This document shows positions 1 to 64,000 of a stretch of DNA of 64,000 nt, piece after piece. The stretch comes from Chlorobiaceae bacterium (lineage in GTDB: Bacteria > Bacteroidota > Chlorobiia > Chlorobiales > Chlorobiaceae), in contig JAAXWS010000012.1 in assembly GCA_013334865.1 (NCBI GenBank), positions 1 to 64,000 of the forward strand. Reading direction: 5' to 3'. A program made the position numbers and the translations under genes. The notes under the pieces were generated by a model, which was given only the letters and a program-made list of their open reading frames with translations, had not been told where the DNA came from and made no database searches. Position 1 is the stretch's first letter. Each line of letters opens with the position of its first letter.

Positions 1-4
1 AGAC

Positions 5-1110
5 TAGGGGACGTTGTTCAATAGCGTAAAACAATTTAATTTTCATTGATTAAATTGAAACCGAGACGGAAATTCAATCAGGATGACCGAAAGGAGGGAA
101 AATGCCAAGAGGAGCGCGCCTTGATGCTCCGGGTACCTTGCACCATGTCATTATCCGGGGCATAGAGCAAGGTATGATCGTCAGGGATGATGATGACCGG
201 CAAGAGTTGTTGGGCAGGATGGGCGAACTGGCAAAGGGTTCGAAAACGTCTATCTATGCCTTTGCACTGATGACGAATCATCTGCATATCCTGCTGAAGA
301 GCGGGCCGTTGGGCTTGGCGACGTATATGCGTCGTCTGCTTTCAGGGTATGCCCAGTACTTCAATCGCCGTCATAATCGGGTCGGCCATCTATTTCAGAA
401 TCGCTACAAGTCGATTATTTGCGAAGAGGAGGCGTACTTTGAAAAGCTTGTAGCCTATATCCATCTCAATCCCCTGAAAGCCGGGATGGTCAGTTCATTG
501 AATGAGCTTGCGGGATACCCATGGAGCGGCCATGCTGTTCTCATGAAAAGCGTAAGACATGACTGGCTGGATAGGGACTATGTTCTCGGGTTTTTCGGCA
601 GGACGGCGGGATTGGCCATAACAGCATACCTTGCGTTTCTCAAGGACGAGATGGGTATTGATCGTGAGTCTGAACTTTCGGGTGGGGGGCTGGTTCGTTC
701 GCATGGGGGGTGGTCGACCGTGCTGTCGATGCGCAAACAGGGAGTGAGGGAGCAGGGGGACGAAAGGATTCTTGGGAGTGGTGAGTTTGTCAAATCTCTG
801 CTGGCTGAGGCGGAAGATGGGGTCCGAAAGCAGATTCCGTCTGCAGAACGATTAGGGCTGGTGGAAAAGGATATTTCGGAGGAGTGCCGGCTATCAGGGA
901 TTTCGGTCGCCTTTTTTCTTTCAGGCAGCAGGAGCGGAACGTTGTCCTCGCTGAGAAAACGTTTGGCCGTCAAGTTTGTTAATATGTATGGCTTGTCATT
1001 GGCGGAAACAGCCCGGCAGTTAGGAGTGACAACCAATGCTGTCAGTTATATGGTTAGGAGACCTTGATTTGTTGTTTGTTTCTTTTGCTGCTATTGAACA
1101 ACGTCCCCTA
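5..1110 (+). mobile_element. RAYT element bounded by 21-bp inverted repeats
   Basis: A Y1-type transposase gene lies between two copies of one 21-bp sequence in inverted orientation, at 5-25 and 1090-1110, matching at every base. The core reads GGGGACGTTGTTCAATAG on the left. The match stops exactly at both ends, so these look like element boundaries or REP-type recognition sequences. Such transposases are known to sit between REP-like palindromes. I see no target-site duplication, as expected for the Y1 single-strand mechanism. The unit looks complete, and its gene has a strong ribosome-binding site. Confidence 0.8.
102..1067 (+). CDS. REP-associated tyrosine (Y1) transposase
   Basis: Predicted HUH-family single-strand transposase, 321 residues. 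The N-terminal half is the IS200-like Y1 domain. The HUH metal-binding pair is seen in TNHLHILLK near residue 58, and the IHLNPLKAG block that typically follows the nucleophile region lies near residue 120. The candidate catalytic tyrosine is in the EEAYFEKLVAYIH stretch. The C-terminal 60-70 residues look like a DnaA-type helix-turn-helix (LSLAETARQLGVTTNAVSY), common in long RAYTs and probably binding the flanking repeats. A strong AAAGGAGG at about 90-97 supports the ATG at 102. Family assignment is firm. Activity is not shown. Confidence 0.88.
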   Translation: MPRGARLDAPGTLHHVIIRGIEQGMIVRDDDDRQELLGRMGELAKGSKTSIYAFALMTNHLHILLKSGPLGLATYMRRLLSGYAQYFNRRHNRVGHLFQNRYKSIICEEEAYFEKLVAYIHLNPLKAGMVSSLNELAGYPWSGHAVLMKSVRHDWLDRDYVLGFFGRTAGLAITAYLAFLKDEMGIDRESELSGGGLVRSHGGWSTVLSMRKQGVREQGDERILGSGEFVKSLLAEAEDGVRKQIPSAERLGLVEKDISEECRLSGISVAFFLSGSRSGTLSSLRKRLAVKFVNMYGLSLAETARQLGVTTNAVSYMVRRP

Positions 1111-1122
1111 TTTTGAGCTGAC

Positions 1123-1155
1123 ACGAGAAAAGGAGGCTGCGCCTCCTTTTCTCGT
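1123..1155. terminator. Bidirectional hairpin terminator
   Basis: A perfect 15-bp stem (1123-1137 with 1141-1155) and a 3-nt loop. The A-rich and T-rich ends lie within the stem. It sits just past the RAYT element and downstream of the minus-strand barrel gene, so it could end transcription from both sides. Confidence 0.75.
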
Positions 1156-1173
1156 TGTTGGAGCCGCATGAGG

Positions 1174-1791
1174 TCAGAAGTTATAGCGCAGGCCGAGCAG
1201 GATGTTGCTGCTGCTTGAGGTGGCTTTGTCCTCACCATCCTTGTATGCTCCCGGTTTGAAGTAACGGTAGCCCAGGTCGACCACGATGTCATCGGTTGCC
1301 TTGATGCCGATGCCGGTGCCGAGCTGCCATGCAAACACGGATTTGCTCTGTCCCGTGAAGTTGTTATCCTTCGGCTTTAGCGTGGCCCCGCCGATGCCGC
1401 CCATAACATACGGGGTTATGCTGGAATCCTTGATTGCCACATCGTAGTAGGCATTGGCCATGTAGGAGAATACCGAGAGCTTGTAGCCGGTTACGGAGGT
1501 AAGGTTCGTTCCATCCTCTTTTGCCTTGTCGACGTGGGCGACGACATAGCCGAGCGCGGCTTCAATCCGGTAACAGTCACTTTTCAGGCCTACGGACCCA
1601 CCGAAAGGTACGGCGGTTTTGAACGTGCAGGCATCGTTGACGGTGATGCCGGCAACGGTGGTGGTTGAGTTGCCCGGGAATGCCAGGCCGGTATACGCGC
1701 TAACATAAGGTGTGGCGGCCTGAGCGAACGAAGGGGCTGCACACATGCCTGCCAGCATCAGTGCTACGAGTTTCTTTTTCATGATTTTCAT
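1174..1791 (-). CDS. Outer-membrane beta-barrel protein
   Basis: A 205-residue exported protein. The first 25 residues are a typical signal peptide (Lys-rich start, hydrophobic core, cleavage after SFAQA). The rest alternates polar and hydrophobic residues and ends in Tyr-Asn-Phe, the terminal aromatic that the BAM machinery recognises. Length and pattern fit the small 8-stranded OmpA-like/opacity barrels (OMP_b-brl). GYRYF and LLGLRYNF near the end are typical closing strands. It is a single gene, divergent from the methyltransferase across a 272-bp AT-rich gap. The start could also be the Met at residue 4. No specific function can be given. Confidence 0.75.
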   Translation of the reverse strand: MKIMKKKLVALMLAGMCAAPSFAQAATPYVSAYTGLAFPGNSTTTVAGITVNDACTFKTAVPFGGSVGLKSDCYRIEAALGYVVAHVDKAKEDGTNLTSVTGYKLSVFSYMANAYYDVAIKDSSITPYVMGGIGGATLKPKDNNFTGQSKSVFAWQLGTGIGIKATDDIVVDLGYRYFKPGAYKDGEDKATSSSSNILLGLRYNF

Positions 1792-2063
1792 TGGTATGGG
1801 GGTTGAGCAATTCAGGACAGCTTCAGCTCACGCAAGCTATCTTTACGGTGTAATATTATGCAATTTGGCTGAAGTGTCCAAATAAAAAAAGTGTATGAAC
1901 GCTTTGCTGATATATTATAAATATAAAAGTTTATCCGTGATGGATTGGCCCATAATTCCATGAGTATTGCTCGTCTCGCTTGGCGCGATCCGGAGTGTGT
2001 ATGAGTTGACAGTCCCTATGTGTTGTGTTCGTGATGCCGGTAATACTTCCGATCTGAACGATT

Positions 2064-2783
2064 ATGAGTTTTTATTCCGTTTTTGCAGCCGATTACGAAC
2101 TTGTGTTCCCTGTCAGGGATGAGGTGTACCGCTTTCTGCGGTCGCATGCAGGAGTTCCCGGAGGCAGGGTGCTCGATGTGGGTTGCGGCCCGGGGCATTA
2201 TTGCGGGCGGTTTGCCGCCGACGGTTATGATGCGACCGGGATCGACCTGGACAGGGCGATGATCGTGGAGGCTCTGAAGCGCTATCCGCAGGCTGCATTC
2301 CGCAGCATGGACATGCGTTCGGTCGATGCGGTTGGGGGAGGGTTCAGCTGCGTGTATTCGATCGGTAACGTGATGGCGTATCCTGGCCCGGATGAACTGG
2401 CCGCTTTCCTTGGCAGGATCAGCCGCCTGCTAAAGCCCGGCGGTGCCTGGATCATGCAGGTGATGCACTGGGATGCCTTCGCCGGGGTGGAGTCCTATGA
2501 ATTTCCTGCCAGGACGATCGAACGTGAGGGAGGGACGGCAACGTTTCATCGCAGCTATCGCTTCGAAAATCCTGATGCCGTGCTGTTTTCCGTTACGCTG
2601 CGCCAGGCGGGGCAGGTGCTTTTCGACGATGCCTCGACGCTGTATCCGGTATCCGTGAAGCGCTATCTCGAACTTCATGACAGGTCGGGATTAAGCTCCG
2701 TGTCAGTCTGTTCGGATTTTGCAGGCTCCCCGCTCAAGGATATCCCGGGGAGCGGTTTGGTGATGGTTTTCAGGAAACGGTGA
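2064..2783 (+). CDS. Class I SAM-dependent methyltransferase
   Basis: 239 residues with the Rossmann methyltransferase signature: motif I VLDVGCGPGHYC (about residues 38-49), the acidic motif II residue in TGIDLD (about 64), and a motif IV region (CVYSIGNVMAY). This is a Methyltransf_11/25-type small-molecule enzyme. The substrate cannot be read from the sequence. It stands alone, divergent from the barrel gene, and ends 8 bp before the convergent rlpA stop, leaving almost no room for a terminator. No Shine-Dalgarno sequence precedes the ATG. Confidence 0.75.
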   Translation: MSFYSVFAADYELVFPVRDEVYRFLRSHAGVPGGRVLDVGCGPGHYCGRFAADGYDATGIDLDRAMIVEALKRYPQAAFRSMDMRSVDAVGGGFSCVYSIGNVMAYPGPDELAAFLGRISRLLKPGGAWIMQVMHWDAFAGVESYEFPARTIEREGGTATFHRSYRFENPDAVLFSVTLRQAGQVLFDDASTLYPVSVKRYLELHDRSGLSSVSVCSDFAGSPLKDIPGSGLVMVFRKR

Positions 2784-2791
2784 CCGTTCGG

Positions 2792-3307
2792 TCAGTCGTA
2801 GGCTTCTATCCTGACATTGCCGATGCCGGCCATCCCGATCTGCCTCGCGGCCGCCTGGGATATGTCGATGATCCGGCCTTTCGTATGTGGTCCGCGATCG
2901 TTGATTTTTACGACGACATGCCTGCCGTTGTCAAGGTTGGTAACCCTGACCTTCGTGCCGAAAGGTAGTGACTTATGGGCGGCGGTGTAGTCCGTCCGGT
3001 CGAAATGTTCGCCGCTTGCCGTCCGCTGTCCATGGAACCTGTTCGCATAGAAAGAAGCCCTGCCTTCCCCAACCAGGAAGCGCGAACTGTTTTCACCCGC
3101 CTGCGCTCCGGAGGACTTTTCCGGACTGTTTTCAGCTGAATCCGTATCCCTGTTTATCCGGTTCGCAAGAAAGAAGCCCTGCTCTTTATGGCCTGCAGTG
3201 ACGCTGTTTTCGGTTTCTTTGGCCTGAAGCCCGGTCAGTGAAGGGGGAAAAACGAGAGCCGCCGCAAGGAGGAGGCTGCCGATCGATTGTCTGTGTGTTT
3301 TCTGCAT
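2792..3307 (-). CDS. rlpA: RlpA-like septal lytic transglycosylase family protein
   Basis: 171 residues: an N-terminal signal peptide (to about residue 30), a low-complexity linker, then a double-psi beta-barrel domain (about 80-171). The domain shows the RlpA signatures [28 protein letters not shown] and VKINDRGPH, which include the conserved His and Asp. RlpA acts in the periplasm; in Pseudomonas it cleaves peptidoglycan strands lacking stem peptides. There is no lipobox cysteine at the cleavage region, so it looks secreted and soluble, not a lipoprotein. There is no SPOR domain either, so this is a minimal form. Confidence 0.85.
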
Positions 3308-3770
3308 ACTGGCATCCCGGTTTATGCGCCTCTACCCGATCAGGTACCGAAAATCCAGTGCCTTCCCGTTGCTGGTGATACGCCGGTTTATTTCGTGTTA
3401 TCAAACACGAAATGAAAATATACGAAAAGGTTTTTAAACGCTGAAATCGGTAGGGCGGCCGTCCCTGGTGAGGGGTCGTGATAGGCTGCATTGGTTGTTA
3501 AGTGTATTGAAATAAAGGCATTACTGATCATGTTGGTATTGGGTGGAGGGTGGGCCTGGCATGATGATTACCGGGTTGCCGATCTGATGCCGACGATGGG
3601 AAATGGGCGCTATCCATCTATTTTTACATGGGGTTACGCCGTCCTGTGAAGGTTCGGAAAAAATAACTTTCGGCGTCGTCGGCATATGATGAACCGAATA
3701 GCGTGAAGGTGTTGTTGGATGAACGTGGGGCTGCCTTCACGAAAACCATTCCCGGCCTCCCTGACTGAAT
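3308..3770. other. 463-bp intergenic region, no gene seen
   Basis: A divergent spacer between rlpA (minus) and the TPR gene (plus). I see no convincing coding frame and no RNA gene. The only clear structure is the palindrome at 3390-3413. The stretch around 3410-3440 and 3500-3530 is AT-rich and could hold promoters for the two flanking genes. Confidence 0.5.
3390..3413. promoter_or_regulatory. 24-bp palindrome, operator candidate upstream of rlpA
   Basis: Two perfect 10-bp arms (ATTTCGTGTT and AACACGAAAT) around a 4-nt spacer, centred about 95 bp upstream of the rlpA start. There is no T-tract and no transcript that would end here, so a dimeric regulator site is more likely than a terminator. 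The regulator is unknown. Confidence 0.4.
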
Positions 3771-4718
3771 ATGAAAGAGCGGCTATCGAGATCATGGCGA
3801 GGTTGCGCGAAGGCGGCTCTGATGACGCTGGTTGCACTGTTGCATGTCGCGCTTGCCTTTGCCGGGCCGGCTGAAGAGTATCTTGATCGTGGGGTTCGCC
3901 GGGCTGAACTGGGCGATTACCAGGGCGCCGTCGACGATTTCTCCCGTTCCATAACGCTCAGGCCTAAAAACCCCGCAGCTTACTACAATCGGGGGCTTGC
4001 CCGGGGCTTTTCCGGAGACCTGAAAGGGGCGATTGCCGATTACACCAGAGCCATTGCGCTCAATCCCCGTGCCGCCGGTGCATACAACAATCGCGGATTC
4101 ACCAGGGCCGCGCTTGGGCAGTATGCCCTGGCGATCCGGGATATTTCGAAAGCAGTGGCGCTCGAACCTGGCGTCCCCGAGCTGTACAACAACCGCGGAA
4201 CGGTCTGGAATTCGCTGAAGGATTACCGGAGGGCGATCGCGGATTTCGACAGGGCGCTGCAACTCGACCCTCGCCTTGCCGGCGTCTACAACAACCGCGG
4301 GCTCTCGAAAAGCTATCTCGGGGATATTCCCGGGGCGATCGAGGATTTTACGAAATCGGTCACCATCGACCAGAGATATGCGGCTGCATGGTACAACCGG
4401 GGGAATGCAAAGGTTTCGCTCGACGATCTGCATGGGGCGGTCGAAGACTATTCGAGGGCGATCGTGCTCGACCCGAAGATGCTTGTCGCATGGAACAACC
4501 GGGCATTCGCGAGAATCAGGCTGGGCGATTTTGAGGGGGCCATCGCTGATCTGGGGATGATCATTTCGATCGCCCCTGAAAACTCTTCGGGATGGTATAA
4601 CCGGGGCGTCGCCAAAAAGCTTTCCGGGGACAGGCAAGGGGCGATCGCCGACCTCAGGCGTGCGGCTGAATTGGGCGACTCGCTTGCCCTCGACGTACTG
4701 AAGGGGCTGCTTCCGTGA
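3771..4718 (+). CDS. TPR-repeat protein with N-terminal signal/anchor
   Basis: 315 residues. After a basic start and a hydrophobic segment (residues 14-32, ending near AFAGPAEE) come about eight tandem 34-residue tetratricopeptide repeats. Almost every one carries the YNNRG or YNRG helix-A core and a GAI.D/GAVDDY helix-B core. TPR arrays form a superhelical scaffold for protein-protein contacts. The signal peptide places this one in the periplasm. The repeats are so alike that recent repeat amplification is likely. No enzyme domain is present and the partner is unknown. The start is ATG 3771, without a clear ribosome-binding site. Confidence 0.8.
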   Translation: MKERLSRSWRGCAKAALMTLVALLHVALAFAGPAEEYLDRGVRRAELGDYQGAVDDFSRSITLRPKNPAAYYNRGLARGFSGDLKGAIADYTRAIALNPRAAGAYNNRGFTRAALGQYALAIRDISKAVALEPGVPELYNNRGTVWNSLKDYRRAIADFDRALQLDPRLAGVYNNRGLSKSYLGDIPGAIEDFTKSVTIDQRYAAAWYNRGNAKVSLDDLHGAVEDYSRAIVLDPKMLVAWNNRAFARIRLGDFEGAIADLGMIISIAPENSSGWYNRGVAKKLSGDRQGAIADLRRAAELGDSLALDVLKGLLP

Positions 4719-4895
4719 TGCTGCCCGCGATGCAGGGTATGTATTGGCTGATGCGAACAATTCCTGATGAATGCGTATATTTACAACTGGTTTGTTTGAA
4801 ACAATGCTTCAGATGATTCATGTGATTTACCTAAAGAAGTATGCCGGATGTTCGGTATGGTCTGATAATTTGTAGCAACATCATTTCCCTGCCTT

Positions 4896-6809
4896 ATGTC
4901 AACGACTCCAGTAGATCCCCATTCGTCTTCCATTCCCGGCAAAACCGACCTGAAGCATCTCGCGACGATATCACTTGCTGCGCTCGGCGTCGTCTTCGGC
5001 GATATAGGGACCAGCCCCCTTTACGCGATGAGGGAGTGTTTCCACGGCGAATACAGCATCCCGGTGACGAACGACAACGTCCTCGGCGTGCTCTCCCTTC
5101 TCATCTGGGCGATTCTGCTCATCGTGACGCTCAAATACCTCACGTTCATCATGAAGGCCGATAACGACGGTGAGGGTGGTATTCTTGCCCTGACCTCCCT
5201 GATCATCTCCCATAGTCGCAAGAACAAGAAAGAGCGTTGGCTTCTGGTGGCCATCGGACTGTTCGGTGCGGCGCTCCTGTTCGGTGACGGCATGATCACC
5301 CCTGCGATTTCGGTGCTCAGTGCCGTGGAGGGCGTACAGATCATCGCCCCGGAATTCGGGTCACTGGCGATTCCTGTGACGATCGCCATCCTGATCGGGC
5401 TGTTCCTGTTCCAGCATCACGGCACGGCGAAGGTAGGGGCCCTTTTCGGACCGATCATCCTGGTCTGGTTCACGGCCATCGGCATATTCGGCTTCAACGA
5501 AATTGTTCGCTATCCCCAGATCCTTGTCTCAATCTCGCCCTACTACGGCATCAGGTTCCTCATGAACAACCATATACACGGATTCATGGTGCTTGGGGCC
5601 GTGTTCCTTGCCGTGACCGGTGCGGAGGCCTTGTATGCCGACATGGGGCATTTCGGCCGCCGACCGATCCGTCTGACCTGGCTGGTGGTCGTGTTTCCCT
5701 CCTTGCTGCTGAACTATTTCGGCCAGGGGGCGTTCCTGCTTGCCTCCCCGGAATCCTCCTACAACCCGTTCTACTCCCTCGTACCGTCATGGGGGGTGAT
5801 CCCGATGGTTATTCTTGCGACCATGGCGACGATCATCGCATCCCAGGCGCTCATTACCGGAGTCTTTTCACTTGTCCAGCAGGCGATCCAGCTCGGTTAC
5901 CTCCCGAGGGTGACCGTCAGGCATACCTCGGCGAGCCATATCGGGCAGATATACGTTCCGGCAGCGAACTGGTCGCTGATGATAGCGACCGTGGGACTGG
6001 TTGCCGGATTCGGTTCGTCGAGCAGGCTCGCGTCGGCTTACGGCGTGGCCGTCACTGCGACGATGCTGATCTCGGCCATCCTCTTCTACTATGTCGCCAG
6101 GGACATCTGGAACTGGAACCGGCTTGCGGTCAATCTGCTGGTCGGCCTTTTCATGGTCATGGACCTCTCGTTTTTTGCGGCAAGCATGAGCAAACTGTTT
6201 CACGGGGCATGGTTTCCCCTGGTCATCGGGCTTGTCTGCTTCACGCTGATGGTGACCTGGCAACAGGGGCGAGCGCTGCTCCTCAAGCAGATCCAGGAGC
6301 GGACCCTTACGCTGGGCGAATTCTCCGAAAGCCTTGCCATCCAGTCTCCCCAAAGGGTGAACGGGCAGGCGATCTACCTGACGGCAAATCCCGATATCGT
6401 GCCGATTGCGCTGCTGCATAACATGCGGCACAACAAGGTCCTGCATTCCGAGGTCGGCCTGCTTCATTTTTCGACGGAGCGGGTGCCGAGGGTGTCGAAC
6501 AGCCGCAAGGTGGAGGTGACTTCGATCGGCGACGGCATGTACAAGATCATCGCCCGGTACGGTTACATGGAGTACCCCAACATCCGGCAGGTCCTTGCCC
6601 TTGCAAACCAGCAGGGTATGCATTTCAAGGCGAATGCCATCAGCTTTTTCCTCAATCGCGAAAAGATCGTGGTCGTGATGAAGACCCGGATGAGCGTCTG
6701 GCGGAAGAAGCTGTTCGGGCTTATGGCGCGCAATGCGCTGAGCGCGTCGGCCTATTACGATCTTCCTTCCGGCCAGGTGATCGAGATCGGCGTGCAGGTC
6801 CAGATCTGA
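4896..6809 (+). CDS. kup: Kup/Trk-type potassium uptake protein
   Basis: 637 residues, full length for the KUP/HAK/KT family of proton-coupled K+ importers. The N-terminus carries the diagnostic GVVFGDIGTSPLYA (about residues 33-46). About twelve membrane segments follow to residue 440 or so, with GDGMITPAISVLSAVEG and ALYADMGHFG, which are strongly conserved. A cytoplasmic C-terminal domain of about 170 residues completes it. It should act in turgor and K+ homeostasis at the inner membrane. Monocistronic, with a short AT-rich gap before terC. Confidence 0.93.
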   Translation: MSTTPVDPHSSSIPGKTDLKHLATISLAALGVVFGDIGTSPLYAMRECFHGEYSIPVTNDNVLGVLSLLIWAILLIVTLKYLTFIMKADNDGEGGILALTSLIISHSRKNKKERWLLVAIGLFGAALLFGDGMITPAISVLSAVEGVQIIAPEFGSLAIPVTIAILIGLFLFQHHGTAKVGALFGPIILVWFTAIGIFGFNEIVRYPQILVSISPYYGIRFLMNNHIHGFMVLGAVFLAVTGAEALYADMGHFGRRPIRLTWLVVVFPSLLLNYFGQGAFLLASPESSYNPFYSLVPSWGVIPMVILATMATIIASQALITGVFSLVQQAIQLGYLPRVTVRHTSASHIGQIYVPAANWSLMIATVGLVAGFGSSSRLASAYGVAVTATMLISAILFYYVARDIWNWNRLAVNLLVGLFMVMDLSFFAASMSKLFHGAWFPLVIGLVCFTLMVTWQQGRALLLKQIQERTLTLGEFSESLAIQSPQRVNGQAIYLTANPDIVPIALLHNMRHNKVLHSEVGLLHFSTERVPRVSNSRKVEVTSIGDGMYKIIARYGYMEYPNIRQVLALANQQGMHFKANAISFFLNREKIVVVMKTRMSVWRKKLFGLMARNALSASAYYDLPSGQVIEIGVQVQI

Positions 6810-6902
6810 CGAAGTGTGCAAATTATTTTGAAGCTGCCGATTATTTATATATATACATATGTACAGTCCTTGCCTGAGAGCGTGTGATGAAAAATCGGCA
6901 GC

Positions 6903-7685
6903 ATGCTTGACCTGATACAGGAGATCGTTTCGAATCCGGCTCAATCGCTGCTGGTGGTTCTTAACCTTGTCGTGATTGAGAGCCTGCTGTCGGTCGACAA
7001 CGCGGCAGTGCTGGCCGCCATGGTCAGGGACCTGCCTCCGGACAGGCGATCGGCAGCTCTCAAGTACGGTATTCTGGGTGCTTACCTGTTCAGGGGGATC
7101 TGCCTGTTTTTTGCCGTCTGGCTCGTTCGTTTCTGGTGGCTGAAGCCATTCGGGGGCCTTTACCTCCTTTACCTGGTGTGGAGCTGGTGGAAAGGAAGGG
7201 CGACGGCCGAAGAGGGGGATGACTATTACGATAAGCAGGCAAACGGGTTCTATCGTGCGGTTTCGGGTTTTCTCGGACCATTCTGGTCCACGGTGTTGCT
7301 TATCGAAGCGATGGATATCGCATTCTCTATCGACAATATCTTTGCTGCGGTCGCATTTACCGACAACATCATCCTGGTCTGCACCGGGGTGTTCATCGGG
7401 ATACTGGCGATGCGTTTCGTGGCTCAGGGGTTCGTGAGGCTTATGGAGGAGTACCGGTTTCTTGAGACAAGCGCATTTGTCGTTCTTGGACTCCTCGGGG
7501 TGAAGCTTCTGCTGTCGGCAGCGGGGCATCTCTATCCCGGGACGTTGTTCGGCAGGCTGATCGATGGCCATGAAGCCGATCTGATCACCTCCGGTCTCAC
7601 GGTTGCGTTTTTTTTCGTTCCTGTAGTGAGCAGCCTCCTGTTCAATATGCCCGCAAGGGCGCGTGACGAGGAAAAGGCTTCATGA
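6903..7685 (+). CDS. TerC-family integral membrane protein
   Basis: 260 residues with about seven predicted membrane helices. Two acidic helix motifs define the family: ESLLSVDNAAVLAAM (about residues 23-37) and AMDIAFSIDNIFAAVAF (about 137-153). TerC proteins are linked to tellurite resistance. Relatives such as Alx and MeeF export Mn2+ and help load secreted metalloproteins, so a metal exporter role is the best inference. A chloroplast relative is needed for thylakoid biogenesis, which is worth noting in a phototroph. The next gene follows within about 50 bp. Confidence 0.82.
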   Translation: MLDLIQEIVSNPAQSLLVVLNLVVIESLLSVDNAAVLAAMVRDLPPDRRSAALKYGILGAYLFRGICLFFAVWLVRFWWLKPFGGLYLLYLVWSWWKGRATAEEGDDYYDKQANGFYRAVSGFLGPFWSTVLLIEAMDIAFSIDNIFAAVAFTDNIILVCTGVFIGILAMRFVAQGFVRLMEEYRFLETSAFVVLGLLGVKLLLSAAGHLYPGTLFGRLIDGHEADLITSGLTVAFFFVPVVSSLLFNMPARARDEEKAS

Positions 7686-7737
7686 AATAAGTAATGCCGG
7701 GTTTATCCGCACAATCTATAACAAACTGCATTTCGCC

Positions 7738-8397
7738 ATGACGTCACATAACGGGTTCCACCACCGCCTTCGCGAATATATCCTGAAGAAACACGGCTCG
7801 ATCAACGCATTCTGCCGGGCTACCGGTATCAAGTACCCTGCCCAGATGACCCCCTATCTCAAGGGCAAGTGCCTTCCCGGCAAAAAGATGCTCGAGCGTC
7901 TCGAAAAAGACGGTGCGGACGTCGACTGGATCCTGACCGGCCACGCGGTGGGGGAGATGATGACGCCCATCAGCGATGCCCTGGCGCTTTCGCGTTACCG
8001 TATGGATATCGACAACCTGCTCCGGCAGGTCAGGCTCCATATCGGCCGCTTCGACGACAGGCTCAAGCCGGCCATCGAGGCCTATGCGGTGCTGGATGAC
8101 TCCGAAAACATCGTGGACCTCAACGGTTCGCTCGAGAAGTTCCTTGGATATGAAGCCGGCAAGCTTTCCGGCGCGTCGCTTTCCACGCTGATCCATCCGG
8201 AAGACTATGTTCAGATCAAGAGTGCGCTCCAGCGTCAGAAGCCTGATGAGGCGGTGCTTATGTTCTATTCGCGTTTCCTTGCCGGGGATGGTGCATATCT
8301 CAATGTCGAGTGGAGCCTTTCGGTGAAACGGAAGCCGATGAGCGACCTCAACGAATATGCGATGATTCTCCGCAAGACCGACTTCAAGGTCGGCTGA
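7738..8397 (+). CDS. HTH (XRE-like) plus PAS domain regulator
   Basis: 219 residues from ATG 7738. Residues 1-65 resemble the helix-turn-helix of phage-repressor proteins: GSINAFCRATGIKYPAQM followed by a recognition-like helix, then VDWILTGH, which resembles the DxxWLLTG ending seen in such repressors. Residues about 110-215 form a PAS domain (LGYEAGKLSG, LIHPEDY, PAC-like tail). The pairing suggests a transcription factor that senses a ligand or redox state directly. An upstream ATG at 7663 would overlap terC by 23 bp. I prefer 7738 because the domain begins there. The target genes are unknown. Confidence 0.65.
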   Translation: MTSHNGFHHRLREYILKKHGSINAFCRATGIKYPAQMTPYLKGKCLPGKKMLERLEKDGADVDWILTGHAVGEMMTPISDALALSRYRMDIDNLLRQVRLHIGRFDDRLKPAIEAYAVLDDSENIVDLNGSLEKFLGYEAGKLSGASLSTLIHPEDYVQIKSALQRQKPDEAVLMFYSRFLAGDGAYLNVEWSLSVKRKPMSDLNEYAMILRKTDFKVG

Positions 8398-8442
8398 TCC
8401 TTCTGCGGCCGCGATATTCCGCAACTCCTTCAGTATACGATA

Positions 8443-8466
8443 GAAGCCGGCCAGGGGGCCGGCTTC
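8443..8466 (+). terminator. Hairpin downstream of the HTH-PAS gene
   Basis: A perfect 10-bp GC-rich stem (8443-8452 with 8457-8466) and an AGGG loop, 45 bp after the stop codon. The following bases are only moderately T-rich (GGCGTTATTCGTGT), so termination may be partial. Confidence 0.6.
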
Positions 8467-8625
8467 GGCGTTATTCGTGTCTTGTTGCCCTGCTTGTTGT
8501 TGGTTGTTTATATAATACGTATTTCATGTAGTAAAAGATATATTCTGTATGTTGTGTTTTTCGGGTCGTCAAGAATATTTCTTTTGATTTATTGGAATAA
8601 ATATTTTTATTTATTCTAAGTGTTT

Positions 8626-8745
8626 TATTGCACTGGAAAGCATCTTTCCGGTGTTTTGACAGAGGTTTCTCACGCCAGTGAGAAAGAGCAGATCCGTGGG
8701 GGAACGTCTGCTCACCAAAGCGGCCGCCTGGCCGCTTTTTTTTTA
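8626..8745 (+). ncRNA. Candidate structured small RNA, Chlorobi-1-like
   Basis: Four consecutive hairpins fill about 115 bases with no coding frame. H1: 8631-8640 with 8644-8653 (10 bp, one G-U). H2: 8666-8673 with 8678-8685 (8 bp, GCCA loop). H3: 8686-8692 with 8707-8713 (7 bp). H4: 8719-8725 with 8730-8736, followed by nine Ts, a textbook intrinsic terminator. The upstream 100 bp are very AT-rich with TATAAT at 8511-8516 and other possible promoters. The published Chlorobi-1 motif is described as stem-loops followed by a terminator in this phylum, so this is a good match by architecture only. The 5' end is approximate. Confidence 0.6.
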
Positions 8746-9087
8746 TTGATCCTTACTGCCGACCGGTTGACCCTGCCTCGGGATTCCCTGTTTCAACCGG
8801 GGGAATATTTCGGCATTCTTGCACCGGGTTCCGCCATGCATGCCACCATTCCTGATGCTTGCGGATGTAGCGGTCGCTGTATGCCGAATCATGATCGACC
8901 GGATATCCGCATTGGCAACCGGGTGACTGCAGGGATATCTGCCGCATTCCTGACCGGCGGGTATCATGAAGAAGGTGGCGGTCGACGCAACAAGAGGAGT
9001 TAATTATTTTCTAAATTTCGTTACTATGCAGGGTTGATGTTTTCGATGAACGAGAAGTCCCTCGACAGACGTGGAAAGGAGGCAAGG
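8746..9087. other. Intergenic region with possible gene remnant
   Basis: About 340 bp between the small RNA and the next gene. A minus-strand frame at 8753-8947 (64 codons) has protein-like composition (for example SDRYIRKHQEWW) but no recognised family and no good start. It may be a decayed gene or chance. Otherwise nothing is seen. Confidence 0.3.
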
Positions 9088-9366
9088 ATGGCGCGTTTCA
9101 GGGTGGGTGATCCCATTGTCTATCACAAGCCGAAGAGCTCGGCATCCCCTGGCCCCAGGGCCAAAGAGGTCTATCCTCTCGCAAACGGGGAGCACTACCA
9201 CTATGTGGTGGACAAATTCTGGAAGGTGACATCCGTGAACAACGACGGGACTATCGAGGTGGTCACGCGCACGGGCAAGAGGCACATTCTTCCGGTGAAC
9301 GATCCGAACATCAGCAAGGCCCATCCCCTGCAGGTGCTCAGGTATCGGAAACGTTTCCCCGATTGA
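9088..9366 (+). CDS. Small conserved-type hypothetical protein
   Basis: 92 residues from ATG 9088, chosen because an AAGGAGG at 9076-9082 sits 5 bases upstream. An ATG at 9034 has no such site. The protein is basic and beta-rich (FRVGDPIVYHKPK, GTIEVVTRTGKRHIL), ends LRYRKRFPD, and has no signal peptide or membrane segment. The fold suggests a small barrel domain such as SH3/KOW-like, but I recognise no family. The next gene is convergent, 24 bp away. Confidence 0.6.
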   Translation: MARFRVGDPIVYHKPKSSASPGPRAKEVYPLANGEHYHYVVDKFWKVTSVNNDGTIEVVTRTGKRHILPVNDPNISKAHPLQVLRYRKRFPD

Positions 9367-9390
9367 TCCTGGCCGGTTCTTCCTGCAGGG

Positions 9391-9624
9391 CTAGTTTTCC
9401 CCCTCTCCCACGGGTTCGGAGCCTGCTCGAAGATGCTTGACGTCGGTATCGAACCAGAGTGGTTTTTCATTACGCAGCATGCTGGCCACCACCTGGAATT
9501 CAGCCGGGTCGGTGAACAGATGGTTTTCGATCAGCTGGTTGCTTGAGTCGTACAGCGCGATCCGACCCTTGTGCCCTGCCAGGTCCCAGCGGCTGTAGTA
9601 GCTGGCGACGAGGATGTTTGCCAT
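9391..9624 (-). CDS. Small hypothetical protein
   Basis: 77 residues, minus strand. It starts MANILVASYYSRWDLAGHKGR after a G-rich ribosome-binding site (AGAGGGGGG). The protein is soluble, with no cysteine and an acidic tail. I recognise no family. The pattern (short beta-strands, LYDSSNQLI, then a helix VVASMLRNEKPLWFDTD) suggests a small alpha/beta domain. It is convergent with the 9088 gene and lies just downstream of the pentapeptide protein on the same strand, so the two may be cotranscribed (56-bp gap). Confidence 0.5.
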   Translation of the reverse strand: MANILVASYYSRWDLAGHKGRIALYDSSNQLIENHLFTDPAEFQVVASMLRNEKPLWFDTDVKHLRAGSEPVGEGEN

Positions 9625-9680
9625 GATGTCCCCCCCTCTGTTAGATTTCTGGTTCTGGCCTTGTCAGTTCCCGGCAACAA

Positions 9681-10997
9681 TTACCGGTCGGTGAAAACCG
9701 CATCATGCCGGTTGGCCCAGCCGGCGTCTGCTTTCTGGCCCGAGGGCAGGATCGTCGACGGGGAAATGATGGCACCGCTCAGGTTCGTTCCGGTCAATGT
9801 TGCCCCGGTCAGGTTTGCGCCTTTGAGAGATGCGCGTTCGAGGTTGGCGTCGAAAAGGGATGTCTTGCTGAGGTTCGCCCCGTCCAGTTTCGCTCCATAG
9901 AGCATCGCGCCGAAAAGGATCGCACCGCTAAGGTCGGCGTTGGAAAGGTCGGCGTTTTTCATGTATGCACGGTCGAGATTCGCCCCGGCGAGATCCGCTC
10001 CCCTGAGGTTGACCTGCACCATGTCGGCTTTATGGAAGTTCCCTCCTGCAAGTTTGGCTCCTTCGAGATTGGCCTTGTTCAGGTTGGATCCCGAAAAGTC
10101 GGACCCGGACATCTTCGCTTTCCGCAGGTCGACCTCCCTGAGGTCGGCATCGCCCAGTTTCTCCTCCTGTCGCTCGATGTTCATCTCCGGGTTAGCACTC
10201 CTCATGGTATTCCATGCGCCGACCTCCTTGATTTCCGGGCTGTTGGGCGGAGGGGCGCTCAACTTGCCTGCAGGATGGTCCTCGGGTTGTGTTGCCGGCA
10301 GGGCTTCTGGCGGCGGAACGAACACCGGCGGGGTGGTTGCCGGTTCCCTGACGAAACGGGCATCGTGCCTGCCTGCCCAGGCACCATCGGCAGCCTGGCC
10401 TGATGGCAGGATGGTGTTGTTCGAGATCCTGGCATCCTTCAGCGAGGCATTGTCAAGGAACCTTGCTTCGTTGCACTGCGCGCCCCTGAGATCGGCCCGC
10501 TCGAAATCGGCTTCGAACAGGATGGCCCCGCCGAGGTTCGCCTGGTTCAGGTCCGCATCCGCAAGCTTGGCCCACCTGAGGTTCGCCGCTGCAAGGTTCG
10601 CCCCGGCAAGGCGCGCTGATTCCATGAAAGCCCCGTTCATCACGGCCTCCTTGAGCCATGCGTTCGACAGGTCCGTCCCCTTCATGTTCGACTTTTTGAG
10701 GTAGGCCATCGAGAGGTTCGCCCCGACGAGGCGCGCATGGTTAAGGTTTGCGCCGCTCAGGTCTGCTTTCGAAAGGTTTGCGCCGGAGAGGTCGGCTTTT
10801 TGCAGGTCCGCATTTTCGAGATTCGCCTTCGAGAGGTCGATCTTCCGATCTGGCCGGGCCTTTCGCATGGCATTCCATTCGACGACGCTTTTCTGGATCA
10901 GGGACACCTGCTCCCGGTCGTATGCCTGAGCCGTGGAAAACAGTATGGCCGACAGAGCGATCGGGAGTATGGGCAGGAGTTGCTTCGGCATGTTCAT
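9681..10997 (-). CDS. Secreted pentapeptide-repeat protein, duplicated architecture
   Basis: 438 residues: a signal peptide (about 1-25, ending AQA), then two similar modules of A(D/N)LXX pentapeptide repeats (about residues 50-185 and 290-410). Each module opens with a WNxMR...NP/RP helix. Each closes with a near-identical tail of the form TILPSGQ.AD..WA.RHDA.F, so the gene arose by internal duplication. Such repeats form a right-handed beta-helix. A Pro-rich linker (VFVPPPEALPATQPEDHPAG) joins the halves. The signal peptide makes it periplasmic or surface-located, unlike the cytosolic gyrase-protecting Qnr proteins. Function unknown. Confidence 0.85.
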   Translation of the reverse strand: MNMPKQLLPILPIALSAILFSTAQAYDREQVSLIQKSVVEWNAMRKARPDRKIDLSKANLENADLQKADLSGANLSKADLSGANLNHARLVGANLSMAYLKKSNMKGTDLSNAWLKEAVMNGAFMESARLAGANLAAANLRWAKLADADLNQANLGGAILFEADFERADLRGAQCNEARFLDNASLKDARISNNTILPSGQAADGAWAGRHDARFVREPATTPPVFVPPPEALPATQPEDHPAGKLSAPPPNSPEIKEVGAWNTMRSANPEMNIERQEEKLGDADLREVDLRKAKMSGSDFSGSNLNKANLEGAKLAGGNFHKADMVQVNLRGADLAGANLDRAYMKNADLSNADLSGAILFGAMLYGAKLDGANLSKTSLFDANLERASLKGANLTGATLTGTNLSGAIISPSTILPSGQKADAGWANRHDAVFTDR

Positions 10998-11176
10998 GTT
11001 CGTTTCATGGATTCCGTTGGGGAGGGGGGGATCGTTTCCATGGGAAATTTACGCAAAATGAGGATCAGAACCTTGATCTGGCGAAGGGGATCGGAAGTGC
11101 GCGGGAAACTGAACCTTTGCCGCCGGCGTTATCATAAAAAATGGCAATACATCAAGCGACTGCAAAAGGAGAGGTT

Positions 11177-11878
11177 ATGGATATCGGAAAGGGTTATTCG
11201 GGCAAAGTGCTGGTCGCTGGAGCCACTGGCAGGACAGGGGGGTGGGTGGTCAGAAGGCTTCTTCATTATGGCATCAGGGTCAGGGTGCTTTCACGCTCAG
11301 AGCGGAAGGCGCGTGAGCTTTTCGGCGATCGGGTGGAGATTGCCGTAGGGCGGGTACAGGCAAGGGAGGAGGTCGCCCGGGCTGTCGAGGGGTGCGATGC
11401 CGTGATCTCGGCGCTGGGGTCCAGTGCTTTCACCGGGGAGTCTTCTCCTGCCGAAGTCGATCGAGACGGCACCATCCTGCTCATAGATGAAGCCGCAAAG
11501 GCGGGGATAAGGCATTTCGCCATGGTGAGCTCAATAGCGGTCACGAAATGGTTCCATCCCCTCAACCTGTTCGGAGGCGTACTTTCGATGAAGCTTGCCG
11601 CCGAAAATCATCTGAGAAAGGTGTTCGGTCAGAAGGGGCGCTCCTACACCATCATCCGGCCTGGAGGGTTGAAGGATGGCGAACCGTTGCAGCATCGCCT
11701 GCATGTGGACCAGGGCGACAGGATCTGGAACGGCTGGACCAATCGTTCTGATGTCGCTGAACTGGCGGTGCTGTCCCTTTGGGCCGCCAGGGCCAAAAAC
11801 CTGACGTTCGAAGTGGTCAGCGAGGCCGAAGAGCCGCAAGTGACCCTTGAGGGGTGTTATGAAAGGCTTTCGGCGTAA
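11177..11878 (+). CDS. NAD(P)-binding atypical SDR / NmrA-like protein
   Basis: 233 residues from ATG 11177, supported by an AAAAGGAGAGG just upstream. The dinucleotide motif VLVAGATGRTG lies at about residues 11-21, a basic stretch after beta-2 (SRSERKAR) suggests NADP(H), and SSIAV and IIRPGGL follow. It matches the atypical short-chain dehydrogenases (a5 group) that include plastid Tic62-like and other photosynthesis-assembly proteins. The canonical YxxxK catalytic pair is not obvious, so it may be a redox-sensing or binding protein and not a dehydrogenase. It ends at a strong terminator shared with the chlorosome gene. Confidence 0.75.
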   Translation: MDIGKGYSGKVLVAGATGRTGGWVVRRLLHYGIRVRVLSRSERKARELFGDRVEIAVGRVQAREEVARAVEGCDAVISALGSSAFTGESSPAEVDRDGTILLIDEAAKAGIRHFAMVSSIAVTKWFHPLNLFGGVLSMKLAAENHLRKVFGQKGRSYTIIRPGGLKDGEPLQHRLHVDQGDRIWNGWTNRSDVAELAVLSLWAARAKNLTFEVVSEAEEPQVTLEGCYERLSA

Positions 11879-11890
11879 CAGGCCTCAAGC

Positions 11891-11924
11891 AACAAAAGGC
11901 ATGTCGGAAGACATGCCTTTTGTT
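11891..11924. terminator. Bidirectional terminator
   Basis: A perfect 15-bp stem (11891-11905 with 11910-11924), GGAA loop, with A/T-rich outer flanks on both strands. It lies between the convergent NAD(P)-binding gene and the chlorosome-type gene. Confidence 0.9.
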
Positions 11925-11941
11925 TGTCTGTGAACCGCTTT

Positions 11942-12319
11942 TCAGGCGGGTTTGCGTACCGGCAGGATGCTGCCGATGGCATTAAGCGCAAGGCCGATGC
12001 CTGATTGCGCCGTCGATACAAGAGCTCCGGCAAGAGTGCCTATGAGCCTGACCGGTGCGATGGCGATGGTGCCCATCACATTCAGGACCGTTCCCCCGGC
12101 GGAGGCCACTACTCCTGCCGTCGCGCCCGTTGCCGATACCAGCAGGTTCACCGAAGCGGCAAATATGTCGGTCGTGGTTTTGGCGAGTGATCCCGCAACA
12201 GGCGCCAACGCTTCGATGCCCTTGACTACCAGGTTGACCTGGAGGACTCCCAGGTCCGCAAGGCTTTGCACCGCGGATGTCACCGGTTGCCCCGGCTTGA
12301 TGTTTGGGTCGTTTGCCAT
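11942..12319 (-). CDS. Chlorosome envelope-type protein (CsmB/CsmF-like N-terminus)
   Basis: 125 residues from ATG 12319, which follows AAAAGGAGATCTATC. Residues 15-70 align by eye with the CsmB encoded at 22159: a leucine-rich amphipathic stretch, then SLAKTTTDIF against CsmB PLAKTATDLI. The second half (about 85-120) is a small-residue-rich hydrophobic hairpin (GTIAIAPVRLIGTLAGALVS) recalling the CsmC/CsmD type. CsmH is known to combine these two motifs, but it is longer. The protein should sit in the lipid monolayer around the bacteriochlorophyll aggregate. I am sure of the chlorosome family and unsure which letter applies. Confidence 0.72.
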   Translation of the reverse strand: MANDPNIKPGQPVTSAVQSLADLGVLQVNLVVKGIEALAPVAGSLAKTTTDIFAASVNLLVSATGATAGVVASAGGTVLNVMGTIAIAPVRLIGTLAGALVSTAQSGIGLALNAIGSILPVRKPA

Positions 12320-12433
12320 GATAGATCTCCTTTTGTTCGAATTGGGAAGCAACAAAAGGGACAGGAGGTTTTCCCTGATTCAATGTACTCAATCATGCAT
12401 CGGTCGTCAACAGGGGAGGGCATAAAAAGGAAA

Positions 12434-12459
12434 AGGGGGCCCGAAGGCCCCTTCATCCT
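12434..12459 (-). terminator. Terminator of the 12489 receiver gene
   Basis: An 8-bp stem (12434-12441 with 12446-12453, CGAA loop). Read on the minus strand it is followed by CCTTTTTATG, so it is a terminator for the histidine-kinase/receiver operon, 30 bp past the receiver stop. Confidence 0.65.
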
Positions 12460-12488
12460 TTTGGTGAGCCGCCTCGTTCAAAGAGTAA

Positions 12489-12851
12489 TCACTCCATGAG
12501 CTTCAGGCTCATGAGCAGCTCCTGGCCGCTGAAGGGCTTCTTGAGGGTGGCGTTGGCTCCGAGGGCATCGGCGAGCACCAGATAGTTCTCGGGACCGACC
12601 TTGCCGCCGCCGGAGATGGCCATGATCTTGACGGAGGGATTCAGTTTCCTTACCTCCATGATCGTTGCGATGCCCTCTTTTTCTGGCATGATCAGGTCGG
12701 TGATGATGGTGCTGATGTCCCGTTCATTCTGGAGCACCTGCAGACCTTCCGAGCCGTTCTCAGCCTCGAAAACGGTATAGTTTTCCCGTTTCAGGGTGGT
12801 GACGATGAACTTCCTGACTGCAGGATCGTCGTCAATGACGAGTATTTTCAT
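12489..12851 (-). CDS. Single-domain response regulator (CheY-like)
   Basis: 120 residues, a receiver domain with no output domain. It shows the acidic pair in VIDDDPA, the phospho-acceptor Asp in IITDLIMPEKEG (about residue 53), the Ser of AISGGG and the Lys of KKPF near 104. The gene overlaps the 3' end of the upstream hybrid kinase (12848-12851), so the pair is translationally coupled. The receiver at 16837 is a close paralogue. It probably relays phosphate to, or competes for, another protein. No target is visible here. Confidence 0.88.
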   Translation of the reverse strand: MKILVIDDDPAVRKFIVTTLKRENYTVFEAENGSEGLQVLQNERDISTIITDLIMPEKEGIATIMEVRKLNPSVKIMAISGGGKVGPENYLVLADALGANATLKKPFSGQELLMSLKLME

Positions 12852-15800
12852 GATGGTAGTTGTTGATGGTGGTTGTTGAAGAGGAGCTCATTGACGGTGG
12901 CTGCCAGATGGGCAAGTTTCACCGGTTTTTTGAGGAGTTTGCTGATGCCGTAACGGTTCAGCGGCATGGTATACTCGATGTTCTTGCCATATCCGGTCAT
13001 CAGGATGAGCGGAAGGTTCGGGCTGATCTTGCGTAACTCCCCGGCAAGTTGCAGACCGGTCATTTCGGGCATCGTGAGGTCGGTGATGACGAGGTCGAAC
13101 CGACGAGGATCCTCCCTGAAGAGCATGAGCGCTTCAAGCGGCGAGTTTTTGGCCTCGACCGAGAATCCAAGTTTTTTCAGCATGATGGTCATCATCTGGA
13201 CGGCAGCTTTTTCGTCGTCGATGAACAGGATGCTGCCGCTTCCCGTTATCGGTTGCACCTCAATGCGGTCGATGGCCGTTTTTTCATTGATGACGGGCAG
13301 GTAGACGCAGAAGGTCGTCCCCTTATCGGGATGGCTTTCGACGGTTATCTCCCCGTTGCAGCTGACGATGATGCCGTGGACGACCGACAGCCCCAACCCT
13401 GTTCCCTTGTCGACCGCTTTGGTCGTGAAGAACGGCTCGAACACCCGCTCGATCGTGGCGTCATCCATGCCCACGCCGGTATCCGAAACCTTAAGGGAAA
13501 TATAGCTGGTGGGCCGGAGCTTCGGAAACGTCTTGAGCATGCTTTCGTCGGGGACGGTCTCGTTCAGGTCGATGCGGAGCGTCCCGCCGGTGTTTTCCAT
13601 GGCATGGAAGGCATTGGTGCACAGGTTGACGATCACCTGGTGGATCTGCGACGGGTCCGCCAGCACGTTGCCGCATCTCTTGTCGATATGCTGCTCGATG
13701 GTAATGGTCGACGGGATGGACGGGCGGAGAAGCTTGAGCGCTTCGCTGACGATCGCCTGCACGCTGACGGCGGCCTGCTTGGTTTCCTGGGCCCTGCTGA
13801 ATGTCAGGATCTGCGACACCAGGTTCTGCGCCCTTTCGGCGGCAAGCATGATTTCGGTGAAATATTCGTGCAGCGGGGTGCCTTGGGCGATGCTGATCGC
13901 ACCCATTTCCGCATATCCGAGGATCGGCGTGAGGATGTTGTTGAAATCGTGCGCGATGCCTCCCGCCAGCGTTCCGATGGTCTCCAGTCGCTGCGATTTG
14001 CGGAGTTGGGACTCAAGGCGATGCTTGTCGTTCTGGGCCTCGATCCTGCGGGTGACGTCGAACAGGATGCCGTCGATGCCCGTATAGCTGCCCTCCGGGG
14101 TGAACGTGGAGGTCTTCCTGTCCTCGATCCAGTGTACCCCGCCCTGCTTGTCGATGATCCTGTAGGTGAGGGTTTCGGAACTTTTGGCCGACCTCAGGCG
14201 GATGTTCGATTCGATGACGGACGGGCGGTCGTCGGGATGGACCATGGCCATCGTTTCGAAAAGGTCGGATTCATACTCCTTCGGTGAGAAATCCGGAACA
14301 GAATCGGGGAGCATCGAGAGCATCTCCGCCCCCTTGCCGCTGATCCGGTATACGGCTCCGGGTATATTGTCGATCAGGCTCTTGAACTCCTGGGCTATCC
14401 GCTGCTGGATGTCGCTGTTCCTGAGGGCGTTTTCTGCCAGTTTCGTTTCGGTCAGGTCGACGAACAGGCCGCTGGCCCCCACAGTTGTCCCATTCCTCAC
14501 GATCGGCATGCTGTAGAAGAGTGCCGGGAACCGGCTGCCGTCTTTCCTGATGCAGGTGTATTCGTTGCTGCCGGGTAGGTTCCCTTTTTCCTCGATGATG
14601 GTGTGCAGGTAGTCATGGAACTTGTCGTGCTCTTCCGGGATGCAGAACCCCAAGGCATCAAACCCCTTCTCCAAATCCGGTTGGGAATAGCCGAACGCTT
14701 CGCTGCAGATGTGGTTTGCATAGGTGAGCCTGAGGGCGGCGTCGATCTCGAACAGCGGCAGGGGCAGCAGTTCGGTCAGCCCCCGCAACTGCTGCCTGTT
14801 TTCGACGAGGTCCCGTTGCGACCTGACTTGTTCGGACATGTCCCTGCTGAGGGCGAACAGCACCGGTTTCTTGTCCCAGATGCCTTTGGTCGCCTTGGTG
14901 TAGACATGCACCAGTTCGCCTCCGGCCGTCTCCAGCGGGATCGTGCATGAGCTTATCTCGCCTCTGATCATGCCCTCGAGTATCGTGCCGACCTCCTCGC
15001 GCCTGCTTTCGGGATGGAATTCAAGCTTGGATCGTCCCGACGCCTCGTTCGACGGGTAGCCGAGGACTTTGCTGACGGCGGCATTGGTCGCGATCACCCT
15101 GCAGTCCATGTCGATGATGAACAGGAGGTCCTCGATCGTATCGAACAGCGATTCGAGGTTGTTCTTGGTTTCGGCGATATGCTGCTCATGGCGGGCGTGC
15201 ATGATTGCCTCGCCGATGTGGGAGGTGATGGTCTCAAGCCCTTTCCGGGCCAGTTCCGAGATTCCTGAAAGCCGGCGGGAAGCGATGTTGAGGCAGGCGA
15301 TCACCTCGCCATGGTAGCTGACCGGCAGGATCGCAACGGCGTTCAGTTTTTCATCGGCTATCAGCTGGTCTTCGGGTATGCCGAGCTTGCTGTACGTCGT
15401 GTACCGGGGGGTTCCCTCAAGGATGATCCGACCCTGTGCCGAATCGATCGGGTAGTATCTGGAGTGCGTGATGAAGTCTGGCGAAAGCCCCTCCTGGTAA
15501 GCCAGGGTGAGGCTTTTGCTTTCGTGGTCGATCAGGTAGATGCCCCCCGCCTCCATTTTCGATATCGCGAGGGCGCTTTTCAGGATGACGGACAGGGTAT
15601 CCCGGAACGACGACGTCGAGCTCAGCTTTATGGCCAGATCGAGTTCGGCCTGTATGACCTTCTCGATCTTCTGGCGCTGCAGGGCGTTGGCGATGACCCC
15701 GCCGGCGAGCTTCAGCACCGAGGCGGTTTCGGGCTGCCAGTTGCGGGGTTCCCTGACGGCGTCGAAACCGATATAGCCGAAGGGCCGGGAGCTGGTGGTC

Positions 15801-16759
15801 AGCGGGATCTCGATCAGCGACTGGATGTCCTGCGCCTCAAGGATCTCTTTTTCGACCGCGGCCTCTTCGGGCATCTGGTCGACCCTGGGGATATAGATGA
15901 TCTCGTTCCTGTAAATCCGCTCCATCCACCAGACACAGGTGTCGGTAGGCATCTCCTGGAGCTGGTCGATCTGCGGCGCGATACCCTCGGCGCACCATTC
16001 GTGGGTGTTGTCCATCACACTCATGTCGTCCGAGAAGAGGAAGACATATGCACGGTCCGCCCCGAGCTGTTCGCCGATGAGCCTGAGGGTCTCAAGCACC
16101 ATCCCGTCGACCTGTTCCGCCGGCAAATTGAGGAAGCTGTTCGAAATGGTCGTCGTCATCTGCTCGAACGACCTGCTCGAAGCCAGTTCCTTTTCCGCCG
16201 CTTTCCTGTCGCTGATCTCCTGGTGTGATCCGATCATTCGCACGGGATGCCCGTCACTGTCCCGCTCGAAAACCTTGCCCCGGTCGAGGACCCAGATCCA
16301 GTGCCCCTCCTTGTGGAGCATCCGCAACTCCATCTCGTAGATGCCGGTTTTTCCGTCGAAGTGCTCCTGGAGCAGCCGGTTTGACATCACCAGGTCGTCA
16401 GGATGGCATCGTTGCTTCCAAAGCTCAATGGTGGTTTCACCAAGCTCCTCGAGATCGTAGCCGATGATGGCGGCCCATCTCCCGTTCACCCGGAGGGCAC
16501 CGGTATTGATATTCCACTCCCAGTAACCGGCCATCGTCGCGTCGAGCGCCATAGACAGGTCCGCAGCGGAGCGCTCGGCCGCAGCGAGCCGTCGCTCCAG
16601 TTCCGCAATACGCTCGAGGAGCGGCGCATCGGCCGACACCTCTCCCCTGCGGCATCCGTGGTATGGTGGTTCTGTGGTTGCTGTGGACATGGTTGAAACA
16701 GTTCTCCCCGTTGCTGCCGGACAATCGCCCGGGGGCTGTCCGACCAGCTCTGGCCGCAA
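12848..16759 (-). CDS. Hybrid sensor histidine kinase with multiple PAS and GAF domains
   Basis: 1303 residues with no membrane segments, so a cytosolic sensor. Approximate order: a short coiled coil (45-68), PAS-PAC (65-190), GAF (205-365), GAF (370-530), PAS (535-650), PAS (665-785), PAS (800-915), HisKA with the phospho-His in GGIAHDFNN (about 939), HATPase (about 1035-1160; NAFHAM, DTGVGM, GTGLGLS), and a C-terminal receiver with VITDLTMPEM (about 1173-1295). Six tandem input domains imply integration of several signals, possibly light, redox or small ligands. Neither GAF shows an obvious bilin cysteine motif. The true start may be Met 24 (16690), since the first 23 residues look non-structural. 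Confidence 0.9.
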   Translation of the reverse strand: MRPELVGQPPGDCPAATGRTVSTMSTATTEPPYHGCRRGEVSADAPLLERIAELERRLAAAERSAADLSMALDATMAGYWEWNINTGALRVNGRWAAIIGYDLEELGETTIELWKQRCHPDDLVMSNRLLQEHFDGKTGIYEMELRMLHKEGHWIWVLDRGKVFERDSDGHPVRMIGSHQEISDRKAAEKELASSRSFEQMTTTISNSFLNLPAEQVDGMVLETLRLIGEQLGADRAYVFLFSDDMSVMDNTHEWCAEGIAPQIDQLQEMPTDTCVWWMERIYRNEIIYIPRVDQMPEEAAVEKEILEAQDIQSLIEIPLTTSSRPFGYIGFDAVREPRNWQPETASVLKLAGGVIANALQRQKIEKVIQAELDLAIKLSSTSSFRDTLSVILKSALAISKMEAGGIYLIDHESKSLTLAYQEGLSPDFITHSRYYPIDSAQGRIILEGTPRYTTYSKLGIPEDQLIADEKLNAVAILPVSYHGEVIACLNIASRRLSGISELARKGLETITSHIGEAIMHARHEQHIAETKNNLESLFDTIEDLLFIIDMDCRVIATNAAVSKVLGYPSNEASGRSKLEFHPESRREEVGTILEGMIRGEISSCTIPLETAGGELVHVYTKATKGIWDKKPVLFALSRDMSEQVRSQRDLVENRQQLRGLTELLPLPLFEIDAALRLTYANHICSEAFGYSQPDLEKGFDALGFCIPEEHDKFHDYLHTIIEEKGNLPGSNEYTCIRKDGSRFPALFYSMPIVRNGTTVGASGLFVDLTETKLAENALRNSDIQQRIAQEFKSLIDNIPGAVYRISGKGAEMLSMLPDSVPDFSPKEYESDLFETMAMVHPDDRPSVIESNIRLRSAKSSETLTYRIIDKQGGVHWIEDRKTSTFTPEGSYTGIDGILFDVTRRIEAQNDKHRLESQLRKSQRLETIGTLAGGIAHDFNNILTPILGYAEMGAISIAQGTPLHEYFTEIMLAAERAQNLVSQILTFSRAQETKQAAVSVQAIVSEALKLLRPSIPSTITIEQHIDKRCGNVLADPSQIHQVIVNLCTNAFHAMENTGGTLRIDLNETVPDESMLKTFPKLRPTSYISLKVSDTGVGMDDATIERVFEPFFTTKAVDKGTGLGLSVVHGIIVSCNGEITVESHPDKGTTFCVYLPVINEKTAIDRIEVQPITGSGSILFIDDEKAAVQMMTIMLKKLGFSVEAKNSPLEALMLFREDPRRFDLVITDLTMPEMTGLQLAGELRKISPNLPLILMTGYGKNIEYTMPLNRYGISKLLKKPVKLAHLAATVNELLFNNHHQQLPS

Positions 16760-16836
16760 AGGATAAAATGGAATATACGTGTAATTAAGCCATGGTTGCC
16801 GCCTTTGTCAGACGGAATCTCTCGGCAGGTACGCGG

Positions 16837-17214
16837 TCAGCGTACGAGATTTTCAAGGGCGTTCAGCAGTTCCTTTCTTCCGAAAGGTTTGCTGAGCGTC
16901 GCATTCGCACCCAGGGCCCGCGCAAGGTTGAGGTAGTTCTCAGGCATGCAGATGCCGCCGCCTGAAATGGCAAGGATCCTGAGGCCAGGGAAATCCTTCC
17001 TGATTTCGGCGATCGTTTCGATCCCCTCCTTTTCCGGCATGATCAGGTCGGTGATGACGATGCCGATCTCCGGCGATCGTTTCAGGGCTTCCATGCCTTC
17101 GATGCCGTTGGATGCCTGAAGGGTTTCATATCCCTCGTCCTCGAGGATGTCGCAGATCATCTGCCGGATATCCTCCTCGTCTTCGATGACAAGAATGGGT
17201 TCGTAACGTTTCAT
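16837..17214 (-). CDS. Single-domain response regulator (CheY-like)
   Basis: 125 residues from ATG 17214, where the receiver fold begins (MKRYEPILVIEDEED). An upstream start at 17319 would add an unlikely tail. Acidic pocket EDEED, acceptor Asp in VITDLIMPEKEG, Ser of AISGGG, Lys in SKPFGRKE. It shares the distinctive PENYL..A.ALGANATL block with the receiver at 12489, so the two arose by duplication and bracket the hybrid kinase. It lies upstream of the kinase on the same strand, 77 bp away, and probably belongs to the same phosphorelay. Confidence 0.88.
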   Translation of the reverse strand: MKRYEPILVIEDEEDIRQMICDILEDEGYETLQASNGIEGMEALKRSPEIGIVITDLIMPEKEGIETIAEIRKDFPGLRILAISGGGICMPENYLNLARALGANATLSKPFGRKELLNALENLVR

Positions 17215-17330
17215 GGCCGATACGCTGATCGTTTCTGGTGAACCGGATTCAGATCTCTCCGTGCCCCCGGTCAGGCCCGACTGCATACGCGGAGTATGGA
17301 TCAAGATAAGAGATTGCAAGATAAAAACTG

Positions 17331-18740
17331 CTATTGCCCCGAGTCCGGCCGTCTGCCGGTAAGCAGGCGTTCCATTCCGATGGTGACCGTCAGGTTGACC
17401 ACGACCGAGACGGCGATGTACCAGGTCCAGGCCAGGCCGACCAGCTTGAGCAGGAAGACGACGAGCATGCTTGCAAGGAGGCCGGTCCCGAGGCTTGCTG
17501 TCCTGTAGGATCTACTGCTTTTCGACAGCAGGAAGAGCCCGAGCAGGCCGCCGTACGTGAACGAGGCGATCTCCAGCCCGAGCATGACGATGGCTTCGTT
17601 GCGCGCGTCGAACAGCGGGGCGATGGCCACGAGCAGGACCGCCCATGCAAGGCTGATCAGCCTCGAGGTGCCGAGCGTCGCCCTGCCGCCCAGGAGGTCG
17701 TTCACCGTCGAGGAGGCCAGCGAGTTGATCGCCGAGCTGTGGGTTGACATGGCGGCCGACAGCACTCCCGCGATCAGCAGGCCTTTCAGGCCGATCGGCA
17801 GGTGGTGGACGATGAAATTGGCGAACTCGCGGTCTTTCTGGATGGGCGCCCCCTGCATGAACAGGTAGATCATCGATCCGGCGAGCAGGAAAACGGAGAA
17901 CTGGAACAGCACGAAGAAGCCGCTTCCGACCATGGCTTTGCGCGCGGCGGAGAGGTTCGTGCATCCGAGCACCCGCTGGACCATCATGTGGTCGACGCCG
18001 TGCGAGCAGAGCGACAGCAGCGCTCCTCCGAAAAATGCCCCGAAGAAGGTCAGAGGGACGGTGAAGATGTGGCTGTCGTGGTTGATGATCCTCAGCTTGC
18101 CAGCGGCTTCGAGCCTGGAAAGGAGGTCGGGCATGGGGGTGCCCATGGCGTGCAGGACGAAGCCGATCGACAGGAGGCCGCCTGCAAGGTAGAGGCCGAA
18201 CTGGAAGCTTTCGAGCCACACGACGGCCTTGATGCCGCCGAAGAGGGTGTAGACGAGGGTGACCAGCCCGATCACGATGATCGACAGGGGAAGCGACCAT
18301 CCGGTCACCACCTCGACAATGGCCCCTGCGGCGAACAGCCGGAGGGCGTCGCCGAGCGTCCGCGTGACCAGGAACACGATCGAGGCCACTTTCTGCATCT
18401 TCTGTCCGAAGCGGATGCCGATCACCTGGTAGATGGAGTTGACCCCGTGAGAGAAATAGAGCGGCAGGAGGATGGTGCTGACCAGTATCCTGCCCACGAT
18501 ATAGCCCATCGCCAGTTGGAGGAAGGTCCAGTCGCCCCGGTAGGCGAGGCCTGGAACGCTCACGAAGGTGAGCATGGAGGTTTCCGAGGCCACGATGGAG
18601 AACATCGAGGCGATCCAGGGCAGCTTGTGGCCACCGAGGAAATAGTCTCCGGTGCTTTTGTTGCTCCTGCCGTGCCAGAGCCCGAACAGCGTGTTGGCAG
18701 CAAGGAAGAGGAGGACGATCGACAGGTCAAGCGGCTGCAT
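17331..18740 (-). CDS. Sodium:solute symporter (SSS family)
   Basis: 469 residues with about 12-13 membrane helices on the LeuT-like SSS fold. Recognisable blocks are STGDYFLGGHKLPW (about 30-43), the SxxxSxxTF type motif in ASETSMLTFVSVPG, and SAAMSTHSSAINSLAS, the Na+-site helix of the family. The substrate is not readable. It lies directly downstream, on the same strand, of the MurNAc-salvage genes. SSS members in some bacteria carry sugars or sialic acid, so uptake of a muropeptide sugar is a reasonable inference. The 197-bp gap to the previous gene leaves cotranscription open. Confidence 0.82.
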   Translation of the reverse strand: MQPLDLSIVLLFLAANTLFGLWHGRSNKSTGDYFLGGHKLPWIASMFSIVASETSMLTFVSVPGLAYRGDWTFLQLAMGYIVGRILVSTILLPLYFSHGVNSIYQVIGIRFGQKMQKVASIVFLVTRTLGDALRLFAAGAIVEVVTGWSLPLSIIVIGLVTLVYTLFGGIKAVVWLESFQFGLYLAGGLLSIGFVLHAMGTPMPDLLSRLEAAGKLRIINHDSHIFTVPLTFFGAFFGGALLSLCSHGVDHMMVQRVLGCTNLSAARKAMVGSGFFVLFQFSVFLLAGSMIYLFMQGAPIQKDREFANFIVHHLPIGLKGLLIAGVLSAAMSTHSSAINSLASSTVNDLLGGRATLGTSRLISLAWAVLLVAIAPLFDARNEAIVMLGLEIASFTYGGLLGLFLLSKSSRSYRTASLGTGLLASMLVVFLLKLVGLAWTWYIAVSVVVNLTVTIGMERLLTGRRPDSGQ

Positions 18741-18779
18741 GGGAGTTGTCCGGTTTTATGTCAATGGTAAAATATCGCA

Positions 18780-18915
18780 TGAATGTCCAGGCTATGACGG
18801 GCGCATGCGTTCATCATCGGAATCGAAATCCAAATCGCAATCGACCGCTCCTGGTGCGGTGAGTGGAAAAAGTCGATTTCGAACACGATGGCGATTCCGA
18901 TTTGGATAAAATGTG
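18780..18915. repeat. Degenerate GATTTCG/CGATTCCG repeats
   Basis: The gap between the symporter and the muramidase holds several variants of the words CGAAATC, AATCGAAATC and GATTTGGAT in both orientations, for example CCAAATCGCAATCGAC near 18830 and GTCGATTTCG near 18870. The halves could pair imperfectly. No gene or terminator is evident. Confidence 0.4.
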
Positions 18916-18937
18916 CGACATGTCCTTTTGCCCGGCT

Positions 18938-20104
18938 TCAATCGTCGTACAGGTGGAAGTTCGGCTTGAGCGCCGCGAATCCGGCTTCGTCCTGCTCCCA
19001 GGAGGCAAGTATCGAACCGACAGGCTTCCCGCCCAGGATCATCGAACGGATGCTGCCGCTTCCGGCCAGCAGGTCGAACGCGGGGATGGTGTCGTTGAAC
19101 TCGTAGACCCCGTCGAGGAACGACAGCCGGTCGGCATAGAGCTCCCTGATCGCACAGGTCATGGCGACACCCGTGGCGAAAGGCCTGAAGCGAGCGTGGT
19201 CGGTGACATGCAGGTAGATGCCGCCGATCACTTCGTCCCGGTACTTGTGGAAGGTCGGCCTGAACCAGGTCGGCCTGAACACGACCCCCTCGAGCGGCAT
19301 CGATTCGAGGCGTGCGGCAAGCTCGAACGGATCGATGAACGGTGCGCCGCTCATCAGGAAGGGCATGGTCGTGCCCCTGCCTTCCGAGACGTTGAGCCCC
19401 TCGAAGAGGCACATCCCCGGGTAGACCTCGGCCACCGGGAAGGAGGGCATGTTCGGCGAGGGGGGCACCCATGGAAGGCCGGTTTCGGGGAAGAGCATCG
19501 AACGGCGCCATCCCTGCATCGGCACGACGCTCAGGTTGATGTCCAGCTTCCTGTAGTCCCGGTAGAAATGTGCGATCTCGCCGGCGGTGAGGCCGTGCCG
19601 TACCGGCACCGGCATGACCCCGACGAAGGAGTGGTACGCCGGGTCGAGCAGCGGTCCCTCGATCATCGCCCCGCCCAGCGGGTTCGGGCGGTCGAGCACC
19701 ATGACCTCGATGTCGAGGCCCTGGGCTGCTTCCATGAACAGGGCGAGGGTGTTGACGTAGGTGTAGTAGCGCGAACCGATGTCCTGGATGTCGAACAGCA
19801 CCAGGTCAAGCCCTTCGAGGTGCGACCGGTCGGGAAGGAGCGACTTCTCCGAATTTCCGTACAGGCTGACGATCTCGCATCCGGTACCCGGCTGGCTGTC
19901 GACCGCGATCTGGTCCTGCTCGGTCGAAAAGAGGCCGTGTTCGGGAGAGAAGATCCTCGTCAGGCGTATGCCCCGCCGTTCGAGCAGGTTCCACGAGTAC
20001 CCGAGTCCGGCAGAGACCGAAGTCTGGTTGGCGATCAGGCCGATCCGGCGGTTCCTGCAGGGAGCGGTGTCCTGAAGCAGTATGTCGAGTCCGTTGAGCA
20101 CCAT
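18938..20104 (-). CDS. namZ: DUF1343 exo-beta-N-acetylmuramidase (NamZ-like)
   Basis: 388 residues from ATG 20104, the usual family length. A longer frame to 20323 would run into the preceding gene and is rejected. Conserved DUF1343/GH171 blocks: GLIANQTSVS (near 24), FSPEHGLF (near 53), SLYGNSEKSLLP, LVLFDIQDIGSRYYTY (near 106), EVMVLDRPNPLGG (near 134), and GLNVSEGRGTTMPF (near 235). NamZ in Bacillus removes terminal MurNAc from peptidoglycan fragments. No signal peptide is seen, which favours intracellular turnover, unlike secreted homologues. It follows the MurU-like gene by 29 bp, forming a salvage operon. Confidence 0.85.
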   Translation of the reverse strand: MVLNGLDILLQDTAPCRNRRIGLIANQTSVSAGLGYSWNLLERRGIRLTRIFSPEHGLFSTEQDQIAVDSQPGTGCEIVSLYGNSEKSLLPDRSHLEGLDLVLFDIQDIGSRYYTYVNTLALFMEAAQGLDIEVMVLDRPNPLGGAMIEGPLLDPAYHSFVGVMPVPVRHGLTAGEIAHFYRDYRKLDINLSVVPMQGWRRSMLFPETGLPWVPPSPNMPSFPVAEVYPGMCLFEGLNVSEGRGTTMPFLMSGAPFIDPFELAARLESMPLEGVVFRPTWFRPTFHKYRDEVIGGIYLHVTDHARFRPFATGVAMTCAIRELYADRLSFLDGVYEFNDTIPAFDLLAGSGSIRSMILGGKPVGSILASWEQDEAGFAALKPNFHLYDD

Positions 20105-20133
20105 ACGGTTCTGGTTTGCTGGTGGAGCCGGCC

Positions 20134-21063
20134 TCAGAGCGGAAGTATCCAGCCCGGCCCGGCGATCGAGTTCCTGATGTGCGCCCCCTCGCCGACGACG
20201 GTGTCCGGCAGGAGTACCGAATGCTCCACCCCGGCACCTGCCCCGATAACGCACCGGTCGCCCACGACGGAGCGGTGGACGTGAGCCGCGGGATGGATCG
20301 AGGCGCTCCCGGAAACCATGCATGGCCCCATGCCGAGAAGCTGTTTCATGCGGGGTTCGAGCTGAAGGATACGCAAATTGTCGTCAAGGTTCGCCCGGTA
20401 AAAATTCTGCAGGGTGCCGATGTCCTGCCACAGCCCCCTGTGCTCGTGCCAGCCAAGTCCCTCGTTGTCGATCAGCCCGGTGAAGCCAGTGTCGACGATG
20501 CTCGAGAACTCCTCGCACAGATACCTGAAGACCGCCGGGCTCAGCACGGCCGTGCCGGTGTAGATCAGCTGCGACAGCAGGCCGGTGCCGCGCATGTTCC
20601 GGAAGTCGAGCACCCTTCCGTCACTGACGCCAACCTGCCCTATCTCGGGGGCGAGCGGGGTCTCGTGCAGGACGAGCGTGCCGCCAAGGCCGCTCCGCCG
20701 GTGGTGGGCGACGAGGGCAGTAAGGTCGATGTCGCTGATGATGTCGCTGTTGATGAGCAGGAAGTCGCCCTCTGCAAGCAGGTGCTCGCACTTCTTCAGC
20801 CCGCCCCCCGTGCCGAGGATGGTCGGCTCTTCGGAGAGTTCGACCTCGAGGCTCCCGAAATCGTGCTGCCCGAAGAAACGGTGGAGGCTCTCCGGATGGT
20901 GGTGGATATTGACGATCGCCTTCCGGAATCCCGCCTCCTTGAGCAGGAACAGGGTGTAGCAGATGCTCGGAACGTTCAGTACCGGCACGAGCGGTTTCGG
21001 AGTGGTATCGGTCAGGGGCTGGAGGCGCGTGCCGAATCCGGCGGCAAGGACGAATGCGTTCAT
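20134..21063 (-). CDS. murU: MurNAc-1-P uridylyltransferase-like nucleotidyltransferase
   Basis: 309 residues: an N-terminal NTP-transferase Rossmann domain with AFVLAAGFGTRLQPLT...PKPLVPV (residues 3-28) and the metal-site INSDIISD (near 103). The C-terminal hexapeptide-like stretch (about 245-300) has SIHPAAHVHRSVVGD-type turns. MurU converts MurNAc-1-phosphate to UDP-MurNAc. GDP-mannose or dTDP-glucose pyrophosphorylases have similar motifs, so context matters. The gene overlaps the AmgK-like kinase by 4 bp and precedes a muramidase, matching the MurNAc salvage route. The C-terminal extension is longer than in Pseudomonas MurU. Confidence 0.75.
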   Translation of the reverse strand: MNAFVLAAGFGTRLQPLTDTTPKPLVPVLNVPSICYTLFLLKEAGFRKAIVNIHHHPESLHRFFGQHDFGSLEVELSEEPTILGTGGGLKKCEHLLAEGDFLLINSDIISDIDLTALVAHHRRSGLGGTLVLHETPLAPEIGQVGVSDGRVLDFRNMRGTGLLSQLIYTGTAVLSPAVFRYLCEEFSSIVDTGFTGLIDNEGLGWHEHRGLWQDIGTLQNFYRANLDDNLRILQLEPRMKQLLGMGPCMVSGSASIHPAAHVHRSVVGDRCVIGAGAGVEHSVLLPDTVVGEGAHIRNSIAGPGWILPL

Positions 21064-22061
21064 AAGGAGCAGCGCCTGATGAACGGCTCCAGGAGACGCC
21101 CGGCAGCGGCCAGTTCGGGGCGTCTCCCGATATAGTCGGGAAGGAACCCCGCTGTCGGGGCGATGCTCCGTTCGAAGCTCGGGTTTCCGGCCACCGAGAC
21201 CTGGTAGCAGAAAGTCCCGAGCGCCTTGACGTTGCGCTGGAAGGCCATCAGGTCGAAATACCGGAGGTACTCGTCGAAATCCATCGCGATCGCCCCCCTT
21301 TTTTCAAGCTCACCGAAGTGGTACTCCTTGAGCGAGTCGACCAACGGGGCCTCGAGGGTCACGTAGGAGTCCCTGAGAAGCGACACGGCATCGTACTGGG
21401 GCAGGCCGAGACGCGCGTCCTGGAAATCGATGACCACTGGCTCATCCCCCAAGAGCATGATGTTCCGGCTGTGGAAGTCCCGGTGGTTCAGGACGAAGTG
21501 CCCGGGAATGACCAGGAGGGAAGTGATGGCTTCGAACTCCCGCCTGAGCTGCGTGACGGCCTCCCGGTCGAGCACTCCCGCGAACATGCCGTGAAGGGCG
21601 TGGCGGATGAAGAAGTCGAACTCGAACATCAGCTTGTCGTGGTCGAAGCTCAGGGAGAAAGGCGCGGACCCATCCGGGGGGATCGACTGGATCTTCACGA
21701 GGATGTCGATGACCTGCCGGTATCTCGTTGCGAGCGCATCGGGATCGAGGAGGCCCACTTCGTCCTGGAGCATCCTGTCGCCGCAGTCTTCGAGCAGCAG
21801 GAGTCCCTCCGAGCTGTCGACGGCCAGCACCTCCGGCACGCGGACACCGCTGCCGGCAAGAATGTTGCCGACGACCAGGAACGGGTAGGTATCGGGAGAG
21901 GTGCCCCTGAATGCAGGGTCGATGCAGGCGATCCGGGTGCCTTTCGCGAGCAGGACCCGGAAGTACTGCCTGTTCGAGGCGTCTCCCTTGATCCTTACGA
22001 TCTCGATGCCGTCGCGTTCATCGGCAGGCAAAAGCTGTCCGATCAGTCGGCTGGTTTCCAT
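21060..22061 (-). CDS. amgK: AmgK-like anomeric MurNAc/GlcNAc kinase
   Basis: 333 residues of the aminoglycoside-phosphotransferase fold. The key blocks match AmgK: GDASNRQYFRV near residue 26 (the DAS.R.YFR element), LLLLEDCGD near 108, the catalytic loop NHRDFHSRNIML (about 195-206) and the metal-binding VIDFQDARLG (about 211-220) followed by YDAVSLLRDSY. AmgK phosphorylates the anomeric OH of MurNAc, feeding MurU and bypassing de novo UDP-MurNAc synthesis, a route that makes cells less dependent on MurA/MurB. It is the first gene of the operon. Regulation is not visible. Confidence 0.8.
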   Translation of the reverse strand: METSRLIGQLLPADERDGIEIVRIKGDASNRQYFRVLLAKGTRIACIDPAFRGTSPDTYPFLVVGNILAGSGVRVPEVLAVDSSEGLLLLEDCGDRMLQDEVGLLDPDALATRYRQVIDILVKIQSIPPDGSAPFSLSFDHDKLMFEFDFFIRHALHGMFAGVLDREAVTQLRREFEAITSLLVIPGHFVLNHRDFHSRNIMLLGDEPVVIDFQDARLGLPQYDAVSLLRDSYVTLEAPLVDSLKEYHFGELEKRGAIAMDFDEYLRYFDLMAFQRNVKALGTFCYQVSVAGNPSFERSIAPTAGFLPDYIGRRPELAAAGRLLEPFIRRCSL

Positions 22062-22102
22062 GGGCGGGAGAACTTCAGGTGGATTCGGGAAATCGGTGCG
22101 GA

Positions 22103-22140
22103 TAAAAAAAAAGCACCTTACGCGTGAGCATAAGGTGCTT
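22103..22140 (-). terminator. csmB terminator
   Basis: A perfect 10-bp stem (22111-22120 with 22131-22140). Read on the minus strand it is followed by eight or more Ts (22103-22112). It lies 18 bp past the csmB stop and also insulates csmB from the salvage operon downstream. Confidence 0.88.
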
Positions 22141-22158
22141 GTCGATCAGGCGAATGCC

Positions 22159-22383
22159 TTACTTTTTCGGTGCGATAGCGGCCGAAACGCTCTGCAGAAC
22201 CTGGTTGGCGGCGTTGGCGACGTTGCCGATCAGGTCGGTAGCGGTCTTGGCGAGCGGCTCAGCAACGCCGACGAGGGTCTTCAGCGTGTTGTTGGCCAGG
22301 TCGACCTGAAGCTGGAACAGCTTGCCAACGCTGTCGGTAAGGGCGCTTACTGCTGCGTTGAGATCGAAGTTTCCGTTTGACAT
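22159..22383 (-). CDS. csmB: Chlorosome envelope protein B
   Basis: 74 residues, the family length. Amphipathic and alanine/leucine-rich with no signal peptide (MSNGNFDLNAAVSALTDS at the start, KLFQLQVDLANNTLK in the middle, AAIAPKK at the end). CsmB is the second most abundant chlorosome envelope protein after CsmA, located in the lipid monolayer that encloses self-aggregated bacteriochlorophyll. It is monocistronic with its own strong terminator, as expected for an abundant product. No Shine-Dalgarno sequence is seen. A partly similar protein is encoded at 11942. Confidence 0.93.
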   Translation of the reverse strand: MSNGNFDLNAAVSALTDSVGKLFQLQVDLANNTLKTLVGVAEPLAKTATDLIGNVANAANQVLQSVSAAIAPKK

Positions 22384-22598
22384 AGTCGTATATGTTTAGA
22401 GTTGTTGAAAGCACTAAGAGAAAATCTCGGCCCGAAGGCAGGCTTTCCGGTTTTGATGAAAGCTAATATATTTTCTGGAGCTGCGCAAGTGAAAACGTGA
22501 TATGGCCGTGTTCCTGTCGAGACAGCCAAGCTGTTTGATCGGAAAGGTTTGCGGTCCGGGATCGTTTCGCCGGCTCATGAGACCCGGGTTCACCCGGC

Positions 22599-22712
22599 CT
22601 ATTTGTTCTGGGATTTTCCGATGAACCTGTTGAGCAGGAGCACCGAGACGATGCCCATGATGAAGAAGCCCAGGGGGGCGAAGATCGTGGTGTAGTTGAA
22701 TGCGTCGGCCAT
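22599..22712 (-). CDS. 37-residue single-span membrane peptide
   Basis: A short frame starting at ATG 22712: MADAFNYTTIFAPLGFFIM at the start, then a continuous hydrophobic span (about residues 9-30) and a basic tail RFIGKSQNK. Size and topology resemble the small one-helix subunits of photosynthetic complexes. It lies upstream of csmB on the same strand (215 bp apart) and opposite a DUF1997-type gene, a photosynthesis-biased setting. No ribosome-binding site is evident, as for csmB. I cannot assign a family. A small reaction-centre subunit such as PscE or PscF is only a hypothesis. Confidence 0.5.
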   Translation of the reverse strand: MADAFNYTTIFAPLGFFIMGIVSVLLLNRFIGKSQNK

Positions 22713-22911
22713 AGAAGGGGCTGTTGATGATGACGGTTCTTTTACGGGTTGGAATACCATCCAAGTATAAGAAAAAATCGTCGACATACCCGATGAGGAG
22801 GTTCGGAAGTTGTTGCCGTCGGCCTGTTTCCACTGATTCCCGGCTTGGGAACTCTTGGGATTTCCGACGTGTTCAGGAAAAGGGTTTCAACAAGTTATCG
22901 TCATACGTATC

Positions 22912-23535
22912 ATGGAAGTTGTCGGGAAAAGCCAGGCAAAGGTCATCGTGGAGTCCTGCTTGCACGATTCGGCGAACTACTTTTCGGATCATGTCAGGAT
23001 CCTCAAGTGCAATCCTTACTGCACCAATGTCGTCCATCACGAAAAGCATGGACTGTACCAGTGGATTTTCCGGGTCAACGATCCGAGGGACAATCCTATT
23101 ACCGCAGTCTTCTTCGTCAGCCAGAACGAAGAGCGGCTCACCCCTTCGGGCACCACGCCGCCCGGCCCCCTGACCGGAGAAGAGCCAAACCCCGAGGGGA
23201 CCGTTTCCGGCAAGTGCATCCGCTGGGTCAGCGCACCCCGGGTGCCCGACGTCGAACTCGAAGGTGAGCATACCTTCGTCGGACAGGCCAATACGAGGAT
23301 CTGCCTCTACCATCTCGACGACGGCCGGACCGAAGTGCATTTCGAGACCGACATCACCCTCGACTTCACCCTCACCTTTCCGCTCAACCTCATGCCCGAG
23401 GGCATCCTGAAGTTCATGACCGAGACGATCATGTCCAAGATCATGCAGCAGGCCACCGAAAGCATGCTCTGCCAGGTGCAGGCGGATATCTGCTGCACGG
23501 CTCCACAGCTATCGGTAAGCGGCGGCGCCTGCTGA
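22912..23535 (+). CDS. DUF1997-type protein of photosynthetic organisms
   Basis: 207 residues from ATG 22912 (MEVVGKSQAKVIVES). An in-frame start at 22855 is possible but adds residues that look non-structural. The domain (to about residue 190) is beta-rich with an amphipathic helix near the end, similar to the START/SRPBCC-like DUF1997 family that I associate with cyanobacteria, plants and green sulfur bacteria. A Cys-containing tail (MLCQVQADICCTAP...GGAC) is unusual. It is soluble with no signal peptide. It may bind lipid or pigment. Its neighbours are csmB and the small membrane peptide. The family call is from memory of pattern and moderate. Confidence 0.55.
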   Translation: MEVVGKSQAKVIVESCLHDSANYFSDHVRILKCNPYCTNVVHHEKHGLYQWIFRVNDPRDNPITAVFFVSQNEERLTPSGTTPPGPLTGEEPNPEGTVSGKCIRWVSAPRVPDVELEGEHTFVGQANTRICLYHLDDGRTEVHFETDITLDFTLTFPLNLMPEGILKFMTETIMSKIMQQATESMLCQVQADICCTAPQLSVSGGAC

Positions 23536-23606
23536 CACCGGATTCCATCACTGCCTCCATCGAACTGCACGTGCCTGTTGGATGGAGGTTTTCTTTTTCG
23601 TAGATT

Positions 23607-23631
23607 AATACCTATGGGGGGTATGGGTATT
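23607..23631 (+). promoter_or_regulatory. CsoR/CstR-type G-tract operator candidate
   Basis: A 25-bp imperfect palindrome, AATACCTATGGGGGGTATGG followed by GTATT, lying 43 bp upstream of the CsoR-family gene. CsoR-family repressors are known to bind such TACC-G-tract-GGTA sites, and many autoregulate. The position fits operator control of the whole pump operon. Confidence 0.65.
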
Positions 23632-23674
23632 CCGCCTTGCTGTTTTTGCAAAGCCACAATGACAGTCCAAAACA

Positions 23675-23917
23675 ATGGAGGTCCAGATGGAAGATGTGAT
23701 ACTCAGACTGAAGAAAATCAGCGGTCAGGTTCAGGGCCTGATCAGGATGATCGAGCGGGAAGAGGAGTGCGAAAAGGTGGTTACCCAGTTCCAGGCTGCC
23801 AAGGCAGCGCTCGACAACACCTTCTCCCTGGTATTGAACAGGAACCTGAAGAATTGCCTGAGCCGGCAGGATGCCGAAAGCGTAGAGAAGATTATCAAAC
23901 TGATTTCAAAACATTGA
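23675..23917 (+). CDS. CsoR/CstR-family repressor
   Basis: 80 residues, the all-helical CsoR/RcnR/FrmR fold (DUF156): RLKKISGQVQGLIRMIEREE is the DNA-binding helix region. Copper-binding CsoR uses Cys-His-Cys. Here the two cysteines are kept (C32 and C61, 29 apart), but the histidine position four before C61 is Asn57. The two-cysteine, no-histidine pattern is that of CstR, which senses persulfides by forming Cys-Cys polysulfide links. That would suit a sulfide-oxidising host. ATG 23675 or 23687 could be the start. The TolC-like gene begins 5 bp downstream. Identity of the inducer is an inference. Confidence 0.8.
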   Translation: MEVQMEDVILRLKKISGQVQGLIRMIEREEECEKVVTQFQAAKAALDNTFSLVLNRNLKNCLSRQDAESVEKIIKLISKH

Positions 23918-23922
23918 CGACG

Positions 23923-25242
23923 ATGAAGGTAACCAGAAGGGCCCTGGCCCTGATTGCGGCGGGGATCGCATGTTCCGTGAACACGGAAGCCGCGACCATG
24001 AAGCTCTCACTCGACGATGCGCTGAAGATGGCGCATGACCGAAACACCGCACTCAAGGCCGCCAGGGCCAGGGTGGACCAGGCCGATGCGATGATCGTGC
24101 AGAGCCGCCAGGCCTACCTGCCGAAAGTCCAGCTCTCCGAAACCTTTACGCACACCAATGACCCCGGCGCCAACCTGGTGTTCAAGGTTCAGCAGGAGAT
24201 CGCTGTTCCGATGAAAGACTTCTTTGATCCGCAGGCACTCAACCATCCCCCGGCCATCAGCGATTTCCATACCTCGCTCCAGGTGATGCAGCCGCTCCTC
24301 AACGTCGACGCCATGATCGGCGGTTCCCTGGCCAAAAGCGCGAAGCGGGCACAGGAGTTCATGTCCGACCGCGCCGTCGAGACCATCGACCTGAACGTCA
24401 AGAAGGCCTATTACGGCCTCATCATGGCGAGGAAGAACGTCGCGGCCATCGAGCAGTCGATCGGCATCATGCAGGGCTACAGCGCCGAGGCGGCCAAGGG
24501 CTTCAAGGTGGGGCTGTTGACCAAGTCCGACAAGCTCTCCACCGAGGTGCGCCTCGCCGAGCTCAGGGAGCAGAAGCTCATGATGCAGAACGAGATGAAG
24601 AACGCCGAGGATGCCCTGCGGACCATGCTGAAGCTTGCGGCCGACGATACGGTCGTCCCGACCGGCGACCTTGTTGTCGACGGTTCCGCATCGGCTGCCA
24701 GGCCGCTGCCGGCCGGCCGGAGCGACCTGAAGGCCCTCGAGGCTTTCAATGAGGTGACCGGGTACCAGCACGACATGGCCAAAGCCCAGTCGCTGCCGAG
24801 GCTGAACGCCTTTGCCCAGCAGAACTGGCACGACGCCAGCCTGCTCGGCACCGAGGGTTCCAGCTGGGTCGTCGGCCTGAACATGCAGTGGAACATCTTC
24901 GACGGCATGGCCACCAAAGGCAAGGTCCAGGAGGCCAAGGCCAGGCAGCTCGAGGCCAGGTACAATTACGAGGCGGCCAAAGAGCAGGGGGTGATGGAGG
25001 TCAACCGCGCGCAGCGGGCGATGCAGACCTCGAAGCAGCGTGTCGAAGTTGCCAGGAAGTCCCTCGACGAGGCAAAGGTCAGCCTCGACTTCATCGGGGA
25101 GCAGTTCCGGACGGGCATGGCCATGACCTTCGAGCTGCTGATGCGGGAGCAGGCCTTCACCTGGGCGAAGCTCAGGATCAACCAGGCCAGGTACGACTAC
25201 TGCGTCGCCAAGAGCGATTTCGAATATTACGGCGGCAGGTAA
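23923..25242 (+). CDS. TolC-family outer-membrane efflux protein
   Basis: 439 residues from ATG 23923, just after the regulator. Signal peptide (1-25, ending NTEA), then two outer-membrane factor repeats with the long coiled-coil helices typical of TolC: LSLDDALKMAHDRNTALKA (about 27-45), and a second half around VQEAKARQLEARYNYEAAK (about 330-348). TolC-like trimers form the channel from periplasm to outside. It is followed directly by an RND pump. No periplasmic adaptor gene lies between them (77-bp gap). The substrate is unknown. Confidence 0.87.
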   Translation: MKVTRRALALIAAGIACSVNTEAATMKLSLDDALKMAHDRNTALKAARARVDQADAMIVQSRQAYLPKVQLSETFTHTNDPGANLVFKVQQEIAVPMKDFFDPQALNHPPAISDFHTSLQVMQPLLNVDAMIGGSLAKSAKRAQEFMSDRAVETIDLNVKKAYYGLIMARKNVAAIEQSIGIMQGYSAEAAKGFKVGLLTKSDKLSTEVRLAELREQKLMMQNEMKNAEDALRTMLKLAADDTVVPTGDLVVDGSASAARPLPAGRSDLKALEAFNEVTGYQHDMAKAQSLPRLNAFAQQNWHDASLLGTEGSSWVVGLNMQWNIFDGMATKGKVQEAKARQLEARYNYEAAKEQGVMEVNRAQRAMQTSKQRVEVARKSLDEAKVSLDFIGEQFRTGMAMTFELLMREQAFTWAKLRINQARYDYCVAKSDFEYYGGR

Positions 25243-25319
25243 GTTTCCGCCCGTTTGTACGAACAAGGATTACCATAGCATTACAGTGACGCAACAGCGA
25301 GCGGAGGAGGCTCGTGAAC

Positions 25320-28300
25320 ATGAATGAAGGTATCGCCGGAAGGCTTGCAAAACAGTTCATCAATTCGAAGATAACGCCGCTGCTTATGATGGCGTCGCTT
25401 CTGGTAGGCATCATGGCGACGTTCATGACGCCGAGGGAGGAGGAGCCGCAGATCGTCGTGCCGATGGTCGACATCTACATCCCCTACCCGGGCGCATCGG
25501 CCGGCGAGGTAGAGGAGCGCGTGGCCAAGCCCTTCGAACGCTCCCTGACCGAAATCAAGGGGGTCAACTACGTCTACTCCACCTCCATGCCCGACTTCGC
25601 CCTGGTGACCGTCAGGTACAACGTGGGCGACAACACCGAGGAGAGCATGGTCAAGCTCTGGACGGCCCTCATGAAGAACATGGAGAAGATGCCGCCCGGA
25701 GTCCAGATGCCCCTGATGAAGAAGGTGGCCATCGACGACGTGCCGGTGCTCAACCTCACCTTCTGGAGCAGGGAGAGCAGCCCCTACGAGCTGAGGCGCG
25801 TTGCCCTGAAGGCCGCGGACGAGCTCAAGAAGACCGAGAACATCGGCGATGTCGAGGTCAAGGGCGGCCTTAAGCGCCAGGTACGCGTGCAGCTCGACAA
25901 GTCCAGGCTCCAGCGCTACAACATCACGCCGCTCCAGATCGCAAGGCAGCTCCAGGCCACCAACTCGCAGATGACCTCGGGCGATTTCAAGAACGATCAG
26001 CAGGTCGTCGTCAGGACCGGCAGCTTCTTCCAGAGCGCCGATGATGTCGGCAACGTCGTCGTGGGCCTCTACGGGGCCGAGCCGGTCTTCCTGAAGGATG
26101 TTGCCCGGATCGCCGACGGCCCTGAAGAGGTGAACAACTACACCGGCTTCGGCTGGGGCGCCGGCTCGAGCAACAAGGACCGCGCCGACTACCCGGCCGT
26201 CACCCTGACGGTCGCCAAGCGCCAGGGCACCGACGCCACGGCGCTGGCAACCAGGGTGATCTCCCGTATCGACGGCATGAAGGGCTCGGTCATCCCCAAG
26301 AACATCACGGTCACCGAAACCAGGAACTACGGCGAGACCGCATCCGAAAAGGTGTTCACCCTCCTCGAGCACCTGCTGATGGCCATCATCGCCGTGACTG
26401 TCGTCGTCGCTTTCTTCCTCGGCTGGCGGGGATCGCTCGTGGTCTTCATGTCGGTGCCGGTCACCTTCGCCCTCACGCTGCTGATCTACTACCTGTTCCA
26501 TTACACGCTGAACCGGGTGACGCTTTTCGCGCTCATCTTCGTGACCGGTATCGTGGTCGACGACTCGATCATCATCGCCGAGAACATCCACCGCCACTTC
26601 GCCATGAAGCGGCAGCCGAAGCTCCAGGCGGCCATCACGGCCATCAGCGAGGTCGGCAACCCGACCATCCTGGCCACCTTCACGGTCATCGCGGCCGTGC
26701 TGCCGATGGTCTTCGTCTCCGGCCTGATGGGCCCCTACATGAGCCCGATGCCGATCGGCGCGTCGCTGGCCATGATCTTTTCGCTCCTCGTCGCGCTCAT
26801 CGCGACCCCATGGCTCTCCTACCGTCTGCTGAAGTCTGACGAAGGGCACCATGAGGAGTACGACATCAGGAAGACCGGCTACTACAAGCTGTTCGACAAG
26901 GTGCTGACCCCGTTCATCGACAGCACCTTCAAGACCTGGCTCGCCTTCGGCGTGGTCGGCCTGATGCTGGTCGGCGCCATGGCCATGGTGCCGCTCAAGA
27001 TGGTGCAGATGAAGATGCTGCCCTTCGACAACAAGAACGAGTTCCAGGTCATCATCGACATGCCCGAGGGCACGGTCCTCGAGAAGACCGAACAGGTGAC
27101 CAGGGAGATCTCCGGCTACCTCAAGACCGTTCCCGAGGTGCAGAGCAGCCAGTACTACGTCGGGACCGCTGCGCCGATCAACTTCAACGGCCTGGTGCGC
27201 CACTACTACCTGCGCCGGGGCGACAACAAGGCCGACATCCAGGTGAACCTGGTGCACAAGGGCGAGCGCAAGGCGCAGAGCCACGACATCGCCAAGCGCG
27301 TGAGGAAGGGCGTCCAGGAGATCGCCAGCCGATACGGCGCCAATGCCAAGATCGTCGAGATCCCTCCGGGCCCGCCGGTGATGTCGACCATCGTCGCCGA
27401 GATCTACGGTCCCGACATGCAGTCCCAGATCGCCCTGGCCAGGGAGGTCAAGAAGGCCTTCGCCTCGACCCCCGGCGTGGTCGACGTCGACTGGCTGGTC
27501 GAGGCCGACCAGAAGGTGTACGACCTGGTCATCAACAAGGAGCGCGCGGCATTCCGTGGCGTGACCCCCGAACAGATCGCCCAGACGCTGCGCATGTCGC
27601 TTGCCGGCGTGGACGTGGGACTCGTGCACCTGCCCGGCGAGATCGAGCCGCTCACCATCCAGCTCAGGCTGCCGAAGGCCGACCGGACCTCGCTGAAGGA
27701 CCTGTCGAACATCTTTGTCCAGTCCCAGGGCATGGGTACCCTCACCACCAGGCTCCGTCCCGGCCAGATGGTCCCGCTCTCCGAGCTGGTGACCGTTCAG
27801 GAGAAGGTCCAGGACAAGAGCATCTACCGCAAGGACCTGCACCGCGTGGTCTACGTGACCGCCGACGTTGCCGGCGTGACCGAGAGCCCGGTCTACGCGA
27901 TGCTCGAGCTCGACAGGAAAATTGCGCAGATCAAGGTGCCCGGCGGCGCGGTGATCAACCCGCTCTACACCTCGGTGCCGAAGAGCGACGACAAGCTGGC
28001 CCTCAAGTGGGACGGCGAATGGCAGATCACCTTCGAAGTCTTCAGGGACCTCGGCACGGCCTTCGCGGTGGTGCTAGTGATCATCTACCTCCTGATCATC
28101 GGCTGGTTCCAGTCCTTCAAGACGCCGCTGATCATGATGATCTCGATCCCCCTCAGCCTGGTCGGCATCATCCCCGGCCACTACATCCACGGGGCCTTCT
28201 TCACGGCGACGAGCATGATCGGCATGATCGCCCTTGCCGGCATCATGGTGAGGAACTCGGTGCTGCTCATCGACTTCATCCAGATCAGGAGGGAGGAGGG

Positions 28301-28550
28301 CGTAGGCCTGAAGCAGTCGGTCATCGAGTCGGCCGCGGTCCGTACCCGCCCGATCATCCTGACCTCCGGCGCCGTGGTCATCGGCTCGGTGGTCATGCTC
28401 TTCGACCCGATCTTCCAGGGCCTGGCGATCTCGCTTATCTGGGGATCGGTGCTTTCGACGATCCTTACGCTTGTGGTCGTTCCGCTCGTATATTACCTGA
28501 GCGAGAAGAAGGGGGAAAAGAAGAGGATGGCGACGGCCGTAAAACCCTAA
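25320..28550 (+). CDS. RND-family efflux transporter permease
   Basis: 1077 residues, full-length AcrB-like inner-membrane pump with 12 helices and two large periplasmic loops. TM4 carries the adjacent aspartates (TGIVVDDSIII), the proton relay typical of HAE-type drug/organic efflux pumps, not the arrangement of heavy-metal CusA. FFLGWRGSLVVF and GWFQSFKTPLIMMISIPL mark TM2 and TM8 regions. GGAGGAGG at 25303-25310 sits 9 bases before ATG 25320; a GTG at 25314 is also in frame but too close. No adaptor (AcrA/HlyD-like) is encoded anywhere in the operon, so one must come from elsewhere or the pump works without it. Confidence 0.9.
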   Translation: MNEGIAGRLAKQFINSKITPLLMMASLLVGIMATFMTPREEEPQIVVPMVDIYIPYPGASAGEVEERVAKPFERSLTEIKGVNYVYSTSMPDFALVTVRYNVGDNTEESMVKLWTALMKNMEKMPPGVQMPLMKKVAIDDVPVLNLTFWSRESSPYELRRVALKAADELKKTENIGDVEVKGGLKRQVRVQLDKSRLQRYNITPLQIARQLQATNSQMTSGDFKNDQQVVVRTGSFFQSADDVGNVVVGLYGAEPVFLKDVARIADGPEEVNNYTGFGWGAGSSNKDRADYPAVTLTVAKRQGTDATALATRVISRIDGMKGSVIPKNITVTETRNYGETASEKVFTLLEHLLMAIIAVTVVVAFFLGWRGSLVVFMSVPVTFALTLLIYYLFHYTLNRVTLFALIFVTGIVVDDSIIIAENIHRHFAMKRQPKLQAAITAISEVGNPTILATFTVIAAVLPMVFVSGLMGPYMSPMPIGASLAMIFSLLVALIATPWLSYRLLKSDEGHHEEYDIRKTGYYKLFDKVLTPFIDSTFKTWLAFGVVGLMLVGAMAMVPLKMVQMKMLPFDNKNEFQVIIDMPEGTVLEKTEQVTREISGYLKTVPEVQSSQYYVGTAAPINFNGLVRHYYLRRGDNKADIQVNLVHKGERKAQSHDIAKRVRKGVQEIASRYGANAKIVEIPPGPPVMSTIVAEIYGPDMQSQIALAREVKKAFASTPGVVDVDWLVEADQKVYDLVINKERAAFRGVTPEQIAQTLRMSLAGVDVGLVHLPGEIEPLTIQLRLPKADRTSLKDLSNIFVQSQGMGTLTTRLRPGQMVPLSELVTVQEKVQDKSIYRKDLHRVVYVTADVAGVTESPVYAMLELDRKIAQIKVPGGAVINPLYTSVPKSDDKLALKWDGEWQITFEVFRDLGTAFAVVLVIIYLLIIGWFQSFKTPLIMMISIPLSLVGIIPGHYIHGAFFTATSMIGMIALAGIMVRNSVLLIDFIQIRREEGVGLKQSVIESAAVRTRPIILTSGAVVIGSVVMLFDPIFQGLAISLIWGSVLSTILTLVVVPLVYYLSEKKGEKKRMATAVKP

Positions 28551-28561
28551 ACAGGAGACCT

Positions 28562-28867
28562 ATGAAACTGCTGGCCATCATCGGGGACGAAGAGACCCGG
28601 CCGAAAGTGCGCAAGCTCTTCATGTCTCACGGTGTGCACATGTTCAGCAACGTTGCCATCAGGGGCTGCTCCTGCGACGGAGCTGCCAGGCCCCCGGCAT
28701 GGTGGCCGGGTGAACAGAACATGAGCACCTACTCTTCGCTCTGCTTCGCCATCCTCGAAGATGGCCAGGCGGAAGCGGTCATGGAGGAGCTTCGGAAGAG
28801 CCCTATCGCAACCGATCCGGCCTTCCCGTCACGGGCATTCGTGATGAACGTCGACCAGATGCTTTGA
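28562..28867 (+). CDS. Small PII-like protein of the efflux operon
   Basis: 101 residues from ATG 28562, with AGGAG at 28553-28557. It looks like a ferredoxin-like/PII-type fold: MKLLAIIGDEETRPKVRKLF at the start and a final strand AFVMNVDQML. The loop holds an unusual RGCSCDGAARPPAWWPGE, with a CxC pair that could bind metal or sense thiols. PII-like or DUF3240-like small proteins are known beside RND pumps, where they may gate or sense substrate. It lies 11 bp after the pump and 12 bp before the MBL gene, so the operon is continuous. Family membership is tentative. Confidence 0.6.
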   Translation: MKLLAIIGDEETRPKVRKLFMSHGVHMFSNVAIRGCSCDGAARPPAWWPGEQNMSTYSSLCFAILEDGQAEAVMEELRKSPIATDPAFPSRAFVMNVDQML

Positions 28868-28879
28868 ACGGAGGCGCCC

Positions 28880-29527
28880 ATGGGAATACATGTAGAGCAG
28901 TTCCGCACCGGAGGTGACCGTAATTTCGGTTACCTCTGCATCGACGTCGAGACGGGGTCGGCGTTCGCCGTCGACCCTTCCAACTCTCCCGCCATGCTTG
29001 CTGGCTTCGCTGCCGGCAAGGGATGGCAGGTGCGCTACGCCTTCTCGACCCATGGCCACCAGGACCACTGCAACGGCAACGAGGAGTTCGAGCGCCTGAC
29101 CGGAGTCCGGGTGCTGCTGTTCGGCGACCGCTGTCCGGCTACCGGAGACAGCGTTGCAGACGGGGCGGAGTTTCTCCTCGGCTCCTCCCGTTTCCGCATC
29201 ATCCAAACGCCCGGCCATACGGACGATTCGATCTGCATCCTCTGCGCAGATGCGCTCTTCACCGGCGATACGCTCTTCGTCGGCAAGGTCGGCGGAACCT
29301 GGAGCGACGACGATGCCCGCCTGGAGTACCGTTCGCTTCACGAGCGCCTGATGTGCCTGCCGGAGGGCACGAAAGTCTACCCCGGACACGATTACGGTGC
29401 TAGCCCGATCTCGACGGTCGGCCACGAGAAGCGCACCAACCCCTTCCTGCTCCAGCCCGATGTCGAGGCCTTCATCGACCTGAAGCGCAACTGGGCGGCC
29501 TATAAAAAAGCGCACGGCATCAGCTGA
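28880..29527 (+). CDS. Metallo-beta-lactamase-fold hydrolase/dioxygenase, ETHE1-like
   Basis: 215 residues of the MBL fold: the metal motif THGHQDHC (about 54-61), His in TPGHTDDS (about 112-119), Asp in FTGDTLF (about 131-137) and VYPGHDYGASPISTV (about 167-181) followed by EKRTNP. The last block resembles the YPAHDY..STV.EE...NP signature of ETHE1/persulfide dioxygenases more than glyoxalase II. With a CstR-like regulator upstream, this suggests sulfane-sulfur chemistry. However, dioxygenases need O2 and the host is an anaerobe, so detoxification during oxygen exposure or a hydrolase role are both possible. Confidence 0.75.
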   Translation: MGIHVEQFRTGGDRNFGYLCIDVETGSAFAVDPSNSPAMLAGFAAGKGWQVRYAFSTHGHQDHCNGNEEFERLTGVRVLLFGDRCPATGDSVADGAEFLLGSSRFRIIQTPGHTDDSICILCADALFTGDTLFVGKVGGTWSDDDARLEYRSLHERLMCLPEGTKVYPGHDYGASPISTVGHEKRTNPFLLQPDVEAFIDLKRNWAAYKKAHGIS

Positions 29528-29549
29528 TTTTTCCCCCGGCTCTTGCTTT

Positions 29550-29578
29550 TTGACTCTTCTTTACTTTACTTGTATAGT
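29550..29578 (+). promoter_or_regulatory. Sigma-70-type promoter for the CBS gene leader
   Basis: TTGACT at 29550-29555, a 17-bp spacer and TATAGT at 29573-29578, preceded by TG (extended -10). It matches the consensus closely. Transcription would begin near 29585, giving a 5' leader of about 170 nt before the CBS-domain gene. Confidence 0.7.
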
Positions 29579-29585
29579 TATGCTT

Positions 29586-29740
29586 TCCCAGCTTTTCCCG
29601 GCTGGGATCGCAATCGGAAATCCACAGGGCGCCCGCCTGCTCCCGAAGGTTTCCGAACCTACCTTTCGTCTTTACGTCCGACAAAGCTTCAGCGCTATTA
29701 CTTCAACAATAGTAAGGGGACAGCCTGTCCTTTTTTTAAC
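29586..29740 (+). promoter_or_regulatory. Structured leader ending in a terminator-like hairpin
   Basis: The leader begins with a 7-bp hairpin (29586-29592 with 29601-29607) and ends with a 9-bp stem including two G-U pairs (29714-29722 with 29726-29734, GCC loop) running into a T7 tract. The terminator stops just before the ribosome-binding site GAGGGG of the CBS gene. It may be an attenuator or the end of a separate small RNA. Confidence 0.5.
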
Positions 29741-29755
29741 TCGAGGGGAATTGCC

Positions 29756-30202
29756 ATGGACCAGCTCATAACTCTGCGCACCCTGCCGGTATCGGCCCTG
29801 ATGAACAAGGAGTTCCAGACCATCAAGGGAAGTTCCACCGTTGCAGAAGCGCTCCAGATGATGAAGAAATCGGGCGACAGCGGCGTCATCGTAGAGCCTC
29901 GCAACGAGGACGACTGCTACGGCATTGTCACCGAAAAGGATATCCTTGAAAAGGTTATCGATCCCGGCGAAGACATCCACAGGGATCCCTGGAACACGCC
30001 GGTCTTCCAGATCATGAGCAAGCCGGTTATCAGCGTCAATCCCAACATGAGGATCAAGTACGCCCTGCGCCTGATGAAGCGAACCAACATCAGGCGGCTC
30101 ACCGTGATGGACAACAACCGGATCATCGGCATGCTCAGCATGTCCGACGTGCTCCACGCCGTCGAAGAGCTTCCGGTCCACGACGACCATGTCGCCATGT
30201 GA
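29756..30202 (+). CDS. CBS-domain pair protein
   Basis: 148 residues from ATG 29756, chosen because GAGGGG lies 8 bases upstream and the first CBS domain begins at once ([20 protein letters not shown]). Two CBS motifs follow (about residues 8-75 and 80-140), with [22 protein letters not shown] and [20 protein letters not shown] as the typical end strands. Stand-alone CBS pairs bind adenosine nucleotides and act as energy-state sensors. The gene has its own promoter and structured leader and lies upstream of the sdh operon, 131 bp before sdhA. Confidence 0.87.
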
Positions 30203-30333
30203 CTCCTCCCGGGTGCCAGCCGTCGTTCCCGGAGACTGTCTCTGACAATTCAGCAGGGCCTGCTGCAGCAGCGGGCCCGTTTTCAAACCAGCACGCCGGC
30301 CATGGGCGGGGTGTGCACGGAATTACGACTCTC

Positions 30334-32037
30334 ATGAAGCTTTTTGATATCGTCATCGTCGGTGGCGGCGGTGCGGGCCTCTATGCGGCCATGGAGGCCA
30401 TGAAGACCAATCCCGGGCTGAACATCGCGGTCATCTCGAAGGTCTACCCGAACCGTTCGCACACCTCTGCGGCCCAGGGCGGAGCCAACGCGGCGCTTGC
30501 CAACACGGCCAAGGACGATTCGGTCGAACTGCACATCTTCGACACCATCAAGGGCAGCGACTACCTTGCGGACCAGGATGCGGTGGAGGTGCTCTGTTCC
30601 GAAGCCCCGAAGATCATCCGCGAGCTCGAGAACATGGGGACCCCCTGGTCGAGGCTCGACGACAGGACCATCGCCCAGCGTCCCTTCGGCGGCGCGGGAC
30701 GGCCCAGGTGCTGCTACTGCGCCGACAAGACCGGCCACACCATCCTGCAGACGCTCTACGAACAGTGCCTCCGGAAGGGTGTGCAGTTCTTCAACGAGTA
30801 TTTCGCCCTCGACCTCGCCCTTGACGGCAGCCGCTCGAAAGGGCTCGTCGCGATGAACATCAAGACCGGCAGGATCGAGCCGTTCCATGCAAGGACGGTG
30901 GTTTTCGCCACCGGCGGTTACGCCAAGATGTACTGGAACCGGTCGAGCAACGCTGCCGGCAACACCGGCGACGGCCAGGCGATCGCCTACCGCGCAGGGA
31001 TTCCGCTGAAGGACATGGAGTTCGTCCAGTTCCACCCGACCGGTCTCCGCAAGAGCGGCCTGCTCGTGACGGAGGGCGCCCGAGGCGAAGGCGGGTACCT
31101 GGTCAACGCGCTCGGGGAGCGTTTCATGTCGCGCTACGCTCCCGAGAAGATGGAGCTTGGCCCCAGGGACCTCGTCTCCCGTTCCCTCGAGACCGAGATC
31201 CTCGAGGGGCGCGGGTTCGACAGCCCTGCCGGCAAGTACCTGCACCTCGACCTCAGGCACCTCGGCGCCGACCTGATCAAGTCGCGCCTGCCGCAGATCC
31301 GGGAGATGTGCATGTACTTCGAGGGCGTCGACCCGATCGACGATCCGATTCCCGTGCGGCCGACGGCCCACTACTCGATGGGGGGGATCGACACCGACAA
31401 CTTCGGCCGTACGGTGATGGACGGCGTCTACGCGGCCGGCGAGTGCGGCTGCGTCTCGGTGCACGGAGCGAACCGCCTCGGCGGCAACTCGCTGCTGGAT
31501 ATCCTGGTGTTCGGCAGGATCGCCGGCCGTGCCGCGGCCGAGGAGGCCGGCAGCTTCGACCCGGCACCGATCACCGAGGCGGAGATCGCCGGCAAGGAGC
31601 AGGAGCTGCGCAGCTACATGAAGCCCTCCGGCCATTACGAACGCTACGGTACCCTGCGCGAGGAGCTGGGCCAGACCCTTGGCCAGAACGTCGGCATCTA
31701 CCGCGAGGCGTCGAAGATCGAAAAGGGCATCGAGGAGATCGCCGCCCTGAAGGAGCGCTTTACCCACGTCAGGGTGTTCGACACCAGCGACATCTACAAC
31801 ACCAACCTGATCCAGGTGCTGGAGCTGAGGAACATGCTGGACCTGGCCGAAACCGTGGCCGCCGGGGCCCTTGCCCGTGAGGAGAGCCGTGGTTCGCACA
31901 CCAGGACCGATTTTCCGGTCCGCGACGACGGGAACTGGCACAGGCATACCACCTTCACCCTGGAGGCCGGCAGGCCGAAACTCGGGTTCAAGCCGGTCAC
32001 GATGGGCCGGTATGAACTACAGGAACGAACCTACTAA
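30334..32037 (+). CDS. sdhA: Succinate dehydrogenase/fumarate reductase flavoprotein subunit
   Basis: 567 residues from ATG 30334 (MKLFDIVIVGGGGAGLYAA). FAD motif GGGGAGL at residues 9-16, the covalent-FAD histidine region NRSHTSAAQGGANAAL (about 44-59), the substrate-binding HPTGL (about 233), and HYSMGGI (about 346). It oxidises succinate or reduces fumarate. In green sulfur bacteria the reductive TCA cycle needs the fumarate-reducing direction. It forms a three-gene operon with sdhB and an HdrB-like subunit (12-bp and 4-bp gaps). A GTG/other upstream start would add an unstructured tail and is rejected. Confidence 0.93.
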   Translation: MKLFDIVIVGGGGAGLYAAMEAMKTNPGLNIAVISKVYPNRSHTSAAQGGANAALANTAKDDSVELHIFDTIKGSDYLADQDAVEVLCSEAPKIIRELENMGTPWSRLDDRTIAQRPFGGAGRPRCCYCADKTGHTILQTLYEQCLRKGVQFFNEYFALDLALDGSRSKGLVAMNIKTGRIEPFHARTVVFATGGYAKMYWNRSSNAAGNTGDGQAIAYRAGIPLKDMEFVQFHPTGLRKSGLLVTEGARGEGGYLVNALGERFMSRYAPEKMELGPRDLVSRSLETEILEGRGFDSPAGKYLHLDLRHLGADLIKSRLPQIREMCMYFEGVDPIDDPIPVRPTAHYSMGGIDTDNFGRTVMDGVYAAGECGCVSVHGANRLGGNSLLDILVFGRIAGRAAAEEAGSFDPAPITEAEIAGKEQELRSYMKPSGHYERYGTLREELGQTLGQNVGIYREASKIEKGIEEIAALKERFTHVRVFDTSDIYNTNLIQVLELRNMLDLAETVAAGALAREESRGSHTRTDFPVRDDGNWHRHTTFTLEAGRPKLGFKPVTMGRYELQERTY

Positions 32038-32049
32038 GCAGGATTTTCC

Positions 32050-33087
32050 ATGACCGATTCAACCGTACAGCATAACGAGGACAAACGGGACGTGACCTTC
32101 AGGGTCCACCGTTTCAATCCGCAGGTCGACAGCAAGCCATATCACGACGACTACACCATCAAGATCGAAAAGGGCATTACCGTGCTCAGGGCGCTGAACT
32201 ACATCAAGGAGCACGTCGACCCCTCGCTGACCCTCAGGGCCTTCTGCCAGGCAGGCATATGCGGCTCCTGCGCCATGCGCATCAACAACATGTCCAAGCT
32301 CGCCTGCACCACGCAGGTATGGGACGAGCTCGACAAGGCGAGGGAGCCGGGGGTCATCAAGGTCGATCCGCTCCGCAACCTTCCCCTCATCAAGGATCTG
32401 GTGGTCGAGATGGACCCCCTGGTCGGCAAGATGGAGCACTATTCGAACTGGATCGACTCGAAGATGCCCGAGGAGCAGTGGGGGAAAAAGGAGTTCCTGG
32501 TCTCCGAGGAGGAGTTCGTGAAGTACGACAAGGCGACCGACTGCATCCTCTGCGCCTCGTGCGTCTCGGAGTGTACCATCCTGCGGGCCAACAGGGAGTA
32601 TGTCTCCCCGGCCGTGCTGCTGAAGTCCTACCGCATGAACGTCGATACCCGCGATGCAAGCCATGACCTGCGCCTTGCCGAGCTCGTGAAGGACCACGGG
32701 GTGTGGGACTGCACCCACTGCTACCGCTGCCAGGAGAGCTGCGTCAAGCACATTCCGATCATGGACGCCATCCACGGCATCAGGGAGGACGCCATCGAGC
32801 GCCGCGGTGTCAAGGACACCAGCGGGGCAAGGCATGCCGAGGCCTTCATGGACGATATCGCCAGGAAGGGCAAGCTGGTCGAGGCGACCCTTCCGATCAG
32901 GACAAACGGCGTAGGCTGGACCCTGAAGAACCTCCTGCCCATGGCCGTCAAGATGGTCATCAAGCGCCGGACACCTCCTCCGCCGCCGCTGGTCAAGGCT
33001 TCGAAAGGCATCGAGAAGTTCCGCGAGGAGTTCCGCGAAATGAGCGGGCACGTGGCGAAGGATCATGAAAAAAAATCCGGAGAATAG
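32050..33087 (+). CDS. sdhB: Succinate dehydrogenase/fumarate reductase iron-sulfur subunit
   Basis: 345 residues. The N-terminal plant-type [2Fe-2S] domain carries CQAGICGSCAMRIN (about 66-79) and a downstream Cys (LACTTQ). The C-terminal half has two clusters: CILCASCVSEC (about 170-180) and CTHCYRCQESC (about 218-228). These pass electrons from the flavin to the membrane or quinone side. The C-terminal tail (about 280-345) is longer than in E. coli SdhB and Pro/Lys-rich, perhaps to dock the HdrB-like subunit. The start ATG 32050 follows an A-rich stretch. Confidence 0.93.
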   Translation: MTDSTVQHNEDKRDVTFRVHRFNPQVDSKPYHDDYTIKIEKGITVLRALNYIKEHVDPSLTLRAFCQAGICGSCAMRINNMSKLACTTQVWDELDKAREPGVIKVDPLRNLPLIKDLVVEMDPLVGKMEHYSNWIDSKMPEEQWGKKEFLVSEEEFVKYDKATDCILCASCVSECTILRANREYVSPAVLLKSYRMNVDTRDASHDLRLAELVKDHGVWDCTHCYRCQESCVKHIPIMDAIHGIREDAIERRGVKDTSGARHAEAFMDDIARKGKLVEATLPIRTNGVGWTLKNLLPMAVKMVIKRRTPPPPPLVKASKGIEKFREEFREMSGHVAKDHEKKSGE

Positions 33088-33091
33088 CCTT

Positions 33092-33943
33092 ATGAAGCGT
33101 TACGCCTATTACCAGAGCTGCATCAACGAGTCCATGACCAGGGAGGTCGACCGTTCGATCCAGCTCTGGCAGCACGACCTGGGCATCGAGATGGTCAAGC
33201 TGCACGAGAGCACCTGCTGCGGCGGGAGCAACCTCGATTACGTCAGCCCGAAGCACTTCGCCCTGGTGAACGCCCGCAACATTGCCTATGCCGAAAAGAT
33301 GGGCCTGGATCTGGTGGTGTCGTGCAACACCTGCCTCATGACCATCCGCAGCGCAAAGAAGAAGCTCGACGAGTCGCCGGAGCTGAAAGATGAGGTGAAC
33401 GGCATCCTGAAGCAGGAGGGGCTCGAGTACCGTGGCACCTCCGAAGTGCGCCATCTGCTCTGGGTACTCATCGAGGACGTTGGCCTTGACGCCATCCGAC
33501 AGAAGGTGAAGACCCCGCTCGGCAACATGCGCATCGCCCCCTTTTACGGCTGCCACATCCTCAGGCCATCGAGTGTGCTCGGCAAGGACAACCCGCTCGA
33601 GCCCACCTCCCTCGACCTGCTGCTCGGAGCCCTCGGCGGCAGCACGATCCACTACGATCACAAGAACCGCTGCTGCGGGTTCCACACCCTGCTGGTGGCC
33701 GAAGAGGAGTCGCTCAACGTGGCTGCCGAGGCCCTGAAGGAGGCCATGGACGAGCATGCGGACTGCATCGTCACTCCGTGCCCGCTCTGCCACACCGTAC
33801 TGGACGGTTACCAGTCGAAAGCCCTCAGGAAGAACGGCCTTCGCGGCTCCATCCCCGTCTACCACCTCTCCGAGGTCGTTGGCCTCGCCCTCGGTTACTC
33901 CGAGCGTGATCTCGGCATCAGGCGCCATATCGTTACGGCGTAA
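33092..33943 (+). CDS. sdhE: HdrB-like (CCG-domain) subunit of succinate dehydrogenase
   Basis: 283 residues from ATG 33092, with GGAG 8 bases upstream; an ATG at 33065 overlaps sdhB and lacks spacing. Two CCG domains: CCGGSNLDY (near residue 36) and CCGFHTL (near 192), with GCHILRPSS in between. This is the heterodisulfide-reductase B type cysteine-rich fold found in the non-classical (type E) succinate:quinone oxidoreductases, replacing the haem-bearing SdhC/SdhD. It probably passes electrons to menaquinone or another membrane carrier. It has no transmembrane segment, so membrane attachment must be peripheral or via an amphipathic helix. Confidence 0.85.
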   Translation: MKRYAYYQSCINESMTREVDRSIQLWQHDLGIEMVKLHESTCCGGSNLDYVSPKHFALVNARNIAYAEKMGLDLVVSCNTCLMTIRSAKKKLDESPELKDEVNGILKQEGLEYRGTSEVRHLLWVLIEDVGLDAIRQKVKTPLGNMRIAPFYGCHILRPSSVLGKDNPLEPTSLDLLLGALGGSTIHYDHKNRCCGFHTLLVAEEESLNVAAEALKEAMDEHADCIVTPCPLCHTVLDGYQSKALRKNGLRGSIPVYHLSEVVGLALGYSERDLGIRRHIVTA

Positions 33944-33947
33944 GCGT

Positions 33948-34039
33948 CGTGTCACGTAACACGTGGCACGTGACGCGTGACGGGTTAAGGATTTCTGGGT
34001 CAGGGATTCCGTGCTCCACGTCACGCGTCACGTATTCCA
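33948..34039. repeat. ACGTGACGCGTGACG inverted repeat
   Basis: A perfect 15-bp inverted pair: 33968-33982 and 34019-34033, 36 nt apart, embedded in more CACGTG/ACGCGT words. The same family recurs at 36663-36675/36831-36843 and at the end of cinA (46632-46661). A further short word, GACCCATACGACCCAT at 34056-34071, belongs to another dispersed family. Confidence 0.75.
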
Positions 34040-34172
34040 TCTTCCACGTGCGATCGACCCATACGACCCATCTCTTTTTTATTCCCGGAAACTAAACGAT
34101 CCGGCGTCTTATCTATCGTTTTTATAAAAGCGCGAAAAAGTGTAAGTTTGCACTTCAATTTCATTGCCCGCG

Positions 34173-34217
34173 AGGCTGCCGGCCGCAAGGCAGGTCCATG
34201 GGGGCAGCTTTTTTTTC
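34173..34217 (+). terminator. Leader terminator 23 bp upstream of hemE
   Basis: An 8-bp stem (34173-34180 with 34203-34210, one G-U) enclosing a GCC-GCAA-GGC inner hairpin, followed by eight Ts. It lies between the sdh operon and hemE, so it could end sdh readthrough, end a small RNA, or attenuate hemE. TAAGTTTG at 34143-34150 resembles a Bacteroidota-type -7 element, consistent with a very short transcript. Confidence 0.6.
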
Positions 34218-34240
34218 AACTACATTAATCATTGCACTCC

Positions 34241-35296
34241 ATGCTCAAAAATGATCTCTTTCTCCGGGCGTTGAAAAGGCAGCCGACCCCCCGTACCCCC
34301 ATCTGGGTCATGCGCCAGGCGGGCCGCTACCTGCCTGAGTACCGCGCGGTCAGGGAAAAAACCGACTTCCTTACCCTTTGCAAAACCCCGGAACTGGCTA
34401 CCGAAGTCACGATTCAGCCGGTGGAACTCATGGGCGTGGACGCCGCAATCATCTTCTCCGACATCCTCGTGGTCAACGAGGCCATGGGCATGAACGTCGA
34501 GATCATCGAGACCAAGGGCATCAAGCTGACTCCTCCGATCCGTTCGCAGGCCGACATCGACAAGCTGATCGTCCCCGACATCGACGAGAAGCTGGGCTAC
34601 GTGATGGACGCCCTTCGCATGACCAAGAGGGAGCTTGACAACCGGGTTCCCCTGATCGGCTTCTCGGGTGCGGCATGGACGCTCTTCACCTATGCCGTCG
34701 AAGGCGGCGGTTCGAAGAACTATGCCTTCGCCAAGAAAATGATGTACCGCGAGCCGAAGATGGCCCACCAGCTCCTCCAGAAGATCACCGACTGCATCAG
34801 CGCCTACGTCGTCAAGCAGGTCGAGGCCGGCGCCGACGCCATCCAGATCTTCGATTCATGGGCAAGCGCGCTGTCCGAGGACGATTACCGCGAATTCGCC
34901 CTTCCCTACATCAAGCAGAACGTTGCCGCCGTGAAGGCCAAATACCCGGACACTCCGGTGATCGTCTTCTCCAAGGATTGCAACACCATTCTCGGCGATA
35001 TCGCCGATACCGGCTGTGACGCCATGGGTCTCGGCTGGGGCATCGATATCGGCAAGGCTCGTGCAGAGCTCAAGGATCGCGTCTGCCTCCAGGGCAACCT
35101 CGATCCGACCGTCCTCTACGGCACGCATGAGAAGATCAAGACGGAAGCCGCCAAGATCCTCAAGTCTTTCGGCAAGCACACGGCGCAGTCCGGCCACGTC
35201 TTCAACCTCGGCCACGGCATCCTGCCCGACATGGACCCGGAAAACCTGAAGTGCCTTGTCGAATTCGTCAAGGAGGAGAGCGCGAAGTACCACTGA
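34241..35296 (+). CDS. hemE: Uroporphyrinogen decarboxylase
   Basis: 351 residues from ATG 34241. N-terminal signature RTPIWVMRQAGRYLPEYR with the substrate Arg residues (near 18-35), the GFSGAAWTLF motif (near 132-141) and LGWGIDI (near 265). It removes four acetate carboxyls from uroporphyrinogen III to give coproporphyrinogen III, the branch leading to haem and all bacteriochlorophylls, so it is in heavy demand here. It is monocistronic with its own strong terminator 26 bp beyond the stop. No ribosome-binding site is clear, and a leader terminator lies just upstream. Confidence 0.95.
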   Translation: MLKNDLFLRALKRQPTPRTPIWVMRQAGRYLPEYRAVREKTDFLTLCKTPELATEVTIQPVELMGVDAAIIFSDILVVNEAMGMNVEIIETKGIKLTPPIRSQADIDKLIVPDIDEKLGYVMDALRMTKRELDNRVPLIGFSGAAWTLFTYAVEGGGSKNYAFAKKMMYREPKMAHQLLQKITDCISAYVVKQVEAGADAIQIFDSWASALSEDDYREFALPYIKQNVAAVKAKYPDTPVIVFSKDCNTILGDIADTGCDAMGLGWGIDIGKARAELKDRVCLQGNLDPTVLYGTHEKIKTEAAKILKSFGKHTAQSGHVFNLGHGILPDMDPENLKCLVEFVKEESAKYH

Positions 35297-35322
35297 GCGC
35301 AGCTTCAACGGGACTGAATCAG

Positions 35323-35359
35323 CTCCGCTTCGCCTCGAAGGTGAAGCGGAGTTTTTTTT
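35323..35359 (+). terminator. hemE terminator
   Basis: A 12-bp stem (35323-35334 with 35340-35351; one G-U), a TCGAA loop and eight Ts. A textbook intrinsic terminator. Confidence 0.92.
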
Positions 35360-35457
35360 GCCCCGGCGTCCGGTTTCGACAGAAAACTTGACACCGGCTT
35401 TTTTCCTTATATTCAGGTTCAGATGGATTGACAACAGAACCACCGGGGGGGCGTTTT

Positions 35458-36087
35458 ATGTCTAGGCAGTGCAGTTGTTCGGAAGGGGGGTGCGGCGGGA
35501 CGCATTATGAGGAGATCGTGCTCGACACGCTGCTGTACAGCGCCCGCCTCAAGGAGACGGTCGCGCGCCAGCAGAGCGACGTGGTCGTGGCCATGGCCAG
35601 GATGATCGCCGACACCTTCGAAGCCGGCGGCAAGCTGCTGATCTGCGGCAATGGCGGCAGCGCGGCCGATGCCCAGCACCTGGCCGCAGAGCTGACCATA
35701 CGGTACCGCAGCAGCGTGCAGCGCCCTGCGCTTCCGGCCATAGCGCTCTCCACCGATACTTCGGCGCTGACCGCAGGAGGCAACGACCTCGGATTCGACG
35801 AGGTCTTCGCGAGGCTGGTCGAAGCCTACGGGAAGGAGGGGGACCTGCTGCTCGGACTGTCGACCAGCGGCCGCAGCCCGAACGTCCTGAAGGCGCTCGA
35901 AGCTGCCCGCAGCCGAGGCCTCAGGACCATGGCGCTGCTCGGCGGGGACGGCGGCACTATCCGCCCGCATGCCGACCTCTCGATCGTCGTGCCCCATTCC
36001 GGTACGGCCGACCGTGTCCAGGAGTGCCATATCGCCCTTGGCCACGTGATCATCGAGCTTGTCGAAAAGATGATGGGGTATAGTTGA
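35458..36087 (+). CDS. gmhA: Phosphoheptose isomerase (SIS domain)
   Basis: 209 residues from ATG 35458. The SIS-domain signatures [17 protein letters not shown] (about 62-78) and [15 protein letters not shown] (about 138-152) are those of GmhA, which turns sedoheptulose-7-phosphate into D-glycero-D-manno-heptose-7-phosphate for the lipopolysaccharide inner core. The N-terminal tail is Cys-rich ([17 protein letters not shown]) and unlike typical GmhA, possibly a metal or regulatory site. A TTG at 35428 could extend it. The intergenic gap to ribH is filled with repeats. DiaA-type SIS proteins are an alternative, but less likely. Confidence 0.82.
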
Positions 36088-36151
36088 CAATGGATAATGG
36101 ATAATGGATAGGGCGGTCCACTTCGTCCACAAAGTCCACGCAGTCCACTAC
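36084..36151. repeat. ATAATGGAT and GTCCAC microrepeats
   Basis: Two short tandem families sit back to back between gmhA and ribH. First a 9-bp ATAATGGAT unit (about 36084-36110, also at 48716-48747). Then four spaced copies of GTCCAC with 3-4 bp between them (about 36116-36151, also near 61012-61120). No gene or terminator lies here. Confidence 0.7.
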
Positions 36152-36183
36152 ATGATTAAACCTAACCAAACACCTACAAGCAC

Positions 36184-36651
36184 ATGCAGATACAGAACAT
36201 CGAAGGCAACTTGTCCGCACAGGGCATCAGGTTCGGCCTGGTGGTCTCGCGATTCAACGATTTCATCGGCCAGAAACTCGTCGAGGGCGCGGTGGACTGC
36301 ATCGTGCGCCACGGGGGTTCGGCCGACAACATCACGGTCGTCCGCTGCCCGGGCGCGTTCGAGCTGCCGTCGGTCTCCAGGAAGGCCGCCCTTTCCGGAA
36401 AGTTCGACGCCATCGTCACCCTCGGGGTCATCATCCGCGGTTCGACCCCCCATTTCGATGTGATCGCGGCCGAGGCGACCAAGGGCATCGCCCAGGTCGG
36501 CATGGAGACCATGATCCCGGTGACCTTCGGGGTCCTGACCACGGAGAACCTTGAGCAGGCGATCGAACGGGCTGGCACCAAGGCCGGCAACAAGGGATTC
36601 GACGCAGCCATGGGCGCCATCGAGATGGTGAATCTTTACAAGAATCTCTGA
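36184..36651 (+). CDS. ribH: 6,7-dimethyl-8-ribityllumazine synthase
   Basis: 155 residues, the usual length. Motifs: RFGLVVSRFNDFI at the substrate cleft (about 16-28), PGAFELP (near 58), and GVIIRGSTPHFD (near 80-91) with the catalytic-loop His. It condenses 5-amino-6-ribitylaminouracil with dihydroxybutanone phosphate, the penultimate step to riboflavin; it forms icosahedral or pentameric assemblies. It is a lone gene followed by a terminator. The ACGTGACGCGTGAC repeat begins 12 bp after its stop. Confidence 0.95.
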   Translation: MQIQNIEGNLSAQGIRFGLVVSRFNDFIGQKLVEGAVDCIVRHGGSADNITVVRCPGAFELPSVSRKAALSGKFDAIVTLGVIIRGSTPHFDVIAAEATKGIAQVGMETMIPVTFGVLTTENLEQAIERAGTKAGNKGFDAAMGAIEMVNLYKNL

Positions 36652-36662
36652 GGAGAGTCAAA

Positions 36663-36843
36663 CGTGACGCGTGACTATTTAGAGCGAGTCGTCTGAACGC
36701 TGTCCGTTTCTTGGTTGCAGCGAGAACAATGACTGTAGAGGCGGGCGTAAGTGCCCGCCCTTTTTATGCCATGCGGAATACTCGGCAGCTACAGTTTTCA
36801 GGTATTAAGGGAGTTGGCGGGTTCATTCCCGTCACGCGTCACG
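36663..36843. repeat. 13-bp inverted repeat around the ribH terminator
   Basis: CGTGACGCGTGAC at 36663-36675 and its inverted copy at 36831-36843. The right copy overlaps the plsC stop codon (36839-36841). Between them lies the ribH terminator. Same family as 33948-34039. Confidence 0.7.
36740..36765 (+). terminator. ribH terminator
   Basis: A 7-bp GC-only stem (36740-36746 with 36753-36759) and GTAAGT loop, then T5. Located 88 bp past ribH and before the convergent plsC. Confidence 0.8.
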
Positions 36844-37552
36844 CCGCCTGCCCGTATTTCTCCAGATTCCCGCTGATGGCGTCGTGGACGGCCTGCTGGA
36901 GCTCTTCGAGGTTCGGGTAGCGGGCGGGGTCGATCGGCTCCCCGATGACCATCTTGACGGCTCCTTTCCTGATCTTGAGGCTTTTCTTCGGGGTGATGAG
37001 GTGGCTGCCGATGATGCTCACCGGCAGCACGGGTACGCCGGCCTTGCTGGCGATGATGAACGCCCCCCGCTTGAACGGCAGCAGCCGTCCGTCCTCGGAG
37101 CGGGTCCCTTCCGGGAAGATGTGCATCGAACGCCCCTCCCTGAGCCGTTTCGCCGCCTCCAGCAGGCTCTGGAGCGCCTCCCGGCTCTGCCCGCGCTTGA
37201 TGAGCACGTAACCGCTCCCCTTCATCACCCTGCCGAGCAGCGGAATGCGGCCGAGCTCCTCCTTGGCGACGAAACGGAGATTGAGGCGTATCGAGGCGAG
37301 GATGAGCGGGATGTCAGCCATGCCGGCATGGTTGCTGACGATGAGGTAGGTTTTGGCCGGGTCGTACCTTTCCTCGCCGATGACCTCCACCTTTATCCCG
37401 ACGACGCGGGCCGAAAAACGCCCCCACCACGAGGCCATCCGGTAGAAGCGGTCCCCGGTGGGGTCGATGAGGTTCAGGAACAGGGCGATCGACAGGCCGA
37501 CGGTCATCACCGGCAGGATCACCAGGAAAAAGAGCAGCGTCTGAAGGTTCAT
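36839..37552 (-). CDS. plsC: 1-acyl-sn-glycerol-3-phosphate acyltransferase
   Basis: 237 residues with an N-terminal membrane helix (about 4-26). HX4D motif NHAGMAD (about 74-80), the FPEGTRS block (about 148-154), and PVLPVSIIGS. It acylates lysophosphatidate at sn-2 for phospholipid synthesis at the inner membrane. It is the last gene of a thrB-thrC-plsC minus-strand run (15 bp after thrC). The stop codon lies in a dispersed repeat, which is unusual. A related function in lipid A or glycolipid synthesis cannot be excluded. Confidence 0.87.
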   Translation of the reverse strand: MNLQTLLFFLVILPVMTVGLSIALFLNLIDPTGDRFYRMASWWGRFSARVVGIKVEVIGEERYDPAKTYLIVSNHAGMADIPLILASIRLNLRFVAKEELGRIPLLGRVMKGSGYVLIKRGQSREALQSLLEAAKRLREGRSMHIFPEGTRSEDGRLLPFKRGAFIIASKAGVPVLPVSIIGSHLITPKKSLKIRKGAVKMVIGEPIDPARYPNLEELQQAVHDAISGNLEKYGQAA

Positions 37553-37567
37553 CGGCAGGTTTGGCGT

Positions 37568-38884
37568 TTAGCGGTCCAGGTTCCGGAGGAATTTGGAGAG
37601 TTCCGCGTACCCGTTGCCGACCAGGGTGGCCTTTTTCGGCCTGGCCATGATCTCCGTCATCTCTTCGGGAATGGGCACCTCGCGGTTGATCGCCGTCAGG
37701 ATGGCTTCGTCGAACTTGACCGGGTGTGCCGTGGAGAGCACCACGCCGGGATACCCTGCGCCTTCGTTCGCCTTCCGGTAGGCCTCGAGCGCATGGTAGC
37801 CAACCGCGGTGTGCGGGTCCATCACGTAGCCGCAGGCTTCGTAGACCGACCGGATGGTCGCGGCGGTCTCGTCGTCCGTGACCGAGATGCCGGTGATCTC
37901 CGTGCCCATTTTCCGGAAGTCGTGGCCGTAGAAGTGCAGCAGTCTTGAGAAGTTGCTCGGGTTGCCCACGTCCATGGCCGTGGTCATGGTCTTGACGGTC
38001 GGTTTCGGCTCGAAGCGGCCGTTGTCGAGGTAGCGGGTGACGCTGTCGTTCGCGTTCGACGCCGCCACGAAATGGCCGATCGGGAATCCCATCATCCTGG
38101 CGAGCACGCCGGCGGTCAGGTTGCCGTAGTTGCCGCTCGGCACCGAGAAGGCCGGCAGGCTGCCGGGGAAGCGCCGCGCGAGCTGCAGCGAGGCCCAGGC
38201 GTAGTAGAAGGACTGCGGGATGAGCCTCGAGATGTTGATCGAGTTCGCCGAGGTCAGCGTGAGGCTTTTCTTCAGGTCCGGGTCCACGAAGGCCTGCTTG
38301 ACAAGGCGCTGGCAGTCGTCGAAGTCTCCCTGCACCTCGAGGGCGAAGACGTTGCCGCCCGCCGTGGTGAGCTGCTGCTCCTGCAGGCGGCTGACCTTGC
38401 CCGAAGGGTAGAGCAGCACGACGCGGGTGTTCGGGATGCCGTCGAAGCCGTAGGCGACGGCGCTTCCGGTGTCGCCCGAGGTTGCCACCAGCACGGTGAT
38501 CATCCGGTTGTCCTCGGCGGCGAAGTACCCGGTCATGCGTCCGAGGAACCGGGCGCCGTAATCCTTGAAGGCCAGGGTCGGGCCGTGGAACAGCTCTTCG
38601 ACGAATGTGCCGTCGCCGATCTCGACGAGGGGGGTGTCGAAGTCGTAGCACTCGTTGATGAGCTTCGAGAGCGTGTCGAGAGGCACCTCGGCGCCGGCGA
38701 ACTTCTTGGCTATGGCGAAAGCAATGTTGTTGAACGTACCGTTCTGGAGCAGCGAAAGTTCTTCAGGCGAAAAGCGGGGAACTTCGGATGGCACGTAGAG
38801 GCCTCCGTCGGGAGCCAGCCCTTCGAGGGTGGCCCTTTTCATGGATACCGGCGCGGAAGACTTGCTGGTGCTGAAGAAGATCAT
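37568..38884 (-). CDS. thrC: Threonine synthase
   Basis: 438 residues of the long (type II) threonine synthase form, with PLP lysine in LAFKDYGARFLG (about 108-119), the glycine-rich phosphate loop of ATSGDTGSAVAYGF (about 137-150), and PSGNYGNLTAG (about 246-256). It converts O-phosphohomoserine to threonine. It sits between thrB (13 bp upstream) and plsC. The aspartokinase/homoserine dehydrogenase for the same pathway is encoded on the other side of atpAG, on the opposite strand. Confidence 0.95.
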   Translation of the reverse strand: MIFFSTSKSSAPVSMKRATLEGLAPDGGLYVPSEVPRFSPEELSLLQNGTFNNIAFAIAKKFAGAEVPLDTLSKLINECYDFDTPLVEIGDGTFVEELFHGPTLAFKDYGARFLGRMTGYFAAEDNRMITVLVATSGDTGSAVAYGFDGIPNTRVVLLYPSGKVSRLQEQQLTTAGGNVFALEVQGDFDDCQRLVKQAFVDPDLKKSLTLTSANSINISRLIPQSFYYAWASLQLARRFPGSLPAFSVPSGNYGNLTAGVLARMMGFPIGHFVAASNANDSVTRYLDNGRFEPKPTVKTMTTAMDVGNPSNFSRLLHFYGHDFRKMGTEITGISVTDDETAATIRSVYEACGYVMDPHTAVGYHALEAYRKANEGAGYPGVVLSTAHPVKFDEAILTAINREVPIPEEMTEIMARPKKATLVGNGYAELSKFLRNLDR

Positions 38885-38897
38885 AACGTGAAGCTGG

Positions 38898-39872
38898 TCA
38901 TGGAGTTGTGCTGAGTACCCTGGCGCCTTCGCTGCAGATCGGCGAGACCCACATGTCCGACGGCAGCGCGGCCTTGGAGTGCAGGAAGGCCTCCTGCATG
39001 GCCCTGCCGACGGCCAGCGCTTTTTCGCGGGACGCGGAGAATGCGAAGACGGACGGACCGGATCCTGCGATGCTGCAGCCGAGGGCTCCGGTGTCGAGCG
39101 CGGCCTGCTTGACCTCGGTGAATCCGGGGATGAGCGGAGCGCGCTTCGGCTCGGCGACCACGTCGACCAGAGCCCTGCCGATCAGGTCGTAGTCCTCCAT
39201 CAGGAGTCCGGAGACGAGCGCCCCGACGTTGCCCCACTGCTGGATGGCGGTCGGGAGCGGGATGGACTTGGGGAGCACGGAACGGGCGAATGAGGTCTTG
39301 AGCTCCGTGTGCGGGTGCACCAGCGAGCAGAAGAGCTCCCTGGGCGGCCTGATCGTGATCAGGTCCAGCGGGCTGTAGCTCCGGATGAGGATGAAGTTTC
39401 CGAGCATCGCCGGCGCGGCGTTGTCGGCATGGGCCGATCCGCAGGCGACACGCTCGCCCTCGATGGCGAAGTGCACGAGCTCGTTCTTCGTGCAAGGTGA
39501 TCCCATGAGCTCGTTGGCGGCCACCAGGGCCGCGGCGGCGCTGGCGGCGCTGCTGCCCATGCCGCTGGAGAGCGGCAGGTGCTTTTTCAGCGTGAGGCCG
39601 ATGTGTCCGTTGAAGGGGATGCCCTTGGCGGTGCGGATGTATTCGAGGAACTTGAGGACGACGAAGCTCGACGTGTTCTTCCTCGGGTCGAGCGGCAGGG
39701 CGCCGCCGTCGCCGACGATCGCGTCTATGGTGACCGGGCAGTCGCCCCGGCTCTCCTCATGCAGCGTCAGAATGACCTCGTCTCCGGGCTCGGTAATGGC
39801 GAAGCCGAGGACGTCGAAACCGCAGGCGACGTTTCCGACTGTCGCCGACGCAAATCCGGTTACGGTTTTCAT
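38898..39872 (-). CDS. thrB: Homoserine kinase
   Basis: 324 residues from ATG 39872 (MKTVTGFASATVGN); an upstream start would add 31 improbable residues. GHMP-kinase family: the ATP loop PLSSGMGSSAASAAAALVA (about 97-115), N-terminal VGNVACGFDVLGFA and C-terminal GCSIAGSGPSVFAF (about 266-279). It phosphorylates homoserine, feeding threonine synthase immediately downstream. The intergenic region to atpA (218 bp) is divergent and AT-rich near 39940-40010, likely holding promoters for both. Confidence 0.93.
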   Translation of the reverse strand: MKTVTGFASATVGNVACGFDVLGFAITEPGDEVILTLHEESRGDCPVTIDAIVGDGGALPLDPRKNTSSFVVLKFLEYIRTAKGIPFNGHIGLTLKKHLPLSSGMGSSAASAAAALVAANELMGSPCTKNELVHFAIEGERVACGSAHADNAAPAMLGNFILIRSYSPLDLITIRPPRELFCSLVHPHTELKTSFARSVLPKSIPLPTAIQQWGNVGALVSGLLMEDYDLIGRALVDVVAEPKRAPLIPGFTEVKQAALDTGALGCSIAGSGPSVFAFSASREKALAVGRAMQEAFLHSKAALPSDMWVSPICSEGARVLSTTP

Positions 39873-40090
39873 AATATAGTCCGGAACAAAATTCCCGGGT
39901 CGGTAAGGTGAAGGGATACGGATGAATCGCTCATTATCCAAATTGTGTTCGGCATTTGAATACATTTGAATAACTAAAAGCTTTTCATTAAATTTGGCTT
40001 TTATTTTTGGAGGGTGAAGGCCGTAGCCGGTTCCACAAAAAGGTACGGAGAATCTTTCTCTTTTCTTAACAATAACCTATCGAATTCCAT

Positions 40091-41671
40091 ATGTCAACAA
40101 CAGTCAGACCCGATGAGGTGTCGTCCATTCTCCGCAAGCAGCTCGCGGGTTTCGAGTCGGAAGCGGACGTTTATGATGTCGGAACCGTACTGCAGGTCGG
40201 CGACGGTATCGCCCGTGTTTACGGCCTGTCGAACGTCGCTGCAGGTGAGCTCCTTGAATTCCCTCACAAGGTTGTGGGCATGGCGCTGAACCTCGAAGAG
40301 GACAACGTCGGTGCGGTGCTTTTCGGCGAATCCAACGCGGTCAAGGAAGGCGATACGGTTAAGAGGACCAACATTCTCGCATCGATCCCGGTCGGCGAGG
40401 CCATGCTCGGCAGGGTCATCAACCCGCTCGGCGAGCCGATCGACGGCAAGGGCCCGATCAACACCGACATCCGCCTGCCGCTCGAGCGCAGGGCTCCCGG
40501 CGTCATCTTCCGTAAGTCGGTGCACGAGCCGCTCCAGACCGGCCTCAAGGCTATCGACGCCATGATCCCGATCGGCCGCGGCCAGCGCGAGCTCATCATC
40601 GGCGACCGCCAGACCGGCAAGACCGCCGTCGCGCTCGACACCATCATCAACCAGAAAGGCAAGGGTGTGTACTGCATCTACGTCGCCGTCGGCCTGAAGG
40701 GCTCGACCGTCGCCCAGGTGGTCAGCACCCTCGAGAAGTACGGCGCCATGGAGTACACCACGGTCATCTCCGCTACCGCCTCCGACCCGGCTCCGCTGCA
40801 GTTCATCGCTCCGTTCGCCGGCGCGACCATCGGCGAGTTCTTCCGTGACACCGGCCGCCACGCGCTGGTCGTGTACGACGATCTCTCCAAGCAGGCCGTT
40901 GCCTACCGCCAGCTTTCCCTGCTCCTCCGCCGTCCCCCGGGACGCGAGGCCTACCCCGGCGACGTGTTCTACCTGCACTCCCGCCTCCTCGAAAGGGCTG
41001 CGAAGATCACCGACGACATCGAGGTGGCCAAGCAGATGAACGACCTTCCGGATGCCCTGAAGCCGATCGTCAAGGGCGGCGGCAGCCTCACCGCGCTTCC
41101 GGTCATCGAGACCCAGGCTGGTGACGTTTCCGCCTACATCCCGACCAACGTGATCTCGATCACCGACGGCCAGATCTTCCTCGAGTCGAACCTGTTCAAC
41201 TCGGGCCAGAGGCCGGCCATCAACGTCGGCATCTCGGTTTCCCGCGTCGGCGGCGCCGCCCAGATCAAGGCCATGAAGAAGGTTGCCGGTACGCTCCGTC
41301 TCGACCTCGCCCAGTTCCGCGAGCTCGAAGCCTTCTCCAAGTTCGGTTCCGACCTCGACAAGGCCACCAAGGCCCAGCTCGACAGGGGCGCGCGCCTCGT
41401 CGAGATCCTGAAGCAGGGCCAGTACGTGCCGATGCAGGTCGAGAAGCAGGTCGCCATCATCTACGTCGGTACCCAGGGCCTTCTGGACTCGGTCGACGCC
41501 AAGCAGGTGCGCCGCTTCGAGGAGGAGTTCCTCGCCATGCTCGAGCAGAAGCATCCCGAGATCCTCTCTTCGATCGCGACCACCGGTGCGCTGGCGGATG
41601 ATACCGCCGCGAAGCTGAAAGAGGTTGCCGTGAAGTATGTCGCTTCCTTCAAGGAGAAGTACAAGGCATAA
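40091..41671 (+). CDS. atpA: F1 ATP synthase subunit alpha
   Basis: 526 residues. Walker [10 protein letters not shown] (about 177-185), the VYDDLSKQA Walker B region, and the [28 protein letters not shown] signature around residues 278-305. The non-catalytic subunit of F1. In this organism it forms an operon with atpG alone; the remaining F1 and Fo genes are not here, consistent with the known scattering of atp genes in green sulfur bacteria. ATG 40091 has no Shine-Dalgarno sequence. Confidence 0.97.
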
Positions 41672-41764
41672 GCAGCCTGACGAATCCGGACCGGCCCAGC
41701 GGCCGGTCCGGGACGTCCGACAAGTGAAGGTTCTTTCAGCAATTCTAACATCGTACCGGAATAC

Positions 41765-42640
41765 ATGCCTACGTTAAAGGACATACGCATACGTCTCAAG
41801 GGTATCAAATCCACGCAGCAGGTGACCAAGGCCATGAAGATGGTCGCCGCCGCGAAGCTGAGAAGGGCGCAGGACCGGGCCATCGCGGCACGTCCCTATG
41901 CCGGCAAGCTCAAGGAGATGCTTGCGTCGCTGTCGACCAAGGTCGATACGTCGCTCAACCCGCTGCTTTCACCCCGTGAAGAGGTGAAAAAAGTCCTCGT
42001 GATCCTGGTCACCTCCGACAGGGGACTCTGTGGCGGTTTCAATACCAACATCATCAAAGTCGCCCAGAAGGTCATCCACGAGGATTATGCCGACCTGCAC
42101 GCCAAAGGCAACGTGACCATGATCTGCGCCGGCACCAAGGGCAGCGACTTCTTCCGGAAGAGGAACTACAGCATCACGGCCGCCTACCCCGGCGTGTTCA
42201 ACAACCTTGACTTCAGCAAGGCAAAGGAGATCGCCGAAACCGCCTCGAAGATGTACCTTTCGGGCGAAGTCGATCGTGTCGTGCTGGTGTACAACGAGTT
42301 CAAGTCGGTGCTTGCCCCGAACCTGAAGACCGAGCAGCTGCTTCCGATCGCTCCGGAGCAGGGCGCGGCCGACAGCGGCAGCGAGTACATCTACGAGCCC
42401 TCGCCTGCGGCCATCATCGACGTGCTTGTTCCGAAGCATCTCAACACGCAGGTGTGGAGGGTCATGCTCGAGTCGAACGCCGCCGAACAGGCAGCCCGTA
42501 TGGCAGCCATGGACTCCGCGACCGAGAACGCCAAGGAGCTCATCAGGGTGCTGAACATCAGCTACAACAGGGCCCGCCAGGCAGCCATCACCAAGGAGCT
42601 GAGCGAAATCGTCGCCGGCGCCGATGCGCTCAAGCAGTAA
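41765..42640 (+). CDS. atpG: F1 ATP synthase subunit gamma
   Basis: 291 residues, normal length. N-terminal [30 protein letters not shown] (in pieces: residues 7-20 and 21-36) forms the coiled-coil rotor helix. RGLCGGFN (near 84) and a C-terminal helix [21 protein letters not shown] complete the family signature. It couples rotation to catalysis. Follows atpA by 93 bp and ends at a strong terminator. Confidence 0.96.
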
Positions 42641-42662
42641 CCCCTGCCTTGACACAGAAGAC

Positions 42663-42699
42663 AGGAAGCGCCCGCAGGTTCGGGCGCTTCCTTTTTTTA
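42663..42699 (+). terminator. atpAG terminator
   Basis: A perfect 12-bp stem (42663-42674 with 42681-42692), CAGGTT loop, then seven Ts. Positioned 22 bp past the atpG stop. Confidence 0.93.
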
Positions 42700-42717
42700 T
42701 GGGGGTGGGATGGGGGA

Positions 42718-42771
42718 ATAGGTCGGATGGGTCAAATGGGGTTTATAGGACTTATACGACCCTTCAAAAGA
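42718..42771. repeat. GGTCGGATGGGTC / TATAGGACTTATACGACC dispersed repeat
   Basis: A stretch of short related words (GGTCGGATGGGTC, TATAGGACTTATACGACC) between atpG and thrA. The same type occurs at 34053-34073 and 60163-60206. No gene is seen in 42700-42891. Confidence 0.55.
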
Positions 42772-42891
42772 GCGTCACGGCAGTGAGGGCAATTCGGGAT
42801 AGTCGAATAACGGCAAAAAGAGGGAATGCCGGCTTGTATAATTTCCTCCGCCGTGAGAAATTAGGGGGACCAGAATTATCGTAACGCAGCC

Positions 42892-45351
42892 ATGTCAAGC
42901 ATGAGAGTATACAAGTTCGGGGGCTCCTCCATCGGCTCAGCCGCGAGGATCAGGCATGTCGCCGGCATCATCGGGCGCGGCCTGTCCGAAACCCGCATCG
43001 TGGTCGTTGTTTCGGCGATCCAGAAGGTCACCGACATGCTTGCCGATACCGCTGCGCTCGCCGCGAAGGGCGACGCCGCTTACCACGACAGGATCTCGGA
43101 GATCTCGGCACTGCACGCGGCGATCTGCCGCGAGCTGTTCGGTGCCGGCGAGGCTGATTCCTGGCTCGAGGGCCTGATATCAGAACTGCGCGACGCGGCA
43201 AGCGGCATTTTCCTCCTGAGGGACCTGTCCGACAGGAGCCTGGCCCTCGTGCTCAGCTACGGCGAACGCCTTTCCGCATGGATCGTCGGCCGCTACCTGA
43301 AGCAGTCCGGCATTGCCGCGGAGACCGTCGATGCGAGGGAGCTGATCGTCACCGACACCAACTACTGCTACGCGAAGGTCGATGCCCATGCAACCGACCG
43401 GCTGGTGCGGGAGAAGGTCAATTACAGTGACAGCGTGCCGGTGGTGACGGGTTTCATAGCAACGGCAACGGACGGATCGGTCTCCAACCTCGGCAGGGGC
43501 GGCTCCGACTATACGGCCTCCATCCTCGGTGCAGCGCTGCATGCCGGCGAGGTCTGGATCTGGACCGACGTCGACGGCCTCTTCAGCGCGGACCCGAAGC
43601 GGGTGCCCGACGCGAGGGTGCTTCCCGACATCAGCTACGCCGAGGCGATGGAGCTGTCGCACGCCGGAGCCAAGGTGCTGCATCCGCTTGCCGTGCAGCC
43701 GGCCATGAAGGCGGGCATTCCCGTCCTGATCAGGAACTCCTTCAACCCGGACGCACCCGGCACGAGGATCGAGGAGGCACCTGCGCCCGAGTCCGCCCTG
43801 CCGCGCCCGGTCACCGGCCTCACCTCGATCAACCGCGTGGTGCTGCTCAACCTCTCCGGCAGCGGCATGGCCGGCGTGCCCGGAACGGCGTCGCGCCTTT
43901 TTACCTGCCTGGCCAGGCACAGCATCAACATCATCTTCATCTCGCAGGCCTCGTCGGAGCAGTCGATCAGCCTGGCTATCAGCCCCGGCCAGGCATCGAT
44001 GGCCAGAAAGGTGCTCGAGGACGAGTTCTCGAGGGAGATCGAAGCCCGAAGGGTCGATCCGATCCACGTGCGCCGCAACCTCGCCATGGTCGCCGTCGTG
44101 GGCAACAAGATGTCGGGGCACCCCGGCGTGTCGGCTCAGCTCTTCGAGACGCTCGGCAAGAACGGCATCAACGTGATCGCCGTCGCCCAGGGCGCCAACG
44201 AGATGAACATCTCGCTGGTCGTCGACAGCGAAGACGAGGACAAGGCGCTCAACTGCATCCACGAGTCCTTCTTCCTGTCGCGGCGCAAGGTGCACGTCTT
44301 CATCGCGGGCACGGGCACTATCGCCAGGAGCCTGATCAGCCAGATCCGTGCGCACCGCACGACGCTCCAGGAGGAGATGGACCTCGACGTGGTGGTATGC
44401 GGACTGGCCAACACCCGCTCCATGGCCCTCGACCGTCAGGGTATCGACCTCGGGCACTGGCACGACGCCATGAAACCCCGCGAAGACAGCGACGGCATCG
44501 CTGGCTACATCCGGCTCATCCGGGAGATGAACCTGCACAACACCATCGTGGTGGACTGCACGGCGAGCACCAGGGTTGCCGAAGCCTATCCGGGCCTCCT
44601 GCAGGAGAACATCTCGGTGGCCACGGCCAACAAGCTCGGCATGGCCGGCCCATGGGAGCTTTACCGCCAGATCTCGGACGCCCGGCGCAAGAGCAACGCG
44701 AAATTCCTCTACGAGACCAACGTCGGCGCCGGCCTGCCGATCATCAATACGCTGAACGACCTGAAGAACAGCGGCGACAAGATCATCTGCATCGAAGGGG
44801 TCCTGTCGGGCACGCTGAGCTACATCTTCAACGAGCTGCGGAAAGGGGGGCGTTTCAGCGAGATCGTCAGGAAGGCGAAGGAGGCCGGCTACACCGAACC
44901 CGATCCGAGGGACGACCTCTCGGGAGCCGATTTCTCGAGGAAGCTGCTCATCCTGGGCCGGGAGCTCGGCTACCGGCTTGAGTACGCGGACGTCGAGTGC
45001 GAGAGCCTCGTGCCCGAGTCGTGCCGCGGCGAGATGACGCCGGATGAGTTCCTCGAACGGCTCGCCGCGATCGACGGCTGGTATGCCGATGAGATCGAGA
45101 AGGCCGGAGCCGAGGGCATGACGATCGCCTTTACCGGCGAGCTCAAGGAGGGCAAGGCGAAGGTCGGCCTCAAGCGGGTCCCTCTCGAGAGCCCGGTCGC
45201 CGGACTGAACGGCACCGAGAACCTCGTGGTGTTCACCACGGACCGTTACCTGAAGACGCCGCTCGTGGTCAAGGGGCCCGGTGCGGGGGGAGAGGTCACG
45301 GCCGGCGGGGTGTTCGCCGACATCCTCAGGATCGCCGGATACCTGGTATGA
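42892..45351 (+). CDS. thrA: Bifunctional aspartokinase / homoserine dehydrogenase
   Basis: 819 residues. Aspartokinase N-terminal domain ([10 protein letters not shown] near 4-13, SLVLS...GERLSAW near 120), two ACT-type regulatory domains (about 310-460), and a homoserine dehydrogenase domain (about 463-815) with [14 protein letters not shown] (NADP loop) and TANKLGM. It makes aspartyl phosphate and later homoserine, so it controls flux to threonine and methionine. Feedback inhibition by threonine is the family norm. Two Mets near the start (42892, 42901) are equally possible. It is followed by cinA 10 bp later. Confidence 0.95.
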
Positions 45352-45361
45352 GCGACGCCCC

Positions 45362-46651
45362 ATGAAAGCCGACATCATCTCCATAGGCGACGAACTGCTC
45401 AAGGGGCACAGGGTCAACACCAACGCCCCCTTCATCTCGAGGGCGCTCGGGACGATCGGGGTCCCGGTCGAACGTATCGTCACCTGCTCCGACGACACGG
45501 AGTCGATCTGGCATGCCCTGGTCTCCTCCCTCCAGGATGCCGATATCGTGCTGGTGACCGGCGGGCTCGGCCCGACACGTGACGACCGCACCCGTAAGGC
45601 GGTTCAGGATCTGCTCGGCCGGGGGCTCGTCTTCTGGCCCGAGGCCTACGGAAGGATCGAGGAGATCTTCAGGCGGCGCGGGCGCGAGGTCACCGAGCAG
45701 ATGCGGGACCAGGCCATGGTGATCGAGGGTTCGGTGCCGGTGCCCAACACCAAAGGCACCGCTCCGGGCATGATCATCGACTGCGGCGAGCGGTTCGGGA
45801 ACCACTACCTCGTGCTCATGCCGGGCGTGCCCGTCGAGATGGAGGCCATGATGACCCTGACGGTGGTTCCCTGGTTCGCACCGATGTCCGGCGCCAGCAT
45901 CATCCATACCCCGGTCATGACGATGGGCATCGGCGAAAGCATGCTCGCCGGGATGATCAGGGAGGTCGAGGATTCGATGCCCGCCCACACGACGCTCTCC
46001 TATCTGCCGCATGCGGCCGGGGTGAGCCTCATGGTGAGCACCTCCGGAGCCGACCGCGGCGAGGTCGAAGCCGAGAACCGCAGGGTGGTCGACGCCATCG
46101 TCTCGAAGGCCGGAGATTATGTCTACGCCACCTCCGATGCCTCCCTCGAGGAGGTCGTCATCGGGCTCCTGCTTGAGCGCGGACTGACGGTGGCCGTGGC
46201 AGAATCGTGCACCGGCGGCCTCGTCTCCAGCCGCCTCACCGACGTTCCCGGCTCCTCGGGATGCTTCCTGCAGGGGGAGGTCACCTACAGCAACGCCGCC
46301 AAGGAGTCGCTGCTCGGCGTCGACCGCGCCACGCTCGACGCGCACGGGGCGGTCAGCGAACCGGTCGCCCTGGAAATGGCCCGCGGCTGCCTCATGAGGA
46401 GCGGAGCCGACTTCGCCGTCGCCACCACCGGCATCGCCGGCCCGTCCGGAGGGAGCGCCGACAAGCCGGTCGGCATGCTGTGCCTGGCCGTGGCATCGAG
46501 GCTCCCGGACGGTTCGCTCCGGGGCGAAGCGTCGACCCAGCAGCACTTCGGCGACCGCAGCCAGAACAAGGCGCGATTCAGCGAGGCGGCCCTCCGCGCG
46601 CTGCTCGAAAGGTTGCGGGAGAAGAACCCGATCGTGACGCCTGACACGTGA
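45362..46651 (+). CDS. cinA: CinA-family protein (damage-inducible / NMN amidase type)
   Basis: 429 residues from ATG 45362, starting where the family does ([16 protein letters not shown]). The N-terminal MoCF/COG1058 domain has [11 protein letters not shown] (about 64-74). The C-terminal CinA domain has [11 protein letters not shown] (about 280-290), which contains the catalytic Ser of nicotinamide mononucleotide deamidases. It may recycle NMN and hydrolyse ADP-ribose. It forms an operon with thrA (10-bp gap). Its last codons lie in a CACGTGACGGCGTGACG-type repeat, and a 62-bp palindrome follows. Confidence 0.9.
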
Positions 46652-46688
46652 CGGCGTGACGATCCGCGAGGGCTCTGGGGGAGGGCTC

Positions 46689-46750
46689 TGGGGTCAGGTC
46701 TTGTATTTTGACATTTGCCTGCAAATGTCAAAATACAAGACCTGACCCCA
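46689..46750. repeat. 62-bp perfect palindrome (REP/RAYT-type hairpin)
   Basis: Two perfect 30-bp arms (46689-46718 and 46721-46750) around a CT spacer. The outer ends read TGGGGTCAGGTCTTGTAT and the inverse. Such TGGGGTCAGGTCTTG motifs are, as I recall, flanking sequences of some REP-associated transposases. It lies between cinA and mutL with no transposase gene and no T-tract, so it is a solo hairpin element. Confidence 0.85.
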
Positions 46751-46821
46751 ATCGTGGCCGGTTTTTTTTCGATATTAGGTCTTACGCTGTCGTATGAATG
46801 AAATCCGTCTGAGCATCTGCC

Positions 46822-48711
46822 ATGGCCTCCATCGTCAAACTTCCCGATATCGTTGCCAATAAAATCTCTGCCGGTGAGGTGGTCCAGCGGCCGGCCTCGG
46901 TGGTCAAGGAGCTGCTCGAGAACTCGATCGATTCCGGGGCCACCCGTATCACGGTTTCGATCAGGGATGCCGGGCGCCAGCTGATCCAGATCATCGACAA
47001 CGGCTGCGGCATGGGGCCGGACGATGCGCTGCTCAGCGTCGAACGGTTCGCGACCAGCAAGATCAGGGAGGTCGACGACCTCGACGCGCTCGGCACGCTC
47101 GGCTTCAGGGGCGAAGCCCTGGCCAGCATTTCCTCGGTCTCACATTTCGAGCTGAGGACGCGCCGCGAAGCCGACAGGCTGGGCTCGCTGCTGAAGAGCG
47201 ACGGTGGGGTGATGGAAGGGGTGCAGCCGGTGCAGTGCGAGGTCGGCACCATGATCTCTGTCCGAAACCTTTTTTTCAACGTTCCGGCGCGGCGCAAGTT
47301 CCTCAAGTCGAACTCCACCGAGTACCGGCATATCCACGAGACGGTCAAGTCCCTCGTGCTGGCCTACCCGGAGATCGAGTGGCGCATGATCAACGACGAC
47401 GAGGAGCTGTTCCACTTCAGGACGCAGGACATGCGGGAGCGCCTCAACCACTTCTACGGCGACGGGTTCGGCGACAGCCTCATCGAGGTCACCGAGGACA
47501 ACGACTACCTCTCCATCGGCGGCTACCTGGGAAGGCCGGGCATGATGGTACGCCAGAAGTACGACCAGTACTTCTACATCAATCGCCGGATCGTGCAGAA
47601 CCGGATGCTCGCCCAGGCGGTCCAGCAGGCATACGGCGAGCTGCTCGAGGAGCGCCAGTCACCATTCGCGCTGCTCTTCATCGGCATCGACCCGGCGAAG
47701 GTCGACGTGAACGTCCACCCTTCAAAGATGGAGGTGCGCTTCGAGGACGAACGGAACGTGAGGAGCATGGTCTATCCGGTCGTCAAACGCGCCATCCAGC
47801 TCCACGACTTCTCGCCGGAAGCAGCGGCGGCCACCTCCGAAGGGCTCTTTTCGTCCTCCGCAGGCGCAGCGCCATCCGGCGTTGCCGACCGCAGGCTCGG
47901 GTATGCCTCCCCCTCGGGCAGGGCCTCCACCACCGGCGACCTCTACCGTAACTACCGCGAAGGGGCGTTCCAGTTCCCCTCGTACGGCGCACCCGCATAT
48001 TCCGGCCGCCAGGAGGCTCCGGGCATCGAGCTGCAGCCTCAGGCCGAAGAGCGCTACACGGTGCACGAGTCCGCCGACATGGCCAGTCCCGGTGAGGCCC
48101 CGATGCCGCTCGGCGACGACCCAGCCTCTGTCACCGCCGGCAAGGAGCCGAAGATCTGGCAACTGCACAACAAGTACATCGTCTGCCAGATCAAGACCGG
48201 CCTGATGATCATCGACCAGCACGTCGCCCATGAGCGGGTGCTCTACGAGCGCGCCATCGACGTCATGAACGAGGAGGTCCCGAACTCGCAGCAGCTGCTC
48301 TTTCCGCAGAAGATCGACCTCAAGCCCTGGCAGTACGAGGTCTACGAGGAGATCCGCGATGAGATCTACCGGCTCGGCTTCAACATCAGGTCTTTCGGGG
48401 GGATGGCCGTCATGATCGAAGGCGTGCCTCCGGACGTGCGAGACGGCACCGAGGCCACCATCCTGCAGGACATGATCGCCGAGTACCAGGAGAACTCTTC
48501 GAAGCTCAAGCTCGAGAAGCGGGACAACCTCGCCAAGTCCTACTCCTGCCGCAACGCCATCATGACCGGCCAGAAGCTGACCCTCGAAGAGATGCGGATG
48601 CTCATCGACCGCCTCTTCGCCACGCGCATGCCCTACGTCTGCCCCCACGGCCGCCCGGTCATCATCAGGCTGTCGCTTGACGAGCTCGACCGGATGTTCG
48701 GGAGGAAGTGA
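46822..48711 (+). CDS. mutL: DNA mismatch repair protein MutL
   Basis: 629 residues. N-terminal GHKL ATPase domain: KISAGEVVQRPASVVKELLENS (residues about 14-35), DNGCGM (near 60), GFRGEAL (near 96); then the transducer domain, a long low-complexity linker (about 340-440), and a C-terminal dimerisation domain. The C-terminal domain does not show the DQHA..E endonuclease motif in clean form, but QHVAHERVLYE near 472 is close to it (IDQHVAHER), so nuclease activity as in other non-enteric MutLs is likely. MutL couples MutS recognition to strand excision. No mutS is nearby. Confidence 0.94.
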   Translation: MASIVKLPDIVANKISAGEVVQRPASVVKELLENSIDSGATRITVSIRDAGRQLIQIIDNGCGMGPDDALLSVERFATSKIREVDDLDALGTLGFRGEALASISSVSHFELRTRREADRLGSLLKSDGGVMEGVQPVQCEVGTMISVRNLFFNVPARRKFLKSNSTEYRHIHETVKSLVLAYPEIEWRMINDDEELFHFRTQDMRERLNHFYGDGFGDSLIEVTEDNDYLSIGGYLGRPGMMVRQKYDQYFYINRRIVQNRMLAQAVQQAYGELLEERQSPFALLFIGIDPAKVDVNVHPSKMEVRFEDERNVRSMVYPVVKRAIQLHDFSPEAAAATSEGLFSSSAGAAPSGVADRRLGYASPSGRASTTGDLYRNYREGAFQFPSYGAPAYSGRQEAPGIELQPQAEERYTVHESADMASPGEAPMPLGDDPASVTAGKEPKIWQLHNKYIVCQIKTGLMIIDQHVAHERVLYERAIDVMNEEVPNSQQLLFPQKIDLKPWQYEVYEEIRDEIYRLGFNIRSFGGMAVMIEGVPPDVRDGTEATILQDMIAEYQENSSKLKLEKRDNLAKSYSCRNAIMTGQKLTLEEMRMLIDRLFATRMPYVCPHGRPVIIRLSLDELDRMFGRK

Positions 48712-48715
48712 AACT

Positions 48716-48747
48716 GTTGATAATGGATAATTGACAGTTGATAATGG
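48716..48747. repeat. GATAATGGATAAT microrepeats
   Basis: TTGATAATGGATAATTGACAGTTGATAATGG pattern: three GATAAT units with intervening GG and TTGACA-like words, just after mutL. Shared with 36084-36110. Confidence 0.6.
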
Positions 48748-48868
48748 CGGAGGGAGATTTTCTTGGGCGATGAACCCCTGTAGGGGCGCCCCCCCCCTAT
48801 AAGATCATCCACCCGGGGATTTGTTTATTAAAGGTCTAGTTTGTACATTTACGCCCAATGAACGATCT

Positions 48869-48941
48869 ACCCTTGTAGCTCAGAGGATAGAGCAGCAGTT
48901 TCCTAAACTGTTGGTCGGCAGTTCGAGTCTGCCCAAGGGTA
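48869..48941 (+). tRNA. tRNA-Arg (anticodon CCT)
   Basis: A complete cloverleaf of 73 nt. Acceptor ACCCTTG with CAAGGGT (7 bp) and discriminator A; D-stem GCTC/GAGC; anticodon stem GCAGT/ACTGT with loop TTCCTAA (anticodon CCT at 48902-48904); T-arm GGCAG-TTCGAGT-CTGCC. No CCA is encoded. It reads AGG arginine codons. Confidence 0.95.
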
Positions 48942-48973
48942 CGCTCAATCTCAGGTTGGCAGTAGTTATGGTT

Positions 48974-49012
48974 AAACAAAAACAGCAGGGAACCTCCCTG
49001 CTGTTTTTGTTT
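48974..49012. terminator. Bidirectional terminator after the tRNA
   Basis: A perfect 17-bp stem (48974-48990 with 48996-49012), AACCT loop; its outer 5-7 bp are all A/T and so form a T-tract on either strand. It sits between tRNA-Arg and the minus-strand cytochrome gene. Confidence 0.92.
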
Positions 49013-49026
49013 CATTCCTTCCAATA

Positions 49027-49476
49027 TTACGGTTTCCGGATGCCGTTACCAGCTCCCTGTCCTTTTCCTGCGCCCGATCCGGGCCCCCACCCCCCGGCAG
49101 AACCCTGATCCCATACCCAGCCGGCCACGGTGTTCAGTTCTGCGTCGCTCAGCTGCATCGCCGGCATGAGCCCGAAGCGTTCCATCGCCTGGGGATCGGC
49201 GACCATCTTCTCTTTCGACGGCGATTTCAGGAACGAGACCATGTGCTCGACACCCTTCGATTTCGTGGCGAACCTCTGCCGGTACCGGGATGCGATGGGA
49301 ACGATGGGCGGCGCCGATTTCGGCGGCGGCATGACCGAATGGCAGACGCTGCAAGTGCTTTCGAATATCATCTTGCCGTCCGGCGCCGCGGCAGCTGGCG
49401 ATGCGGTGAGTACGAAGAACATTCCGGATATGCCCAGGGTTGACCCGACGATGCAACTGCTCTTGAGATGTTTCAT
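49027..49476 (-). CDS. Periplasmic monohaem cytochrome c
   Basis: 149 residues: signal peptide (about 1-31, ending SPAAAA), a single haem site CSVCH (about 42-46), and a likely axial Met in RFGLMPAM (about 101-108). The tail is rich in Gly and Lys. It is a small class I cytochrome c, presumably a soluble electron carrier between periplasmic donors and the reaction centre or an oxidoreductase. It is not the typical Chlorobium c-555 sequence. Alone, bounded by a strong terminator downstream. Confidence 0.85.
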   Translation of the reverse strand: MKHLKSSCIVGSTLGISGMFFVLTASPAAAAPDGKMIFESTCSVCHSVMPPPKSAPPIVPIASRYRQRFATKSKGVEHMVSFLKSPSKEKMVADPQAMERFGLMPAMQLSDAELNTVAGWVWDQGSAGGWGPGSGAGKGQGAGNGIRKP

Positions 49477-49633
49477 GTTCGTTCCGTTTTGTTCATGGAT
49501 CCTCGCTCTTCAGGTACTTCTCCATCAAGTTTGACGTCGACGGGCGGCCCTTCCGGCACAAATCGCTTTCATGGCGTACGCCAAAACGCTATAATTTGGA
49601 AAATCAGCGCTTTCAGGAACCGGATATCCACCC

Positions 49634-50509
49634 ATGAAGCTCTTCAGAAACGCACTCCTGCTGCTCGTTCTTTTCCTGGTCGTCGACATTGCCCGATATG
49701 CCGTGTACCCCGACATTTCGAAACTTGCCGGAACCAATCCGGAGAAGACGGCCTTCATGGAGTACCGTGAGGCGGAGTGGCGGCGCGAGGGACTGACCGA
49801 CAAGAAGATCAGGCAGCGGTGGGTTCCGCTGAAGAGGGTCTCGCCGGCACTGGTCAAGGCGGTGCTGATCTCCGAGGACGACAAGTTCTGGAAGCACGAC
49901 GGTTTCGATTACGAGGCCATCGAGAGTGCCGTCGAGAGAAACATGAAAGCCGGGAAATTCAAGTTCGGGGGAAGCACCATCAGCCAGCAGCTCGCCAAGA
50001 ACCTGTACCTCTCTCCGTCGAAGAACCCCATCCGGAAGATCCAGGAGGCGATCCTCACCTGGCGCATCGAGCATGCCCTGTCGAAACGCAGGATCCTGGA
50101 GCTCTACGTGAACGTCGCCGAGTGGGGCGACGGCATCTTCGGCATCGAGGAGGCGGCAAGGCTCCACTTCGGCACCAGCGCCGCCGGCCTGTCGGCATCG
50201 CAGGCCTCGAAGCTGGCCGCGGCGCTTCCGAACCCGATACGCTACCAGCCCAACGGCTCCTCGTCGTTCGTCAGGAACCGTTCGAAGCGCATCTACGCCA
50301 TCATGCTGAAGCGGGGCGTCGTGGTCCCCGACTTCCAGGAGGTGATGACCCTTCCTGCTGGCCCCGCCCCAGATTCACTCACGGTCGGCATACCGGAGTA
50401 CCTGATCGACCAGGCGTCGGCTCCGGACAGTTCCACGGCCATTCATGCGGAACGGAAGAAGAGGGATGTGCAACCGGCGCCGGATGCGGATGCCGGTGCG
50501 GTGAAATAA
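49634..50509 (+). CDS. mtgA: Monofunctional biosynthetic peptidoglycan transglycosylase
   Basis: 291 residues: an N-terminal membrane anchor (about 4-20), then a GT51 domain with EDDKFWKHDGFDYEAIE (the catalytic Glu region, near 77-93), GGSTISQQLAKNLYLS (near 115-130), RKIQEAILTWRIE and KRRILELYVNVAEWG (near 155-169). It polymerises lipid II into glycan strands and lacks a transpeptidase domain. The Pro/Ala-rich C-terminal tail (about 255-291) is unusual for MtgA. It converges on rubredoxin with a hairpin between. Confidence 0.93.
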   Translation: MKLFRNALLLLVLFLVVDIARYAVYPDISKLAGTNPEKTAFMEYREAEWRREGLTDKKIRQRWVPLKRVSPALVKAVLISEDDKFWKHDGFDYEAIESAVERNMKAGKFKFGGSTISQQLAKNLYLSPSKNPIRKIQEAILTWRIEHALSKRRILELYVNVAEWGDGIFGIEEAARLHFGTSAAGLSASQASKLAAALPNPIRYQPNGSSSFVRNRSKRIYAIMLKRGVVVPDFQEVMTLPAGPAPDSLTVGIPEYLIDQASAPDSSTAIHAERKKRDVQPAPDADAGAVK

Positions 50510-50527
50510 AGGGTTGAGGTGGTGGTG

Positions 50528-50567
50528 AACCTTCCCGGCAGTACCGTTCAGGCTACTGCCGGAGGTT
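50528..50567. terminator. Hairpin between mtgA and rubredoxin
   Basis: A 14-bp interrupted stem: 50528-50532 with 50563-50567 and 50535-50543 with 50554-50562. No T-tract on either strand. A weak or partial terminator, or an mRNA 3' stabiliser, between the convergent genes. Confidence 0.45.
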
Positions 50568-50580
50568 TCCGTGCGGATTA

Positions 50581-50739
50581 TCAGGCGGGTTCGAAGAATG
50601 ACTTGTCCACGCCACAGACGGGGCAGACCCAGTCGTCCGGGATATCTTCGAAGGCGGTTCCCGGTTCGACGCCGCCGTCGGGATCGCCGGCTTCCGGATC
50701 GTAGACATAGCCGCAAGGCACACAGACCCATTTCTGCAT
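50581..50739 (-). CDS. Rubredoxin
   Basis: 52 residues. Two knuckles CVPCG (6-10) and CPVCG (39-43) provide the four cysteines for one iron, with the canonical [18 protein letters not shown] in between and [11 protein letters not shown] before the second knuckle. It carries single electrons at low potential, often to oxygen- or superoxide-handling enzymes; in green sulfur bacteria it has been linked to pyruvate:ferredoxin-type electron transfer. AAAGGAGAG precedes the ATG at 50739. Its size hides it from ORF lists. Confidence 0.95.
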
Positions 50740-50889
50740 AAGTATCTCTCCTTTAGGGTTGATATTGCTGTTACTGTTCTGGAGAAAAGAAGAACACTAC
50801 TCTTCTAAAATCGTTGACTGGGCAAAAAGTTCACCGCTGCCGGGGTGAAAATGGACGAACGTTGCCGCCCTTGAACAAGAGAGGCGCCC

Positions 50890-51228
50890 ATGCACCTTAA
50901 ACTCTCCCTGTCTTTCTGGTTGCTCATCACCGCCGCCGAATCGGTGAAAGGTACTGTCCGCAGGCTTGTTCTCGTGCCGGCCATGGGCGAACTGCCGGCC
51001 CACCAGGCAGGCGTCGCCATAGGCTGCGTGATCATATTTTCGGTTGCCTGGCTGTTTGCCGGACGTTCAGGGGCATCGTCTGCGCGCCAATGCCTTGCCA
51101 CAGGAGTGCTCTGGGTGTTCCTCACCCTCCTCTTCGAGTTCGGGCTCGGCTCGATGCTCGGGTACGCCCCGGCACGCATGCTTGCCGATTATGACCTGTG
51201 CAGGGGCGGTCGACCCCCTGAACCATGA
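50890..51228 (+). CDS. Small three-helix membrane protein
   Basis: 112 residues with about three hydrophobic segments (about 5-25, 40-60, 68-92) and a short polar tail ending RPPEP. No family recognised. It overlaps the next gene by 4 bp (ATGA-type), so it is translationally coupled to the FAD oxidoreductase and may serve as its membrane partner. The start is ATG 50890, preceded by GAGAGG. Confidence 0.55.
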   Translation: MHLKLSLSFWLLITAAESVKGTVRRLVLVPAMGELPAHQAGVAIGCVIIFSVAWLFAGRSGASSARQCLATGVLWVFLTLLFEFGLGSMLGYAPARMLADYDLCRGGRPPEP

Positions 51229-52559
51229 TTTCGCGTCAGGAGGTCATCGTTGTCGGCGCGGGCATCGCCGGCTTGGCAGCTGCCCATACCCTCAGGCGGA
51301 GCGGCCTGAACGTGAGGATACTCGAGTCATCTTGGCGTGCCGGTGGCCGCATGACGACCGACTGGCTCCATGGGATGCCGATCGATCGGGGCGCGCAGTT
51401 CCTGTCCACAGGATACCATGTTCTCCGCTCGCTGGCCGGGGAGGTTGGATGTTCGTCACTCATTCATGAAACTTCGCCCATTGGCGCCGTGGTCCGTGCT
51501 GGAGCGCCGAGAAGGTTGCGGGCGGGAAATCCGTCCTCCCCCCTCTTTTCCGGGTTGCTTGGCTTGCGTGAGCTGATGGCTCTCGGCCGCGAGTCGTTCA
51601 GGCATCGAGGTTGTCTTGGTGCTTGTTCCCTGAGCGATTTCAGCGCCTGGTCGACATACGATGACGAGACGGTGAAAAGCTGGTCGGACCGGCTACTGGG
51701 ACATTCCGTTACGGATTTCATGTTCGATCCGATGCTGAGGGGATTCTATTTCCAGTCTGCTGAGGAGACTTCCAGGGCGCTGGCCATGGTTCTGGCCGCA
51801 TTCAGTTTCAGGCGTTCACACACGCTGACATGCGACGGGGGAATAGGCACGCTGCCCGGGATGCTGGCAAGGAATCTGGACGTGGTGTTCGATACGCCGG
51901 TACTGTCCGTGGACGCCGACGGCGATACGGTCCGTGTGACGACAGCATCGGGCACGCTCCTGGCGGGAAGGGTCATCGTGGCCATACCGGCCCCTTTGGC
52001 CTCCATGCTTATCCGCACGAATGCCTGCCATCCCGTCGAATGCCGCTTGCTTTCCACAGGCTACAGTTCCAGCATCAACATCGGCTGCATTGCCAGTGCG
52101 GATTTCCGCCTTCCGGGTGATTTGCGGGATGTCTATGGGGTTCTGGTTCCATCTTCCGAAAGCCGGGAGATCGTCGGTATCGGCATCGAAAGGAACAAGT
52201 TCACCGAGCGGTTGCCAGCAGATGCGCAGCTGTTCAACATCATGCTCTCCGATGCTTGCAGCCGCAGGGTGACGGGACTGCCGGACGAAGAGGTCGTCAG
52301 GCTTGCCCTCGTTGCGGCCGAAAGGTTTCTGCCGGGTCTGGCGTCGACCCTTGCGGCAAGCTTGGTCTGCCGGTGGCCTCTGGCGGAACCACGGTCACCG
52401 GTCGGCCGGTCGGCCGATTTGCAGGCATACCGCAGGATGTGCCGGGAGGCGAATCCTGCCGTGCTTCTGGCGGGTGATTACATGAGCATGCCTTACACCG
52501 AGGGAGCGGCAGAGTCGGGTGTCTGGGCGGCCGAGCAGGTGCTGTCCCGGAGGTGCTGA
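51225..52559 (+). CDS. FAD-dependent amine-oxidase-type oxidoreductase
   Basis: 444 residues: FAD-binding VVGAGIAGLAAAH (about 8-20), LESSWRAGGRM (about 36-46), and a C-terminal FAD motif PAVLLAGDYMSMPYTEGAAESG (about 405-428). This is the monoamine-oxidase/protoporphyrinogen-oxidase superfamily, similar to phytoene desaturase-type and renalase-like proteins. Substrate unknown; carotenoid or tetrapyrrole chemistry is possible in a phototroph. Coupled to the small membrane protein upstream and ending 6 bp before the convergent gdh gene. Confidence 0.72.
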   Translation: MISRQEVIVVGAGIAGLAAAHTLRRSGLNVRILESSWRAGGRMTTDWLHGMPIDRGAQFLSTGYHVLRSLAGEVGCSSLIHETSPIGAVVRAGAPRRLRAGNPSSPLFSGLLGLRELMALGRESFRHRGCLGACSLSDFSAWSTYDDETVKSWSDRLLGHSVTDFMFDPMLRGFYFQSAEETSRALAMVLAAFSFRRSHTLTCDGGIGTLPGMLARNLDVVFDTPVLSVDADGDTVRVTTASGTLLAGRVIVAIPAPLASMLIRTNACHPVECRLLSTGYSSSINIGCIASADFRLPGDLRDVYGVLVPSSESREIVGIGIERNKFTERLPADAQLFNIMLSDACSRRVTGLPDEEVVRLALVAAERFLPGLASTLAASLVCRWPLAEPRSPVGRSADLQAYRRMCREANPAVLLAGDYMSMPYTEGAAESGVWAAEQVLSRRC

Positions 52560-52565
52560 TGCCGA

Positions 52566-53897
52566 TCACACCCAGCCGCGGAGGCGCATGGCCTCCTCGA
52601 TGCGGCGGATGGCCACCACCATGGCGGCGAGGCGGTTGCCGACGCCGAGGGTGCGGGCCGTGTCGTGCACCGTCCTGAAGGCCGAGGTCATCTTCCGTTC
52701 GAGCTGCAGCTGGACCTCCATCTCTTCCCAGTACCATCCGCTCGTGTTCTGGACCATTTCGAAATAGGAAACGGTCACGCCTCCGGCATTGCAGAGCAGG
52801 TCCGGGATCACGTAGACGCCCAGTTCGTGCATGAGGCGGTCGGCATCCGGAGTGGTCGGGCCGTTGGCCAGTTCGGCCACGATACGGGCCCTGACCTTCA
52901 TCGCGTTCCTGCAGGTTATCTCCCCCTCCAGCGCCGCCGGGATGAGCGTCGTGACGTCGAGTTCAAGCAGGTCCCCGTTGGAGATCGGTTCGGTGCCGGG
53001 GAACCCTCCGACCGAACCGGTGCGGCGCTTGTGCTCCATCAACGCCGCATGATCGAGCCCGGCGGGACAGAAGATGGCCCCCTTGGAGTCCGAGACGCCG
53101 ACCACCTTCATGCCGAGCAGTTCGACACAGAGCTTGTGGGCGTATGAGCCGGCGTTGCCGTAGCCGTTGATCGCCACCGTGGCACCCTTCGTGTCGATGC
53201 CGAGCTCGCGTGCGGCCTCACGGATGCAGATGACGCCGCCTCTGGCAGTGGCGTCTCCACGGCCGAGCGAACCGCCGATGGCAAGAGGCTTTCCGGTGGT
53301 TATCCCGAAATCGTTGTGCCCCTGCATGAACGAGTATTCATCGGCCATCCAGGCCATGATCTGCGGCGTGGTATAGACATCCGGCGCGGGCACGTCCTTT
53401 TCGATGCCGAGTACCCGCCCGACCTGGCGGATGTAGCTCCGTGAGAGTCTTTCGAGCTCCCCGGGGGACATCTCCTTGGGGTTGCAGACTACCCCGCCCT
53501 TCGCACCCCCGAGGGGGATGTCCAGCACGGCGGTCTTCCAGGTCATCCATGCGGCCAGCGCCCTGACCGTGTCGATGGTCTCCTCGGGATGGAAACGGAT
53601 GCCACCCTTGTTCGGTCCCCTGGCGTCGTTGTACTGCACCCTGAATCCATGGAAGGTGCGGGTGGAGCCGTCGTCCATCCTGACCGGCAGCGCGACGTGC
53701 AGTTCGCGCAGTGGCCAGCGGAGCAGTTCATGCACGTCGTGGTCGAGGCCGATGAGGGCGGCCGCCTCGTCGAGCTGGCGCCTCGCGGTCGTGAAGGGAT
53801 TTTCGGGCTCTTCGGTTCCGACGGAGCACGCACCGAGGGGGAACGGCTCTTCAGCCGTGACCGGTGCCGGTTTCTCCTGTCTCCGGGTTTTGGGCAT
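52566..53897 (-). CDS. gdhA: Glutamate dehydrogenase (Glu/Leu/Phe/Val type)
   Basis: 443 residues. Substrate-site [20 protein letters not shown] (about 86-105), catalytic Lys in [12 protein letters not shown] (about 125-136), and the NAD(P) loop [12 protein letters not shown] (about 240-251). It interconverts 2-oxoglutarate and glutamate with ammonia and links nitrogen assimilation to the reductive TCA cycle. Coenzyme preference cannot be fixed by eye. A 28-residue polar N-terminal extension is unusual. It is the distal gene of a minus-strand run with memo and others (43-bp gap). Confidence 0.93.
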
Positions 53898-53940
53898 GGT
53901 CAGCTCCGGGAGGAAGTTTGTCGATGCTCAGGGTTCGAAT

Positions 53941-54798
53941 TTATGGTTCGTAGAAGGCGAGAGCGCCATAGCCGACGACGGCGAGCCGGTCGTCATGGAC
54001 GGCATCGCCGCTGTTCCGGTATGCAGGTTCACCGGCTTTCCATCCAAGCCGCCTGGCGATCTCGAGCAGGGTCTTGACCGCATCGGGGCTGCAGAAGGCC
54101 GACATCGCCCCCTGGATGGTCCGCTGCCGGACCTCCTCCTGGTGGCGTTCGAGGGCGTCGATGTCCATTTTCGACATGAACTCCAGCGTCGTCCGGTCTA
54201 TTTTCGATGCGTCCCGGTAGGACGGGTAGTGCGACAGGTCCGAGCTCGCGACGATGAGGTCGTCGTCTCCCATGACGGAGATGAGGTCGTCGGCGATGGT
54301 GCGGTAGATGTCCGGACGGCTCTGGCCGAACAGCATCGGCAGGATCGAGAATCCCGGTTTGAGCTGGTGCTGGAGGAACGGCAGCTGCACCTCGAGCACA
54401 TGGTCGCAGTGGTGGGCGATGTCGAGTTCATGGATCCGGCCGCTTCCGGCGGAGGTAAGCCGGAGGCCCATCTCCCGGTCGACCGGGACCCTGCCGAGGG
54501 GTGATTCCCAGGATTCGTGCGGATCGATGGCGACGTTGTCGAAGAGGTAGGCGTGGGCGTTGCCCATCATGATGGCCGTCCTGACGGAGCGCCCTGCAAG
54601 GGGGCCGTAGGCCTTGGCCGACACGACGCCGCCGTAGCGGTAGGCCGCGTGCGGCGCGATAACAGCTTTGACGTTACGTCCGCCCTCCGGGATCGGTTCG
54701 TTCGGGAAGAGCTCCGAGAGCAGTGCGCCGAGCTCCTCGGCATCGGAAGGGTAGAACTCCTCGGCTACGGCAGGGTGCCTGACTATTGGCTGCTGCAT
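53941..54798 (-). CDS. MEMO1-family protein (AmmeMemoRadiSam protein B)
   Basis: 285 residues of the Memo family, a fold related to LigB-type dioxygenases. Conserved VIAPHAAYRYGG (about 46-57), SPLGRVPVDREM (about 98-109), HCDHVLEVQLPFLQH (about 130-144) and SSDLSHYPSY with the metal-ligand type His. Bacterial Memo is usually encoded with a radical SAM enzyme and an AMMECR1 protein. Here the radical SAM gene is 10 bp upstream, but no AMMECR1 domain is present. The biological role is not settled; human MEMO1 binds copper or iron. Confidence 0.85.
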   Translation of the reverse strand: MQQPIVRHPAVAEEFYPSDAEELGALLSELFPNEPIPEGGRNVKAVIAPHAAYRYGGVVSAKAYGPLAGRSVRTAIMMGNAHAYLFDNVAIDPHESWESPLGRVPVDREMGLRLTSAGSGRIHELDIAHHCDHVLEVQLPFLQHQLKPGFSILPMLFGQSRPDIYRTIADDLISVMGDDDLIVASSDLSHYPSYRDASKIDRTTLEFMSKMDIDALERHQEEVRQRTIQGAMSAFCSPDAVKTLLEIARRLGWKAGEPAYRNSGDAVHDDRLAVVGYGALAFYEP

Positions 54799-54808
54799 GG
54801 TCGGCTGA

Positions 54809-55816
54809 TCACCTCGTTATGGATAATGATGCATGGCAGGATGCACAGCAGCCGGCATCATCGAGCCGGAGGGTGGCCGCCCCGAAGGTCCAGGGACGGC
54901 GTTCGATGGCCGTCCGGCCGCACTCCGGACACACGGTGTCGGTATGTGCCTGTCCTGAATATACATAGAATAATCCGGCCTTTCTGCCAATATCCCGGGC
55001 GGTTTCAAGCGACCCGGAAGCGGTGGCCGGGAGATCCAGCATCTTCCAGGAGAGCTCCGGACAGAAGGGGATGGCGTGCCATGGAACCTCTCGTCCGAGC
55101 TCGCCGGCGATGAAGCCTGCAAGCCGTTCAAGCATCGCCGGGCTGTCGGAGTGCCCGGGGATCAGCAGGGTCGTGACCTCGAGGTGGATGCCGCTCCGGG
55201 AGATCCTGCGGAGGTTGTCGAGCACCGGTTCGACCCTCGCGCCGCAGACCCGCCGGTAGAAGGCGTCGTCCATGGACTTCAGGTCGATATTGGTCGCATC
55301 GAGCCAGGGGCCGATGGCGTCGAGGCAGTTCGGCGACATGAAGCCGTTGCTGACCCAGACGGTCATGAGGCCGGCCTCTCTGGCCAGCTTCATGACGTCG
55401 ATCGCGTATTCGGCGAACACGGTCGGTTCGGTGTAGGTGCAGGAGATGGATCGGCATCCGGCGCGAAGCGCGTTTTCGATGATCGTTTCCGGTGCGACCG
55501 TCGGGAGGTCGAGCAGCTCGGGGGTCGCCTGGCTGATCTGCCAGTTCTGGCAGTTCCTGCAGGTGAAGTTGCAGCCCGGCGCCCCGAACGACCAGGTCGA
55601 CGAGCCGGGCATGAAGTGGTACAGCGGCTTTTTCTCGACCGGATCGGCCGACTGGGAGAGGGCGCGCCCGTAGTTCAGCGAATAGAGCCTGCCTCCGATG
55701 TTGCTGCGGACCTTGCAGATCCCGCTCCTGGCGGGCATGATCCTGCAGAAATGCCTGCAGAGGTCGCACTGCATCTTGCCGTCCGGGGTCTCATGGCAGA
55801 ACTCCGCCGCATGCAT
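54809..55816 (-). CDS. AmmeMemoRadiSam radical SAM enzyme
   Basis: 335 residues. Radical SAM motif CNFTCRNCQ (CxxxCxxC, about residues 82-89), preceded by the N-terminal cysteine-rich block (FCHETPDGKMQCDLCRHFC, about 7-25) and followed by a zinc-ribbon-like C-terminal CPECGR...CCASCH (about 297-325). The family activates or modifies an unknown substrate using SAM cleavage. It lies in a compact operon: dapF (13 bp upstream), then this gene, then the Memo protein. Oxygen sensitivity is expected. Confidence 0.85.
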   Translation of the reverse strand: MHAAEFCHETPDGKMQCDLCRHFCRIMPARSGICKVRSNIGGRLYSLNYGRALSQSADPVEKKPLYHFMPGSSTWSFGAPGCNFTCRNCQNWQISQATPELLDLPTVAPETIIENALRAGCRSISCTYTEPTVFAEYAIDVMKLAREAGLMTVWVSNGFMSPNCLDAIGPWLDATNIDLKSMDDAFYRRVCGARVEPVLDNLRRISRSGIHLEVTTLLIPGHSDSPAMLERLAGFIAGELGREVPWHAIPFCPELSWKMLDLPATASGSLETARDIGRKAGLFYVYSGQAHTDTVCPECGRTAIERRPWTFGAATLRLDDAGCCASCHASLSITR

Positions 55817-55828
55817 CCTGCCCCTCCC

Positions 55829-56623
55829 CTAGACCTCGACGGTTCCCTGGTAGACGATCCTCGCCGGGCCTTCGAGGTAGATCTCCCGCATGTCGCCGCC
55901 GAAGCCGACCTCGAGGGTGTCGCCGCTCCTGACCTTCACCCTTACGGGCGATGCGGAGACCTTCCCGAGCCGGTAGCTCATCAGGGCCGATGCGACCGCG
56001 CCGGTTCCGCAGGCGAGGGTCTCGTCCTCGACGCCACGTTCGAAGGTCCTGACGCTGATGCTGTCCCCGGAGGTGACCTCGAGGAAGTTCACGTTCGTGC
56101 CTTGCGGGAAGAGGTCGTTGCGGTGCCGGATCGTCCGTCCTTCACCGTAGACATCGACCCCGTCAACATCTTCGGTGAAGACGATGGCGTGCGGAGAGCC
56201 GGTGTTGACATAATGGCAGTCCCATGCCCCTACCTGCAGGCCGTCCCTGAAATCCTCAGGGGGCAGCATGTGCAGCCTGACCGACTCTTTTCCGGTCACT
56301 TCGGCTTCGTACCGGCCGGGACCTGCCTCGAAAGCATAGCGCCCGCCAGCCGGCATGATGCCGATCGACCAGGCGAAGTAAACCGTGCAGCGCCCGCCGT
56401 TGCCGCACATCGAGCCCGGGAAGCCGTCCGCATTATGGTAGTTCATCCTGAAATCCCCGGTTTCCGATGCTTCGAGGAGGATCAGGCCGTCTGCGCCGAT
56501 ACCGGTTCTCCGGGTGCACAACCGCCTGACCTGGCCATGGTCCAGAGGTGCCTGGCCGAGGCGGTTGTCGATCACGATGAAATCGTTTCCCGCTCCGGAC
56601 ATCTTGGTGAAATTGATCTGCAT
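55829..56623 (-). CDS. dapF: Diaminopimelate epimerase
   Basis: 264 residues. The two catalytic cysteines are in MCGNGGRC (about 70-77) and ACGTGAVAS (about 210-218); GAGNDFIVID at the start is typical. It converts LL- to meso-diaminopimelate for peptidoglycan and lysine. First gene of the dapF-radical SAM-memo run on the minus strand. It lies divergently upstream of pscA. The 373-bp region between them carries both promoters. Confidence 0.95.
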   Translation of the reverse strand: MQINFTKMSGAGNDFIVIDNRLGQAPLDHGQVRRLCTRRTGIGADGLILLEASETGDFRMNYHNADGFPGSMCGNGGRCTVYFAWSIGIMPAGGRYAFEAGPGRYEAEVTGKESVRLHMLPPEDFRDGLQVGAWDCHYVNTGSPHAIVFTEDVDGVDVYGEGRTIRHRNDLFPQGTNVNFLEVTSGDSISVRTFERGVEDETLACGTGAVASALMSYRLGKVSASPVRVKVRSGDTLEVGFGGDMREIYLEGPARIVYQGTVEV

Positions 56624-56996
56624 GCTGGGTTGATCAACAGGTGTAGTTGTAATAACCCGATAACCCTCACAGACATTCCCGGGGCGGCGGTAAAAAAGGG
56701 CCCGGATGTCCGTAAGGCCTTTCGGGGCAAGGGTAAAAAACTTTACTATTAAATAAATTTTCTTATTTTATTTGCTATCGTTGCATGGTAATTTTTTCGA
56801 TGGAAGACCTTGCATACCTGTTTTTTCCGGGAGTGTCAACAGAACCGCCGGCATACGGCGTGGTCTGAAAGCTGCGGGGGCAGTCATGGGCAGAGATGCG
56901 GGTTTCCCGGCTCCGGCCATGATCCAATAGCGGCTCGGTTCCGGTTTTTTCGGTTTCTTCAACCTGAAAATACGTCCAAACAAAGGAGAGAATACA
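56624..56996. other. Divergent dapF-pscA promoter region
   Basis: 373 bp with no gene. AT-rich around 56735-56790 (for example ACTATTAAATAAATTTTCTTATTTTA in pieces), where pscA and dapF promoters most likely lie. It holds GTTGATCAAC near 56632-56642 and a short CGCCG/CGGCG hairpin near 56840-56860. The pscA leader would be about 200 nt. AAAGGAGAG at 56982-56990 is a strong ribosome-binding site for pscA. Confidence 0.6.
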
Positions 56997-59192
56997 ATGG
57001 CTGAACAAGTGAATCCCGCAGGGGTGAAGCCGAAGGGGACCGTACCTCCTCCCAAGGAAGGTGCACCGGCCCCGAAGGCGAAAGTCGCACCAGCCGGAGC
57101 ATCGGTCATTAAAGAGCAGGATGCCGCAAAGATGAGACGTTTTCTGTTCCAGCGAACGGAGACGCGCTCGACGAAGTGGTACCAGATCTTCGATACCGAA
57201 AAGATCGATGACGAGCAGGTGGTCGGCGGCCATCTGGCCCTTCTCGGCGTGCTCGGCTTCATCATGGCTATCTACTACATCTCGGGCATCCAGGTCTTCC
57301 CGTGGGGCGCTCCGGGCTTCCATGACAACTGGTTCTACCTGACCATCAAGCCGCGCATGGTCTCGCTGGGCATCGATACCTACAGCACCAAGACCGCGGA
57401 TCTCGAGTGGGCAGCCACCAAGCTCCTCGGCTGGGCAGCCTTCCATTTCCTCTCCGGTTCCATCCTGCTCTTCGGCGGATGGCGCCACTGGACCCACAAC
57501 CTCACCAACCCCTTCACCGGCCGCTGCGGCAACTTCCGCGACTTCAGGTTCCTCGGCAAGTTCGGCGACCTGGTCTTCAGCGGCACCAGCGCGAAGAGCT
57601 ACAGGGAAGCCCTCGGGCCACACGCCGTCTACATGTCGCTGCTCTTCCTCGGCTGGGGCCTCCTGATGTGGTTCGTGCTCGGTTTCGCTCCGGTTCCCGA
57701 TTTCCAGAAGATCAACTCCGAGACATTCATGTCGTTTGTCTGGTTCGTGGTCTTCTTCGCCCTTGGCGTCTACTGGTGGAAGAATCCCCCGAGCGCCGCA
57801 ATCCACCTGAACGATGACATGAAGGCCGCCTTCTCGGTCCACCTGACCGCGATCGGCTACATCAACATCGCCCTCGGCGTGATCGCGTTCGTCGCCTTCC
57901 AGCAGCCTTCGTTCGCTCCCTACTACAAGGAACTCGACAAGCTTGTCTTCTACATCTATGGCGAGCCGTTCAACAGGGTCAGCTTCGACTTCGTCCAGGA
58001 GGGTGGCAAGGTCATCTCCGGTGCGAAGGAGTTTGCCGACTTCCCGGCATATGCGATCCTTCCCCGTAACGGTGAAGCGTTCGGCATGTCGAGGGTCGTC
58101 ACCAACCTGATCACCTTCAACCACATCATCTGCGGTGTGCTGTATGTCTTCGCCGGTGTCTACCACGGCGGCCAGTACCTGCTCAAGATCCAGCTCAACG
58201 GCCTCTACAACCAGATCAAGTCCATCTGGATCACCAAGGGCCGCGACCAGGAGGTGCAGGTCAAGATCCTCGGTACCGTCATGGCCCTCTGCTTCTCGAC
58301 CATGCTCTCCGTCTATGCCGTCATCGTCTGGAACACCATCTGCGAGCTGAACATCTTCGGAACGAACATCATGATGTCGTTCTACTGGCTCAAGCCGCTT
58401 CCGATCTTCCAGTGGATGTTCGCCGATCCGAGCATCAACGACTGGGTCATGGCCCACGTCATCACGGCCGGTTCGCTCTTCTCTCTGATCGCGCTGGTCC
58501 GTATCGCCTTCTTTGCCCACACCTCACCGCTGTGGGACGACCTCGGCCTCAAGAAGAACTCCTACTCCTTCCCGTGCCTCGGTCCGGTCTACGGCGGCAC
58601 CTGCGGTGTCTCCATCCAGGACCAGCTCTGGTTCGCCATGCTCTGGGGGGTCAAGGGTCTTTCGGCAGTCTGCTGGTACATCGACGGCGCATGGATCGCT
58701 TCGATGATGTACGGCGTGCCCGCGGCCGACGCGAAGGCCTGGGACTCGGTGGCCCACCTGCACCACCACTACACGTCCGGTATCTTCTACTACTTCTGGA
58801 CCGAGACCGTGACGATCTTCTCGAGCTCGCACCTGTCGACCATCCTCATGATCGGTCACCTCGTGTGGTTCATCAGCTTCGCAGTATGGTTCGAGGATCG
58901 CGGTTCCCGTCTTGAAGGTGCCGATATCCAGACCCGTACCATCCGCTGGTTGGGCAAGAAGTTCCTCAACAGGGACGTCCAGTTCAGGTTCCCGGTTCTG
59001 ACCATTTCGGACTCCAAGCTGGCCGGTACCTTCCTGTACTTCGGCGGTACATTCATGCTGGTGTTCCTGTTCATTGCCAACGGCTTCTACCAGACCAACA
59101 AGCCGCTTCCTCCGCCGGTCAGCCATGCAGCTGCCTCCGGTCAGGAGATGCTGGCCCAGGTGGTCGACATGCTGATGAAGCTGATTGCGTAA
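56997..59192 (+). CDS. pscA: Photosystem P840 reaction centre core subunit
   Basis: 731 residues, homologous to PsaA/PsaB with about eleven membrane helices. The FX cluster ligands are in FPCLGPVYGGTCG (Cys527 and Cys536), and His-rich helices (HLHHHYTSG near 583) bind chlorophylls. Two copies form the homodimeric reaction centre that carries P840 and reduces ferredoxin through the PscB clusters. Strong ribosome-binding site. It is followed by pscB in one operon with a stable intercistronic hairpin. The N-terminal 50 residues are Pro/Ala/Lys-rich, as in pscB, and likely stromal. Confidence 0.97.
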   Translation: MAEQVNPAGVKPKGTVPPPKEGAPAPKAKVAPAGASVIKEQDAAKMRRFLFQRTETRSTKWYQIFDTEKIDDEQVVGGHLALLGVLGFIMAIYYISGIQVFPWGAPGFHDNWFYLTIKPRMVSLGIDTYSTKTADLEWAATKLLGWAAFHFLSGSILLFGGWRHWTHNLTNPFTGRCGNFRDFRFLGKFGDLVFSGTSAKSYREALGPHAVYMSLLFLGWGLLMWFVLGFAPVPDFQKINSETFMSFVWFVVFFALGVYWWKNPPSAAIHLNDDMKAAFSVHLTAIGYINIALGVIAFVAFQQPSFAPYYKELDKLVFYIYGEPFNRVSFDFVQEGGKVISGAKEFADFPAYAILPRNGEAFGMSRVVTNLITFNHIICGVLYVFAGVYHGGQYLLKIQLNGLYNQIKSIWITKGRDQEVQVKILGTVMALCFSTMLSVYAVIVWNTICELNIFGTNIMMSFYWLKPLPIFQWMFADPSINDWVMAHVITAGSLFSLIALVRIAFFAHTSPLWDDLGLKKNSYSFPCLGPVYGGTCGVSIQDQLWFAMLWGVKGLSAVCWYIDGAWIASMMYGVPAADAKAWDSVAHLHHHYTSGIFYYFWTETVTIFSSSHLSTILMIGHLVWFISFAVWFEDRGSRLEGADIQTRTIRWLGKKFLNRDVQFRFPVLTISDSKLAGTFLYFGGTFMLVFLFIANGFYQTNKPLPPPVSHAAASGQEMLAQVVDMLMKLIA

Positions 59193-59201
59193 CCATTGAG
59201 A

Positions 59202-59225
59202 GCGAAGGGGCATCCGCCCCTTCGC
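59202..59225 (+). promoter_or_regulatory. pscA-pscB intercistronic hairpin
   Basis: A perfect 10-bp GC-rich stem (59202-59211 with 59216-59225) and ATCC loop, 9 bp past the pscA stop. The following bases are ACATCTCAAG, not a T-tract, so it is a stability or processing element, not a terminator. It would favour more PscA than PscB mRNA. Confidence 0.65.
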
Positions 59226-59271
59226 ACATCTCAAGGCAAGACTAACGTATACCATAAAAGTGAGGGGCGTT

Positions 59272-60027
59272 ATGGCCGAACCCGTACAGAATAACGAACA
59301 GACACCCAAACCGGCTGCGAAGGAAGCTCCGAAAGGCGCTCCCGCCGCACCGAAAGCCGGTGCGCCTGCAGCACCCAAGGGTCCTGCGGCTCCGAAAGCC
59401 GGCGCGCCTGCAGCAAAGCAGCCCGCTTCTTCGGGAAAGCCGCGGCTTGCTCCGCTGAACACCAACCTCGGACGTTCCGGCGTCCGCCAGGAATCTGCCC
59501 TGCCTTATGTCAAACCGGCAGCAGCGAAACCGGCACCGCCCGCAGGCGCCGCAAAACCCGCCCCGGGTGCCCCGGCGGCAAAAGGTGCACCTGCTGCGAA
59601 AGGCGCTCCGGCCCCGAAGGCCGCCCCCGGCGCTCCGGCGGCAAAACCGGCGGCTCCTGCTGCGCCGGCTGCGAAAGCAGCTCCTGGTGCTCCGGTCGCC
59701 AAGGCTGCTCCGCGTGCCAAGAAACACTACTTCATCCTCGAGAACCTCTGTGTCGGTTGCGGCCTCTGCCTCGACAAGTGCCCGCCGAAGGTCAACGCCA
59801 TCGGCTACAAGTTCTATGGCGATGTGCAGGAGGGCGGTTTCAGGTGCTATATCGACCAGGTCGCCTGCATCTCCTGCTCGGCATGCTTCACGGGTGACGA
59901 GTGCCCTTCCGGTGCGCTTGTCGAAGTGCTGCCCGACGGCGAGGTCCTTGATTTCGGCTATACTCCGCCGGAGAGGCTGGACTTCGACCTCCGCTTCCTG
60001 CACCGTTTCCACAGGGAAGTCAGGTAA
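59272..60027 (+). CDS. pscB: Photosystem P840 reaction centre iron-sulfur protein
   Basis: 251 residues from ATG 59272 (GAGGGG upstream). The first ~150 residues are a Lys/Ala/Pro repeat region (AAPKAGAPAAPKGPAAPK type); residues 160-200 carry two ferredoxin clusters, CVGCGLCLDKCP and CISCSACFTGDECP, binding FA and FB. The second motif has two extra residues between Cys3 and Cys4. It binds on the cytoplasmic side of the PscA dimer and passes electrons to soluble ferredoxin. The N-terminal low-complexity arm is a typical green sulfur bacterial feature and varies in length. Confidence 0.95.
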   Translation: MAEPVQNNEQTPKPAAKEAPKGAPAAPKAGAPAAPKGPAAPKAGAPAAKQPASSGKPRLAPLNTNLGRSGVRQESALPYVKPAAAKPAPPAGAAKPAPGAPAAKGAPAAKGAPAPKAAPGAPAAKPAAPAAPAAKAAPGAPVAKAAPRAKKHYFILENLCVGCGLCLDKCPPKVNAIGYKFYGDVQEGGFRCYIDQVACISCSACFTGDECPSGALVEVLPDGEVLDFGYTPPERLDFDLRFLHRFHREVR

Positions 60028-60055
60028 GAGCTGCGGATACTCATCGAACTGAAAG

Positions 60056-60095
60056 AGGCTGTCTCATAACACTGATATGAGGCAGCCTTTTCTTG
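60056..60095 (+). terminator. pscAB operon terminator
   Basis: A 13-bp stem (60056-60068 with 60076-60088, one T-G pair), ACACTGA loop, then TTTTCTTGTTT. 28 bp past the pscB stop. Confidence 0.88.
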
Positions 60096-60162
60096 TTTGA
60101 GGGTGGTTTTCGACCAGCGCAGTCAACGGTTCACAGGCCTTACTGACATGGCATTCAACCTG

Positions 60163-60206
60163 TACGTCCTATGGGACCAGTATGGCCTGCGGGTCCTATG
60201 GGCCAA
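60163..60206. repeat. CCTATGGGACC dispersed repeat
   Basis: GTCCTATGGGACCAGTAT and GGGTCCTATGGGCC units, about 25 bp apart. Same family as 34053-34073 and 42718-42771. It lies upstream of the glycosyltransferase start, arguing against an earlier start codon. Confidence 0.6.
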
Positions 60207-60240
60207 GAATGAAGAAAATTATCATTCATTTCAAGACAAC

Positions 60241-60990
60241 GTGACCCAGAACAATAGCGATAACCGGCCGAAGACGCTGGTCATCATTCCGACGTACAAC
60301 GAATCGGAGAACATCGAACGCCTGCTCATCGCCATCCTCGGCCGGTATCCGGAGTGGCTGCACGTTCTTGTAATCGACGACAGTTCCCCTGACGGCACCG
60401 CTGGAATCGTACGGGTGCTCGCTGAACGGGAACCTCTCAGGATCCATCTGGTAACGCGCCCGGGCAAGCTTGGGCTCGGAACCGCCTACCTCGTGGGTTT
60501 CAGGTATGCCCTTGCCCAGGGTTACGAAAGGATCATGGAGATGGATGCCGATTTTTCGCATGACCCCGAATCGATCTCGCCCATGCTCGACGCAATGGAG
60601 GGAGCCGATATGGTGATCGGTTCACGGTATGTGAACAATACGGTGAATGTGGTCAACTGGCCATTGTCGCGATTGATCCTCTCGAAGGGGGCGAGCATCT
60701 ACACCCGTCTGATAACCGGGATGCCCGTCTCTGATCCGACCGGCGGCTTCAAGTGTTTCAGCGCAAGGGTGCTTCGGAAGATCGACCTCGGAAGGATCCA
60801 TTCGCAGGGCTACTCCTTCCAGATCGAGATGAACTACCGCGCCTGGAAGGGCGGTTTCGTCATCAGGGAGATCCCGATCGTGTTCACCGACCGGACCGTA
60901 GGAAGGTCGAAAATGACCCGGAAAAACATCGTCGAGGCGGTATGGATGGTCTGGTGGCTGAAGCTGCTGGCGATGACGGGGCAGCTGTAA
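60241..60990 (+). CDS. Polyprenol-phosphate mannosyl/glucosyltransferase (GT2, DPM1-like)
   Basis: 249 residues from GTG 60241 (TQNNSDNRPKTLVIIPTYNES follows); earlier Mets fall in a repeat. GT2 fold: VIIPTYNESENIE (about 14-26), VIDDSSPDGT (about 43-52) and DXD MDADFSHDPE (about 101-110), then SDPTGGFKCF (near 164) and GYSFQIEMNYRA (near 187). It matches dolichol-phosphate mannose synthase of the short soluble type, with no C-terminal membrane domain. It transfers a sugar to a polyprenyl phosphate at the inner membrane. Sugar identity is not certain. It follows the pscAB terminator and is a separate unit. Confidence 0.8.
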   Translation: MTQNNSDNRPKTLVIIPTYNESENIERLLIAILGRYPEWLHVLVIDDSSPDGTAGIVRVLAEREPLRIHLVTRPGKLGLGTAYLVGFRYALAQGYERIMEMDADFSHDPESISPMLDAMEGADMVIGSRYVNNTVNVVNWPLSRLILSKGASIYTRLITGMPVSDPTGGFKCFSARVLRKIDLGRIHSQGYSFQIEMNYRAWKGGFVIREIPIVFTDRTVGRSKMTRKNIVEAVWMVWWLKLLAMTGQL

Positions 60991-61011
60991 ATTAACGCTC
61001 GAGTGCTCGAG

Positions 61012-61120
61012 TGCTCGTGTGGACTGAGTGGACTCAGTGGACTCTGTGGACAGGGAAAAAAGTACTCTTAGATTATTCCTTCTTGTCCACAACGTCCACA
61101 CAGGCCACCAAGTCCACTTC
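61012..61120. repeat. GTGGACT / GTCCAC inverted microrepeats
   Basis: The first half (61012-61054) has about five GTGGACT-like units at 9-10 bp spacing. The second half (61084-61120) has the complement, GTCCAC, in several copies. Together they could fold back as a long imperfect hairpin. Same family as 36116-36151. Confidence 0.7.
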
Positions 61121-61128
61121 CTCCGCCC

Positions 61129-63216
61129 TCAGTGCTCCGTTTTCTCCCTCTCCTTTTCCGCCATGAGCTGGCTGACAACGTCAGACGGGGCTTCTTCGTA
61201 GTGGCTGAACTCATAGCTGTACCGGGCACGGCTCTGGGTAAGGCGCGTCAGCGCGTGGTGGAATGCCGAGAGCGATGCCTGCGGTATGATCGCCTTGATC
61301 ACCTGGAACCTGGATTCGGTTTCCATCCCGAGGATCTTGCCGCGCTTGCTGGAGATGTCGCCGACGATTTCACCGGTATACTGGTCCGGCGTGTGGACAC
61401 TCAGCGAGTAGAGCGGTTCGAGGATCAGGGGCTTGGCCTTTTCGCAGGCGGCCTTGAAGGCCATGCTTGCGGCGATCTTGAAGGCGAACTCGGAACTGTC
61501 GACCGGGTGGAACGAACCATCATACACCACCGCCTTGAGATCGACCACCGGGTAGCCGGCGAGGCTTCCCGAAACGATCGATTCACGAAGCCCTTTTTCC
61601 ACGGCTGGCAGGTATCTGGTTGGCACGACGCCGCCGACCACTTCGCTCGAGAACTCGAAGCCGGAGTCCCTGGGTTTGGGCTCGATCCTTACCCAGACGT
61701 CGCCGTACTGGCCCCGGCCGCCGGACTGCTTCTTGTACTTTCCCTGAGCTGATGCCGCGACCCTTATGGTCTCGCGGTAGGGTATCCTGATCGGCCCTGT
61801 TTCGACCTTGACATTGAACTTGTTCTGCAGGCGGCTGATGATGATGTCGAGATGCGTGTCGCCGAGGGTCTTCAGGATGGTCTGGTTGAATTCGACGTCA
61901 TGCTCGATCCTGAAACTGGGATCCTCCTCATGCAGGTGGTGCAGTCCGGTGGAGATCTTCTCCTCGTCACCCTGGGTGACCGGCATGATGGTGGCTGAAA
62001 GCACCGGTTCCGGAAAGATGATCGGGCTGATGCGGCAGTCGACGCCCCTGTCGGCAAGCGTGTCGTTGGTGTGGGCGTCCTTGAGCTTGACCACCATGCC
62101 GATGTCGCCGGCAAGCAGCCTGTCGACCGGCAGCTTCTTCTGCCCGAGCATGGTGTAGACCTGGCCGAGCTTCTCGGTTTGCCCGGTCTGGGCATCGACC
62201 AGCTCATGGCCGCTTTCGATGTGGCCTGAATAGACCCTCAGGTAGGAGATTTCGCCAACCCTTGGTTCGGACATGGTCTTGAAGATGAAGGCGACTGTCG
62301 GCCCGTCCGGCTCAGGCTGGAGCAGCTTTTCGTCGCTGCTTGCCGTACAGAATGCGTGTTCCGGCCCGCGCTCTATCGGCGAGGGGCAGAGGTTGACGAT
62401 GGCGTTCAGCAGGCGTTCCGAACCGATGAGGTGCAGCGGTGAGGTGCAGAAGACCGGAAAGAAGGTCCTGGTCACCAGGGCGGACTTGATGCCTGCCCTG
62501 AGTTCGTCCTCGGAGAGGTTTCCCTCTTCGAAGAACTTGTTCATCAGCTCCTCGTCGGTTTCGGCTACAGCCTCGACAAGCTGCTGGTGGAGCTCCTCGG
62601 CCTTTTTGCGGTAAAGATCGTGGATTTCGGTGACCACCATGCTGCCCGGCTTGTCGGGACTGAATTCCAGCTGCTTCATCAGCAGGACATCGACGAGGAT
62701 GTGGTGACCGAGCCCCTCTTCCGCCGGGAACTGGATCGGGGTCACCAGGTGCCCGAAGTGCTCCTTGAGGGCTTCGATGGTCCCGGTGAAGTCGGCGCGG
62801 TCGGCATCGAGCTTGGTCAGCACGAACATGGTCGGCTTGTAGTACTCCTTCGTGTATTCCCAGACGGTATCGGTCCCGACCTCGACCCCCGTGGCGGCGT
62901 TGACGGCGACGACCACCGTGTCGGCCACGCGCATCGCCGACTTGACGTCGCCGTGGAAATCGAGCAGGCCGGGGGTGTCGATGATGTTGATCTTCTTCTC
63001 TTTCCACATGCCGTGGATGAGGGAGGTGTTCAGGCTGTGCTTGCGTTCTATTTCGTCTGCTGAATAGTCCGACAGGGTCGATCCGTCGTCGATGCTCCCC
63101 AGGCGGTTGATGGCTCCCATGGTCAGGGCGAGCGATTCGCACAGTACGGTTTTCCCGGTGCCGGTATGGCCGGTGACGACAATGTTCCTCAGTTGGTCGG
63201 TTGGAACAGGTTGCAT
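61129..63216 (-). CDS. Elongation factor G-like GTPase (EF-G paralogue)
   Basis: 695 residues, EF-G-like layout: G domain with G1 GHTGTGKT (about 16-23), DTPG (about 79-82) and TKLD (about 133-136), then domains II, III, IV and V. The G1 loop and the G4 motif (TKLD in place of NKxD) differ from canonical EF-G, placing it with the FusA2/EF-G II group. Many bacteria keep such a second EF-G with a specialised role in recycling or stress. It is monocistronic. The 246 bp to eno are divergent. Confidence 0.88.
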   Translation of the reverse strand: MQPVPTDQLRNIVVTGHTGTGKTVLCESLALTMGAINRLGSIDDGSTLSDYSADEIERKHSLNTSLIHGMWKEKKINIIDTPGLLDFHGDVKSAMRVADTVVVAVNAATGVEVGTDTVWEYTKEYYKPTMFVLTKLDADRADFTGTIEALKEHFGHLVTPIQFPAEEGLGHHILVDVLLMKQLEFSPDKPGSMVVTEIHDLYRKKAEELHQQLVEAVAETDEELMNKFFEEGNLSEDELRAGIKSALVTRTFFPVFCTSPLHLIGSERLLNAIVNLCPSPIERGPEHAFCTASSDEKLLQPEPDGPTVAFIFKTMSEPRVGEISYLRVYSGHIESGHELVDAQTGQTEKLGQVYTMLGQKKLPVDRLLAGDIGMVVKLKDAHTNDTLADRGVDCRISPIIFPEPVLSATIMPVTQGDEEKISTGLHHLHEEDPSFRIEHDVEFNQTILKTLGDTHLDIIISRLQNKFNVKVETGPIRIPYRETIRVAASAQGKYKKQSGGRGQYGDVWVRIEPKPRDSGFEFSSEVVGGVVPTRYLPAVEKGLRESIVSGSLAGYPVVDLKAVVYDGSFHPVDSSEFAFKIAASMAFKAACEKAKPLILEPLYSLSVHTPDQYTGEIVGDISSKRGKILGMETESRFQVIKAIIPQASLSAFHHALTRLTQSRARYSYEFSHYEEAPSDVVSQLMAEKEREKTEH

Positions 63217-63445
63217 TTCGGAACTCCTTTGTTTGATGTTGGTTTACGGAGCTGCCTCTACCTTGTCCGGAGTGACGTCCTGAACGCCTCCCGCTGATGG
63301 ATAAGGTGGTCGTAAAGAAAAACTTAAACAAAAAAAACATCATTGGGGGAGCCCTGCCTGACAAAAACCGTAGCCAATGAAAAATTGACGGACCCTTGCC
63401 GAAGAATCGGCGCCATTGCGTATCTTTAATGTCTCAACTTCCTAA

Positions 63446-64000
<555 letters not shown>

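Follow-up and report, generated by a model that had tools for sequence, protein, structure and literature searches.

The locus and its RNA structure

At 8661–8742 on the forward strand, the window (the whole stretch of 64,000 nucleotides analysed here, from a Chlorobiaceae bacterium) carries a Chlorobi-1-type small RNA (sRNA) element, composed of two hairpins followed by an intrinsic terminator and matched by both the Rfam model RF01696 and our own model R1. Its neighbours are a gene encoding a PAS-domain protein (7738–8397) and a short gene not assigned to any Pfam family. A perfect palindrome (8443–8466) is found just 3' of the PAS-domain gene; as some orthologs carry a different, GC-rich palindrome at the corresponding position, accompanied in L010 by a T-run, it is probably the terminator of that gene. 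Also near the locus, on the reverse strand, a 438-aa pentapeptide-repeat protein (PF00805) is encoded at 9681–10997. By sequence appearance only, a 1303-aa multi-PAS hybrid sensor kinase-like frame (12848–16759, reverse strand) is followed by a 120-aa response-regulator-like frame (12489–12851).

The region 8626–8745 had been described in a sequence-only reading as a four-hairpin RNA ending in a T-rich terminator, and all four stems are indeed present on the forward strand. The 5' hairpin, here called stem 0, has 11 bp (8630–8640/8644–8654). Hairpin 1 has 8 bp (8666–8673/8678–8685) closing a GCCA loop (8674–8677), hairpin 2 (8686–8692/8707–8713) displays a UGGGGGA loop (8697–8703), and the terminator consists of a 9-bp stem (8717–8725/8730–8738) and a T-run (8736–8744). 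The 171-base stretch around the element folds with −60.5 kcal/mol, compared to −42.9 ± 4.2 in dinucleotide shuffles (z −4.2, 0/200). The reverse strand folds comparably (z −4.7), as palindromes do, and what fixes the strand of the element is thus its homology to the family, together with the T-run and the model match. The terminator scan is likewise weak by itself, shuffles yielding 1.2 such sites per region; the terminator proposed earlier is nevertheless borne out by its retention in orthologs and its covariation in the family.

Stems 1 and 2 and the terminator are near-invariant in five orthologous loci, which share the upstream neighbour gene at ~91% protein identity, and hairpin 1 is invariant in six orthologs. 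Stem 0 folds locally, but neither its sequence nor its position is kept in orthologs, where the z-score of the segment ranges from −0.06 to −1.9, compared to −3.6 in the window. A conserved 5' hairpin was therefore rejected: stem 0 is lineage-specific or incidental, and the conserved element consists of the other three hairpins. The conserved part of the RNA measures ~82 nt; the transcript of 110–120 nt suggested earlier is thus a possibility only, for which transcription would have to start near 8613–8620.

Membership in the Chlorobi-1 family

RF01696 (Chlorobi-1) matches the element over its full length (8662–8725, forward strand, model positions 1–67) with 41.7 bits and an E-value of 2.9e-10, a highly significant match even though it falls short of the 50 bits curated as gathering score. 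At the gathering level, the whole window yields only one tRNA; once an E-value threshold is used, Chlorobi-1 is the best match. Two orthologs of the window locus are at or above the gathering score, G007 with 52.3 bits and G004 with 50 bits. Covariance model R1, built from 59 other copies with every window-type copy left out, matches the window copy at 8661–8742 with 61.8 bits (E 3.7e-11, R1 E-values being rough; R1 positions 1–85). These three results support well a membership by descent, which also fits the taxon, as the genome groups with the Chlorobiaceae and the Chlorobi-1 family is one of green sulfur bacteria.

The window copy shares with Chlorobi-1 the two consecutive hairpins, the start of the terminator stem and the invariant UGGGGG apical loop of hairpin 2 (8697–8702), and differs from it by its score below gathering level and by its loop context (CCGUGGGGGAAC). 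The earlier suggestion of a Chlorobi-1-like RNA thus stands, as does its appeal to the published architecture insofar as the family is concerned; the Rfam model itself, however, comprises two hairpins and the start of a terminator stem, not four hairpins. The original publication (Weinberg et al., 2010; PMC2864571) rates Chlorobi-1 as a certain RNA that is probably not a riboswitch and probably not cis-regulatory. The RF01696 accession is mentioned, in the open-access literature searched, by this discovery paper only.

The compensatory changes in related genomes that had been named as a check were found. In the 59-copy alignment, 23 of the 24 pairs of the three-helix structure have two-sided changes, including those equivalent to hairpins 1 and 2 and to the terminator. 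Moreover, the share of paired cells is 97.4%, compared to 85.3% in shuffles and 39–58% with slid partners. As the structure was derived from the same alignment, which favours this percentage, more weight is to be given to the two-sided changes. This covariation also bears on whether the element could be part of a coding sequence, since an open frame (8620–9003) spans it. A one-base indel within hairpin 2 of ortholog L011 and the covarying family pairs led us to reject this reading; the sequence has furthermore diverged past the T-run in orthologs and no conserved frame with synonymous bias was seen in relatives, making a coding origin extremely improbable. We rather interpret the element as a real small-RNA gene, a divergent, sub-threshold paralog of Chlorobi-1.

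The UGGGGG loop is invariant in all 59 aligned copies as well as in the six window-type copies, and the loop of hairpin 1 is usually GCCC or GCCA, with GNRA in many array copies of the genus. Copies in families outside the Chlorobiaceae retain both loops and are sometimes arranged in tandem pairs. In several of these distant-family copies, the two hairpins are clearly enclosed by an outer helix (GUAACA/UGUUAC and others); this helix is also found in copies 1 and 3 of the array described below and is absent in window and Chlorobium-type copies. The best outer helix in distant families has a mean of 5.4 bp with its own partners compared to 4.4 with swapped partners, and it is therein a probable feature. 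Pairing between the GCCN loop and UGGGGG was considered and not retained: it is compatible with many copies, GNRA loops are common in the genus, and covariation is uninformative on it as the G loop never varies.

Distribution and genomic arrangement

Chlorobi-1 was found in 45 of the 98 genomes of the order, a count that may miss a few weak matches because of strict filtering, in all nine genera and in up to five copies per genome. As it is missing from about half of these genomes, it is not essential. Among 394 genomes sampled from the phylum, every clear match falls inside the order, with one outlier (22.7 bits), and a 22-base core pattern, searched in one genome each of 84,980 species, matches only records titled as green sulfur bacteria. 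In the genus of the window, the RNA is present in six of 21 genomes, all six carrying both an array and a window-type copy.

The genome of the window contains five copies, namely the window copy and four in a row (C30:126112–126789). The four-unit array lies between aguA and mdh (6100–6810 of locus L055, i.e., C30:126100–126810). Copies 1 and 3 are without a terminator and have the outer helix GGTCTGCA...TGCAGGCC, whereas each of copies 2 and 4 is closed by a terminator, which is why the array apparently reads as two sigma-54-driven transcripts of two units each. The A-run/T-run terminators of the array could also serve the convergent mdh gene.

Wherever a Chlorobiaceae array locus reaches far enough on either side, it is flanked by aguA and mdh. 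The genes next to the window-type copies are different ones, and the surroundings of the dispersed and distant-family copies L095–L114 gave no match to aguA or mdh. A cis element of aguA or mdh was rejected on these grounds.

Sigma-54 promoters and an upstream palindrome

Apart from the window-type copies, there are 48 distinct copies in the Chlorobiaceae, and 42 of them are preceded by a near-consensus sigma-54 −24/−12 element (shuffle p ≤ 0.01), at a near-fixed distance of 61–75 bases before the loop, its best form being TTGGCACG-N4-TTGCA. Among the copies without it are the second units of both array pairs in the genome of the window. The full consensus TGGCAYGNNNNTTGCW (TGGCAYGN4TTGCW) is exact in 20 of 53 promoters; as these were gathered with a pattern demanding TGG and TTG-like letters, their base frequencies there are partly by construction. 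The single exact TGGCAYGNNNNTTGCW site of the genome of the window is not at the Chlorobi-1 array; it lies at C31:77365–77380 (L115), in the vicinity of a dnaK-like gene of the same orientation. RpoN is encoded in 93 of the 98 genomes of the order, RNA-free genomes included.

Upstream of these promoters, the words TGTCTCA/TGAGACA occur in 22 of 53 regions, compared to 2.2 expected. The palindrome TGTCTCA-N2..4-TGAGACA (at least 12 of 14 matches) is present in 16 regions, against ~0.2 in mononucleotide shuffles and 0–1 for three control words, although these counts are not independent since related genomes share some sequences by descent. It is typically located 120–190 bp upstream of the −24 element, most sites having a spacing of 3. 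The 2.4-Mb genome of the window holds one N3-form site within one mismatch (C30:125916–125932), ~160 bp upstream of the array promoter. The recurrent palindrome is thus a candidate activating site for the array copies; we make no such proposal for the window copy.

Among the matches listed, enhancer-binding proteins average 6.7 in genomes with sigma-54-type copies vs 5.0 in the others (p 8e-5, shared ancestry uncorrected). The same comparison, again among the matches listed and with phylogeny uncorrected, gives p 0.01 for group g1 alone and p 0.007 for group g2 alone. With this proviso on ancestry and on the matches listed, the excess of 1.7 would be in line with a dedicated activator, for which the genome of the window encodes five candidate enhancer-binding proteins, at C8:53148, C30:105184, C26:167239, C30:139532 and C35:110101.

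The promoters of families f2 and f4 look, by eye, sigma-70-like and not sigma-54-like (e.g., TTGACA-N17-TATTTT in L102). In the loci L095–L105, all from families outside the Chlorobiaceae, the outer helix is often found, tandem pairs sometimes, together with sigma-70-like promoters. Other dispersed copies resembling Chlorobi-1 (L054, L107, L108, L112, L113) have no sigma-54 element; they occupy sites unlike that of the window copy and represent independent departures from sigma-54 control. Our survey of the open-access literature found nothing on Chlorobi-1 regulation or on sigma-54 sRNAs of Chlorobi and, to our knowledge, the wiring of the family through sigma-54 and the palindrome is new.

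Conservation and candidate promoter of the window copy

Unlike most Chlorobiaceae copies, the window copy has no sigma-54 promoter: no convincing element was found within 260 bases upstream of the six window-type loci, whereas the array copies of the same genome have one. A sigma-54-like TGGAAAGCATCTTTCC at about 8634 was rejected, as it is without the −12 GC and was not found in orthologs. An AT-rich block (8575–8620, forward strand) is conserved upstream in six orthologs (alignment A1). It contains TTGATT-N16-TTTATT (8584–8589/8606–8611, forward strand), whose hexamers were picked by eye and were not called by a standard sigma-70 scan, and which could be the promoter of the window copy, as a weak candidate.

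The missing sigma-54 element and the sub-gathering score could be taken as signs that the window copy is a functionless, decaying duplicate of an array copy. Its core is nevertheless near-unchanged across six genomes (the window and five orthologs) while both flanks have diverged, which indicates selection on it; the terminator and UGGGGGA are retained, and so is the copy itself in all six array-bearing genomes. We thus consider decay unlikely. Neither does the position of the element, on the same strand as the PAS-domain gene and ~265 bases downstream of it, make it a convincing 3' UTR or terminator of that gene. The conserved AT-rich block lies between the two, the separate palindrome at 8443–8466 directly follows the gene, with similar hairpins and T-runs there in some orthologs, and sibling copies elsewhere have other neighbours, so that a cis role of this kind is very unlikely. 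The evidence rather favours a separate sRNA gene.

Proposed function and comparison with known sRNA systems

On balance, we consider it somewhat probable that, as a whole, the window copy is an independent gene for a trans-acting sRNA that pairs through its UGGGGGA loop and stands outside sigma-54 control. This explanation is computationally based on the RNA structure, the family homology, the sigma-54 elements and palindrome of the array and the absence of such an element from the window copy. Beyond these, we infer that the gene is transcribed, that an activator exists, that the RNA works in trans and how it pairs. The locus would be an independently transcribed divergent sibling of Chlorobi-1, whose RNA, displaying UGGGGGA on hairpin 2, most likely acts in trans, since non-array copies have differing neighbours. 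The main Chlorobi-1 copies of this genome would be transcribed by sigma-54 RNA polymerase from the aguA–mdh array, upon activation by an enhancer-binding protein recognising TGTCTCA-N2..4-TGAGACA. The window copy would have left this control for a different promoter, probably of a housekeeping type, and would make the same loop available in different circumstances.

The exposed UGGGGGA loop is most likely the working site, as it is invariant and held out by covarying stems. Being G-rich, this loop would most likely act by pairing with C-rich UCCCCCA sites of target mRNAs. This mode is weakened by the lack of Hfq, as no match to PF17209 was found in the genome, which is 98% complete, and by G-rich seeds being unusual. 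Alternatively, UGGGGGA could be the binding site of an RNA-binding protein, titrated by the copies and two-unit transcripts as CsrA is by Csr/Rsm RNAs. The invariance of the loop along with its closing stem, the up to five copies per genome and the apparent two-unit transcripts of this genome are all compatible with sequestration. There is, however, no candidate protein, the genome has no match to CsrA/RsmA (PF02599), and each unit offers one UGGGGGA loop only; we regard sequestration as a tentative possibility and slightly favour mRNA pairing over protein binding.

Chlorobi-1 is reminiscent of several sRNA systems. Qrr sRNAs of Vibrio are sigma-54 dependent. They are, like Chlorobi-1, one to five siblings with a conserved core, and their enhancer-binding activator is LuxO (PMC4211561); we claim no sequence homology with them, and the genome of the window, in contrast, encodes no Hfq. 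The GlmY sRNA of E. coli has a sigma-54 promoter with upstream QseF sites TGT-N12-ACA (PMC6075780). The spacing-4 form TGTCTCA-N4-TGAGACA of Chlorobi-1 loci has the same outline, although most Chlorobi-1 palindromes, with a spacing of 3, are one base shorter, and the RNA is unrelated. Csr/Rsm RNAs are also several siblings with a constant GGA-containing loop (PMC4211561), but the Chlorobi-1 unit has a single such loop and CsrA is absent here.

Since its listing in 2010, Chlorobi-1 has had no assigned function. The link to sigma-54 and the palindrome names a sigma factor, five candidate activators and a candidate functional loop, each of which can be tested in a tractable green sulfur bacterium. 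It may well be that green sulfur bacteria devoid of Hfq and CsrA use a dedicated system of one to five sibling sRNAs, all displaying the invariant UGGGGGA loop and activated through sigma-54 and an enhancer, to which the window gene would add a sigma-54-independent second input. The same RNA under sigma-70-like promoters in more distant Chlorobiales families would then point to an RNA gene that changed sigma factor in evolution. Such wiring, if true, would help to understand how sibling sRNAs function where Hfq and CsrA are lacking, and how the control of an sRNA gene passes from one sigma factor to another. The RNA family was already known and is not categorically new; what changes is that the unexplained Chlorobi-1 family becomes testable.
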